64,000 nucleotides of DNA from Capitulum mitella (taxonomy: Eukaryota > Arthropoda > Thecostraca > Pollicipedomorpha > Pollicipedidae), in contig CP099839.1 in assembly GCA_030062745.1 (NCBI GenBank), forward strand, positions 37,047,293 to 37,111,292. The letters are read 5' to 3'. Numbering within the stretch: position 1 is the first letter of the stretch; the number at the start of each line of letters is the position of its first letter. A program made the position numbers and the translations under genes. Under the pieces are notes generated by a model that was not told the DNA's origin, did not search any database, and saw nothing but the letters and a program-made list of their open reading frames with translations. Positions 1 to 64,000 of the stretch are shown in pieces.

Positions 1-177
1 CCCGCAGGACGTCCGCCGTGGTCCCGGCCCCCGCAGGACGTCCGCCGTGGCCCCGGTCCCCGCAGGACGTCCGCCGTGGTCCCGGTCCCCGCAGGACGTC
101 CGCCGTGGTCCCGGCCCCCGCAGGACGTCCGCCGTGGTCCCGGCCCCCGCAGGACGTCCGCCGTGGTCTCGGCCCCC
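1..177. repeat. 29-bp GC-rich minisatellite at the window edge
   Basis: A 29-bp unit with core gcaggacgtccgccgtgg starts at 4, 33, 62, 91, 120 and 149, and a seventh start at 178 diverges at once. Copies differ only by single C/T changes, so the array is young. It runs off the left edge, so its full length is unknown. All long reading frames here are by-products of the repeat. Confidence 0.97.
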
Positions 178-1131
178 GCAGAATGTACTCCGGGGCTCCG
201 TCGTCTCGCGTCGGAGCTGATCGGCACTGGTGCAGGGACCAGCCCCTCCCCTTTCTTGCCGCAACTGTCGGCCGGTGGCGCGCCGGCGATTCGGGCTTAT
301 TTTTGTACCTTCCATAAGGCGGCGTGCGCGACCGGCCCGGACCGGGCGGCTCCCTGTACAAAATGGCGCGCGCCGTGACGTGATACCAGGCCGGCTGGGC
401 CGACCGGCTTTTCACCCGGCGGCCGTTTTTAAACGTGATTCACATTATCCATATCTCGATTTGGGCATACGTACGCAACTCCATGTCTGCATGGCGAGGC
501 GCGCTCGAGTTTATTACCCGCATCCGTACGCACTTATTTTAGAATATCACTGGAGGCGTGCCCATTTTTTATTGAACATTAGGTGTGGGTGGCATCTTTT
601 ATTGTCTGTTTTATTTTTGTTTGTTTTATGCAGATTTTAGCTGTGTTCAAAATTGAGCTCCGGTTGATGAGGTTTGGAATTTAGTATGGCACCACGTTGA
701 CTGTGTCATTTCAGTCCAACGCATATTTCTAGTCCGTGCATGTGTACAGAGTGTGAATTGACTGTAAATACATTTTGAAAGGATGCGAATCGCTTCATCG
801 TCACTTCCTCGTCACGGGCCCATCCGTCCAAAGCGATCTTCATGCGCATTTCACCAGCGTGGGGGTGCTATTGCGATCAAGCCCTTATCGTCGTTCTCAA
901 TATGTACAAACTGAAGCCAGCAACGACAGCAGAGCTCCGACCGTGCCGGGTACACTGGCCGGAGGAGCTCGCAGAGCAAAGTGCCAGGACTGCTCCCTAC
1001 ATGCCGATCGACGCGACTCTGCGCTCCTGCCCGGGGACTAGGGGTGACTGCCGGCCGACTGCCGAACTCGCCGCCGCCTGGTGCGACTCCTCGCTCGCTG
1101 CCGTCGATGTGGTGAAACCGGCCGACTCCCA
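178..1131. other. gene-free stretch downstream of the phosphatase gene
   Basis: Positions 200-430 are CpG-rich and the rest is mixed sequence. I see no coding exon, RNA gene or transposon. On the minus strand this is the 3' flank of the phosphatase gene. AATAAA-like motifs occur on that strand around 595-615, some 500 bases past the stop, and could be its polyadenylation signal, but nothing confirms this. Confidence 0.5.
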
Positions 1132-4100
1132 TCACAGCCAGGAGACGTTCACTCGCCTGCTGTTCATCAGCGCGTCATTGAGACGGAGTAGCTGCCGAAG
1201 GAAGCCGTCGTTTGGGAAGACTTCCCGCCTTGCTCTGCGAAGTAGACGAAACTGTGTTCAACGGGGAACCGTTAAGCGATTCCTTTCTGCTGTGACATCG
1301 GTTTGCCATCTTCCAACTTGCTTCTACCAGCAAAGACTATCAGCTACCAGCAAATGTTATGAAACACATGATAACGTCGGAAGCTCCCCAATCATAAAAT
1401 CGGGATACGACATAATCACGGTCAGAAGTAAGCGCACCATCCGTCCGCATAAAAAGACACATGGTGCCAGAATGGCCGGAACAAAACGTACAATTTACGA
1501 AACAAAAACTAAAACCTACTGACGTGCCGACTGCGGCTGCTGAAGGACTTATCCCCACAGCACCGCTGTCTCCCGTCGTACCTGACCGTTCTTAGCGCCT
1601 CGGCCAGCGGCATGTGTTGTTTGATCATCAGGTAGGCGATGACAATTGTGGCGGCGCGGCTGAACCCCTGGACGCAGTGCACCAGCACCTTACCTAACGG
1701 CGTGAGGTCAGCTGCAGTTATCGACACCAATAGGAACGACCCAGATCATTGAAATGCAGCCACTGTGCTCTTCGATGCATAAATGACCACCACGAACGTA
1801 CAGATACAGAGAATGTAATTGACTAACATACAAGGTAAGCAGTTATATGTGTATGCAGCTGATGAATATGTGCGTAAGTGCGGGAAACTCAGAAGAACGT
1901 TATATCTAGTTCACTGAACATGAGGGTCCCTCAGCCTTCACCCGCTTTGCTTCCTTGTGCCTCTCGTTTGAATACTTTCGCAACTAAATCGTCTCGGTTG
2001 CAAATTATCAAAAGCTTATTATTAATGTCATTTTGGAGAGACAACAAACTACATTACGGCGTGCGGTCAGACGTCTAAAGAAACGAACGATGTGAAACAT
2101 TTTACGGTGCCATAAACCTGGCTGCAAGGACAAGCAATGGTATAAAACAATGTTGACCACCAGGCAGCAGTACAGCAACTTTCCCTTTGGTTCTGGCCTC
2201 GGTTATGCATCCAACCACAACAAAGCGTGCATTTCCTGCTCCGAAACAGTTCAACTAGGATCTCATATATGTACTATGGTTCCGACTCATGCTACGAACA
2301 AAACAAGGTCATTCCCTAGGCCATGCAGCTCGACAGAACCCAGCGAGACGGCTGCAGACCTCCCGTCAGAGCCAGCCAACCGTTGCGCAAAACCAGCCCA
2401 TGCTCTAGGCCACGAGGGCGACAGGGGGTGGGAGGGTCCGGCTCGGTGTACAGACACCTTGAGTGGCTGTTGGAAGAGGGTAATTGGCAGGACTGGGTGG
2501 GTCTGGCTCGGTGAAGAGACTCCTTCAGTCGCCGCGGGGGAGGGATGGGGGCACCCAGCGGGCCTCGGCCGGTACCGGTGCGCCGCGCGTCGTGGATGAA
2601 GTCGGCGGCGATGTGGAACCACTCCTCTATTCGGAACCAGTCGGCGTCGAGCGCGCGGATCGCCATGAACTTGACGGGCAGGCCGCGCTTCTCGTAGTAG
2701 AAGGAGTCAGTGTCGACCAGGTAAGGCTGACCCACGCCGCTGGCCACGTTCAGCACGGCGGTGACGTTGCGCGCCGCCAGCACCGCCGTCTCCTTGGCGG
2801 TCCAGCTGCCGACGGCCGACACCAGATGACAGGAGTGACGCGGTATAGGTGGCGTCACAAACAGGAGAATTCGATGCGCGCGCCGTGAAGAGGCGGTCGC
2901 GAATTTATTTTGACGGCACGATGACAGAAGGGGGTAATTACTGGTGAAGGTCAGATATCCTTCATTAAATTACAGTCAGCTTAATAAACACAAGTCAGAG
3001 GTCAAAGCCAATAATACGTGAACATTTACCGATTTATCGGTCGCTGGATAACAAGAGATCTTTTTATCGTTCAACGATACGGAAGAAACTATAATAGTAT
3101 TATAGTTTCTTCGAAATCTCACATAAATACCGTCCATTCTTCTCAACCCTATCCGATAATAGAAGCATCTCAGTAGTATAATGTATCGTACATAATCATT
3201 TCAAAAGACATCACACCCCTTTAAAGCGATAAAATCGGCGATGACGCCCCTTTAAAGCGTACTGATTCCTAAGCGATTTACTCAGAGCACCTTAGCGGTG
3301 ACACTCCACCGGCATCTTTTTCCAATGCCATCGGAAGAACAACAGTCATGTGCAAAACGTACATGATATCTTTGTTGCTATGTAATGTTTGTCTCACGTT
3401 GCATGTTCGTTCGGAAAACGATGTGCACTGGGCACTGAAGGCACAGAGACACTCAGATTTTCATGACGTTATCACTGCGACAACACAAAACGTTGAGAAT
3501 TAAGTCACTTCACAATGATTGGTCTTTTACATAATTCAATGCATGTTCCGGTAAACTGGCTAAAATTCGTATACACTTTCCCTTGCAGACAAACTTTCCC
3601 TGTATTAACTAGTATGACCCAGTGATTTACCCGAATCTGGCATCATCTGTAAGCAATCGTGCCTCCTTGCGAAGAAATGAACAATTTATATCGCACTTAC
3701 AGCATTCCCGATGTCTGTATTATTATTTATTCAAGCAATTTGTAGCCATGATCCGCCCTTTTCATCATTCATAATAGAAGTCTTTTTTTATTTTAACTGA
3801 CCCACAACATTACCATCAACAACTTTATATCGTCGTATCATGTTTAAATCTGTGATGTGTATGGGCATCTTAACGCTATTCCCGGAGGGCTACACGGTAT
3901 GGCCGATTCCCGGGGGGGGGGCGGATTCGCCCCCCCCCCCTGAGATCTCGAGAACTACTCGTCCGATTTCATCGCAACAAACGGCAATCGATTTGCCATG
4001 GCGTAAACTACACCTTTAAAAAGAACTTTTCAAAAATTTTAAAGGGGTGGATACGGGGGGGGGGCAAAAATATCAAGAATGGGGTGTACTTTTGGACTTC

Positions 4101-5502
4101 TTATAACTCCGTTGTTTATGGATCGATTTCAATGGAATTGACATGAATCGAGAGATTATGGGCTGGACTTTTGCCGTTAGTACACACATCTAAAATTATA
4201 AGAAATTATAAGCGTTCACAGGGTTTTGGAAATAGGAGGATTAATTTTTCAACATCCGAATGAACAAAAAAAGTAAAAAGCGCTCTTTTGGCTTCTGATT
4301 GTCATGTTATACTAATGGAGTATAAATCGCATTGCAATGTTCGTATAACGTCGGCATAGATGGTGCCAGGGACATGAAAAAGGGGAGCTACCATGGTCAC
4401 ATGCTCTTCAGATCAGCTTGTGACCTTTGGCCTTAAATGACCTCCAGTGACCTTGGAACCACTTGAAATGATCTTGTGTGCATCTAACATTACCTGTAAA
4501 CGTTTTCAGTCATCTAAATTCACTCTTTCAAAAATTCCATTTTACGGCTATTGTGATATAGGATACGCGCACTGACGTTTTAGGTCATAACTACGTGACC
4601 CGATCTGATATCAAGCTGAAACTTGATACACAAGTAGAGGGCACCTTTCTACGTTATTTTGGCATTTGAAAAAACAGCGCCAAAATTACCGCCATAAAAC
4701 CAAATTTTGACTTTTGACCCTGACCTGACCTTGTGAAGTGACCTCAGATGAACAAAATTGCACTTGCACGTTGCCCGACTATTTTGCTACACATCCATAC
4801 AAGGATTCAAGTTCTATCTTAAAAACGCCATTTTTGACAGTCATTTTCCTTTTATCCTCCACAGGGCCAAAAATGGCCTGAGGTGCTTCCCAAAAACGTT
4901 GCCTGGCTCCGCCCCTGAGCAAAATAGAATTCCGAACTTTTGTCACAGCACGTAGAGGGAATGGCTAGCCAGGGTCCAAACAGATACACAAGTTTCTTGG
5001 AGCTACATCAAAAACCATGGAATTGGTGAGCAAAAAACCCGAGGGGGCGAATTTGGCCCCCCACCCCTGCCGGGAATAGGGTTAAGTGTTGTGATAAACG
5101 AAATCAGCACAATGACTCTCTCTCAAAAAGGGAAAAATGGCGGATGAAAGGCACCTATGGATGGCAAGGTGTTCTAACGGATTCCGGCATCATAACGACA
5201 GCAACGATGTACACCATCTTTAATGGCATGGGATATCTTTTATAACCGTCATCCAGATGTGACAACATATGTGAAATACAGAATGTGACATCATCGGCAA
5301 AAAATACAGTTGACGAAAAAACGTACATCCCTTCTCGACAATCTTGGGAGGCTCGTGTGCTCACCAGTCACCAATGAGGATGCCAGGGTACACCTCGTCG
5401 TACGGTTTGGAGGGGAAGGCGACCAGGCCGTGGGAGGGTGCCTTCAGTATCTGGTGCAGATCCTCCAGGGTCAGCGGTGACTTCACGTCCCGCCACGAAT
5501 TC
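1132..5502 (-). CDS. DUSP3-like dual-specificity protein phosphatase, 5' end not found
   Basis: Four minus-strand exons join in frame: 5502-5365, 2805-2576, 1693-1582 and 1234-1132 (TGA at 1134-1132), giving 193 residues. Known DUSP3/VHR proteins are about 185 residues, so little is missing at the N-terminus. Family marks in order are the [10 protein letters not shown] leader, a strand-helix region with TAVLNVASG, an acidic LDAD loop for the general-acid Asp, the active-site loop HCVQGFSRA with catalytic Cys codon 1676-1674 and the phosphate-binding Arg, the helix [10 protein letters not shown], and the C-terminal [13 protein letters not shown] block. The loop ends SRA where most members have SRS. 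These enzymes remove phosphate from Tyr and Ser/Thr, often on MAP kinases; the substrate here is unknown. Junctions are GT-AG. The 5502 acceptor has a weak pyrimidine tract, so the first exon could extend to a Met near 5600 or an unseen exon could precede it. Intron 1 holds a 1.2 kb transposon. Confidence 0.88.
3065..3112. repeat. two adjacent perfect palindromes in an intron
   Basis: Positions 3082-3112 form a perfect inverted repeat with 15-base arms (gaagaaactataata and its complement) around one G. Just before it, 3065-3079 (tatcgttcaacgata) is another with 7-base arms. Both lie in the first intron of the phosphatase gene. They could form hairpins or be the centre of a small inverted duplication. 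No ncRNA family is recognised. Confidence 0.85.
3874..5081. mobile_element. TTAA-flanked non-autonomous DNA transposon, copy 1
   Basis: The element is bounded by TTAA at 3870-3873 and 5082-5085. Its ends are inverted: the left begins CGCTATTCCCGG and the right reads CCCTATTCCCGG on the other strand. TTAA duplications with CCC-starting termini are typical of piggyBac-type elements, so I infer that class. There is no transposase frame, so it would need help to move. Just inside each end is a hairpin of a G run, CGG and a C run. It matches 36375-37588 along its whole length with many point differences, so both copies are fairly old. It sits in the first intron of the phosphatase gene. Confidence 0.88.
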
Positions 5503-5513
5503 CTGTCACGTGA

Positions 5514-6080
5514 CGCGCTCTTAATTCGGTGGTCACAATAGCCGGTCACGGCTGGCCGACATACCAGGTACACAACCGACAGCATCTTCAATCCCGACAC
5601 ACAGCAGGCACACGGCCGACAGCATCTGAACGACCGACTGGAGATGATAAAACCCCGACATTATCTACATCGCGGGCACGGCCGATATGCCACAGACTCC
5701 AACATGACTGACAGCAAACACACGACCAACAGTGTCTGCATCATTGACACAGCAGGTGCACGACCGTCAGTATTTGCATGGCCTTCGTGGGAGATACACT
5801 CCGACACAGCGCAGTTCTCAGCCTGACTAAAGCAGACTCAAAGGCAGCACAGACTGGATACGTGCAGCCAACACAGGACAGAACAGAACATTTCCGGCTA
5901 TGATCGGGGTGTAGGAGCCCACAGAGCAGGTAGGGCGGCGTCTCAACGAACTTTGCTAAATTTTAACATGGATCCTTACATGCAAAAGGAAGAAACGACC
6001 CCCAAAATGATTTCGGCCCAATGGACTTTAAAATCGGTCACACGAACATTGCCGAGGCATTTCATGACAGATCGACGGTT
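5514..6080. repeat. decayed tandem array upstream of the phosphatase exon
   Basis: Between about 5565 and 5800 the phrases accgacagcatct and gacacagcaggcaca recur every 50-60 bases with heavy divergence, which indicates an old tandem array. The rest of the stretch has no coding signal. The array lies just upstream (minus strand) of the first recognised phosphatase exon, as exon-adjacent arrays do elsewhere in this window. Confidence 0.55.
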
Positions 6081-6084
6081 GCCT

Positions 6085-8062
6085 AACTCCCTCACGTCTC
6101 AAATTTTGACGCAGATGTGACTTTGGGGTTATGGCATGCTCTGAATCGAGATCTGCTTTTTTAGGCCGGTCTGAGCAACGGTGACAGAGTTATAGCCTCG
6201 GGCGTTTTTTGAGAGGTCATGCTGCATGACTGTTTTTGTTAGCCTGTAAATCCTAATAAAGTTATCTAAATAGCGTAAAACTACACATCGTTGAACTCGC
6301 CATGATCCAAGCAATAACTTCCAAATTCAAATTCGGACTTTGCATTTTTTGAGTTTTTGACCTTGTGACCTATGACCTAAGGTCATGTGACATTAACGTG
6401 ACACGAGGGCAGTAAGAAAATGCGAACTTTTTCACCTCAGAATTACGTCACATGCATTCAACGTTATGTCTGCAAGTTATGGAAGATCATGTTCGTCTTA
6501 CGAAATATGACTTGTTGGGGCGTCATTAATGGCTATATTTGCTGTTTTTTTTGGTCTTGCGCTCCTTGCCTGTCTCGGAAACTTACGGGCCGATTTTGCT
6601 GATTCAGATGGCAATCGATAGATATGAACAAGGCATTTTCATGCAGATTCAGTTACCTGGTCTAAGTGCGACTGTACACGACAGATCATTTTACATATAA
6701 ACAACTGCATTAATGCAAACGTTCCATTCCATCAATGCACCATTAAAGGCCATTAAAGTCCGAAAAGAAACGGGTCTTTGTCAGCCCTGAATGAGAGCTC
6801 TGAGGGCTGGAACCAAAGGGTGAAAACATGTGCAGTGTATGAGTAACCTTCACCCCACAAATTTTTTGGCATGACAACAAAATAAACTGACAAGAATTAT
6901 CCTTCAAGGCGTCAGATATGAAGCAGTAGCTTGTTGTCATCATCCCGCCAATATGCGACAAACAGATGCACAGTGCGCTGCGTGGCATCCTGGTGGAATC
7001 CCTGGGCTTCATCTTAGACGACAAAAAAGTAATCTTCGGAAAAATCTCCAAGAACTATTACCTCTCCAGGAGACAATGAAGCTTCCGGAAAAATCTCCAA
7101 CAACTATTACCTCTCCAGGAGACAATGAAGCTTTTAGCAGGCTGAAAAAGCAGCTTTGATGCTGGGACCACATAGTGATGCTTGGCTAGAGTTGCAATGT
7201 TCTTGCTTAAGAGGAGCAGAAAGTCATCCCGGGATTCTATAACATCGGCGAGCGTGCATCGGCCAATACTTACCCGTCGTTAGTGTCGGATTTTGCGACC
7301 AAAGCCAGTCGCAACCCCTCCTCGTTTTGCTCCAGTTCAAAAAAAAACGTCATTACTAGCATTTGGTGCTCGAGTGGTGGTTTTACATCACTGAAAATGT
7401 CTGATTTCGGAACACAGCCTGGAGCTCAAGGACTCAGCTAGTTTTTCTATTCAAAGCAATCTGAGGTGACACAGATTGCACGTAGGCCAGCAAATAGCAC
7501 TTACATGGAATCGCCTTGTTCAGAAATATCCATTGCCATTTGAATCGGCGAAATCGGCCGATAACTTTCCGAGGTAGGCAACGAGTGCGAAACCCCTCAT
7601 CCGCAGAAGAACAAAAATAGCCATGAATGGCACCCCGAAAATCATATTTCTCAAAACACCACCTCCCATAATTTGCAGACATAGCGTTGATGCATATAGC
7701 TTCTCTGTAGCAGAAAAAAGTTTGTATTTTTTCTGCCCTCTACTACGTAAAGGTCACGTGACCTAAGGTCATGGGTCATAAGGTCAAAAATCCCCAAAAT
7801 CCAAAATCCGAAATATGGAAATTATTCCACAGACCATGGCAAGATAAAAAATATGTAGTTTTATGCCATTTAAATAATTTTATTATGACTCATAGACCAA
7901 CAAAAACAGCCATGCAGCATGACCTCTCAAAATGCCCGAGGTTATAACTTTCTGACCGGTGCTCGGATTAGCCTGAAAAGTGCAAAACTTGAGTCAGAGC
8001 ATCAGATAACCATCCACTCACATTTACGTTGAAAACTGAGAGATGAGGGTGTTACTTTTTTA
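6085..8062. repeat. long inverted repeat (fold-back element), 2 kb
   Basis: The arm from about 6085 to 6670 reappears as its reverse complement from about 8062 to 7460, diverged but alignable throughout. Clear anchors are the 'gaggtcatgctgcatg' stretch near 6210 and its complement near 7910, and 'tatgtctgcaa' near 6460 with its complement near 7670. The 790-base spacer holds no convincing gene. Such long imperfect arms are known from fold-back transposons and MITEs; I found no clear target duplication. Both arms carry clusters of gacctaaggtca motifs. Confidence 0.8.
7038..7135. repeat. 49-bp tandem duplication in the fold-back spacer
   Basis: Two head-to-tail 49-base copies (7038-7086 and 7087-7135) differ at only a few positions. 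Shared phrases are aaaaatctccaa and cctctccaggagacaatg. The near-identity shows a recent duplication. Confidence 0.93.
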
Positions 8063-8500
8063 TCTCACCGGCCGATTTGTGGTGGAACGCCCAGCTGTCA
8101 CACAAAGTTCGTGTCCGTAACAGAACAGATACAAAAACGACATGAATCAGACACTCATGTAAATTAGAATAGATACGCGACAACACACCAGCAGATAAAC
8201 AGAGCACATCGAACACACACACTTACGAAATAAATAAGATACTTGGACGACAGAGCACAAATAAACAGCCAACACAAAACAAATACGAAAACAATCCAGA
8301 ACAGGTTCACAACCGACGCATGAGAAACACCCGGCGGACGGATAGCAAATACGTCGCTAATGTCTACACAGAGGAGACATCGGGCTCCCGTCTAGCTTAG
8401 TATGCTGTTGGCGTAGCGCCGTTTTAATGATTGTGTTCATGGTTGCAGAAAACAAATAAGCCGAGTCAAGCTGCAGTAAAGCTTAGTCTAGGGACTGTAG
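8063..8500. other. gene-free stretch
   Basis: Adenine-rich sequence with many short aacaca and acaaat runs. I see no coding exon, RNA gene or bounded repeat. Confidence 0.4.
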
Positions 8501-9365
8501 TTTCTCGAGAATTCTCAGAAATGCTCTTTAACACTGAAACGAGCAATGATGGCTGATTTTGGCGGGTTTGGAGCTGCTGAGAGTAACAGTGAAACGCAGC
8601 AGCAACAACCAGCACTGGAGGGGTTCAGCTGTACGGGAGGCGCCGGGCCCCAAAACTGTTCCACTTTGGTACCGACAGATCACAACGCCGGACAACAGAG
8701 CACTCAGCACTTGCCCAGTCAGCAGCAGAGAGCTAGCTGGCCCCTCCGCTTCCTACCTGTCCATGGTGAGAGGTCGTATTACCGGGCTACCTCACAGCAC
8801 CGGCTCTGGCTGGCGGCGGCCGGCAGCGGAGGCGACGGAAGCTCGGGACCAGCCGGCCGCTCCAGCCGACCGGTTGGCATACGGCGCGACCTGGACCGCT
8901 ATTATTACCGCGACCGGCCGGCGCAGGGGCAGAGGACCGCGGCCCGGGCCGCCGCCGCAGGGTCAATATCGGCACCGGCCGGCGCCGAGCACGCCCGCCG
9001 CCCGAGTGGTGCCGCTCCCGGCCTGCACGGGTATTCTCGGTCGGCGCCGGCAGGGCAGGGCGCGCGAGGCTGGCGCGCCCCGGCCAGACCTTGGCCGGCC
9101 GGGGCCGAGCAACGCGAGCCCGGCGCGCTGCCGCCAACTGTTCAGGGAATGTCCCGCCCCGGTGCCACGGCCGACGCTGGCCGTTTATTGTCGACAGAGG
9201 ACAGAGGCCGTTTATTGTCGCCCGTGACGGATGCCACGGAACTGAGTCACCGCCGAGTGTCGGCCTTCAAAATGGTGATTGATCGGCGCGTGTCACGTTT
9301 GAGGATCTCACGCGGGCCGGTGACGAGTCCGCAGGAACAAATAAAGATGGTGGCTTCAAGGTAAA
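8500..9365. other. CpG-rich block with open frames, possible first exon
   Basis: Positions 8800-9250 are very GC- and CpG-rich and open in several frames at once, which such composition produces by chance. The only gene-like start is the ATG at 8549, where the predicted protein begins MADFGGFGAAESNSE before a glutamine run. Plus and minus frames downstream look like low-complexity Arg/Pro/Ala translations with no domain. I treat this as a CpG island, possibly a promoter with a short first exon, and do not call a gene. Confidence 0.35.
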
Positions 9366-10290
9366 ATAACGCAGTTTTCGCATCTATTATGGATACATTA
9401 CATCAGTTAGTATGCAAATGTGCTCTTAGCAAGCGGCATAAAATGTACAAAGAACGAAAACTGGGAACCAAAGCTTCAGCATGGCTTCATCGAGGGCAAT
9501 CGTCTCCGACGGCCGGCAGAACGCCAGCTGTGCGCGCAATCAAGACTGCACCAGTCGAGTCCGACCAGCTACAGCGCACAGCCCGCAGACCCCGCTTCTC
9601 TCGTTAGACGGGACACTGACCGCCCCTCACTGGGTCACCGGCCACCGCACTCACGGTGACGACTTCAGCTCCACGTCACCGCTGCAGCGAGGCACAAGCA
9701 CACGCCTGTTTGAGGGCGCTCTGTTCAGACTGTCGGAGGTCATGTCACGCGCAGAGGCGCCTCCAAATACTGACCGGGAGCATGAGACGCCTCTGAAACA
9801 GAAGCTCGAATCCTCTGCCAACGGCTCGCGTGCTGAGAGTTCTGGCGTATAACTGGTCTCGCGTGACCACTCATAGCCTCCTCAGTGACCAGCGGCAGGC
9901 ACCAGAGTGCTTTGCCGCAGCTGACAAGGTCGTGAGCATGCAAAAATGAAGACAGGAGCAAAGTCATAATGATGCGTTTGCCAACTGGTGAACGTATTAA
10001 AAGCAGCACAAAGGAGGTATTACAGGGCGAACAGTTGCATAAACAAACCGGAATAATCTGCTGGGTTTTCGGAAGTTATAGGGGTAAGGGGCTTTTACGG
10101 GATATGTATTGTATTGTATGTGATATTGCATATATTACATTATATATAATCCATATTTACGTTGCGTTATATATGGTACGTATTGATTATATGATTATTA
10201 ATATATCAACATAAATGTCATACGTATTTAGGAATGCATTGGCATGTCAGTCGGCAGTGATTTCAAGCATGAAATCCATTAAATAGGCGA
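9366..10290. other. gene-free stretch
   Basis: Ordinary sequence that becomes AT-rich after 10100. The short frames between 9389 and 9852 overlap each other and show no domain. Nothing further recognised. Confidence 0.4.
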
Positions 10291-10295
10291 TACAC

Positions 10296-10365
10296 AACGA
10301 ACCAACACAACACAACACAACAAACACAACACAAACACAACACAACGAACGAACAAACCAGTAAC
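10296..10365. repeat. (CACAA)n-like microsatellite
   Basis: Imperfect repeats of cacaa and caaacacaa run from about 10296 to 10350 and trail off in gaacgaacaaac. It is simple sequence with no coding meaning. Confidence 0.9.
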
Positions 10366-12300
10366 CTGGCCTGAAATCAACTGCTCAGTGCACGTGTGAC
10401 AATGATCCACAACTGCACACGCGCTTCGCTGCAAAACTCGATTATCCCCTGTGGCCAACTGCAGTCTGCTGCTCTGGCCCAGCCGTTCTGTTGGCCGGTC
10501 GGGGCAACGTTACCGTCCGCCCGGTCCTGGCGCTGCTGCCGTGGGCGCATTTCTCCTGCAGCACTCCAATGTGGAGTGCCTCCTCTCTGCGTGTACTGAA
10601 GAGTACGGCGCTCGTCAGTGTCAGTGTACTGCTGTGAGCTTCGCAGCAGAAGCAACATTTTCGGAGCAACAATAACTGATGCTAGTATCTCTAATGCATA
10701 ATTTTCCCAAATCACTTCGAGTGGATTCTACGTCCGGCTGCAAGAATAATCAGAGTCCGTTCACTACCGTTTCTAATGCATTAGGACCCGTTATCCCCTG
10801 GCGCTGCAGAGCCAGGCAGGAGGTGCGTCCAGAGCTGTGCCACGGCTTGCGCCGGCCCGCTGAGCCGGCGCTCCAGACGGAGCAGCTGGCCGGCAGCTCA
10901 GCCGACCGTTTGGCGGACCGCCAGCGGCGCTATTTGCGTCCCAGTCAGCACGTGCGCGCGACTCCGCCACGGTGCGCGTCTCTGTCGGCGTCGCAGCGCC
11001 ACTCGGAACTCTTTGTCTCCGTTTGCGGCCGGATGCGGAGACGTGACGTGCGAGGTCGTCATGGTGCGGTCCATCCAGCAGCTTTTTGAGGCGATCTGCG
11101 AGTTCCAGGTGAGTCTGGCGGAGGTCCAGCAGCGCCGAAGACGTGTCGTCCTGAGCCAATCATGACGCAGTTCCTGTTACGTTGCCTGATGCTCTGCCGC
11201 TGAACGCAAACGTTTTCTCGCAAAGAATCGAGAGCGACATGCAAAATTCCTACAAATCGCGGGATTCTGTAAAACAGTAGCCAGCCGGGGCACTGTAAGG
11301 CGTTTTTACTCGCCTATCATGATGGGAAGACTACTCGAAGTTCCACAGCGAACGACTGTCACAAAGACCTGGAAGACGTCGACCATTCGGTCAAGAAGCT
11401 TACGGGCCTTCTAGCACCAGCTAACAGCACAGAGCCTGGGGCTGGGTATCCACGGATCCAGGGGCTTCTGCCTGTGGGCCGGATGCTCCTCGCACACCTG
11501 TACGAGGTCTTTTGGCGGTTAGTGCGTCCATATCACCACAATGTGCCACTTTACAACTGAAATAAGGCGTAACCGTGTCTGTCTTCTACGGCTGTAGGCA
11601 TGACCGTTGTAGGTACTACGCAGGTCATTCTCATTTTCGACCATGTGACACATGGCGTTTATTTAACGCAAAGCGATGTACCATCACATACGTCACAGTC
11701 GGCTTCTAGGATCCTCCTTTCTAGCTTGAAACCGATATTGACATGCCAACATATCTAGTTAGAATCGTTTCCTGGGTCACCCATGCCACTTCTATTTCCT
11801 CGCTGGTCCACTTGCACGTAAGACTAGCCCCCTCCCCCAGATCTCCAGTGGCTTATCCCAGGAGGTGCAGAATACATTGAACGCACGATCTACGAGGTAG
11901 TTCAGAGACCCACCAGTCAAGTGATCTGGCAAGAAAACTTTCTATGGCGTTGTGCTCCTCTGTCAATATGCGTTTGTGGGTCTAGTGAAAATCATCTCGC
12001 GAAAACGATCAGGAAGCCAGTCGACTGCTGGTTAACTGACTCACTGCATCTTGGCCAACTTAATGAAGTCATCCGTGGTCAACGAACTTCCGTGATGCCA
12101 GCTAAATGCTCCCCTCCCCCATCCCGTGACGTTACGCTGTTGCGCCAACGTTACAGACTGAGACCTCTTGACCAGGACCTCGACCAGTGACTAACTGGAT
12201 GTCTTCTCAGACTCCTGCTCCAGCGGTCCACCTCCATTCGTTAGGTGACAACTCCGTCTGCTCATTCGTTTTGCCGAAGGAAGACGGCAGTGGCCTTGTG
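10366..12300. other. gene-free stretch with one ambiguous exon candidate
   Basis: CpG-rich at 10780-11060. Around 11037-11150 both strands look exon-like. The plus strand has an ATG at 11060 and a short helical peptide ending FEAICEFQ at a strong gtgagt donor (11119). The minus strand has an acceptor at 11151 and a leucine-rich helical peptide with THLELADRLKKLL. A second minus candidate begins near 11497 after a cag acceptor and contains CEEHPAHR. No family is recognised for any of these and no chain of exons closes. The remainder holds nothing I can name. Confidence 0.35.
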
Positions 12301-12378
12301 TCAGCTGACAGCGACGCTGGCCAGGTGCCGACGCAAGTGCTCCCTCCCGAGCTTCCACAGCTCCGCTGCGGCGCCTCG
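12301..12378 (-). repeat. tandem copy of the RMI2 C-terminal codons and stop
   Basis: This 78-bp segment repeats 12379-12456, the end of the RMI2 coding region. On the minus strand it reads on in the same frame after the RMI2 stop: 25 codons, then its own TGA at 12303-12301. It contains WKL and RRHLASVAV as the true end does. Because 78 is a multiple of three, readthrough of the first stop would add these 25 residues. Confidence 0.9.
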
Positions 12379-13096
12379 TCAGCCGACGGCGACGCTGGCC
12401 AGGTGCCGACGCGCGTGCTCCACCTCGAGCTTCCACAACTCGCGGTGAATGTCCGCCAGCGGTGTGATCTTGATGGCCACCAGCTCCGGCGGCCGTGTTC
12501 CGCTCAGCTCGCCCACCACCATGCAGTAGCAGCCTGCGACCACGCCGGACCGCAGTCAGCACGGCCGGACACAGCCGATGACCGCTCATTCGACAGACAG
12601 ACAGGCAGCCAGTCTCAGTCGGACGCACGGCAGCCGGCAGTGCAGTGCCACCTCCGACCACCCTTCCAATGAGACAAAACATGCTGACGGCAGGTCATGA
12701 AACTGCATATCACACAAAACACCACACGAGATGACAATGGCTTTGTGCAAAACGAAACAAGGAAACTTGAGAATGGCCCCTTGTTTTGCTTTACAACTAC
12801 CACGCGCCAGGCCAGTCCACCACCTCACCGGGCTGCAGCCAGTCGCTCCCGCCCGGTATCTTCGTGCAGCCAAACACGCGGGCCGAGCCGGTACCGTCGT
12901 CAACGACAGCCTCGTCTCCATCGGCGGCCACCGTCGACACGCGGCCCTGCAGCCAGACGACGCGCAGCGCCAGCTGTCGGCGGCCCGCGGTCAGCTGCCA
13001 CTCGGGCTGGGACGGCGAGGACCCGCTCACGGAGCAACACTGGCCCAGCTCGCCGACAAACAGCTTGTACGCGGGGCAGTCAAACGGCGACGTCAT
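12379..13096 (-). CDS. RMI2: RMI2, OB-fold subunit of the BLM-TOP3A-RMI complex
   Basis: Two minus-strand exons, 13096-12829 and 12533-12379, join through a gtgagg donor and cag acceptor to encode 140 residues; human RMI2 has 147. Diagnostic blocks are a leader with KLFVGELGQ, the strand LALRVVWLQGRV (residues 42-53), the LQPG turn at the junction, YCMVVGEL in exon 2, and a C-terminal helix with WKLEVEHARRHL. This is the single OB fold that pairs with RMI1 and helps the BLM helicase-topoisomerase complex dissolve Holliday junctions in the nucleus. I start at the ATG 13096. The exon opens at 13110 after a tattgcag acceptor, so the true start could be a few codons upstream if an earlier exon supplies it. 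The C-terminal codons are duplicated downstream in frame. Confidence 0.92.
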
Positions 13097-13120
13097 TGTC
13101 TGCGGCTTCACTGCAATACA

Positions 13121-13515
13121 AAAGTCAACATTTTAATGGACACAGTTGGTGTCAGTGGCATTTAGGATGGCTGTTTCTAAAAATGAAGGCTCCATAAAGG
13201 ATGTAACAAAATCCTCACCAAAATACATAAAAGACAATCAGATCCGGACATCTTAGTGTGCTCTAGCAGAAAAAAACGCATATTAACTTGCTGAGCCATA
13301 TTGCCATGATCTCAGCATGCTGTTGACGGACACTGCAGGATAAGTCCCCATCCAGTAACACAGAAAAGGGGGAGGGGGCACGGGGCAAGTGCCCCTCCCG
13401 AACTTTTTACAGGGGCGCAGTGTCAGAGGGAACCGGTGCTAGAATCTTCCTTATTAAAACTGAAAAATACAGGATGAGCTAAGGAAAATCGGCTTATCCG
13501 ACACGTCCCGGCTGT
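13121..13515. other. gene-free stretch upstream of RMI2
   Basis: Begins with the RMI2 acceptor tract and then shows ordinary sequence. A G-rich stretch at 13370-13400 contains a short inverted repeat (gggcac ... gtgccc), resembling the ends of small dispersed elements. No upstream RMI2 exon was found. Confidence 0.4.
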
Positions 13516-14215
13516 ATGAAAGTTCCTGGTGACTCGCATATCAGGGGCCCTTGTCTGTGCCAGGGGCCTACTCCACGTTGTGCTGGGGTCCGGTGCTTAC
13601 TGTGCGGGCCCGGTGACTGTGCCGGAGGCCCGTTGCTCATCGCGGTAGGGGCCAGTTTTCTGTGTCAGGATCCCGGTACCAACGGTTATAGACCCCGATG
13701 TCCGTGCGAGTAATCCAAAAATCCTGCCAAGGACCCGGTGTTTGTGGTGCTAAGAATCTAATGTTTGTGTCAGGTTTGCCGCGTCCGTGATGTTGGCGGC
13801 CTCACGTTCGTTTTAGGGGCCTGGCTTTCGTGGCGTGGATCATGTCCGTGCCAGGAGCAAGGCTCTGTGCCAGCTGGACCAAACGCTTCTTTCAGTGGCC
13901 CGGTGGACGTGTCCGAGCCCGGTGCTCGCTGCGCTAGGGGCCTGGTGTTCGTTTCTGGGTCGCCGCGCCCGTCGTACTAGGAGCAGAGATGTCGTGCCAG
14001 GAGCGCGGTGTTCGTTTCAGGGACCCAGCGCTTGTATCAAGGACCAGGTGTTTGAGGCGCTAGGGCGCGTTGTTGCTGGCCAGAGCCGTTGTCGTTCCGT
14101 TGGCCTAACCTTCGTGGTGTTTGGCGTTCGGTGTCCGAGCCGGCCGCCAGGTGTTCGTTTCAGGGCCTCGTGTCTGTGCAGAGGAAGGCGTACCAAGGGG
14201 GAGAGGGCTGAGACT
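13516..14215. repeat. degenerate satellite of 'caggggcc / ggtgttcgt' modules
   Basis: Modules such as gtgccaggggcc, cccggtg and gtgttcgttt recur every 35-40 bases with strong divergence, mostly as cag-gggcc followed by g-tgttcgtg. Frames read from it are repetitive and domain-free. The module style resembles the arrays at 24010-25720 and 33990-36150. Confidence 0.7.
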
Positions 14216-14708
14216 TCGTCGCACTTGGGGCTCATTTTTGAAGCTCAAAAATAAGGACTTTTGGAAGCCGTTTATCTTCGGAACGCAAATCCGTTTCGTT
14301 TATTTTCGGTTCCCGAAAATAAACGGAACATTGTGTGCGCATATTATTCATTGTTCTTTTGGCATTTTCGACAAAATGCACTTGTAATACCCTTAGGCAC
14401 CTTCATTACGAGTATACAGCCCGAACCATAAAGATGAAGCTAACCGCTGAGGCCAAAAGAGTTTAACTGCTACGTTGAGATTCCACCTTATCCCTTCCTT
14501 TCCTCATGTGAAAGCGGTAAAATTCCGACAATGCCCATCATCTTGCCAGTTTTCTGTGCTCAAGCTCGATTATTGATTCCTGACTAGTCTAGTTTCTAGA
14601 CTAGTCTCCGCTACGTGTCGTAGGGGTTCTAATCACGTGCTTCAGTGCAGGGGTGTCTTTTTCCGAAAATGATTGGGGAAGGGGCCGAGCCGGGGACCCG
14701 ACAACCTA
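14216..14708. other. gene-free stretch with a small palindrome
   Basis: Mixed sequence without coding signal. At 14582-14606 is a perfect hairpin, gactagtctag and its complement around ttt. Confidence 0.5.
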
Positions 14709-14866
14709 ACCTCCCCAAAATGTCGATTTCTCGACGGATTTAGCCCACTTTATTTTGACAAACGGAAGTTTTCAGTTCTTTTATATTTTTCATGGAACAA
14801 AAAATTGCACTCATCCCCTTGTGTGTGTATATATATATAACATAGGAGATATATATATCCTATGTT

Positions 14867-14916
<50 letters not shown>

Positions 14917-15334
14917 AACATAGGATGGATGGATACATCGGTTTAGGCTTTATTCTTTTTTTTGCCAATCTCTGCTCTGTTGCGGCCATTCTGTTCGTTA
15001 TTATTACTCGTCTCCCATTAAAACCGGCAGAAAATATGGGGGAAGGGGGAAAGCAAACCAACAATGTTTGGGCCCAGATCAACAATGGGTGGGCCATGGC
15101 CGTCTCAAAAGAATGCAAATCTACACCCTTGTTTGGGTGCTGTTAAATTTTCCGCCTCCACCATTACCACAATACAATAATTATTTTTCGGTGGAAAGGA
15201 CTAAGTTGGATACGTATCACTGCAAAATTTTGTCCATGCAATGCACCTCTGTCAATGTCTTTGCATGACTCCTAATGAAAACTTTTTAGTTAGGGAAGGG
15301 GAGCCCGCAGAGATAAAGTGAGTGAAATCCATGG
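14709..15334. repeat. dispersed repeat, copy 1
   Basis: This segment matches 38173-38718 from acctccccaaaatgt to gaaatccat with scattered substitutions. Copy 1 is longer because its internal TA tract has expanded into a large palindrome (14839-14925). Shared landmarks are tttagcccactttatt, gttattattact-type sequence and cctccaccat. There is no coding frame and I could not define termini or a class; a MITE or a fragment of a larger transposon is likely. Confidence 0.8.
14839..14925. repeat. AT-rich perfect palindrome able to form two hairpins
   Basis: Positions 14858-14925 are a perfect 68-base palindrome: tcctatgttcc, about 46 bases of alternating AT, then ggaacatagga. A third copy of the arm (aacatagga, 14839-14847) lies just upstream and can pair with the left arm, so the left arm can join either hairpin. 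Such AT palindromes extrude as cruciforms and are unstable in cloning and sequencing. Confidence 0.93.
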
Positions 15335-16480
15335 GGTTTTTCATTCTTACGGGGCCCAGCCAGGTGGGGGAAAGGGGTGTAGTAACTGTTCCCAACTCTG
15401 TGCCTCTCCCAAAATGAAAGTCTCGCTGTGCCACCGACCCTGTCACATTCAAAATGGATGGTTTCAGAAATGAAGGATGCATAAAAGAACCAGTCACAAA
15501 AACTGAAATGTGGAGACCAGTAGATTAGAGCAATTAAGTGCGCATTAACAAACACAAACACCATTTATTATGTCCCAAATCTGCTGTATCTGCGGAGCAA
15601 CAAAGGAGCTTACACAATCCTGGGGACCATTACTAGCAGGACCATCTAGTATGGCATACACAAGTGTGGCACAGTAAGTCATTCAACCATTCAGAGAATA
15701 TCAAAAACTACCTAATAAGGAGACTAATACATGGGCTACTGGAAATAATGTAATGGTAATGTACTAGACCTACAATGACCAAGCATCTGGCAAAGAATAT
15801 ACGAGGTGCAGTAACAGCCGTTTTGCACTCAAAGATATATCTGTTGATGCAGAGGGCTGAAACTTCCCTCGCTTCTGAACACAGTCTCCCTCTTTCTCCA
15901 GCCACTGTTCCCACCACTTCATTCAGCTCCAATAGCTCTGTGGTGTGACGGTCCCAGCCACAGACTGAGTGGCGGGCAAATCCGTACAGCGGTAAGCAGG
16001 CGGGAACGGCGACTACGCGGCCAGCGGCCGGTCAGGCGAGTGTCCACTCGTCCGTCTCCAGTGCGCCGGTAGCACCTCGCTCTAGTCACGTGGCAGTGCA
16101 GCCGGCGGCGACCGTCGGCTGGCCGGGCAGGGCCGGTGCCAGCGGACGACGGGGGAGGCGTGGAACCAAACCGCCACATCTCCCCCTTCCCGTACTGCTG
16201 AATTATTCGTAAAGTCGCAGAACGATACAACACCGCCGAAAGAAAATCATATCTCTTCTATCAAGCGTCGCGGCCGACGGCGGGTGCGCTGCGATCGGCG
16301 AGGCCGCGGCGGAGACGACGGCCCAACCGCCATCTCGCGGTCCGGCGGGCAAGCGACCGTCGGTCCCTCAGGCGGCGCCGGCAGGGCAGCCTCCGCGCCA
16401 CCAGGCGTTTCCAGCGACTCAGCACCGCCTGACGTGGAGCTGAGCTGGTCTGGCGGCGCGCACTCCGGCGGCGCGTACTA
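15335..16480. other. gene-free stretch, CpG-rich from 15940
   Basis: 15335-15930 is ordinary AT-richer sequence. 15940-16480 is CpG-rich and open in several frames without any domain. A 22-base sequence at 16157-16178 (ggcgtggaaccaaaccgcca plus ca) recurs at 16791-16812 with one mismatch, flanking the gypsy fragment. Confidence 0.45.
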
Positions 16481-16489
16481 CGGCGTCAC

Positions 16490-16785
16490 GTGACCAAGGT
16501 GCGGAGCTTCTTCGGCCCAGCGAACCAGGTGGCTTCCTTCGTCGACGATGTCGCGGAGCTACCGACACCTCTTCGTCCACTTATCAGTATATGCCACGAG
16601 TTCGCGTGGAACGACAAACACCAGCGCGCTTTCAACGCTGCCAGGGCCGCCATAGCGTCGATCCCAACTCTGGCGTTCTACGACCCTGGTCGACCTACAT
16701 CGCTTGAAAACGACGCCAGCCGCCTGAAGAGGCTCGGCTTCCTTCTGAGTAAGCAACAACCGGATGAATCAGCAACAGTCAGCAA
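16490..16785 (+). mobile_element. Ty3/gypsy retrotransposon fragment (RT end to RNase H start)
   Basis: One frame encodes the link between reverse transcriptase and RNase H of a Ty3/gypsy pol: VRSFFGPANQVASF, then TPLRPLIS, HQRAFNAARAAI, LAFYDPGRP and NDASRLKRLGFLL. The first RNase H Asp (in DAS) is present. The frame degenerates after about 16760 and no protease, RT palm motif, integrase or LTR is visible nearby. It is a dead internal fragment of about 95 codons. Confidence 0.85.
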
Positions 16786-16960
16786 CAACCGGCGTAGAAC
16801 CAAACCGCCACAGTAGGACCTCTTCCTTGGGTATGTTTCTCCCACTGGAAAATGGCGGTTCCGAGCACTGTTCTGGACGGGTAGCAACGTCCACGGAGGC
16901 TACCGGAGACTCCAACGAGACTCCAAGGAAACTCCGGCGTCCACGGAGATTTCCAAACAG

Positions 16961-17690
16961 CCAGATCTGACTCCGTCAGACTTTTGACGGAGTCCGATCT
17001 GGAGAGAAGAGTGGGTGAGGGATGGTTTCATCATGTTTATCGAGCAGGAAGTCCATCATGACACGTGCCTTGTGGGCTGCAGCATTGTCCTGATGACGCA
17101 GGAAGTTGCTGTTGACTAGCCTGGGCCGCTTCTGCTGGATCGTAGGCAGCAGTGTCTTCTGGATCAGATCCCTGCAGTACTGCCCAGTGATGGTGGAGAC
17201 CCTCGGCACTGGATGGGCCGGGATGACGCCCTTCTGATCCCAGAAAAAGGCGTAGACGACCTGCTCTGCACATTCAAACTGTAGGAACTTCTTTAATGGC
17301 GGCGAATACGCATGTTTCTGCTGCTCTGACTGCATTTTCATCTCTGAGTTGTACAGAGGGATCTACGATTCGTCCATTGTGATGATGCGTCCCAAAAAGT
17401 TGTCTGGGTCAGTTTGATGACATTCCAGAAGTGGCCAGCATGCATCAGCTCGCGCCTCCTTCTTCGCATCGTCCAGCTGGTGCAGCATCCATCTTGCATT
17501 GACCTTCGTCATCGCAAGATCATCGGTGATAATGGGACGAACAGCCCCATGGGAAAGACCCAGATGCACAGCCATCTCTTCAACAGTGATTCTTCAGTCT
17601 TCTCTGAGGAGGCTTTCCACTCAGGCATGTTCTCTGCAACCACTGATGACTGAGGCCGCCTGGCACGTGGCCGAACTTGGCATTCACTCA
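16961..17690 (-). mobile_element. broken mariner-family transposase
   Basis: The minus strand encodes most of a mariner-like transposase in pieces. From the N-terminal side: a frame-disrupted stretch near 17690-17580, then ITVEEMAVHLGLSHGAV, then ITMDES with the first catalytic Asp, an in-frame TAG at 17365-17363 where the family has Trp, VPRVSTITGQYC-type core, HQDNAAAHKA with the second Asp, and SPDRTPS just before the expected third Asp. The third Asp is missing because the copy ends at an inverted duplication (16963-17004). It cannot encode an active enzyme. Terminal repeats were not found. Confidence 0.9.
16963..17004. repeat. hairpin at the mariner breakpoint
   Basis: ccagatctgactccgtca and its near-perfect complement (one mismatch) flank a short loop. 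The right arm is the transposase coding sequence and the left arm is an inverted copy of it beyond the point where the element stops. Confidence 0.88.
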
Positions 17691-20260
17691 GCATGGAATT
17701 ACTGCAGACCAGGCTTGGAAATTTGCTTGTTCTTGGTGTCAGAGTATAATTTTCATTATGGAGTACAAAATTTTGCAAACAGTAATGTTGGTGAAAGTTG
17801 GCATTTTTGGTTTAAGTCAGTCGTGACATCCTACCTGCTTCTTACTGGATGCAGACAGTCATTTACTTCCAGGGTTAGGACTCTGTCAACATGGTTATTA
17901 TGTAGTATGTTGATGGAGGCACAGACTCAAACTTTTGGAGAACAAAATGTTCTTGGGGCACATATTTTCTGGTGTTCTTCAACACCAGAAAACAAAATCT
18001 TTTCTTGCCTTGCTACAGACTGCCAAGAGTTCCTTATATATCTCACATATTCTCTTGCACAGACAGAAATCTGATGACTTGACAATGCTCCAACACACAG
18101 AAACTCATACCTGCAATCTCTAGAGGCAGTCTCAAAAATGTTATGATTTAAAAGACTGTGCTGCCTTGACCTGTAACAGTACATGCTTATAAGTTTTTCA
18201 GCAATAGCCAGCACATGAAAATGATCTGGAATGGTGCTGTAAGACCTGATTTCTGGTTACTGACAGTTAAAAAATGACAATCACTTTCGGAATGCACCTT
18301 GTACCTTGAATTTTGGAATGATGAGCAAATGGATAAGGATTCTCATCCATTTTGGATCTAACATGCTCCACATTAGGATAATGATGAGTGATATCTCACT
18401 ATACCATGCACAATTATTTACTTTAAAAATTGCACAATGTCATATAAATATGCCTCATTTTATACATGTTTTCCAAATGCACCTTGTATTTAATCTCAGG
18501 AAGCCTTTGATCAACTCTTATACACCAACCATATATTTAACACTTGATGCCTGCCAACAGGAAAATAATGGATGCAAACATTGAGAGATTAAGCACTCTG
18601 CATTTTATGGATCTCACCCAATTCTGATGCAATGCTTTGATGTTATATACAAAGGATGCCTTTTTAATTACATTCTAAATTTCTCACTCAACTTGGTTGA
18701 GCTGTACAAACTTGGTACAGAACTTTGACCCCCTGGTGAATACACCCAGCAGCTGATGTACAATATTTTGATATCAAATGTAGGTAGCATATGTAAAATA
18801 TGACATGGCAAGCATATCCATATGGTGCACACATGACCTTATCTTAGGACACTCTGTTATGGATTCTTTTTGACTGATTTTTCATGCTCATTTTCAATCT
18901 ATTTGACTGATAGTTTCATGACCACTTCACCATTTCACAAGTGGAGTGAGCAGCTACCACTACTCCACAGTAGTCTGCATTAAAAAAACCACAACTTAAT
19001 GGAGATTTCACAATGCTGCAAGTCATTGTAAGATGCACTGTTGCCTGCAGCATTTCATTTAATACAGCAGGAGCATGAAGGCTACAAGATATTCCACCAC
19101 AAAGAAGATTCGGTAACATATTCTGATAATGTTATTCATAACTAACATGCTAAGTTGTTCTAGGGGATTTGCTACAAGACTGCTTTGATAGCTTGACAGC
19201 TTTTGCATACCTAAACTTTAGAAGCCATCAAATATAAACCAGCCCCTGACTAAAAACAATGCATTGGTATCTTTGAAATCTGGCCAAGTTCCCTTTTCAG
19301 AACATCATCTTGAAAATTCATGTCCTGCTTGCTAATTACGTACAATGCCAATAAAAGTAAAATACAGAACGGTGGAAACTCGACCTGAAGGCTATCCTTG
19401 AATTTGCTGCACGCATAGCATAGTTTATTTGCTCGTTTAAGTTCCCCTGCAGCAATAATATTCCTCACATATGCAGAACCACATTCAAGGACGCTAAACG
19501 CGTTTAAACGTTTTATCCAGGCTTTACCTCTTCGACCTTGTAAGCCACGCACGCCTTGGTCATGTGCCTCAGCGAGAGATTGACCTTGAATCGTGGTTGA
19601 TTTGTTGACAGCTGTTTGAATTCTCTAGCCCATGGCGTCTCGCTAGTTGTCGTAATATCTTCCTGCCTGATAAGCCATTTTAGTAAAAATGTTTTGAATA
19701 TGTTATTAGCGTATATAGATATGATACCAGTACACTAAAAAATTGAGAATAAGCAAAAAATATTGAACGAGGTCAGTACGTCATCACAAAAAATATGTCT
19801 GCCCACATCTTTGTTGATACATGGGAACGGAGGACGCCGTTTTGGAAGGGGAGTGGTGAGCGTGAGGCAGTGGAATCAGGTTAGCCCGTTTGGTTTTTGC
19901 CTGTGTGCAGTAGACGAAGGGCGCTCGAAAAATTCCTGCGTAAGTGCGTATGTCAGTGAACTAATTGGTAGTTACGTGGAACGTTTCTGCCCATTGTGGG
20001 TGAAAAGTACAGGGCTGAATGGCATGGCAACTGATGGCATATTGACTCCAAATATCATATTAACTCCCAGCGCGGTTTCCAATGCACCAAGCCTGTGTCA
20101 TCACTGAACTTCCCTCCAAAAAACTGATTTTGTATTTCGCAGTTTCTTTGTTTATCTGATAAATGTAACTCTACAAGTAAATTTACAAAGTGTGGTGTAC
20201 TCGGCAACATCATGAAACCTCCCATTCAGGACTTGGGATCCAGCGTGAACTATTCACCCT
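17691..20260. other. gene-free, mostly CpG-poor stretch with a CpG-normal islet
   Basis: From about 17700 CpG becomes rare. An islet at roughly 19390-20060 regains normal CpG density (for example cgtttaaacg, ggacgccg, gggcgctcg). No protein family is recognised in the short frames. The islet is a candidate promoter for a long 5' untranslated leader of RCHY1, which is inference only. Confidence 0.4.
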
Positions 20261-20269
20261 TGTAGAGGC

Positions 20270-20480
20270 TTGTGGAACACAGGGTCATGGGCTGAAACTG
20301 TTGGGACTACCTGTGAACAAGCTGGTAAGGCAGTGCAGTTCCTCAGTTCACATCATCAATGATTGGAACAGCCTTCCTGAGTATGTTGCCAGTGCTCCAT
20401 CAGTGGCACTTTCAAGGATAGGCTTGACAGGCATTGGAGAAATTGTTAATGCAAGATCTGTACCCAAGAAGAATAAATAA
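20270..20480 (+). mobile_element. 3' end of a non-LTR retrotransposon (LINE), degenerate
   Basis: The frame ending at 20480 has the C-terminal signature of CR1/Jockey-type reverse transcriptases: GHGLKLLGLP followed by VHIINDWNSLPEYVASAPSV. The usual FKxRLDxxW continuation is replaced by unrelated residues, which suggests a frameshift. The stop is followed closely by aaataaaac. Only the last 60 or so codons are present. Confidence 0.65.
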
Positions 20481-23078
20481 AACAGCAAGTTTTAGAGAGC
20501 AGTAATTAACAGATTGTCCTTGCGGCCCACTTTCCCGAATCTACTAAGTCCTAAGTCCTAAGTGCAATGTAATAGTGCAAATCTTCTTTTTTCAGGGTTT
20601 AATGGAAATAAATGCCTTGGAAGCATGCTTCCAACCCTCAAGCACTGATTTTAGTGGAATACTGGGACAAATTTGGTTGCATTGTCATTACTATTGTTTG
20701 CTGTTGACATATAACCCACCATCCTTTGTGACATTTTAGATACCATCACCTTTTTGTCACTGCTGTTTTTGTTGCCATCATCTTCTTCATATGTTCCTGG
20801 AAACTGGCATTCTTTAAATGGTAATATTGCCTTAAATAACTTTTTGACATCTGGGCTTGAAGTTCATCTGTTTTTCTTTTTTTTTTGGGGGGGAGGGTTC
20901 AGAATGGTTATGCTCACTGGTGTTTTTTTTTTGTCACTTTTGTGTGCTTCTTTTTGCATGGATTGATTTTCTATGGTCTCCCACATGTACTTTGATAGTT
21001 TTCTTACCTATATGATGTGAGTTTTAGGTTACATCTGGATCATGTCAGGCTAAGAAGAGATGTGCCAAAAATGCATTATATCTGTATCTTATTTGTTTTT
21101 GGGCTGATAAGTATACCATACTTTCCATCATACTGTATTAGTGTGATCACCTTCACACTACACAGATGGCGCATTTTGGAATATGTCTTGATTAAGTCCT
21201 TTGTCTGTAAATTCTTGTTTCTGTATTATCAAAATGTGCATGCCAAAGGAATGAGCATAACACTGGTACATTTGACAAGGCATTTATATATACAATCACG
21301 CAAAGAATCATGGATCATGTTTCATGCAATACTTGGTATTACTGGACAGGTTTGTATGATTGGGGTTGGGCTTGCAAATTATGCTGTTATATTTCAGGAT
21401 ATAGAAGTTACTTGAAAGTTATAGTGATGTGAGTGAACAGAAGTTTGGCACATTGTGTCCTAGGGTTGGAAAAAACGAAATATATTTTTTTTCCTTTACA
21501 TAAGGGGACCCAGTGGCTACTAATGTTGCTTCATCTGTGGCCAAAAAAGCTCTTGGGTATGTGTTTTGGTTTGATCTCTGTATACCATTACTTGGAAATG
21601 GAACATTATGTGGGTCAAAATATAAAGTACATTTATTATCTTATTTTTACATATTCTTCCTATGTGGTGTTATGATTTTGTAATTCTGGGGTCATTGTTA
21701 AAGTTTGTCTAGATACACTTTACATGCAATATTGGAATGTAGCACCTGCTTCCATTATAGCTTGTTCACTTTTTAATTGCATCCTGACTTCACTTCTGCT
21801 AATCTACAGGTGGCATCATTGTACATTTGAATCCTATTGCATTAGGAGATAACCTTTCCTGTTCTGCATTTTTGCTCCAGTGTTTGAATTGCTTCAGGGA
21901 AGCAGTCCTGTTTTTTGTTTTGTTTAGTGTGATTTAATGTTACATTTGATCAAGGAGTGGATGTAGAACGGGAATAGAGAGGCCTTTTCTCCTGCAGGCT
22001 GGTAGCAGAATTTACATAAACGTATTAGGGTAGTGCAGACACAAAAGTACATCTAGTTACAAGAGTACTTTCAGTATCCATGACTTAATAATGTCTCATA
22101 AGTGAGGTGATTTGTGTTGGAAAGATTGCATTCTGTAAGAGAAATAAAACCATTAAAGTTTACCCTGTGCTGTTATGGTGGAGTCATTGTTATTGATGTG
22201 CACACAATACACTTGACACCAGAGGTATTCTGGTTCCAAGTCCTGTGCAGTTCGAAGGATGGAAGCTGTTACCACAGCAGGAAAACTTCCCAGATGAACA
22301 ATTTTTCTGCTTTTTCCTCATATGCCAGCATGTGCAGTATCAAGTGAGTCATTAAGAATGTCAGTATGATCCATTTCTGTGGCATAAAGTGATGATCCAC
22401 AGGTAACATTTTAAACAGACATGACTTAAGAACAGTCCTGGAAAAGCTTTTCTCCCATTTTGTTACTACCTTTAAAAGCTTGTCTTGCCCAGTCAGAGCA
22501 ATCATGCTTCATCTTGGTATGTGGGAAAGAGATATACAAGAAAACAGTTTTTTCTCAATAGACACAGAACAGATCTTCAAAAACAGCACCTATTTTTGGA
22601 CATGCAATGGCATGATGGAGACACTATATGCCATGCCACCTGGATATGCATCATTTCTTCCAGGAGTTGTCCAGTGGACAAATATCACAAACAGATTTGG
22701 AACTCAATCACCCAGGGAAGGAGATTGCATCTGTGTCACTGACTGTTATTGGAAAAGGCGACTTCTGGGTTAGTTTACCATTTTTGGCAGCTTACGTGGT
22801 TCTTCCTTGGGGATGTGCCTCATTCTGAACATATAGCATTAAAAAATAAGCTAAAATACAGCTTACTAGTGATTTTTCTCTTCACTTGGTAAAAATAGAA
22901 TGATTGTAATAGCTTACTTACTTATCTGGCTTTTTCAAACAAATCAAATAATAGAAGTATCGCAAAATCACAAAAATGGGCCACTGCTGTCTTCCTTAGG
23001 ATGGCAGTGCTGTAGTCACAAGCAAACAGGTATTCTGATTATCCTTGTTTTTCACAGAGAAATAAAAACGAAACAAGG
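20481..23078. other. CpG-poor stretch upstream of the RCHY1 start
   Basis: I counted about 13 CpG between 21001 and 23640, far fewer than base composition would give, with matching TG/CA excess. Short frames have no domain. A pyrimidine-rich ttcacag acceptor at 23050-23056 lies 22 bases before the RCHY1 ATG, so at least one noncoding exon should lie upstream. Confidence 0.55.
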
Positions 23079-26000
23079 ATGGAAGGGGATCAGTCAGACA
23101 GCTCTGTGGAAGAGCAACCCCCATCTGATGGTGCAGGATGCAAGCACTACAAGAGGAAAGCCAAACTTGTGGTATGTATCATGAGATTTTTGTGCTGTTC
23201 TGCCTGCCATGCTGGTGAGGGTATAAAATCAGGATTTCAGTAACATGGATAAATACATCCTTCATGTAATCTCACTAGATTGCCAAAATTTTGCTTAATA
23301 TGTTTCATCCCACTTCATTGTGTTTGAAGAGCATGCATGTTATCCCAGTTTATTATCTTTTTGAGGGAAATTTGTTTAATTTCATTCTAGCCTAATTAAC
23401 AAGATCTTTGAACCACTTGTTAAGGTGGAAGATGCTCCCTGGTTAGATTCCCTACATTGCCATAAATTGTTCATCATTGCCACAATAAATATTAGGCTGG
23501 TTATGCTGCAGACATTGTTGCTGTGCAGGCAATTCTGCATTTGTACATACTCATTACTTTCGCGAGCATCAGTGAAGTGTATAATTTGTTCTTTGTTCAT
23601 TCCACAATAAAACGAACTATAGAGATTAACAACAATCTCACCAGCTGGTACTGATAGCCTCTCAGTATCAGGCCAAACCAGCTGTTAGTAATCACTCATT
23701 ATTCCTGTTTTCTGTCTTGTTTTGTCCCACCATTGTTTAGTATGATGTTCATGGGCATTTCTGGCCGCAGGCACCCTGTTGTGGTAAGGTGTACACCTGC
23801 CGATTTTGCCATAATGAAGTGGAAGACCACGAGCTGGACCGTAAGCAAGTGACCGAAGTGGAGTGTTCAGCATGTGGGTTCCGGCAAGGAATACACCAGA
23901 AGTGCATCAACTGTGATATTGTTCTAGCCGAGGTGAGCAGTGAGTCATCTCAGAGGTGCTTTTTGTAGGTGGTGAGGAATGGAGTTCTTGTTATTATGAT
24001 TATTGTGCCAGATTCAGGGGTAGATCCAAGGGGGCGATCGTCCCCCCCCGGCCTGAGAGGGGCTCCGAAGGGGCCCCTCTCTTGAACTGCACGTGGTTTC
24101 TATGAAAACCTGACAGGTTTTTAATGCAGTCAGGGGGCCCTCTGGAAGGGTTAGATGGCCCCTGAGACGGATATAAGGTCCCTGAGACCGCAACAGCGCC
24201 CCGACACAGCAGAGCGTCCCTTAGGCAGTCAGAAGAATCATAGGGCACCTGAGACAACACAGATGATGGCTGAGTATCGAGGACAGCATAGGGGTCCTAA
24301 ATTGGCTTCACTGGCCTGTATGTAAAGCTGAAGGTCTTTGATGCAGTCAGAGGTCCTCTGGGGACCCTGAGATGGCAGATGGTCCCCAAGATGGACAGAA
24401 GAGCCTTTCAAGCTCTCCAAAGGCCCCTGAGACCGCAATAGGGGCTCCAACATGGCAAAGGCCAGAGATGCTGAGATGCTCAGATGAGATCCATGAGATC
24501 ACTTAAAGTGCCAGAGGGACCCCCTGAGACGGCAAGACCTTGGAGGGTGCCTAGGACGGCGTAACGAACCCCTGGCCAGCCAGTGGGGCCCCTGAATGGG
24601 GATTTGTTGGTGACCTCAACTTCAAGAGGGACCCCAAATGGGAAAAACTGGTCTTTTCGAAAATCTGAGGGGTTCTTGATGCAGTCAAGGGCCCCTAGGT
24701 CAGGTGGGTCCTGAGACGGCAAGACGGGCCCTTGCGCGACAGAGGGTCCCGGAGGCTGCCGAAAAAGTCAGGGGACCCCTGCGACGGCAAAGACAATAAG
24801 AGAGCCACTAGAACGGCATTGGGTCCTGGACAGCCAGAGAGCCTCTGAGTGTGTTAGGCGGGCTCATGGCACGGAAAGGGTCCCCTGAGACTGCCAGTGA
24901 GGTCCCTGAAGTGCCAACAGAAGCTCCTGATAAGGCTAGAAGGCCTTGAGACTCTCAGGTGTGCCTCTTGTAACAGAGGAAGACCCCTGATACGGGCATG
25001 GAGACTACCGGAGACGTTCAGAGAGCCCATGACACTGCACAGGCACCCTGAAATCGCTAAAAGTTTTTTTTTTGTAACTGCCAGAGGGTCCCCAAGACGG
25101 TAAAAATGTTCCCCAGAGACGACGAAACAGGCACCTAAGATAACTGGGCTTCACTGAGACTGCTAGAGGGGGGCCTAGAGTCTGTTAACTAGCAGTCTGC
25201 AGGTAGCAGTCTCTAGCAACAGGGGCCCTTGAGACGACCATAGTGGTCCCTGAAACTACTAAACCCTGAGACCTTCAGACAACTCCTAAAATGGCCAAAG
25301 GACGTAGAGGATTGCCAGAGGCGCCTCTGCCACGGCAATATGAGACTTATAGGGGGCCCTTGTCACTGCCTGAGGGGCTCCTTAGAGGGCGAAAAATGTC
25401 CCAGAGACGACAGAAGGGACCTCGAGTTGGCCAAAGCCTCCCTAAAACTGCCAGATGGGCTTCTGAAACTGTCCGAAGTGTCCCTGGAACTGCCAGAAGA
25501 GCGCATAAGACGTCCCGAGGGACATGTAAAACTGTTCAAGGGACCTGAGACTACTAGAGGGCTTGGACATGGCAGACGGCCCGAGACCACCAAAAGGTGA
25601 TCCTGTAACTGGCGATGTGGACCTAACCTAAACCAACTTAAGCGAGCAAAAAGGTCTCCAGAAACTGCGAGATGACAGAGGGACTCCTGGACCGTTCCTG
25701 ACCAATATCCTAAACTTTGTCAGGTACAGACACGGGATTTCAGGTAGAAAGAGGGACGCAGGCGCCTAAAATCCCGCCGTTTTGCTGATATTTCGGCCAC
25801 TTTGTACAGTAAGAAAACGCAAAATTTTCTCAAATAGGTAGAGGCGTTTGAATTTTTCCGCTTACTTTCTATGGTAAAAACGCAAAGTGATGTGAAATAT
25901 TGGCCCTGGCCTCGCGCGGATGTACGCTGTTTTCATATTTGGAGAGCAAAAACAGGGGGAAGGGCTCCCGCTGGGAAGGAGGCCCCGCGCTGACGATTCC

Positions 26001-28420
26001 CCTCCCCCCGCTAAATCTTGGATCCGCCCTTGGCCAGTTTTAATTATTAGCCTCCTCTTGCCCTTCTGTGTCCATGGTTGCTTATTGCAGGGGATGTTCG
26101 CATTAACCCTACTGTGGTTTGCTCGTACTTTGTGTCTTCAGTGGCATTATGTGCATGAGGAAACTGGTTATTACTACTCTTAAAATGTGATGAGCCCAGT
26201 GTGCCGGATACTCTTTGCAGTTTCATTTTAACTTTAACGAATAGTGCAATCAGCCATTACCTCTTTTACACACAATATTTGAATGCCTATTTGCAGGATG
26301 TTTGCAGCAGGGAACCATTTCAGGCTTCTTCTTGACCGTGGCCACGGGCATGTTGCAGTATTTTTGCGGCGTTTGCCGGCTCTACGATGACGATATGAAG
26401 CAGCAGTACCACTGTGAGGGCTGCGGCATCTGCCGTGTGGGCGGCAGGGACAGCTTCTACCACTGCAGTACCTGCGACATGTGCCTGCCGAAAAACCTGC
26501 AGGACAACCATAAGGTGGTGACGCTGTGCTGAAGGGTATCCTGTCGACCACAATGGAGAAGTCTCAAGTATTTGAGTATATACAGATTATTGTTTGACCT
26601 TTTTCGTGCATGGCCAGTTTGATGTGTGTAACATGCATGTAACATTGCTTCATAATGTGACATTGACGGTGCGCGACCATGAACATGTCAGGTTTGCATG
26701 GTAATGAACAACCACGTTTGTACAGCATCGGCGCCACACTTTTTGTCTCGTGCCGTTTGTCACGGGAGTCCTTCATTGCCGCGGCGTCGGGTGGGCGGTA
26801 TTAGTCACCGTCTGAGCTGCGCTGTAACCGACGCCTGACGTGCCGCAGTGTGTGGAGCGCGTGAGCCGGACCAACTGCGCCGTCTGCATGGAGGACATCC
26901 ACACGTCGCGCATTTCGTCCCACATCCCGCCGTGCGGACACATGATCCACAAGCCGTGCTTCAAGATGTTGGTGGACCGCGGCTACTACGCCTGCCCCAC
27001 CTGCAACGTCGCCATGTTCAAGATGGACTTGGTAGGTTGGCCGACGGTAGGCCGCGGACGGGCGGCTCGGCTGCCGGTGTCACGCGTTTTTCGCAAATTT
27101 GTACCTTTTTCGGCTCCTGGTAAAGGACTGTCATGTTCATCATGCCTGCGTATGAATGTGTTTCGTGTCAGATTGGATTGAGTGATCGTTGGCTGCTGTT
27201 GCTGGGTCGAGTCAGTCGACCTCTCCCCCGCCGGCTTCAGGTCTGGTCCACACTGGACCGGAGCTGAAGCCGGAGCTGGCTGAGACGCAGGCGATTAGCC
27301 CTCCTGATTGTTCGGCCGCAGATCTGGTCCACACTGGACCGAAGGTGGCTTAGACGCAGGCGGCTAGCCGTCTTTGTTGTTCGGCTGCAGATGTTGTCCA
27401 CACTGGAACGGAGGTGGCTGAGACGCAGGCGATTAGCCCTCCTTGTTCGGCCGCAGGTGTGGTCCAAGCTGGACCAGGAGGTCGCCGAAACGCAGATGCC
27501 GGCCCGCTACAGGAACTGCTACGCCAAGATTCTCTGCAACGACTGCCAGTCCAAGACGGTGACCACGTTCCACGTGATTGGCCTCAAGTGCGGCGCTTGT
27601 GGCTCTTACAACACGGTGCGCGGCGACGGTCCGCTCTTCAAGAGGAACGGTGAGTGGTCCCCTGAAGTCCGGGCCTCGTTCCGCGGCTTGCTAAGCCCCC
27701 GGACCCGGGGACGGGGAAGGAAGCTGTGGTTGGTCCAGGCGATGGACGGGGATGGTCCGCGTGGAGGTTGGGTGGCGGTGTCTGGTGAGTAGGCGCTACA
27801 TCGGATGGTTGGTTCGTGTGTGTGTGTGTGTGATCCGTGTGGACCGCGGCTAGGTACGTCACGGCCGATGTTTCTGGTTGATGAACCTCGTTATTTTGCC
27901 GCAACCTCGGACGGTGCTGGGTGTTTGGCAACTATCGTGTAGGGTTTGTCGTCGCACTTGTGGGCCTGACCAGGGTGTTTTGATTCACAGGGATTGTTGA
28001 GTGTTCGCGTCCCGTGTATTAAAAGTGGGATGATGATGCGGAGACTCGATTATTATTCCCCTGGACGTATTCCTAATGGCGAACTAGAAATGGGCGTCGG
28101 TTCTTAAACGCGATTGTCATGAAACAGATTGTTTTGGTCGCACTGGTGTTATTCATTGCCTAGTTTAAGAAGTCGTAAATCCACCCGTTTTCCTGAATAG
28201 AAATGGAAATCGCGTACGACTGCGGATCAGAAGAAAACCAAGCTTCTAGTGCCTTGCTATCACTATTGCTGATCCATCTTCCGCAGCCTTACTGCCTCTG
28301 TGCTAACACTGGCGTTCGCCTGCAGCCAAGGAAGAGCTGGTTCCATTCAGCGAACTGGACGAGGACGAGCCGGAGGTTCGCCCGCCGCCGCCGCCAGCCG
28401 CCGCCGATGACGACCAATGA
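23079..28420 (+). CDS. RCHY1: RCHY1 (Pirh2), CHY and RING-H2 zinc-finger ubiquitin ligase
   Basis: Six plus-strand exons, 23079-23171, 23771-23932, 26359-26514, 26849-27031, 27457-27649 and 28326-28420, join at GT-AG introns to give 293 residues; human RCHY1 has 261. Residues 21-85 hold the CHY finger ([22 protein letters not shown], CxxC pairs). Residues 86-137 are the CTCHY finger ([35 protein letters not shown]). Residues 147-189 are a RING-H2 (C147, C150, C166, H168, H171, C174, C186, C189). Exon 5 encodes the C-terminal zinc ribbon ([14 protein letters not shown]). The tail is acidic with a proline run and ends DDDQ. Known family members ubiquitinate p53 and other substrates. The tail is longer than in vertebrates. 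Intron 2 carries a satellite. Intron 4 carries repeated decoy acceptors. The ATG is the first in frame after a likely 5'UTR acceptor. Confidence 0.97.
24010..25720. repeat. degenerate satellite in RCHY1 intron 2
   Basis: Modules of cccctgagac, ggcaagagggtcc and gccagagggtcc recur every few dozen bases across 1.7 kb. The flanks, caggggtagatccaag near 24013 and its approximate complement cttggatccgccctt near 26019-26033, are inverted. The whole may therefore be one element of about 2 kb carrying the array. Frames inside are repeat artefacts. Confidence 0.75.
27241..27456 (+). repeat. tandem copies of the RCHY1 exon 5 acceptor and exon start
   Basis: The start of exon 5, cag followed by gtgtggtccaagctggacca (acceptor at 27456), is preceded by three diverged copies starting at 27241, 27322 and 27391. 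Each retains a cag boundary and a tggtccacactgga-like start. Spacings are 81, 69 and 66 bases. Copies at 27322 and 27391 are open and in frame with exon 5. Use of their acceptors would add 45 or 22 residues. The copy at 27241 meets a stop after eight codons. Confidence 0.92.
27813..27831. repeat. short (GT)n microsatellite in RCHY1 intron 5
   Basis: About nine GT repeats (gtgtgtgtgtgtgtgtg). Simple sequence. Confidence 0.9.
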
Positions 28421-31090
28421 CGCGCTGCGGGGGGCTCGGGCGGCGCGTTCGGCCTCGCCCGGGCCCCGTCGGCGGCCGCCGCTGCGACGGCCCGGCCCGG
28501 CCGGGTCTCACCCGACTGACTGCTGCACAGTTTATACCGGCCGGAGTGTGGTGCTAGAGTAGCGATAATTCAGAGAGAGAGAGACGGAGAAGCGAACCGA
28601 CCGCTGCTGTTCTGCTCCGCAGAGCGGAGAAAGTCGTGGACTAGTGACGTGCGGCTGGAGATTTTCGCTTGACGTAGCGGTTTGCTCTGTCGTCCCAGCA
28701 AGTGTTTACCGCTTGTTGAGTATTTTAGTTTGTAGTCCATGAAAGATATTGATATTGGCTAGATAGACTTATTATTGAGCATGAAATCGTGTGCGTTTTC
28801 GCACCGTTTTCTCTCCGCCCCTGTCTTGTCAGGTTGGGCAAGTTGTTTGTTTACATCAAACGCGTTGTGTTTAAGGTACGCGGGTTCAGCAGCCTTCGGT
28901 TCAGTACCACCAGTATTTCGGAAACGTTCGGCTGGCGTGGGCAAATTCAGAGAAGGCGCAATCGACAGTTGCTGGTCCCCTGGTTCGGGGAGATGCAATG
29001 CTGCGAGTCCCTTTCCCCGCCCCCTGCGCATAGTTGGGTTGGCACAGGCCTTTAAGTTTTAACAGCGAGTCTCAGAAGACAGTAATTTCGGATTATCACT
29101 TAACGTTTTCATTTCCATGTGCTGTTTACACCTGAAGACTTGGCCACGGTGCGCGCAGAGTTTGCAACTCAGCAGATTTCGCAAGTCAGTTTCCAGATTC
29201 TCATAGGGCGCCCAATTATAGACATTTGCGACTTTTCAGGCCCTTACGGACGAACGAATAGTGCAAAAGAGCGACCGATTTGGCATCTGTTCATGTTCGT
29301 CATCGCAGTGCGTCATGTGCCGAGCTGGCGTCTAGGACATACCTCTGTCACACCAGTCAGACGCTGCATGCGGGTGCTGGAGGGATGGGGCGAGCGAGGC
29401 AGAGTGGCGGGCTGGTGCTGACGACGGCCTGTAGATCTGCTCTTCCGAGTGTCTCTTGCCTTGCGGATATTGGCAGCGTACCTTTGCCCGTCCGGGCATT
29501 TTAGTCTTACGGGGTCCTAATAGTCTTCAAGGAAATCGGAAGTGTGGTTTCCGTTGTCCAGAGTAAAATTCAGTTTTACTAAAGGGTAGCTCGTCCCTGA
29601 GTATCCGATTATGAGAATGGCGCTGGTGGACCACCGACGCGTCTCCTCCGAGCACGTATCGTAATTGAAGCAAATGGGTATGTGTGTAGCCGTTCGTGCA
29701 TTTGTACTTACAGTTAGAAAATGGTCCGGAAGCAGCTACTGGTCATACTGCATTATTAGTGTACGCACCATTGATAAAATTATTTAGTTTTATAGCACGT
29801 TCACCCTGAATTGCTTATGACGAACTCAAGAATACAACAAACAGCCCGTACAGCTCATTCCTGTTTGATCTTCTGGGCAGACTGGTCTTCGGCCGTAGCG
29901 TACGGCAAAGCTCGATGACGAACAGCGACTGGATGGTTCTGATTGCTGTTCTCCCATGGACTGTAGCGTTCGGAAACCCAAAAATCGCAACAAGGGTATA
30001 TACATCACATGACAGTGACGGGACAACTAGACTGATGCACGTAAAGCGCAAATATAGGCATGTGCGAATGTACGGATGACATGTACCGACGCACGAACGT
30101 ATTTTGGGCACGTGTACATTTGGCACATGCACGTAAGGCAAACGCACGTCTCCGGAAACCCAAGCAAACGCATTGTGCATATGAGTAATGTAGGTATGCG
30201 CAAAAATACGTGCGCTTAGAAGCATGATGACGCACAGTACGCATACAACGTAGGCGAAATAAGTATGTTTACCTAATCACTGGCGCGTAAATATTGACGG
30301 CCCATGCCGAAAGCTGTATGTTCCTCGAAAGCTGAAACAAAGCACGTAACTTTCGTACTAAAGAAGATGTGATTTCGCTTGGCTAACGAACAGGTAATGA
30401 CGTTAAACTTTCACTTCCGTCGCTAACCAGACTGCTAAATCGTACATTTACTCTGAACGTGAGCTAGGGAAGTTTATAGAAATGGTTTACGGAGGTCGTA
30501 AGATGCTGGTAAAACCATGATTTCCTTCATGATGACGAATAACGTGCAGATCATGGATTACATTAATGGGTCGTGTCATATAACTTTAAATTTGTCGTGC
30601 TCTGCGATTTTTTTGCAATTGCTTGTTCAGTGCAACTACTGTTCCTTTGAACTAGTACGAGATTCAGTTCTGATTCCGATTCGGTGCTGTTTTCAATTGA
30701 ATTGAGTCCGATTGCGATTCACGACAAAAATGCTAACTAAATCGATCCAGTGTCGATTCGATTCAGAATCGCGCATACGCCTGATCATCAACCAGTAATT
30801 CGGAATCATTTCGACATTCCAGGTACAAGCATGTGTAGTTCGAGACAGTTTTGCATACAGAGTTCCCAATTTATTGCAGATCGTTACTGCAAGTTCCATG
30901 TGCTCTTCTTTTTAGCCTTTCAGCCTTTTAGCCATCCTTTGGATCAGCCTTTAGCTTCACCCCATACGCTGATCATGTGACTGGGCGGCACTTGGGTTGG
31001 TCTTGTCCCATTGTTGTGCTCAGGGGCGTATCTGGAAACTGATCAAGGGGAAGCCATCATGCTTCAGGGGAGCGCCACCAGCTTGAGGGG
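28421..31090. other. gene-free stretch downstream of RCHY1
   Basis: 28421-28720 is the RCHY1 3' flank and is GC-rich at first. No clear AATAAA was seen near the stop. The rest is mixed sequence with no exon. From 30040 to 30230, diverged units like gcgcaaat, gtacatttggc and cgcacg recur on either strand. These also appear at 37960-38070 and 39840-40100. Confidence 0.45.
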
Positions 31091-31099
31091 CGCCAGTAC

Positions 31100-31135
31100 G
31101 TCTGGTGGTGGTGGTGGTGGGGGGGGGGGGGCAGC
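31100..31135. repeat. GGT repeat running into a G run
   Basis: tggtggtggtggtggt followed by about 13 G. It sits in a GC-rich stretch that reads like the end of a dispersed element (aggggcgccagtacg, aggggagcgccacc). No coding meaning. Confidence 0.85.
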
Positions 31136-32049
31136 TGAATATCTAAAAATGTCGTGACTTAATTTGTTCGTACTTTGACGTGTACAGGTTGTGCGGAAAG
31201 ATAATCCCACGTTGCCCAGGCTGGCAGGTCGTGAGGCACTTTTTTCCATTACACTATGCCTTAGATGCCATTTTTAGTCCCTAGGGCACGTGATACTGCG
31301 TTCGCGGGGCAATATCTCCACCACTGAACTACCGGCGTGCAGGACTGAGCGTGACACACAGGAGCGAAGCGTCGTATGCACGTGATTTGCGACGGCACTC
31401 AAGTGGAGCACACAGATGGGAGTTTCACCCCTCCGTGTATTCGATCTCCTTTGCCATACTAGGCGCTACAGGTTCCCTATTTCTGCATAGTTTACGCTCC
31501 ATATTCAAAACAGATTTAACCGGTTCCCGGTAAATACTGTAGGGGGGGGGCTGCGCGACTCGAACGTGCTGCCCATCCCCCTTTGAATGCGGGATCGGCC
31601 GCCCTGGCCGGCGCTGGTTCGTGCCGGTCCGTCCGTGCGTGTTCCGTCCGTCCCGGGCCGATCCGTGCCGGCGCCCGGCGGGTGTGGGGCACCTGGGCCG
31701 GCGTGGCGCCGGTCCGGACGTGTGCGGATCGGTTAAGGTGTCGCTGGTCACGTTGTGTGCAGTCGAGGTCGGGTCGCCGGGTCGCGGAAAACGGGGAGTC
31801 TGGAAACTGGGTTCGGGCGGCGCGGGCGTAATGGAGTCGTACGAAGCAGGGCTGAAATAGAGCTGCAGGTGAGAAGTCTACGTGTTTGATACAGAAGACC
31901 ACGCTTACAATACCAATCATCGGCGATACCATGACACCATTACACCGGGCACCCAGCTTAAACAAACCATGCCGTTCTACTCCAACGCATAATTCATCCA
32001 GCGCGAAAACAGACGCTGATAACAATGCTTGACGAATCACATATGCAGA
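31136..32049. other. gene-free stretch, GC-rich at 31550-31850
   Basis: The GC-rich part (ggtccgtccgtgcgtg-like phrases) gives overlapping low-complexity frames on both strands. No domain, exon or bounded element is recognised. Confidence 0.4.
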
Positions 32050-32050
32050 T

Positions 32051-32111
<61 letters not shown>
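32051..32111. repeat. (TA)n microsatellite
   Basis: About 30 uninterrupted TA repeats. Long Ile-Tyr frames here are artefacts. Confidence 0.97.
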
Positions 32112-32114
<3 letters not shown>

Positions 32115-32669
32115 ACTGATATGGTTTCATCCCAGCGCATGTCGCTACTGTTGTCGCCGAATAATGTCATATTGTCACGCTGCGACGCAACAGTGCGTCA
32201 CAATGACTTGCATTCAGTACGGCGTCGCCTTCTAGGAGTGGCACAGCATTTCATCTCACACCACGTGGGGAAGCTACTATGCACACGCTGCCGTTTTGTT
32301 AGCATGGGTGGAACTTAGCTATGGGTCAACAGTAAGATTTTGACCGAGCGCTTACTTCGAGGGAAAATAATCGTAGTAGTGGTTGCATGGCGCTTCAAAT
32401 GCAATATTAATAACTACTACTTACGATTTCAGCCGAAAAAACCCGAAACACACATTATTTCTCCCGAAACAGATTGCGTCCTCACGGGTATGCTAAACGC
32501 CAGTCACCCGCGTAGGGATTTTTGACGTTTCTGCGTTAAATATTTTGTTTACGTGGAATCTCGACGCTGATTGGTCATCGGTCGGACTCAAGGTCCAATC
32601 AAGAGTAATAAAAAAGGTTCGGGAAATAACTAATGCGATATAAATTATCTTTAAAATAAAAAAGTTAGT

Positions 32670-32765
32670 CGTTGTAATAATAAAAGTAATAATAATAATA
32701 ACAATAATAAAACAATAATATTAATAACAAACAACAATAATAATAAAAAAGTAAAAATATTACAA
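32670..32765. repeat. (TAA)n-rich simple sequence
   Basis: Runs of taataataataataac and acaataataaaac form a degraded trinucleotide microsatellite just before the telomere-like tract. Confidence 0.88.
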
Positions 32766-32890
32766 AGATGGAAAAGTGAAATTGCAATTTGAAAAATACA
32801 AAAAAAGCAGTGAAATAAAATATCTGAAAAGAAACCACGGAACAAAACCGGAAAATATAACAAAGTGAAATAAAACAATACCTAAAAATT

Positions 32891-33062
32891 TACCCTAACC
32901 TAACATAATAACCTAACCTAACCTAACCCAACCTAACCTAACCTAACCTAACCTAACCTAACCTAGCCTAGCCTAGCCTAGCCTAACCCAACCTAACCTA
33001 ACCCAACCTAACCTAACCTAACCTTATCTAACCTAGTCCAGCGCAACCCAACCTAGCAACCT
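32891..33062. repeat. interstitial telomere-like (CCTAA)n tract
   Basis: About 170 bases of CCTAA pentamers (TTAGG on the minus strand) with variants cctag and cccaa that grow commoner toward the right. TTAGG is the common arthropod telomere repeat. The tract is internal, flanked by simple repeats on the left and unique sequence on the right, and is already decaying, so it is not a live telomere. Confidence 0.93.
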
Positions 33063-33985
33063 AATGTAATCTAACGAGTATGAAATGTCATAATGTAATA
33101 ATACTGATATCAGATATCCCTGCAATTATCTAATACAATAATATAACGGCGTAATAATTCAGTAGTTCCTTCAAGTCCAGTTTATGGCAACAAAATAAAA
33201 CTTTCGTATATATGACGTCATTAATCGCTTGAAGATGCATGCAGGGTCTACACATCCTTGATTTCAATAACCTTAACCTTGGCGACACTACATTTTGCGC
33301 CGCGGAATAATAATGTTCTCCGCCAGTCGACTGCAGCACGGTATTACTGTGTGGTACGTTATCGTTGCGATTTTGTCGGTATTTTTCTAGAAAATCAAGC
33401 AGTGGAAAGCATGGTTAGAAACAGGATGATACATTCTTTACAATGGTGACAATTATACAAAGGACTGAATGCGATTTCGTCGGGCAGAAACTTACCTTTA
33501 GCCGGTGTATGAAAAGCATGGCCTCAAAAACATCAGAATTAGTCGAAATTGGCATTTGAACCCCTCGATGATCTTTACAAAGCTTCGACCCTCTGTGTAA
33601 GTGTTTATCAACCAGAGGCAAAAAGCCGACCAGTATAGGGTAAGGCCAGGAGGCTGCCTCCGTTTGTTAACACTGGCGGCAACAGGAATTCCTGTCACGC
33701 TTAGCAGATAACACTCGCCGCTCGTCACCCACCGGGGGCGTTTCAGTCCGGGGCTCAGTCGCACCAGCTACCTAGTCTGCATTGTACAGACCACACCTCT
33801 GCACGATTCAGTTCCGGTCGAGACCCTGCGACACTTCGCTTCACGGTACCGGCACAGCTCACCTCTGCACGCTGACACGGCGCCTCTCCTGTTCCGCTTC
33901 GTGGGGTCTCATGCGGTCTCACGAGGGCTGGCTATTTCCGCGTGTCTGACTCCAGCGAAACAGCAGCGGCTGCCGGCTGGAGTTT
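33063..33985. other. gene-free stretch
   Basis: 33063-33650 is AT-rich without signal. 33650-33985 is GC-richer with phrases such as cacctctgcacg repeated twice. No gene seen. Confidence 0.4.
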
Positions 33986-33989
33986 AGGG

Positions 33990-36150
33990 AGCTCTTTTGC
34001 TCTTGGGGCGCCCTTCCGGCCATCGGGACACATTTTCAGACGTCAGGGGCGCCGTTGGAACTCTCGGGGGCGACCCTCCAGGGGTTCGGGCGTCCTTGTC
34101 TTCTTTAGGGTGTTCTTCTAATCGTCGGGACATCTTTCGATACGGTTGTTGGCGTCCTTTAAGCTATCGGGAGCGCCGATGCCCCTCCAGGTTTTGGGGC
34201 GCCCAAACTCTGTAGGACGTCCATCCAGCCTTCGAAACACAAACAACGCCAGAGGCGTCCTTGAGCTCTCAGGGGCGCCCCTCCATGGTTTCAGGTGCCC
34301 TTTTATTCTTAACCCGCCCCCGACTGGGGAGGCGGTTGACCCCCCCCCCCGAGGTTTTTCTAGGACTGCGATAGAACAAACAAACGCAGCGCCACGAAAC
34401 CTCGTGTACCTTTTGCTTGATCATTTTTACACCCTATGGAAAAATTTTGACCTCAGGTCAAGTCAGGTGTCTGACCTAGGTCAGGTCAAACGGACCTATG
34501 TCCAGAAAAGTTTAGCGCCCTGTAACGTTTTCGGAAAACGAGATATCATAATACTTTCAGGGATTAGTCATCTTAACAGATGTAACAAATCTGCTACCTC
34601 AGATTTTTGGGGATTTTCTGGGCCATTGACCTAAGGTCAAGCCCATTGTTAAGATAAGTCGTTTTTTCGGAAATTGGCGTTATTTTCCACAATGTTTTTA
34701 GTGTGGAATGAAACAGACATCTAGTTACCGTCAATGGGCAAAGTATCAATGACTTCCAGCCATTGACCTGAGGTCAGGTCACGAATAACTGTTGTGAGTC
34801 AAACGTACCACCGTCGAAATCAGCGATGAATTACTCAGAATGGGTAGAAAATGGCAGAATTGGCTTGCACAGACGCAAGTAACACCAATAACCTCAAAAC
34901 GTTTTAAGAAAATGCATATTTTGGAAATAAACCGGCTCTCGCCAATAAAGCTCCGCCATTTGTGTAGATTGGTAACTAATGAATTTTTCCAAAATTTAAG
35001 CATAGGAAAAGATAACAAAATCCACTAAGATCAATAAAATTTACATGGATAGGCTTGTGTCGCGAAAATAACGGAACGCTAAAATGAGTTGTCGTTAATT
35101 CTTACTGGGTACGGCTGCTGCGCCCGCCGACAACCGTCGTGAAAATTGCCGTGTTTTTAACTCAACATTTCGGCGTATATATTGAACAAATCTGAGAAAC
35201 TATATGTGTGTCGGCATCTGCGGACCTCTATTAGTGTGTCGGTGCTTTTACCTATGCGTTATTAGTCACAGCCCTTGAGATTCAGGTTGTTTCTCGGTCT
35301 CATGCAGTCGGATAAGAGAAAACATATATATAACGTAAATTATTTACATATCATCTAAAACTAAAAATGAGACCAGTTTCGAGCTCTACTCGTTACAAGC
35401 TTTCCAATAGTGTGCTTATTTTTATTGTGCGACCAACCGTTAGTGAGTTAGAGGGAGGCGGTCAACCGCCCCCCCCCCCCCAGTCGGGCGTGATCGTCGC
35501 CGACCCACGGTCGTGCGCGGGTTAAGAACGTTCTTATTTAGACCTTGGGACACATTTTCAAACCGCAGGGGCACCCTTGGAGCCCTCGGGGACGCCCCTT
35601 CAGGGTTTGGGCCGCCCTTACATTTTCTTAGAGGGTCCTTGTAGACCTGGGACATATTTTAGACGTCAGCGGCGCCCTTTGAGCTTTCGGGGTGTCTCTC
35701 CGGGGCTTTAGGCGTCCTTTTATTTTTTACGACGTCCTTCAGCACTTGGGACGGATCTTTAAACATCAGGGGCACCGTTCGAGCCATTTGGGCGCCCCTC
35801 CAATGGTTGGGACACCCTTTTATTATTTAAGGCGTCCTTCGAGCCCTCGGGACATAGACTGCAAGGATGCACGAATGAGCGTTCAGGGAGAAACCCTCCA
35901 GTCCTAGGGTTTGGAACGCCCTTTTTTCTGCAGGGCATCTTTCTAGACCTCGGGACATATTTTCAGACCACAGAAGCTCCCTTTCAGGCCTCAGGGGCGC
36001 CCTCAGTGGTTTGGGGAGTCCTTTTATTCTTCAGAACATCCTTTTAGCCATCGGGATGTTTCCAGACTTCAGGGGCGCTCTTTGAGCTCTCGGGGGGGGG
36101 GGCGGGGGCTCTCCGGGATTTGGGGCGCCGTAGAGTCTTCATTAAGCTGA
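33990..36150. repeat. satellite with a unit of about 101 bp, interrupted by a transposon
   Basis: The phrase gggaca followed by a TTTT-containing stretch starts at 34024 and 34126, then 35547, 35649, 35748, 35849, 35952 and 36053, so the period is 99-103 bases. Within each unit are caggggcgccctt, ctcggggncgcccct and ccttttattcttcagg. The gap between 34313 and 35521 is a transposon inserted into the array. Units are well diverged. Confidence 0.9.
34313..35521. mobile_element. second type of TTAA-flanked non-autonomous transposon
   Basis: Bounded by TTAA at 34309-34312 and 35522-35525 and sitting inside the 101-bp satellite. The left end is CCCGCCCCCGACTGGGG, then GGCGGTTGACC. The right end on the other strand starts CCCGC, has about 30 extra bases, then CCCGACTGGGG and GGCGGTTGACC. 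The two ends are therefore inverted copies, the left one shortened. No transposase frame exists. It differs in sequence from 3874-5081 but shares TTAA targets, CCC termini, a G-run/C-run hairpin near the ends and internal tgacc-aggtca motifs. A piggyBac-like MITE is the best inference. Confidence 0.85.
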
Positions 36151-36374
36151 GTTGTTGATTTCCTTCCCATCCTCAGGACATTTTTAGGTCACGTGAGTCG
36201 TCCTCCGAGGCCTCGAGACGATAACCAAAAAAGACGGCATTCCTGACAGGGGCATCTTCGGCGCTCAAAGGCAAGCACGTAGCCAGGATTTTTCTCGGGG
36301 GGCGGGCAAATGTGAAATTTCGACATATGCCACATGTATATGACGAAATCTGTAGGAAAAAGCAGCAATTTTAA

Positions 36375-37588
36375 CCCTATTCCCGGAGGGCTAGACGGTA
36401 TGGCCGATTCCCGGCAGGGGGGGCGGATTCGGCCCCCCCCCCTAAGATCTCGAGAACTACTTATCCGATTTCATCGCAACAAACGGCAATCGATTTGCCG
36501 TGACGTGAACTACATTTCGATAAAAAGAAATTTTCAAAATTTTGAAATTTGTGGATACTGGGGTGCAAAAATGTCAAAATGAGGGGTACTTTTTGACTTC
36601 TTATAACTCCGTTGTTTATGGACCGATTTCGATGAAACTGGCATCAATCGAGAGATTATGGATAGGGCTTTTACCATGGGTATGCAAATTTGAAATTTTG
36701 AGAAAATTCATGGGCGTTCACAGGGTTTCAAAAATAGGGGGATTAGTTTTCCAATAACGGAATGAACAAAAGAGGCCAAAACACTTTTTTAGCTTCTGCT
36801 AGTCATGTTATGCTAAAGAAGTACAAATCGCATTACAATGTTTGTATAATGTTAGCATAGGCGGTGCCAGGGACATAAAAAAGGGGGAACTGTCATGGTC
36901 ACACGTTTCTCAGATCAACTTGTGACCTTTAACCTTAAATGACCTCCAGTGACCTTGGGGTCACCTGGAATGATGTCGTGTGCATTCAATATTATCTGTA
37001 AACGTTTTTAATCGATTAAATTCATTCTATTCCAAAAAATTCATTTTTTGGCTTTTGCGATATAGGGTACGTGCACTGACATTTTAGGTCATAGCTCCGT
37101 GACCTGACCTGATATCAAGCTAAAACTTGGTACACAAGTAGAGGGCATCTTTCTACGTCATATATATTCCGGGTTTTGCATTTGAAAAAACGGCGCCGAA
37201 ATGATTGCGAAAAAACAAATTTTGACTTTTGACCTTGACCTGACCTTGCAAAGTGACCTCAGATAAACAAAATTACGTATGCACATTGCCCAACTATTTA
37301 GCTATACATCCATATAAAGTTTTAAGTTCTAGCTTTAAAACTCTGTTTTTGGCAGACATTTTCCTTTTACCCTCAACATGGCCAAAAATGACCTGAGGTG
37401 CCCCCCAAAAACGTTGCCTGGCTCCGCCCCTGAGCAAAATAGAATTGTGAAATTTTGTCACAGCGCGTAGAAGGAATAGCTAGGAAAAGTCACCAAGTTT
37501 CGTGAAGCTGCGTCAAAAAGCCTGGAATTGGCAAGCAAAAAAACCCGAGGGGGGGGCGGATTCCGCCCCCCCCCTGCCGAGAATAGGG
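36375..37588. mobile_element. TTAA-flanked non-autonomous DNA transposon, copy 2
   Basis: Bounded by TTAA at 36371-36374 and 37589-37592. The termini CCCTATTCCCGG (left) and CCCTATTCTCGG (right, other strand) are inverted. It aligns end to end with 3874-5081 (1214 against 1208 bases), including gatctcgagaactact, cttataactccgttgttt and gcctggctccgcccctgag. There is no transposase. Flanking phrases near 36268 (cgtagccaggat) and 37735 (ttggctatgtccc) are also inverted to each other, so it may be nested in an older element. Confidence 0.9.
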
Positions 37589-37592
37589 TTAA

Positions 37593-38172
37593 GTAGCTCA
37601 CCTCATATTTAGCGCACAGGAAAACATACAATGTTTACTTTAGCATTGTATGTATGATTGCTATTACGTATTCCCGCGAAATCGCTATATATCTAGCGTA
37701 GACCGCTTGGCTCAAGGGGGGAGATGGCCGCCACGCCCCCCTTTGGCTATGTCCCTGATCAAGGGTAATGTCATAACCTAATGCCATCCCCCCTATATAC
37801 GCCCTTAGCTGTGCTCATTTAATTTTTATAAACACTTCTCCCCCAAAAAATAAAAAATTCGAAGACAGCCGATTCATGGTCACCACCAAAATTTGCTAGT
37901 TTAAAACAGAAAGTTTCACGCATGCTTCGTTTCACGAACTTTGAGATAAAAGTACTTTTTACCTACGTACATTTGCCTACGTCTATACCCCATATCGTAT
38001 ATTTGCGATTTTCCTTGGTTCACACGTACGCTTGTGGTACGTACATTTACGCAGATATTCTTGCATGTACCAAGGCCATCATTTCATTTTCGCGACCCGA
38101 GGTGGATGAAAACAGGAGAAAAACTCAGGACAGAACCGAAATAACGTATACCCCTTTGTTACGTACATTGAC
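37593..38172. other. gene-free stretch
   Basis: Contains a possible outer element end (37700-37760) and, at 37960-38070, degenerate cgtacatttgcg-like units. No exon. Confidence 0.4.
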
Positions 38173-38718
38173 ACCTCCCCAAAATGTGAGCTTCTCAACA
38201 GATTTAGCCCACTTTATTTGGAGTAATGGAAGTTTATTAGTTGTTTTTAATGTTTATCAAATGGAAAATTGCATTTATCCCCATATATATATATATATAA
38301 GATAGAAACATAGATAGATAACACTTTTCAGACTTTATTCGTTGCTTTTTTCCTGTCTTTTATCTGCTTTGGCCGTTCTTTTCGTTATTATTATTCATTT
38401 CCCTTTAAAACTGTCAGAAAATATTTGGGAAGGGAGGCAAACCAACTTTGAGGGACCCAAATCAACGTTGGTTGGGCCAGGGCCCTCTCAAAAGAATACA
38501 AATCGACATATCTGCTTGAGTCCTGTTAAGTTTTCCGCCTCCACCATGATCACATTACGAGAATTATTTTTCGGTCAAAAGGGCTAAGTTGGACATGCAT
38601 CAATGCAAAGTTTTTCCCACGCAATGCATTTCCGTCCATTTCTTTGCATGGTTCCCAATGAAAACTTTTTAGTTTGGGAAAGGGAGCCCACAGAGATGAA
38701 GTAAATGAAATCCATACA
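38173..38718. repeat. dispersed repeat, copy 2
   Basis: Homologous to 14709-15334 over its length. The TA tract is short here (38283-38299) and has not become a palindrome. No coding capacity. Confidence 0.8.
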
Positions 38719-39840
38719 TTCAAATTCGGAAAGGTCCTGTGGTCACGGTAATGACCTCAAAGAGGCCATGTGAAAATGCCAAAATTTTCTTAGCGATGCA
38801 GTTTTCAAACCTTGGAAAATAAATTGATACCGTAAGCACCAGGGTGTTGATCGTTGTCTTAACTATCGTAAAATTTGTGGTTTTTGAGTCTACGTCGATG
38901 GGTGACCTCTCAGATCACGGAAATGTCATCACGACTGAAATTTTCAATGGGAGGCATGATATGCTCCCCCCCGCACTTTTCATGGGTCGCACGTCAAACG
39001 AACGACGATACGCGTGCCAAACTTGACACACTGGTTCTCCTCGGCCAAAGAGGGGTTGCTTATTCGTGATCGCGGTCACCATAATTCCCAAGGTCACCGC
39101 CAGGGGCGTTCATGTCGTTTTACGGAAATCGCTCCTTGCCGCTTCTTGCCGAACTACTCGAGCCAAAACCACTAAATTTGGCGTGCAGATAGGCCGGCAC
39201 ATGTTCTGTCTTAGCACATTATTGTAAAGCCGCGATAGTTTCTCAGGGTCACCGCAAGGGGCGCGCACGTATCATTACAGCAGATGGATTGAGTGTAGAG
39301 AACCGTACGAACTATGGCCATTATTTCTTGTGCGGGTAGTCGGGCACAAATACAGTAGCTCTCTGAACATACATCTCTCTCATTTGTTCTAGTCGACGGT
39401 CAAATCCTGTCAATGTTTGGTCTATCCATTTGACCTAACTTGACCTCTTACGACCTCACCCTTCCGACACGCTAAAATCAGTTGATTGGCACCTGCATCG
39501 AATAAAATTATGAAAGAAGCATGTAACTTAACACATTGTAGTAACCGATTTTCAATAATTGAAACGTATTGCTCGATTTGGTAAAAAAAAAACATGACTG
39601 ACATGACCTGGACGAAAAGGTAACGGGTCACGACCTGTAACATGGAAAATTATGAAAATTTTACTCAAGGTGTTAAAATGACGAACTCAGACACCGGAAA
39701 AATCAGCGCTCTATCTCATGTCACTAAAACGTTCTTAAAGAAAATACTGCAGGGCGTCTCAAAACATCCCCTCCCCGCCAGACGATGACTGAAGTCAGAA
39801 AATTGAAAAGTACGCAAAATTATGACCTTGGTGTACATTT
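38719..39840. other. gene-free stretch with ggtca-type motifs
   Basis: No exon. Aaggtcaccgc-aggggcg occurs near 39090 and again near 39247, and tgacct/aggtca half-sites cluster near 39430-39455 and 39600-39640. The sequence style matches the mobile elements nearby, but no termini were found. Confidence 0.4.
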
Positions 39841-40100
39841 GAGTCTACGTCCATTTCCAAATGCGTGCTTTTGCCATACCACGTCCCTTTGCCACTCGTG
39901 TATTTGGCGCACATACATTTCTGATGCGTGCATTTGAGCTTGCGTGCTTTTGTGTATACCTACATTTGTCGAACGTTACGTACATTTGACATGCGTACAT
40001 TTGCGAATACATACATTCGCCAAACTTGCATTTGCGTTTTCTTACTTTTGAATGCGTACATTTGCGTACATATATTTGCGTCCCGTACATTAACCGTACG
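39841..40100. repeat. degenerate array of 'cgtacatttgcg' units
   Basis: Roughly twelve diverged units of about 20 bases, for example gcgtgcatttgag, acgtacatttgaca, gcgtacatttgcg. Related units occur at 30040-30230 and 37960-38070. Confidence 0.75.
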
Positions 40101-41081
40101 TACGACTGTCATGGAATTAAGGAATGGCCCCGCAGATGCCGTTTGTGCTCTGATCTCTGTGTCTGTTGAAAACGTAATGAATGGTTTTCGAGACTTGCTT
40201 GGTGTTAGTCTGACGGCATTGTCAATGAAGAATTGTCTCCGCTACTTATGCTGGACCCTTTTGTCATACAGCCGAGGAAACAGTGGTCAGCTGATTCTCA
40301 TGGGTATAGTTTGAAGGCTGTATGGCGAAGGCTGTAGGGCGAAGTGCAGCATTCTTGTCCTGGCGGCTTTGACACCAATTCGCTAAAGACGGCTATAAAA
40401 GGTGATATGTGCTATCTTCATTATGGGCCGCGAGCAACGCTATCTTCAGAGACCTGTTGACTACCTAGAATTGTCAGCTTTGTGTTGCAGTTCCGTTCTA
40501 AGAAGCGAGGCCCTGGAAGTTGCCCTCCCGTACTCGTCGAACAAAAGCTTTAACTACGACGGGGCGCTTTTCCAAAAACAGCACGTTCATCTCCGGATTC
40601 CGCACTATGCACATCGCAGCGGAGAATAATGTTGACGGTGAATATACAGATGTTGCGGAGAGCACATTTCCAAAATCTCGTTTCCAACCCCAGAAATCCC
40701 CAGAGTCGAACAGGAAATGCCAAAAATCAGGCATTGCCGGCACGAAAAGTTTCAGTTGCCGTCCTGCTTCCCGTATGATTCACCATTCCTCCCTGGCCAC
40801 GCCGCGGGACATGCGGACTCCGCCCGCGCGGCCGGTGTCGGTCAGCACGATCAGCTGTTGGTCGGCGCCGCGCACAGCTGCGCCGGCGGCCGGGCGCCGT
40901 ATCGGGCGCGGCCGGGAGTCGGCGCGCAGCCGCAGTGGCCGACGGCGGCGCGGCGCCCGCTCTAGTCCGCCCACAGGCGCCGCTCGTTATTCCTCCGGAG
41001 GCCGGGCGGCGGCACTTGCCGGGCCGACGCGCAGCTGCGCCGACAGGTGGCCGCCGCCAGTCGCGCCGCCGCGCCGCCGCC
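40101..41081 (+). other. 5' flank of the orphan ORF, CpG-rich after 40790
   Basis: 40101-40790 is ordinary sequence without an exon. 40790-41081 is extremely CpG-rich and probably holds the promoter and 5' leader of the 41082 reading frame. The frame stays open back to about 40935 but with no ATG before 41082. Confidence 0.5.
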
Positions 41082-43763
41082 ATGTACAACTTCGGCCGGG
41101 ACGAGGCCCGGCTGTGGCGCTCCACCACGCCGCGGCTGCCGCGCCGCGCCGGCGCCGAGCTGACGTTACGCCGGCGCGGCGCCGAGCCGGCGCCGACCGG
41201 GCTCAGCGCCGGGCACGGCCCGCGCCGGAGCCCGCCGCCCGCCGCGCCGGTTCGGCCCGCCGCCGTAATCCGCGGCAGGACGGAGGCGGCCAAGGTCCGC
41301 CGGCACGAGTCGGCCGCTGAGGTCAGCGCAGGACGGGGCGCCGCGGGCGCCGAGGTCGGCAAGGGCCGGTGGTCCTGGTCCGGCTCTGGAGGCTCAGCCA
41401 TGGACGGCGTCTACCTGCCGCGTGAGAGGGCCGTGGACGTGCCGCCCAACTTCGTGGCCAAGCCGCGCCGTGAGCCGCCCGGTGGTCCGCCGCCGCAGCC
41501 CAAGAAACCCAAGAAGCACAGGCTGCCGCGACTCAAGATCCGCTTCACCCGTAAGAAGCGGTCGGCGCAGGTGGACTGGCCGGAAGAGGCGCTGGAGGCG
41601 GCTCCGAGCGCCGACCAGCCGGGCCCGGCCGAGCCCGTTCCGCACCTGCTGTCGGCAGACAGTCTGGCGCACGGCGCGCGCGCTCCGCGCTTGTTCCCCG
41701 CGTTCCGGCCGGAGGAGCCGGCCCGGCGCTGGTCGGAGCGGGCCGATGACGTCACCTCCAGCGGCCTGGGCAGCTCCTGGGAGACGGGGCTCAGCGTGTG
41801 CTCGGAGGCTGGCGGTGTGGCGCGCCACCCCTCGTTCCGGCAGTCGGTGCGCCGCTTCCTGCGCCCGTTTCGCGCCCACGAGCCGCCGAGCGGCGAGGGC
41901 CCGCGCAGGAGCGCCTCCTGTCCGTGCCTGCTCACCTGCGGGGCTGAGGACCAGCTGAGCGGTGAAGCGCCACCCTCCAGTCCGTGCAGGACGACCGAGA
42001 CCGAGCGCGCCGCCAGCAGCAGTGAGTCCAAGCCCGTCGCCGGCAGCAGTGAGCCCGAGTCCGCCACCAACAGCGGCAGCGTTGCCGGGGCCGTCGCTGG
42101 CAGCAGTGATGTCGCCGAACGCCCCGACAGCGGCGTTGAACCCGAGCCCGCTGCCGGAAGCAGTGAGCCTCGACCAGTCTCCGTCAGTATCAGCAATGAG
42201 GTTGAACCCGCCAGCGGCGGCAGCAGCCTGGCTGAGCCTGCCGCTGGTAGCAGCGTTCAGCGCATCTTCGGATCGCAGCTGGCCCATCACAGACCAGTGG
42301 TGGCCGGTATTCAGCACTACTGGCGCGTGCGGCACGAGCAGGAACGGCTGGGCCTGTTGCACGTGCACGAGGCCAGCCTCAGCTTTGAGCAGCTGCCGCG
42401 CAATATTCAGCCGTTCGTGCTCTACCACCGGCCCCTGGTCACCGAGATAAAGAACTACTGGAAGGACAAGCGGAAAGCGCTTCAGAGAAGCGCCAGGTAC
42501 AGCGCGCCGGCGATAAGTCACCGTGTCTTTGACGCGGCGGAAACCTGCCGTATTCACGGCGCTGCTGTCGAAGACAGCATCCCCGAGGAGGCCAGGTACG
42601 ATCCTGTCCTCGAGGAGGCTGTTAGTGAAGTCGCAGAGGAAGCTGCGAGTGCCGTGACCGCAGCGGCCGTCAGCGAGGACGTCCCTGAGGTGGTCGGGGT
42701 CATACGGCGGTCGCCGAGCCCGCCGCCTGCCGAACGCCAGACGCGGAGCACTGAGGCGGAGACTCCGAGTCCGAGTCCCAGTTCGAGTCCGAGTCCGAGT
42801 CCGGAATCCGATTATTGCGAGCCGCCCGGCCTGAACACAGCCGAGGCCACACGTCGCCCCGAGGAGGAGCTCGCCGCCCAGCCAACGCTGGTCGATCTGG
42901 ACGGCGTGGGGCCGCTGGTCGATTTTGACTATCTGCTGCCCCACGTGACCCGCTCGAGACCAGCTCCTCCGAGACGCTGCCGCTCCTTCACGGCCGGCCG
43001 CGGCAGAGCCCCTGCGGGCCCGGCGGCGGCTCGGAGTCACTCGGACCTCTCCCGGGAGACAGCAGTTCAGAGTGATCCTGATCCAGCCACGAGCGGCGAT
43101 GCGGTCACCGAAAAGCCTGCTGCCCTGGACAACGAGTCAGGCGTCTCTGACGAGTGCGGTGACCAGCCGGAAAGGCCGGACCAAGGTCGCCCAGTCTTCA
43201 GCGAGGAGTCAACCTTCGCCAGTTCGAAGTCCTTCTGGCAGTCGCTGCAGGACCTGAGGCCCATCCAGGAGAACGAACGGCTGCTGAAGCGCGTCAGCTT
43301 CAGGGAAAAGGAAATCAAGGCCAAGAAGGACCCGCTGTCCATATTCTTCCGCCACCTGCTACACAAAAGCGAGTCGATAAACATCGCAGCCACCCATGGC
43401 AAGACGCAACAGGACAAGCCGCCTCACCACACGGTGCTGCCAGTCGTGCCCAAAAGAAGAAAGCACGTCATGAGCTTGCCGAACGTCGTGGCCAAAGTCA
43501 AACCTGAACACAATCCACGGCTGGCGGTCACTCCCCCCAGCCAGCCGGATCCCCTCGGGGTCTCGATGGAGGCGACGGCGGACAAGGCGGGTGCCTCGGT
43601 CAACCGGCTGAAGCAGCTGCTGTCGCCGCGGCCCGTCCAGCCGGTGGCGCCGTTCCACCTGCAGCGGCAGACGACGCCGACCGGCAGCAGTCGGCGCTTC
43701 ATTCGACCCGGCGTGGTGCGGCAGCTGCAGGCGCAGTTTGAGAATCTGGCGCGTCAACACTGA
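41082..43763 (+). CDS. orphan 893-residue Ser/Pro/Glu-rich protein
   Basis: A single open frame of 894 codons, unknown family. The first ATG is 41082 in a GCCGCC context. A second, at 41400 (residue 107, context cagccATGg), is equally plausible as the start. Visible features: a strongly basic patch at residues 137-160 (PKKPKKHRLPRLKIRFTRKK), low-complexity AGSSEP-type repeats at about 305-390, two copies of HRPxVxxIxxYW at 403-414 and 449-460 spaced 46 residues, a run of SPSPSPSPS near 570, several RRSxS-like phosphorylation-type sites, and a C-terminal helix QLQAQFENLARQH. No membrane segment or signal peptide. Mostly disordered and probably nuclear or cytoskeletal by composition, which is inference. 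The minus strand is also open for 548 codons but lacks the repeated motif structure. Introns cannot be excluded. Confidence 0.62.
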   Translation: MYNFGRDEARLWRSTTPRLPRRAGAELTLRRRGAEPAPTGLSAGHGPRRSPPPAAPVRPAAVIRGRTEAAKVRRHESAAEVSAGRGAAGAEVGKGRWSWSGSGGSAMDGVYLPRERAVDVPPNFVAKPRREPPGGPPPQPKKPKKHRLPRLKIRFTRKKRSAQVDWPEEALEAAPSADQPGPAEPVPHLLSADSLAHGARAPRLFPAFRPEEPARRWSERADDVTSSGLGSSWETGLSVCSEAGGVARHPSFRQSVRRFLRPFRAHEPPSGEGPRRSASCPCLLTCGAEDQLSGEAPPSSPCRTTETERAASSSESKPVAGSSEPESATNSGSVAGAVAGSSDVAERPDSGVEPEPAAGSSEPRPVSVSISNEVEPASGGSSLAEPAAGSSVQRIFGSQLAHHRPVVAGIQHYWRVRHEQERLGLLHVHEASLSFEQLPRNIQPFVLYHRPLVTEIKNYWKDKRKALQRSARYSAPAISHRVFDAAETCRIHGAAVEDSIPEEARYDPVLEEAVSEVAEEAASAVTAAAVSEDVPEVVGVIRRSPSPPPAERQTRSTEAETPSPSPSSSPSPSPESDYCEPPGLNTAEATRRPEEELAAQPTLVDLDGVGPLVDFDYLLPHVTRSRPAPPRRCRSFTAGRGRAPAGPAAARSHSDLSRETAVQSDPDPATSGDAVTEKPAALDNESGVSDECGDQPERPDQGRPVFSEESTFASSKSFWQSLQDLRPIQENERLLKRVSFREKEIKAKKDPLSIFFRHLLHKSESINIAATHGKTQQDKPPHHTVLPVVPKRRKHVMSLPNVVAKVKPEHNPRLAVTPPSQPDPLGVSMEATADKAGASVNRLKQLLSPRPVQPVAPFHLQRQTTPTGSSRRFIRPGVVRQLQAQFENLARQH

Positions 43764-43945
43764 CCGTGGTGCGACAGCTGCAGGCGCAGTTTGAGAATCT
43801 GACGCGCCAACACTGTGGTGCGACAGCTGCACGCGCAGTTTGAGAATATGGCGCGCCAGTACTGACCGTGGTGCTACAGCAATGGACGCCGTATCAGAAT
43901 CTGGCGCGTCAGCACGGACCGTGGTGCGTTAGAACTGACCGTGGC
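43764..43945 (+). repeat. tandem copies of the orphan ORF's last codons
   Basis: The segment gtggtgcggcagctgcaggc that opens the last 17 codons (from 43713) recurs at 43766, 43815 and 43868, with a decayed copy after 43900. Periods are 53, 49 and 53 bases. Each keeps the cagtttgagaat and gcgcgtcaacactga parts. The copies lie after the stop and are out of frame with it. Confidence 0.92.
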
Positions 43946-45453
43946 GCGTCGGCTGTCAGCTCATTCCCAGCGTCTGACACGCCAGCAGTGACCCTCGGGC
44001 GGACGCAGTATTTCTGGTCGTTACTGCGGGACCTGCAGAGCGGTAGCTGTACTGACGGCTGACCTCACGTCAGACGTCGATCGACGCTTGGCCTGTGTCC
44101 AGCCACAGCCTCGGCAGCCCGTCCGCGACCGGTACGGTCGTCCTGCCAGTGAAACCGGACTGCTGGCGGAGACGGAAACCTGTGATACGGACGGTGTGGT
44201 GAGGACAGTCACCGTCAGTTTGCTTTCGCACGGTGGCGCTGGGCCTGTCGCCTCGTCTGGGAAACTTGGAGCCTTATCAGTTCTCGGAGAGGTCCTCTGT
44301 TTGAGCGGGCGTCGCGCCTGAGAATAATCAAATGTTTGCCCAGTGACGTGACAGACCTGTCGTAAAATATGGAGCGCCGACTGCCATTGTTCACAGCTGT
44401 CTGGCGATTTAATTGTGTCGTATCTTTCTCCTGGTGCTCATACTTCAATCAAATAGAGCTCGATGTCTTGGGCTGTCGTCACCAGTGTGTTTTAGCGTAA
44501 TACATTTCATAAAAAGTTACCGCAGCTTGTTCTGTGGCACTCTCAAGACACAAAGCGCGTTTTTCCTTGTAGCAGACGTTGCTGACCAACTTCAAAGCCA
44601 CAAAAGGTTTTTGCGATAACCGTACCTGTTTTAGGGCCTTGACCGTATCTTAGTCCGTCGTGCAGTTGTCCCATAAAACCTTTATCAGCGTTGGCAGTTC
44701 GTCAAAGGAATCTTGCAGAGGCCTTTGAACAGCGATAACCACGCGTCTTAGCCCTGTTCTCCGAAACTTCTTTGCTCTGTGCAGAACATGAGGCCGGCAG
44801 CGGGTGTCGGCGATGTCTTCACCCCCGGTTAGGCTGCGTCTCGGGGCCTTCAGCGGTGGACCCGTCTCCTGACATCTTTCGCATAGCCCGGGCCAAGTTC
44901 GACCAACAGCACCAGAGCCACGTCCGGTCGGCAGGCCATCATCGATCACCAGAACGTGCGCTGATCAGTCACCGACAGAACTGCCACTGATGCGAAAATT
45001 AACAACTAGTGTACCCCTGCTGCAACGCCAGTCCGGCGCTAATGCTAAGACGATCCAGGATGGCAAGGGGCTCCAAGGGAAGTGGGTCCAGAAACGTCGT
45101 AAACGCCCGAAATGTTCAGCAACATTCTCTTCGTAAGGCAGATATCTGCAAGCTGGGCTCCCTTTTATGATCCACAATCCTGCAAGCTCTTTGTTTTTCC
45201 CAGGCTGCTTTTTCACACTTGTACGGGGACAAGTGTCCACAACAGCCTTGTCGCACTGTCCCATTACTTAAGGACCTACGAAAACGTGTACACTTGTTAC
45301 AGGCATGCGGACTCAGCTTACAGTGCATCTGGCCTCAGAAGACAAATCGCTAATTCTGAAGGACTCGCTTCGAAAACCCGTGGCGAACAAGTGGCCCTAC
45401 ACAGTTCGGTTTTGACAACGCGGCAGCCAAGTCCACGAAGCACAGCGGACGCA
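43946..45453. other. gene-free stretch between the orphan ORF and EBNA1BP2
   Basis: 3' flanks of two convergent genes. Several short frames exist but none has a domain. No RNA gene or transposon recognised. Confidence 0.45.
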
Positions 45454-45459
45454 TTTATT
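45454..45459 (-). terminator. AATAAA polyadenylation signal of EBNA1BP2
   Basis: tttatt on the plus strand is AATAAA on the gene strand, 36 bases past the EBNA1BP2 stop. It is the only clear signal near that stop. Confidence 0.6.
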
Positions 45460-45494
45460 ACAAACAGCAAGACATAGATGACACGACGCATCAC

Positions 45495-48400
45495 TCATTT
45501 TTTCTTATTCTTTGACTTCATGCTTTGCCTGGCCTGTTTTCCGGGTCGTTTGTTGGGGTTACCCTTGCCCCCGGTCTTCGTGACGTATTTTTTGCCCTTG
45601 CGGCCCTTGCCGTGGACCCAGCTCGTGTCCGAGGTGCTCTCGGCCGTGTTCCGTTTATGGCCCCGCTTCCGGCCACCGAAGCCGAATCGCGCGTTCTTCT
45701 CTTCACGCTTCCGCGAGATCCTGCGAACACGGACAGACATGCCGTCAGGATGACGTCAGGCCTGGAGACGGGCGGCGGATTAGGGGGGAAGGCAGAGGGC
45801 ATCTCCGTCTCCGGTCGAAGTTTAACAGTAACCCAATGGAGTTGCATGGAAAGAAACGAGTTAAAAAATCGGCTCGCTCCCCCATCTCTGGAGAGGCTCC
45901 GCCGCCCCTGCCGGGAGAGACCCATCGGTGAACGGCGTTCCGGCACAGCGTGTTGACGATCGGTAGTAAAGAGAACGTTAAACTATTCTAGGACACGTAC
46001 GGACACTGGAAACGAACAACAGACTCCAATTTTTCAACTACACTACGCATTCTTACGCCAAATTCTCATAAATTGAAGGAGCTCACTGTCAGCATTTCAC
46101 TTAAAACACAATGCAGTGTTAAAATTTTTGCACCATGAGGCAACTTGCAACAGAAAAAAGTAGCTGAATTCACTGTTCTTTCACAACCCCGAAAATCAGT
46201 CAAATCAATGTCATGAAGTGTTGCCAGAACTTCAGCAGATGTGACTCTGTGAAGTGGCTCACAACGTCAATGACAACATATCACAGCAGACTGAACTTCA
46301 CGCTCAAACACATTTACTTAGAAAAGTAAACATAAACATCCTAATCCTAATCCTAATCGAAATGAGAAATGAAAAAAACACCCTGCTAAAAAGTACTGCT
46401 AAATCCCAAAACAATGACAACTCGATGAATATAGTTATATATCCCCTTTATGAAAATGGCATATACAAACGACATACAACGGATGCCTGGCAAAGATTCC
46501 CAGGCAAAATTAAAATTTCATTTTCGGCACCTGCGGTTAGTGAAAACGGAATAAAAAAGAGAACGCAACTGAACTGAAGAGTACCTTTGTATATGGCCAG
46601 TGTGGCAAATGTGTATATGTCAACAGCGAGAACAATGTTTACAGGGTGCACATTCTGATGTAATTGTACAGTTACAGTCTGAACTGAAGGAAACGTCACA
46701 TTACTATTCCGGAATAGGCAGTACACCGATAATCTTGATGTGCGATAAACCACGAAAATAATTAATGGACATTATTACGATGGGGTAGTCGGATGAGCAT
46801 GCAGGGCAGGATTCTCCTTTTATGAAAACAACAGCATTAATTTCATTCGTTCCAAAATTTTGACGGCCAAATGCCTTACGTCTGAAAACTTCGAAACATG
46901 TCCAACAATCTGACCATGCTCCCAGAAGAGAGAATCTAAATCAAGATCGTCCAAGCACGATTACGTACGGTCGTTTGTTTGGTTTATTGCCCTGTCGCGG
47001 TCCTCGCTGATTTGGCTTGGTCTCCTCGTCCCCGTGACCGTCCAGGAAGTCAAGACTCTTCTCCTTGCCCTTTCTGAACTTCTTCACTTTCTCCAGCATC
47101 TCGCGCTTCTCCTTGGCTTTCCGCTGCTGCGCCTCAATCTGGGTCTTCTTGCCCATCTTTTTCAGCTCACGCAACTTACGAGCCTTCTCAGACATCTCCT
47201 TTTGCGTTTTATGGCGAATCAAGAATTTTCTAACCTGTCAAATCAAGGCACTGGTTGTAAAATGAATGAGTCCTTTAAATTAAAAACTTCACCATTCTCA
47301 GGACAGACAAGGCCTGACATATGAAAGCATACGAGCTCAATGCGATCTTCGTCAGTTCTACAACTTTATCGAAAGCTGACCCAGGTCACGCCAGGTGTGA
47401 CCCATATTCACCGTGAAAAATGAACAGCCTATTTTCTCTCGCCAAAGTCAAGAGTACCTACCGCGACACATTAGGCAAACAAAGGATCGAGCATGGCCAG
47501 CGCGGCCAGCACAGGCGACGGCCGCGGACTCGACCCGTCCGCCTGTGCCGGCCCACCGAGCGCCGTCACTGACGCACCTTGTCCATCTGCTCGTCCGACT
47601 TGACCATCTGGGCGAGATAGTCGTCCGGCCGGCGGGTGGGCACGTCCAGAGCCTGGAGCCGCGGCAGACCCTCCAGCACCGCCGCCTGCCGGACCGCCCA
47701 CCGGTCGTCATGGACGTCCGCCACGGGCAGACGCTGACATGATGGCCTCAAGGAGGCACACACGTCACAGTCACAGGCAGGCACACCAGTGACAGTCACT
47801 GCGAGGCATAGACGAGACAGCCACAGGCAGATACTGACAGCAGATCCTACTTTTGATATAAAAATTGGAGAACTCAGCCTTGACAAATGGGAATACATTC
47901 GGGTGAAGTCTCAAAATACCTGAGCTTGTCGATAAAACATGGCCTCTCTTTTGAAGTCGTCTTCCGCCAGCGCATCGTCTGTCTGGTCACCCAGCATTTG
48001 TTCCTGCCGGAACCGAAACAAGCCGCTGATCATTCGGGACAATTTATCGGAACATCGACTGGTTCCGCCACTACGTGCGCCAGCTCCGCCATCGGCTGCT
48101 GCAGTGGAACTGTCGCGTGGCACGCCACACGTGGAACGGCACTCGACACCGCGCCACCTCCAGACGTTCGTCCTAGCAGTCACCTGTCTCTGGTGACTCA
48201 CGAGCCGGTCGGCGGGGTGCAGCTGGTTACAGCGCACCACGCGATCGCAGGGCCCGCGGTCGACACCCGCCAGCTGCACAAAACCCACCAGCCCGCGCAG
48301 ACAAACCGAGGGCGAGGCGCTGCGTCACATGGGCCAATCGGCCACACTCGGCGGTACACATCAAGATTACAAATAAAAACAACGTAAGCCACGTTTCCTC

Positions 48401-51110
48401 CTAGTGGTCTTTAAGACACAAGACATAAGACATCAGACATCGTTAAATACAGTTCAATTCCCGTACAATGCATTTAAAAAAATGCGTTCCTGAAAAAAAA
48501 AAACAAAAAGATATCGGTCAGTACAGCAATGGCATTTTGCACAAATGTGTCATACAGTCTATAAATGCCTAGAACTCGGAGCAAATATAAAGTCACATCC
48601 CTTCATTCTCCCAATCAACATCGGAAGTGCATCTGTTCTTCCAAAATTCCGAGACAAGCAGTAAATAAAAACGGACGTCATACCCTTTCCCATTCGCAAC
48701 GATGAAAAAGGGAACATCATTATCAATACCGTACTTCCAAGGACATCCGTTTCCACACTACGTCCCTTTTTAGATTTGCGTTTATATGATTTATAACTCG
48801 CTGACAACTCCAAACACCACCATTCTCATGCACAGTTCATTCAGAAGTACGCACGTCTCGCTTCAGTTCGGGTGCCAGCCGGGCGGGAACATTGACCAGG
48901 TCCAACCGCTCCAGCCATGGCAGCTTCGAACGAAAGTCCTCCAGCTTTGCAAGCATCTCTTTCTGTAACAGGAAGATGCATCATGGCAAAGGCAAAAATA
49001 AATGCCACGGCGACACAAACGAAAATGCTCAGCACGGGTTACAAACACAATTCAAAACAATACGAAGAGAATTTTTTGGATTTACCTTGGAAACACCTGA
49101 CTTAAAGAGTCATGCAGTTCGTGTTAATATGACGTAATGCACAGAGTACAGGGAGATGGGATGCCGAATTAAGATTTTCATGTTATTTTCTAGGGCACAG
49201 ACTTATCAAACACCATCGCAAAGGATATTAGTTCATTAGTAGAATGATAAAGTAGCATAAAATTAAGAGAGGCCAGCTTCGTTTCTCAATAAATTTGCGA
49301 GTACGTTATTATTCGAAGAATACTCGCATCCCTGTGAGTAGAAAACGCTATAAAGACGTCTATTTCGACTTACTGGCAAACATTCGTCGCGGGATTGCCT
49401 TTCTTTGATGTATTTTATAGCGGTGTTCCGATAACATGAACCAGAAAATTGTTAACACCCATAATAATGTTTGACGCCATTAATGAGCAGTTCCAGTAAT
49501 ACTAACAAGCAACCAAGAACTATCAACACACGACGAAATATCTGGGTTCCATTAATGATTCCACGGTGTTTTTTTCTGCTCGATGACGGCCAAATATCCT
49601 TCGAATAATCAATGATACCTCAGAAAAAGCCCCAGTAACTTTACGTCGCCATTTCATTGCATATTTATGTTGTTTGGCACACCACTTTTCTTTTATGTCG
49701 TTAGCATTACATTTATATAAATATTCCGGCATTTTTAGTGTGCGGAATTGCAAGTTTAAAAGCTCACAGTGCCCCTGATGTCCGCCGCCAGTACTGTGCA
49801 CTTCAAAAATACATGTAAAATAGGCCTAGGAGCAAAAATATTATTCCCGGAACAGCTACGTGGACGACACAACACGCATGCGAACGCAACGCAAATGAAA
49901 ATGTGCAAAATTGAAAGAGCTGAACTATCTTCCACTGAAAACTTGACGATTCGGTGCCCAATGAAAATTAATAGCCTCAGAAAACGGCTAGCCAGCCGAG
50001 CCGTGCTGGCTGCCCAGTTTAATTTCTTATGCTGAGTTTCTCGCCCTACGGGCTCACTCGCAATCAACGCAGGCAATATCAAAACTTCCTCACCTCCTTA
50101 TTAACAAAGGTTTTCACGGGTCTTTCTTTAATGATATTAATCCCAGGCTGAAGTTTGCCAGTTCGGAATGCTTCCTGCAGCTGGAACAGAAGACAAGTAA
50201 TGGGAGTTCAACAACAGTCACTTCAGTATGCATGTCCACATCAAGCATTACAGAAGCACCATATCAGAATAGTCCCAAGCATGGTTAAACCATGCAATAC
50301 ACAAGACTTGCTGAAAATGAATAATGCTGTACATCAATAGGTCCTACAAATGTGAGCAGTGCTACAAATAACCAAGACCATGTAGGATGCAATGATGAGA
50401 GAACATACGGTTTGCTTTCTCCACTGTGCACGCAAGCTCCACTTTTCCACCACTTATTTCTTTGGACTGAACTATTTGAGTTTCATGACTTACTTTCATT
50501 AAAAAAAGACTTATGAGGTCACATTCGAGACCACAATGAATGAGTTGGCTGCACATTTTCCCACAGGGTAACACATCAGAGAAAATCTCTGAAGTCATTC
50601 TCACTGACTGGCATTGCAATGCATCACCCAGAATGACCTGCAAGCTTCAAAACCTTTGGCACAACCAAACTGTTATTTCTACACATTGATATAAATGCCA
50701 ATTCACAAGGTGAAATTAAATGACTCTCGTACTAAAACCTGCAACTGGCGTGGCCGTTGATCGCGTGTTACACAATCGATACCCTTAAACATGATACGTT
50801 GTAGCAACAAACAAAAAACAACCATGATATTATCCAACAGTTCCTTGTGACACTTCCACGAAACCTGCATCTCATGTTGCACTCTGTTTAACTCAAACAT
50901 TTACCTGATCTTTTAGCCAAAGAAGTGAGCATGCTGCAACCCACAAACAAACAAGGAACAGCCAATGTGTAAAAAGACATATAGGACATAATTTTGTCAC
51001 ATAAAAAGTGCTGCCATTTCAAAATCACCAGCACACCTGATTTCAAGCAAGATACTTACCTCCTCATCTGAATCTGGGCCAGATTCGGAATGATAACCTT
51101 CGAATTCCAT
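45495..51110 (-). CDS. EBNA1BP2: EBNA1BP2 (EBP2), ribosome-biogenesis protein
   Basis: Seven minus-strand exons, 51110-51060, 50180-50094, 48962-48855, 48003-47920, 47685-47578, 47234-46969 and 45720-45495 (TGA at 45497-45495), join in frame to 309 residues; the human protein has 306. Diagnostic blocks: acidic start MEFEGYHSESGPDSDEE, LQEAFRTGKLQPGINII (18-34), LPWLERLDL, AEDDFKREAMFYRQAQ ending exon 4, LPRLQALDVPTRRPDDYLAQM, a long Lys/Glu/Arg coiled coil from about 147 to 210, LDFLDG, and a basic nucleolar tail with FGFGGRKRG and NKRPGKQARQSMK. The family acts in the nucleolus in processing 27S pre-rRNA to 25S/28S for the large subunit. First introns are CpG-poor; introns show no other genes. 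The gene is head-to-head with ARIH2 across 4.7 kb. Confidence 0.97.
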
Positions 51111-54100
51111 TCCTTATGATCACTAACCACAGATGGCCTGAAAACACAAACCAATTTAAACATAAACTGTGCTATTAGTCAGCACTGGGAGGCCTGTGAG
51201 TGTCGTACAATGACAGTGACAATATGCATATAAGCTGTTCCAATAATCTCAGACCACTATGATGGCTAGTGGTCAATGGCCTGCTGGCATCTCACAGTGC
51301 TGATACTATCTTTGATGTTTCAAGCAAATCTACCATTCTCACACTTCTACTAAAACTCCCTGTGAACTTCATCAGGAAAACTGCTATATTTGCTGACACC
51401 TCAGTGAAAATAATTGCAGCCTACTATCCTAATGGGTCCAAGCTGACTTCATTATTGGTTCTTAACCTGGTTCTGACTGCAAAGTGCCAAACAGGGCACC
51501 CCTTGGTTTTCCTTGAATAACTTCTGAACTGTTACAGCAAACCCAACCAAAGTTTTAGTAATTGTCTGCCAATAGATTTACATTCTCTGACATAAAAACT
51601 AGTTCCATGATACTTTAGGTCATAGAGATATGACATCACATGTGAGTCTTTGCATGCATGTTTTTGCCTCCTCAGGAGGTTGCACAAACATACTTTATGA
51701 AACACAATTGTATACAAACAGAAACCTTTTGAAAATATGATTCTAAGTAGAAGCAAAAGCTTTATTTACTACTGAATCATTCTCAAACACCCCATGCATC
51801 ACATTCCCTTATCTGAAGCATGACCAATTGGTGTTCATAAAAGGGGCATATCTGCTCATCAGCCCCATTTCTTTGCTCCTGCAGTATTCATGGGTTTCAG
51901 CTTGAAAAGCAATGTACAGTTTTGACCACAAACATTAACATGCTTGCTACCAAAGACGAGGCAAACACATCCATGCGTCCTTGGATAAATTCACAAAACT
52001 GTGACCAGTCAGCAACAACGAATGAGCCAACCTAGCAACCTGCACTTGGCAGGAGAACAACACTCACTTTATGTTTGTTTCTTGTGATTTAGGACGCACA
52101 GCCTCTTGGGCTCAAATGTCCGTGTCTTGAGCCAAGTATTGTGTCTCGTCGGGCTCAGTCGTTTCACCCGCTTTGTGCAGCACACGTGTGTTGTAGTGAT
52201 TGTAACCTCACGTGCATTATTGAAGTTCAGTGAGATGACAAATATGACGGTTATGAGTCAAAGTACATGATAGTAAATGTAAGACATCGATAATGACGTC
52301 AGTACAAAAGTTTGAACAATATTGGTACATCCTTTGACTGCTAAATACCATAAAAAATTTTCCCTTACAGTTTTGCAGAAGCTGATGGTACATATCTCTT
52401 ATATATTCTGATTGAGCCAAAACTGATGTAGCGGTCCATAAGGAAGGTATGGCAACTCCCACATCAACTGTAGATAATTTTGGGCATTTGCTCTGTGGTC
52501 TTGTATGGAAAGAAATAGCCAGTTCAAGCGGTCCTTGCCACACCAGTTTTGAAACCGTTCCTACATCAATGGGGACCAGTATTGTTCGATGACCAGCGGA
52601 ACTTAAATAGGATAAACCAGCTCCTGAGCCAATGTTAGACTCATATTCACGTCATGAGCACTTCTTGGGCAGTTTCCTCCACACTCATAAAGACGGTTTT
52701 GGAATCTTTTACCCATGAGGCATGCTATACCAGCGTCAAAAATTAATCATAGCCCATAAAAAGTAGAAACAGACACAGCAATCGCACAAATGTACGTTTG
52801 AAATACAAATTTCTGTGATGTCATAAGTTGGTACCTCTTATCACTACACCTCTTCATTCTTCAATTCGGCCGAATTTGCCTTGATTTGATTTCGTCCCAC
52901 TACTTTGGTTTCGTCCCGCTTTTGTGGTATACATCGCATCTTGGTGTCTAGCAGAAGTGCACACTGTCAAGTATTTGGCAAGTGGGGCTCTGTGCGGGCG
53001 TCGGTAGAGCTGTTTTAAATAGCTGTAATTAGATTTGTTTGTCAGGCCAAGGATTAGTGCAAGTTGTTCATTATACCATTACCAGGTGCTCACAATTATT
53101 ACGGATTTTCGTTCTTGCTGGGTGCTGAAAGAATACTGAATGACAGTATTATGTAGGGGATAATTTCATCTGGTATATGTGTGGTGTGTTGGCATACATT
53201 ACTTGTCACATTGTTCTGTGATCGATCTTCTCCATGGTATAACAGTGAGTCTGTTTGTGGTATGTTACTGCAGGAAAGGGAGAATTTGGAAGGTTGATTG
53301 GCTAAAAGATGTCATTGTCTTAGCATTGCAATTACTGGGACTTGGAATGGATGCACATTATAGGTAAATGCTCACTGAAATAGACATATTGTCACTGAGT
53401 GCAGAAAATGTTGCTGATGTGAGATGTGGGAAATGAAATGTGACCTTTGCCATCAGACCCTAAGTCTGGTGTATATCAGTTTTGTTGTTTGTTACATAAC
53501 TTTGAAACATGGTTTTAAATGCCAAAGCCTCAGCATCTTTTATCTTTTGACACAGAGGAATGGCAACACATGTGAGACTGGTTATGGTCCATAGTGCTTG
53601 CCATATTTTACAGCATTATTAGTGATTCTTCATGTATACACCACATTGACACATACAGTTCTGTCTAGAAATAACATTTTTTCTGCTACAGCATATCTTT
53701 CTTAAATCATAAAGATGGGCAACCCACCACTGGTTATAATTTCCAAATAGGGATTGTTTAGCCATGGAGCTTGTTTAGCTATTATTTGTGAAATCACATT
53801 TTGCTCTCAGTTCTGGTAGCTTTGTTTACCATTTGATTCTGCACAGATTAACACTGCATCCCTTCCATCCAGGACAAAATTTGTTTTCAGATTGTCTGTG
53901 CTGTGTTGTCTGTGTGAGGCAAATCCTGAATTGTGGTCTGTCTTTTCCAGTCATCATCCTTTGACCCCAAAGTATTTTTTTTTTGGGGGGGGAGAGGGAT
54001 ATTTAAGAGCACTACTGTTTTTGTAGAGGTATAAAGGGACTACTGTTTTTTTTAAGTTCCACCTTTGAACTCTTTCATGATTGGTAAAAGGCTGAATGGT

Positions 54101-55844
54101 AGGTCTAGAGTGATTAACATGGATTGAACTTGTGATTGGTATTGAGTAACTTTCATTTCTCTCTAATGTGAAGCTCAGTAAGTCCATTTGTTTCTTCTAC
54201 TCAACCATTAATTTTTTTATTAGACTCATAGTCTGTGCAGTATTTTGGGGACTACAAATGGCTTTTGGTACCTACATTGTATAGTCACATGTTAAATTCA
54301 CAAATCTTTAGTGGTGCCTAGCCAGTATTAGGGGTGCTGAAGCACTCTCAGGAGATCAGAAAATGATGTCCATATTCCTACTATTGCTTAAATGTTTCCT
54401 GCTTCTGTTTAATATAGATGCCATGAAATGGCATTTTAGTGAATCAATGTCTTTCCATTGCCCACAGCAGCACCTGCATTCAGATGGAAGCTCTGTTCTT
54501 TGTTCCTGGTGTCATAGGATGAATTTATGCAATTATGAGAAACAAACAAATTATGAAGTTAGAAAAAGGCAAAACTTTCAGTCTAGGCATGGCAATGCCA
54601 TTCAGTGCTCACTCATGGAATGCAGGTCTTCTGGTGCCCCTGAGCACAAAACTCAGTTTGTTTTAATGTGCACCAAGATTGCATTGTTTGTAGGTGATGT
54701 GATTTAAAGTCCACTAAAACTTCACAGTACTCAAATTTGGGCTTGGAGTAGGGATGCTGCTGCAGTGCCTCATCTCCACTTATACGTGATATACAGTTGT
54801 CAAAAATGCCCTGACTGTTTAATAGAAGAATGTCAAATTTGCCTTCAATTGGGAAAAGGTGTGGTAGAAAAGGTCTCAGCAGTGATGATGGAAAAGGTCT
54901 CAGCAATGTGAATGGGAGGCTCAAAAAGCCAGGAAGTAGTTTGTCCAGAAGTCCCTAGCAAATATTTTGTTGTGCCTAAATTGCTTTGCTGTGCAAATTA
55001 TAAATATCTGTGTCTGTAACAGCATACCACATGTTGGGTTGTGCTTTAGTTGGAGGGTGTGGTTAGGGGCAATGCTTTGCCCCTTGTGAGTTGCAGTGCC
55101 TTGCCCCTTGTGAGTTGTGGCCTTAAGTGCAAGACTAGTTGTATGTTATCATCACCACCAATATGAGACCATCTCCCAAGATTTATTTCCAACTTTTGAT
55201 GTAAATTAACCCCAGTATGAATTAATATCATATACTGAGGTGGGTTATCCTCAGACTCTCATTGCATCTTTCTTTCTGAGGCCTTCACAGATATATCTGT
55301 AGGTCAAGATTACATCCAAACATTTTTCCTTTTTTTATAAATTTGATTTAAGAGGTTTGTTAGGGTGATGTAGGTTGGTTATTGGGGCTTAGGGGCTCAC
55401 CGACTTAAAGGCCATTTAACGCCCAAGGGTGATGTAGGAGATCAGAGCCTGTGGAGTAAGTTTCTCGGCATCCAGTAACACTAGGACTACATCAGACGTG
55501 CCTGGATCCCAGTGGAATGCAGGTTATCATCGTTTTGCATGCAATTTTAAATTGGCCAGGGCAAGTGTCTCGTCACCTCGGCATAATTTTGCTCTGGCGA
55601 GAGACTTTCCGAGATTTTCCGAAATCTTTCCGAGATGGTTCAATGACAGCAAGATCAGTGAAAGTTCAACACCAAGCAGGAATAACCTGGATCTTGCTGG
55701 GATCCAGGCACATGTCTGCGTGCCACCAAGGCACAGAGCCACCAAAGCAAAAGAGTTCTTTGGTTCCAGAAAGCTGACAAGGTGAAGTAGCAGAGTGAGT
55801 TGCTGAGGGGAGTTGTTGCCGTGTTTTAGGTGCGGTGCTCCAAG
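51111..55844. other. CpG-poor intergenic region between EBNA1BP2 and ARIH2
   Basis: No coding exon or transposon was recognised. CpG is rare across most of the region but returns in small patches at about 52080-52210 and 52860-53010 and again after 55380. These patches are candidate promoters for the divergent gene pair. A ccgtgttttag acceptor at 55819-55829 lies just before the ARIH2 ATG, so a noncoding first exon should lie upstream. A G run at 53981-53992 is simple sequence. Confidence 0.45.
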
Positions 55845-58800
55845 ATGGGCGACACCGAGTCGCAGTCGTCGATGGAATACTCGGACGACGACGACGACGA
55901 ACTGCAGGACTATTACCAGGGCGACCTGGACGACGTCGAGGAGGACACCTCCCGGCAAAACCCAGAGTACTTCCCCGTCGAGTGTCTCAGTGTCGAGGAA
56001 GTGGAGCGGCTGTTCAATGAATGGGTAGAGCAGCTGAGTACCAGTCTGCAGGTCAGTAACGTTCATTGGCGTCGTCTGTTTTAATGCTTCAGCATGTACG
56101 TGTAGTGTGTTGGATTTAAAATTCATTATTGAAGCAAGTGTATGTTTGTCATGAATCATTGTTTTGCGACTCTGAGGTGAATACTATGCCAGAAGTTTAT
56201 TCAATGCTATTAGTTGCGTTGGCATGAGTAAGGACGTATTGCCATCTGTCATGTTGTCAGGTGACGCCGTCGTTGGCCAAGCAACTGCTGCACTCCAACA
56301 GCTGGAACGCGGCCGAAATTGAGGCCCGGTACCGCGCCGACCGTGCCCAGCTGCTGGCGGAGGCGCAGATCAAGCCGCGCACGGCGCCGCTGGCCGCCGC
56401 CGGCCCGGCCGCCGGCCAGCCGGGGCCGAGCAGCGGCGTCCAGCCGGCGTCCGCCGCCGCGCCGGCCGTCCAGCCGCCGCCAGAGTGTCCCGTCTGCGCG
56501 TGCTCCCAGCCGCCCGGCGAGTTCCGGGCGCTGTCGTGCCGACACCACTTCTGCCAGGGCTGCTGGCGGCTCCACCTCGAAACACAGATCATGCAGGGGA
56601 TTTCTCTGGGTAGGTGTGGCTCGTAGCACCCCGTCAAAACTAATGCTCCGTCTGATGTGAACAATTGGTGTTGGATAAGTTTGCAGGTTTCATTTGGTGG
56701 TTTACAAGAAACAGTTATTTTTTAATCAGCCATGCAGTCTGCATTTGGTAAACTGTAACAGGAAGGAAAAGTGAAGAATGATTTTCAGTATACCTTTACT
56801 TACTGTTTGCCTTTATTTATCCCAGAACAGTAGGTGGACAATAGGTCCAATAAGACAATCAGAGACAATAGGACAATAGAAGACAGTAGGACAATAGGTG
56901 GACAACAGGTCCAAGCATTTAAGAACCATTATATCTTGCTATTGGTTTCTTAGTCTCATACAACAAGCACGTAATACCCGACAGGCGCATTTGTATGGGT
57001 GCGGGGTGTTTGGCAGGGAGCAGCAGTGCTGGGTGTATGATGTCGGCGCTCAGAGCGTATGGTGGTCACGGCCGTCACAAACGCCGCAGGTATCGAGTGC
57101 ATGGCTCGCCACTGTCGCATCTCGGTGCCGGAGGACTTTGCCGTGTCGCTGCTGAGTCGGCCCGCACTGCGCTCACGGTACCAGCAGTACGCCTTCGCCG
57201 ACTATATCCGGTCCCAGCCCCAGCTCAGGTGCGGCCAGTGGGTCCGGTGGACACGGATGGGGGAGGGGGTCCTGTTCGGACCTTTGGACACGCTTACTGG
57301 AAGGCTGCTGGGACAAACGGCCAGCCGTCCGTTGTAGACTGTCGTCCCAGCTGAGCGATGATGATACGTTAACGTGATAAACGATTGGTGGCGGTGGTTT
57401 TATACTGATAATGTGGACATAAAATCGGTATTAAATGGCTTGTCTGAAAACATTTGGGTGGATTGTAGCCAAGGATAGCGTATTTCTGGAATGCTGTTGT
57501 ATGTTCGGTAACCGTTGGTTGACGTTTGCTGTCGACAGGCTTTGGCGTGTCTGCTTGGTCACGGTCGGTTGATGTTTGCTGTCAACAGGTTTTGCCCTGT
57601 ATACTCGGTGACGGTTGATCGGTGTTTGCCGTCGACAGGTTTTGCCCTGTATACTCGGTGACGGTTGATCGGTGTTTGCCGTCGACAGGTTTTGCCCTGG
57701 CCCGAACTGTCCGATTATAATCAGGGCGTGGGAGCCGAAAGCGAAGCGAGTAGTTTGCAGCAAATGCAAAACGTCATTTTGGTAAGAGCGATAACATCAG
57801 CAGTGTATCGTGAACTCGTTTTCTTGGCGTTGGTAATGTTTACGTAAAGAAGAGAGCCTGCTTTGAAATCCTGCCAGGAATGCTGCTGCTGGAAACTCAG
57901 ATATTTATTCCTTGTGTTTGTTTGTTTTAAATCGTGTTGCGTGTTAGATTGCAAACTAGCAGGCTAATCTCGTATGTCGTGGAATACTGCGTTGGACGGC
58001 GTTTTCCTCATTTGGAGGCAGTGTTGTATGGCAGACTGGTTGACTGGTTGCCTCGTTCTCCCGGTTGCAGTTTCCGCTGCGGTATTGATTACCACGCCCC
58101 GGCCGACTGTGAGACGGTGAAAAAGTGGCTCACGAAGTGCGCCGACGACAGCGAAACGGCCAACTATATATCGGCGAATACCAAAGATGTGAGATTCGGC
58201 TGCCGGCACGCGCAGTGTTAAAACACAACTGCCGTCCTATGCGAAGACTGTGCCTGCCGGTGGTGTTTGCGCTCGTGAACGTTGCGTTCAGCGTTTGTGA
58301 TGTTTTACTTTGGTACGTTCGTGTGCTGATCGTCCTTTTGAGCCGGAGGAATACTCAGCTGCTAATATCCAGCTGGGCATAGATTCGTCACATTAAGCAG
58401 GCTAGGCACTGTGCAGATTGTGACCATCTGGTGTTTCTTTTTTACAGTGCCCAAAGTGCCATATCTGTATAGAGAAGAATGGTGGATGCAATCACATGCA
58501 ATGTTTCAGCTGCAAGTTTGAGTTCTGCTGGATGTGTCTTGGTGAGTAATTATCTTTTGTAGTGTGTAGGGCTCCTAACGAAATATCTGCCATTCATTAA
58601 TAATGTCATGTGTATGTTACCTTCATTATTAAGGAGTATAAATGTAACTAGTCTTTCCCGTGTGTTTTGTCCTCCGTGTCGGTGAACGCCATCTATAGGT
58701 AATCGTCGTTGTGTGACATTGTATTGAGCTATACACTTCACGAGTGGGATCAGAAAGGTCTGGACCCGACAACGCGAGAAAGGCAATCATATTAACATGC

Positions 58801-61800
58801 TGTCAACTTACGTCCGTCATAAATTTGCGCGCATAGTTGGAAACGTCCAACCCTCATAGATTTTGCTTTACAGGCATTAGTATAGTTCAGGTTTTGTAAA
58901 CGTGCCGAAATGGAGAAAAATGAAGTACGTGCAGTCATAGAATATCTTTGCTTAACAATGAAAACGTGGTGTGTCAAATTAAACGTACATCGGAGATGCT
59001 GGAATGGTCAGAGTGGCGTTCACGATCCGTTAGCGAAGAAAATAATGAAAGAGCCAGCGACCTGGCGTCGATTGGTGTAGTATGAAATGCCAACTTTCTT
59101 GGTTGCATGTGCGGCGTGGATACCTCTCGTTCGTCATCGGAGCGCGAAAGCGTGAACTTTTTCAGCACTTTCTTCGTCTGCGGATGTTGAAGGTGGCCTT
59201 GACCTTTCAGTGTCCTCAGTGGACGTTGTTTTAAACTCGTCAGATCACCTTTTCATTGTTGAGTGTCATTGAGCTGAATTATTTAATGTGTCACGCATCA
59301 TCGGACAGAATTGTTCCATGCGACATGTTTTTTGATAAGGTGTTATATTACTACGTGCTCTTAATTCTCTATTTTCACACGTTACCCGAACTTACCAAAG
59401 TCGAACTATGTCAGTACGTTAAAAAGAAAACATCATGGTTCCGAACTGCTGTGCAAGCATGCCCAAACTGATGTTTCCAAACTTGTGTGCAAACTTATAA
59501 TGGACCCAAGTTAATTTAGTGTCAGTATGGTGGCTTTTCTCGCGTGGCCTCCGGGTCAGGCGGGGAACTTTTTGATCGGCCCTCATATCAAGGTTTCCAC
59601 ATCCACTTGCTCGGCTCCCGAGTGTATCGGTGCGGATCTTGTAGTGGCTTTAAATCGTTTCCGTTCGCCCGTCTTGCCAGGCAACTGGAAGAACCACGGT
59701 TCGGAGTACTACGAGTGTTCGCGGTACAAAGAGAACCCCAACATTGCCAGCGACTCTGCGCACGCCAAGGCGCGGGAGGCGCTCAAGAAGTACCTGCACT
59801 ACTACGAGCGGGTACGGCCGTACTGCGCAGGGGCTTCGGCCGGTCGGGCGCCGCCGGCCGGGCCGGGCCGGGTTGTATGGCCAGTTCACTTCCGGCCCGG
59901 ACACACTGTGTCTGTCGCTCTGGCTCTGTGTATGACGCTTCTCTGCTGTTGATAGCATTGGGAACGAATAGAGCTGCTTGTTACTAACCATTTCGTGAAA
60001 CATTACGAGCCTGTTATGTCAAAAATAACAGGCTCGTCTGCTGCATGCTGTTCGCTTGACTGGAGAAGAGCCGACTGTGGTGCTCGGGTGTTTTGTTTGA
60101 ACATCACTTGCTTAGCTGTCACATATTTTTTCCAGTGGGAGAATCACTCCAAATCTCTGGCACTGGAGGCGCACACCCGGCAGAAGATTGTAGATCGGAT
60201 CAACCAGAAAGTCAATGATGCAAGTGGTACCTGGATAGACTGGCAGTACCTGCTTGGTACGTACTCCATCTCGTGCTCAGCTGAAATCGCGACCACTCTG
60301 AAAGGCGTGGGTAAAGGCCGTCTTTTGTCTTTTTTTCATCCGACCTGATCAGAAATCTTGGGCGTACATCGTGGGGAATTTTGGCACCAAGGATATGTTC
60401 TGCCATATTATTACTAATCCTTTTTTAAACAGTCGAATGACGTCCTGTTCTTTTGTTCTGTGGTGATGCAGGTATCAGACACCCGACTTTGGAGGTTGCA
60501 TGTGTATTGTGTACTGAAGCAGATTGTTATAGCGGCTGCGGCGTGTTCCGCCCCGGGCCGGGAGGGGAGCCACCGCAGCAGGGTGTCCAGTCGGACCGGC
60601 CGGCGTATCCGCCCCGGGCCGGGAGGGGAGCCACCGCAGCAGGGTGTCCAGTCGGACCGGACCTGGCGCTTGTTCCGCCCCAGGCCGGGAGGGGAGCCGC
60701 CGCAGCAGGGTGTCCAGTCGGACCGGCCGACGTATCCAGCCCGGCCGGGAGGGGAGCCACCGCAGCAGGGTGTCCAGTGGGACCGGCCGGCGTATCCAGC
60801 CCGCTGGGAGGGGAGCCACCGCAGCAGGGTGTCCAGTCGGACCGGACCTGACGCGTGTTCCGCCCGGGGCCGGGAGGGGAGCCACCGCTGCAGGGTGTCC
60901 AGTCGGACCGGACCTGGCGCGTGTTCCGGCCCGGGCCGGGAGGGGAGCCACCGCTGCAGGGTGTCCAGTCGGACCGGACCTGGCGCGTGTTCCGGCCCGG
61001 GCCGGGAGGGGAGCCACCGCTGCAGGGTGTCCAGTCGGACCGGACCTGGCGCGTGTTCCGGCCCGGCCGGGAGGGGAGCCACCGCTGCAGGGTGTCCAGT
61101 CGGACCGGCCGACGTATCCGGCCCGGCCGGGAGGGGAGCCACCGCAGCAGGGTGTCCAGTGGGACCGGCCGGCGTATCCAGCCCGCTGGGAGGGGAGCCA
61201 CCGCAGCAGGGTGTCCAGTCGGACCGGACCTGACGCGTGTTCCGCCCGGGGCCGGGAGGGGAGCCACCGCTGCAGGGTGTCCAGTCGGACCGGACCTGGC
61301 GCGTGTTCCGGCCCGGGCCGGGAGGGGAGCCACCGCTGCAGGGTGTCCAGTCGGACCGGACCTTGCGCGTGTTCCGGCCCGGGCCGGGAGGGGAGCCACC
61401 GCTGCAGGGTGTCCAGTCGGACCGGCCGACGTATCCGGCCCGGCCCGATGCGCGGCCGATCCCGATGGTACCGCCCCGACCCTGACTCGGTGGCGCCGGC
61501 CTGGTTTTCAGACGCGGCGGCCCTGCTGGCCAAGTGCCGGTACACGCTGCAGTACACGTACCCGTACGCCTACTATCTGGAGTCCGGCTCCCGCAAGGCT
61601 CTGGTGAGTCCTGCCTACCGGTTGTCCGGCGGATGACGACCAGGGGTGGGGGATCGTTGGGGCGTTTGTGTCCATCTTTGTCGCGAGTTCGTCGGTATTT
61701 AGCCGTGGGGGCTGATGTATTTGTGGTATCCAGAACTGGCGCGTCCAAGAGTGGCTGAATGTTGGCGACGTCAGGGTTTAAGGGGTGTCAACTGGTCGCC

Positions 61801-62025
61801 CCTTACCTCGGGGTCGGGCGACTGGAGCCAGCAGTCCAGTTCTGACGCTGACGGTCCGCTCCGTTCCAGTTCGAGTACCAGCAGGCGCAGCTGGAGGCCG
61901 ACATCGAGGAGCTCTCGTGGAAGGTGGAGCGCGCCGAGACGACGGACCGCGGCGAGCTAGAGAACCACATGAGCCGCGTCGAGAACAGCCGCACCATGCT
62001 GCTGCGCGAGTTCATCGAGCCGTAG
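55845..62025 (+). CDS. ARIH2: ariadne-2 (ARIH2/TRIAD1), RBR ubiquitin ligase
   Basis: Ten plus-strand exons join in frame: 55845-56051, 56261-56609, 57090-57228, 57689-57781, 58071-58188, 58448-58541, 59681-59811, 60136-60256, 61512-61603 and 61870-62025 (TAG). They encode 499 residues; human ARIH2 has 493. Residues 1-69 are acidic with the [17 protein letters not shown] block. RING1 starts at C145/C148 (ECPVCACSQ). The IBR covers about 205-275 ([26 protein letters not shown]). RING2 begins [19 protein letters not shown] with catalytic Cys316. The ariadne domain follows ([52 protein letters not shown]). Known ARIH2 works with neddylated cullin-5 ligases and transfers ubiquitin through a Cys thioester. 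An Ala/Pro-rich linker at 113-143 is longer than usual. Intron 3 ends in decoy acceptors and intron 8 carries a minisatellite. Confidence 0.97.
56610..57089 (+). other. ARIH2 intron 2 with a short decayed repeat
   Basis: Between 56820 and 56915 the phrases aggtggacaataggtcc and gacaatag recur several times, a small degenerate array. Nothing else recognised. Confidence 0.7.
57539..57688 (+). repeat. tandem copies of the ARIH2 exon 4 acceptor and exon start
   Basis: Exon 4 starts at 57689 after gtcgacag with gttttgccctg. The same acceptor plus exon start occurs at 57539, 57589 and 57639, so the period is exactly 50 bases. The two nearest copies are almost identical to each other and to the true site up to gttttgccctg, after which the real exon diverges. 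Use of the 50- or 100-base decoys would shift the frame. The 150-base decoy is in frame but soon meets a stop. Confidence 0.95.
60540..61450. repeat. GC-rich minisatellite with higher-order structure in ARIH2 intron 8
   Basis: About 15 units of 50-65 bases share gggaggggagccaccgc and gcagggtgtccagtcggacc. One unit type continues acctggcgcgtgttccg and the other gccgacgtatccagccc. A block carrying the variant ccagtggg near 60774 recurs at 61156, 382 bases on, with the same order of unit types, so several units were duplicated together. All six frames are open in places, up to 444 codons, only because the unit lacks stops. It ends about 60 bases before exon 9. Confidence 0.95.
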
Positions 62026-63855
62026 CCTGCGGGCGGCGCCGGCGGCCCCGGCAGCCCGGGCAGACCGTGATCCGTGAGCAGGAGGCAGTCGGCAGCCTCC
62101 CGTGGACCGTGCGGCAGCCGGCGAGCGGCCCCCTTCCCTGTTCTGGCCGATTACTCTGCGGCGCCGAATGTGTGGCGCGCCAACATTGGTGTACGCGCCC
62201 GCTGAGATTATTACAGCGGTTAGCAAGCGACTAACACATCGCACGCTCAGTGCTCATTCGCCATTGGGACCCGGTTCATGTTGTCTCCTCACACTGACTG
62301 GGTACAAACTCCACGTGAGATATACCTGTGGACTGCGTGAGCCCAGAATTGTTTATCCTGAGAACTCGAGGTTATGTGTAGCAATCTTGTGATGTTGAAT
62401 GTGTGCGTGTTGGCGCGCGGTCCTGTGTCCATTTTTGTAGGCTGCTTCCATCGGTATAACACTGCATCGGAAAATTCCTATGTGATGTAGTTAAGGTGAA
62501 GTGAACGTGCCGTCCGCTGTGATCCTGGTGGTCTGGCACAGACTACGGCTGGGTGGGCACGACCAGACTCAGAAGATCCTGGTCATGCCGTGACTGCTCT
62601 GCCGTTGCCAACGAAAAATTTGCTGACCTTCGGGGTCACCGATTCCGAGCTTAGGATGACTGGTTGCACCTTTGCCTCCGAATTCGATCCCCGACGCAAG
62701 GTACGGAGGATGAAACATTAGGATGGAAGAACCTCACCGTGTTTTGTGGTCTCGGCGTATTTCCAGAAAAAGAAAACTGGTTTAGGTGGCGGAAAATATT
62801 CCGAATCGCTTGAACGCAAAACAACGGACAGGGGTCTGAGAGCCGACAAAGAACCGTCTTGGACCTAGCCCTTCCATTTGTAGGATGTGCCCTGAAACGG
62901 GACTTCGTGCCAAGCTCGTAACGTCGCCCTCACTCGGCTGAATCTGACGTCTCAATGGGGGTGTACCGGCGGGCGCTGCTGCCCTCGTATCAGCCCGCAT
63001 TAACCCCCCGGTTCGCTCCGCTCCGTGGTCTTAACGTCTTCTGCGTGTGCCTGGAGGTCTTGCTGTGTGGAACGTGTGCGCCCGGTCGTCCGAGCTCCGG
63101 TACGTCCTGTTCGCGGGTCGGTCTGTACCGCGGCTGGCAGCGGTGTGTCTCCGGACCGGCCGAGTCTGTGTGTCGGGTCTCCGTGACGTCTGTGGGGCCG
63201 ACCGAGTGCCGGCGTGGCGCGCGTGGCACGCGCCGGCCGTCTTTCATCCGTCAGCTGTCGTGTCGCCGAGCGTCCAGTGTGACCGCCGACGCCAGCTGTA
63301 GAACGTATCGATATGACGCGATGGTGTGATGTGAATGGCCTGCGGGCTGCCACATCACGGAGAAAACATGCATCGACTGTTCCCTGTGTTTCACATGGAC
63401 AATGGTGGCGTTGATATCGACTCTGCTGTAGCTGTAAAACTTTGCCTGAACCACCGGCATGTATTTTTCCAGAAAATCTGTGTCTAATCGAAACTGAAAA
63501 CGAGAAAATCTAAGTTTGTTGAAGACACTGCAGCCAAAACTAAAAAGAACAGCTACAGGGGAGCAGCGACTATCCGATGTACCTTTTTGCAATTGGTTTT
63601 GCACTTTGCGGTTCGCGTCTGGCAGTGCTGTTAATCTCAGTTACTGTGGGCGTCACCCTGACGTGTGGACATTTCGGTTCATAACACTTCTCGCTCCCCG
63701 TATCTGGCTAGTTTATAGGCGGATATTAGTAAGGTTGACATCAGTACTTCAGACGAACCGAACACGAAAGACCCTTCAAATCCCGGCCGTGCGAGACATA
63801 CGGTCGTAGAGCGGGGGTTGTCGGCAGATCGTGACGTCAGGCAGAACCGTGTTAT
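62026..63855. other. 3' flank of ARIH2, no gene recognised
   Basis: The first 300 bases are the ARIH2 3' region. No clear AATAAA was seen close to the stop. Positions 62940-63300 are GC-rich with overlapping frames but no domain. Nothing else is supported. Confidence 0.45.
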
Positions 63856-63859
63856 GACG

Positions 63860-64000
63860 CCACGGCACGGCCGCATAGGGCTGAAGCTGTGGTGGCAGGT
63901 CTCTTCACGGACCAGCTGTCAGCCCGTATAGTAAGGCCGTGTAGGACTGAACAGCTGTGGTGGCCGGTCTCTTCACGGACCAGCTGTCAGTCCGGACAGT
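63860..64000. repeat. 68-bp tandem repeat running off the right edge
   Basis: gctgtggtggcaggtctctt at 63886 recurs at 63954 as gctgtggtggccggtctctt, with ggccg-at/gt-aggnctgaa upstream of both. The period is 68 bases and the second copy is cut by the window end. Confidence 0.88.

Follow-up and report, generated by a model that had tools for sequence, protein, structure and literature searches.

The RCHY1 (Pirh2) locus raises the question of whether several copies of one exon edge, lying in the intron just ahead of that exon, are used as alternative 3' splice sites or are by-products of a tandem repeat that runs across the intron-exon boundary. It was addressed by sequence comparison within the window, which is the whole stretch of DNA analysed (64,000 nucleotides).

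The RCHY1 gene and the layout of the array

The window holds a complete six-exon RCHY1 gene on the + strand, and its joined exons give a protein of 293 aa. The exon borders were predicted from GT/AG signals, reading frame and homology, not from transcripts, and are as follows.

23079-28421, + strand: RCHY1 (Pirh2) gene, by GT/AG borders, frame and homology
23079-23171, + strand: exon 1
23771-23932, + strand: exon 2
26359-26514, + strand: exon 3
26849-27031, + strand: exon 4
27032-27456, + strand: intron 4, 425 nt, phase 0, with the donor TTG/gtaggt
27457-27649, + strand: exon 5 (authentic), its first 40 nt being the fourth copy of the edge
28326-28421, + strand: exon 6, the range ending one base beyond the stop codon

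In the Pfam analysis, zf-CHY (residues 21-86), zf-RING_2 (146-190) and zinc_ribbon_6 (195-251) were all above the cut-off, which is the order of CHY zinc finger, RING and C-terminal zinc ribbon that defines RCHY1/Pirh2. RCHY1 chains are the six best among 11 solved-structure matches, and we take these six to be human or mouse. Exons 1-4 total 594 nt, which places intron 4 in phase 0 behind codon 198. With the acceptor that leads into 27457, zinc_ribbon_6 (protein 195-251 on profile 2-58) and the structure 2k2d (195-256 on 10-71) both cross the exon 4/5 junction after residue 198 with their length unchanged. Since both span the junction in this way, the protein made with this acceptor is, as judged from the alignments, the ancestral form. 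The spliced protein gave 16 pattern matches against prokaryote genome contigs and the 64 residues of exon 5 gave four against viral contigs; none was confirmed in either search, as expected for an animal gene. Rfam returned no matches at gathering score over the window.

The Pfam scan of open frames covered 20 of the 101 frames of at least 110 codons. A transposase piece is present on the - strand at 16979-17362 (PF01359 Transposase_1, 25 bits with a cut-off of 24), which is presumably of the mariner type, and one open-frame stretch at 56228-56623 shows weak, sub-threshold CEBP_ZZ and RING matches. The open frame of 994 codons at 40779-43760 had no Pfam match.

Intron 4 ends in a minisatellite, with units of 66-81 nt, that spans the exon 5 acceptor. 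Its parts are the following.

27241-27291, + strand: copy 1 of the exon 5 edge, 51 nt including a 12-nt extra, with its acceptor CAG at 27238-27240 and a TGA at 27265-27267
27292-27321, + strand: linker L2 and acceptor 2, intronic, the CAG ending at 27321
27322-27360, + strand: copy 2 of the edge, open and in phase, 45 extra residues
27361-27390, + strand: linker L3 and acceptor 3, intronic, the CAG ending at 27390
27391-27429, + strand: copy 3 of the edge, open and in phase, 22 extra residues
27430-27456, + strand: linker L4, the upstream tract of the authentic acceptor and a member of the array

A preliminary description of this DNA had placed three copies of the exon edge (its first ~40 nt) upstream of the exon, and these starts were found again at 27241, 27322 and 27391, with CAG before each of them as before the real edge at 27457. 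The edges follow one another at 81, 69 and 66 nt, and the copies lie 216, 135 and 66 nt from the real exon, every one of these distances being a multiple of three; the naive chance of three such spacings is 1/27. TRF reports a single array at 27270-27495 (period 69, 3.3 copies, 79% matches, score 267). Scored against the 40-nt exon edge, the copies reach 26, 30 and 34, and the best of 6357 background 60-nt windows reaches 25, so that copy 1 alone is just one point over background and its support comes from its place in the array. With 20 intron bases added, the edge reaches a score of 54 in the upstream intron, and the highest of 100 shuffles is 27. It is the only one clearly repeated among the 10 RCHY1 splice-site edges tested, the other nine scoring 13-21, within their own shuffles (up to about 700 nt of adjoining intron each).

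Regarding the other introns, the exon 3 acceptor edge is marginally like its upstream intron at 26239-26318 (score 21, with two of 100 shuffles as good), and intron 2 appears by eye to be filled, at 24000-26030, by degenerate cccctgagacggcaa-like motif repeats.

Origin of the copies and comparison with mirages

Linkers L2 and L4 differ by a single 3-nt gap, all 27 aligned bases being equal, and L3 agrees with L4 at 22/27 and with L2 at 23/30. Since the three linkers are homologous, the array includes the tract ahead of the authentic acceptor. The preliminary description mentions neither this nor the one-base shift of the copies relative to the exon frame, nor the palindromic extra of copy 1. 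The homology of the tract before copy 1 is not clear (98, 27 and 69 of 1000 shuffles were as good against L2, L3 and L4, respectively), and because of this the comparison does not clearly fix the original unit boundary. Four edges in register and three homologous linkers support the tandem duplication of the exon edge that had been proposed before.

Copies 2 and 3 are one base short relative to exon 5, and copy 1 is a net 11 bases longer; it may be read as carrying the shared one-base loss plus the 12-nt extra, the reading that gives the best match to copies 2 and 3. This puts the later part of each copy one base out of register with the reading frame of exon 5. When reading starts one base further along, copy 1 gives ELAETQ and copy 3 gives EVAETQ, as does the exon, and copy 2 has a stop there. 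These remnants, and the conservation of the stretch in known RCHY1, indicate that the copies derive from the coding exon and not the reverse.

The copies are alike at 34-35 of 39 positions when the extra of copy 1 is taken as one gap, and at up to 37/39 with free gaps. Against exon 5 they match at 32/40, 29/39 and 30/39, which is less than their likeness to one another. Over whole units, the agreement is 61-62/66 for units 1 and 3 (the range reflects where gaps are placed), 56/66 for units 2 and 3, and 58-60/69 for units 1 and 2. This mosaic fits an exchange of sequence among the units with the exon left out, with the caveat that selection on the exon alone could yield the same divergence of the border unit. 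The differences also bear on an assembly artefact, which has to be considered since tandem repeats are prone to misassembly and the array is seen in a single sequence. However, the units differ by ~6-16% and carry distinct indels, which is not expected from the stutter of one sequence, and an artefact is extremely improbable.

Other minisatellites in the window support the minisatellite reading of the RCHY1 array. A 53-nt unit is repeated 4.2 times at 43712-43928, with a two-unit period of 102 nt, overlapping the end of the 994-codon frame; a 50-nt unit is repeated 4.0 times at 57498-57699, where the consensus contains CAGGT and no gene was recognised; and a large minisatellite at 60541-61425 has a 66-nt unit repeated 13.9 times and a second row at period 382. 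The window also contains a CCTAA (TTAGG-type) array of 28.8 copies at 32894-33035, which resembles the arthropod telomere motif; it is by this array that the animal is judged to be probably an arthropod.

Tandem repeats across intron-exon boundaries, termed mirages, have been described in lancelet globin, Adh3, troponin C and PGBD5 genes (PMC3087553 and PMC3902484, both in excerpt). The RCHY1 array shares with the Branchiostoma cases, among them BflGb6 and BflGb9, a minisatellite-like duplication of the boundary, as far as the excerpts of these two papers describe it. In both, splice signals are kept in many copies and the border units escape homogenisation (same excerpts). In RCHY1 this corresponds to tandem units with both intronic and exonic boundary sequence, a splice dinucleotide retained before all four edges, and units that are alike, with a border unit that is more diverged (29-32 of 39-40). 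The array differs in being in another gene and, probably, in an arthropod, in its units of 66-81 nt that are all multiples of three, and in one copy with an inverted-repeat extra. A further likeness is found with novel intron positions in Drosophila at AG/GY proto-splice sites, where coding sequence bearing a splice signal is duplicated in tandem (PMC2891723, excerpt); in RCHY1, in contrast to intron gain or sliding, the 3' end of an existing intron is multiplied and no new intron is shown.

Going by its sequence, the RCHY1 array would be a known kind of structure in a new gene and, probably, in a clade new for mirages. Among the literature matches listed (titles and abstract starts, which is weak coverage and mostly leaves out subscription papers), there was neither such an array in RCHY1 nor a mirage outside lancelets. 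Should the animal prove to be an arthropod, minisatellites of this boundary-spanning kind would occur outside lancelets as well.

Regarding the course of events, the sequence shows a tandem duplication of a stretch made up of ~27-30 nt at the end of intron 4 and ~40 nt at the start of exon 5. The divergence pattern suggests that amplification then started from an intronic copy with one base missing, and that the units swapped sequence while the unit of the real exon was kept apart by selection.

The extra sequence of copy 1

Copy 1 carries two features that are particular to it.

27264-27275, + strand: 12-nt extra of copy 1, its placement ambiguous by several bases
27231-27273, + strand: hairpin over acceptor 1, with 20-nt arms (27231-27250 and 27254-27273), 19 pairs, one mismatch and a 3-nt loop

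The extra has no counterpart in copy 2, copy 3 or the exon. Positions 27264-27273 are the exact reverse complement of 27231-27240, the intron end at acceptor 1; this is the longest inverted match (10 nt), and 13 of 5000 shuffles reach the same length. A plain 12-nt duplication as the source of the extra finds a best match of only 9/12. The hairpin arms are 90% complementary, and 27221-27280 has a predicted fold of -39.4 kcal/mol (z -5.58), with none of 200 shuffles as stable. A short inverted repeat was already in the edge, and the extra completes the stem.

Template-switch mutations in quasi-palindromes that make hairpins are a known class (PMC8794818 and PMC3820800, in excerpt). The extra resembles them, as they are presented in those excerpts, in completing a stem around a pre-existing short inverted repeat, and it is an exact inverted copy, in stem register and absent from the sister copies. 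It differs in that it is seen once and that the sister copies stand in for the ancestor. A short-range template switch is a well-supported reading and the best explanation of the extra in one step: later than the amplification, it would have supplied copy 1 with acceptor 1 in inverted orientation, giving both the hairpin and the in-phase stop. Since the TGA at 27265-27267 falls within the extra, stop and hairpin are probably one event. Copy 1 shows a plausible one-step origin for a hairpin over a splice site. The template-switch hairpin and the inclusion of the authentic acceptor among the repeats are the most interesting details of the locus.

Acceptor choice between the copies and exon 5

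Translation bears out the earlier statement that the copies at 27322 and 27391 read through in phase into the exon, adding 45 and 22 residues, and the 45 residues (14 Arg, 0 Lys, 10 Leu and two acidic) agree with the basic, Arg/Leu-rich insert that had been described. If either site were used at a real level, RCHY1 would carry this segment between the RING and the zinc ribbon. Phase 0 and the open frame of copies 2 and 3 favour such use. Nevertheless, 0.213 of random window positions and 0.213 of shuffles have an open frame of 135 nt (for a single 69-nt unit, 0.444 of shuffles), so the open phase is unremarkable and expected by chance in about one case in five. Copies 2 and 3 differ in 10 codons, four synonymous and six not, with three, two and five differences at codon positions 1, 2 and 3; these counts have no power and give no sign of selection. 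The open frame, the 1/27 spacing and the four of 10 synonymous codons are hints at most. Moreover, the extra segment is one base off the exon's frame and is thus not a repeat of a conserved protein stretch.

Acceptor strength was scored with a generic matrix not fitted to this organism, which gave 8.4, 6.4 and 9.4 for acceptors 1, 2 and 3 and 9.3 for the authentic one at 27457. On this matrix no other AG among the 27 in 27100-27500 scores as high as these four, which also exceed the remaining four acceptors of the gene (4.3, 0.4, 0.5 and 3.2). In the array each acceptor has its closest upstream AG at 20-25 nt, versus 30-39 nt at the other four acceptors. A yUnAy branch-point motif 10-60 nt upstream is found for acceptor 2 only among the four, the authentic one having none, and the gene's other four acceptors have at least one each; this pattern, if anything, is against 27457.

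Local folding was predicted at four sizes. At each of them acceptor 1 has its AG paired and acceptor 2 has it unpaired (0.96-1.00). The A of acceptor 3 is open (0.93-1.00) and its G varies over 0.17-1.00; at 27457 the A is open (0.91-0.98) and the G varies over 0.54-0.99. Unpaired values are as low as 0.00-0.04 at the authentic acceptor of exon 4 and 0.01-0.02 for the A of that of exon 3, and values of 0.02 or less occur at 26 of 400 random AGs. Burial in the hairpin was considered as proof that acceptor 1 is silenced and was rejected, as those two authentic sites and these random AGs are similarly buried. Nothing in the matrix, the motifs or the folds ranks the acceptors reliably.

These data favour acceptors 2 and 3 insofar as acceptor 3 scores like the authentic site and acceptor 2, lower in score, has the sole branch-point-like motif of the four and an accessible AG. 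Human Pirh2 also has splice forms altered around the RING end and the C-terminal domain (PMC9101203, in excerpt). These forms (B, C and b) were likened to the present case; however, those in the excerpt involve loss of residues or an early stop, none being seen there as the insertion of a duplicated edge, and their borders (residues 171-179 and 180) lie inside the RING, whereas the array junction lies after it. In lancelet arrays of like anatomy, splicing is reported not to be disturbed (excerpts of PMC3087553 and PMC3902484); for the globins, RT-PCR and the Adh3 data suggest regular splicing in spite of many copies with potential cryptic sites (PMC3087553, excerpt). Use of 27322 or 27391 at a real level is rather unlikely, and the isoform idea is not favoured.

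Acceptor 1 could act differently, as a poison acceptor. Its use would add VWSTLDRS and a stop after the RING, giving either a target for decay or a form without the zinc ribbon, with the hairpin as the switch. Its tract is the richest in the array (82% pyrimidine), its score is 8.4, the stop lies 382 nt ahead of the exon 5 donor, and the predicted hairpin is very stable with the AG in its stem; human forms without the C-terminal domain have also been described (PMC9101203, excerpt). However, the argument from burial is weak, since about the same burial is predicted for the authentic acceptor of exon 4 and for the A at exon 3, and a template switch explains hairpin and stop without selection. 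A poison acceptor is very improbable. A more elaborate combination, in which a mirage outside lancelets would serve as a graded RCHY1 splice switch adding 0, 22 or 45 basic residues, with the outermost acceptor shut by the template-switch hairpin and given a stop, is unlikely.

Taken as a whole, the analysis points to a mirage-type minisatellite that is probably largely neutral, with 27457 as the main acceptor. The array would most likely be spliced out as intron, going by the lancelet precedent, and the decoys would be by-products, maybe giving low-level noise. The neutral reading draws on the analogy with the lancelet arrays, and it has against it that the generic matrix gives no reason for the decoys to be passed over (9.4 for acceptor 3 versus 9.3 for the authentic site). 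The array is probably a curiosity rather than a new mechanism, and if the copies are ignored by splicing it is a small addition to a known class. The array offers a natural test of how the spliceosome chooses among near-identical acceptors.

It should also be noted that AG/GTGGCT is present at 27345 and 27414, in copies 2 and 3, and is close to the exon 3 donor AAG/gtggtg. A micro-exon of 23 nt is conceivable, but it would shift the frame.
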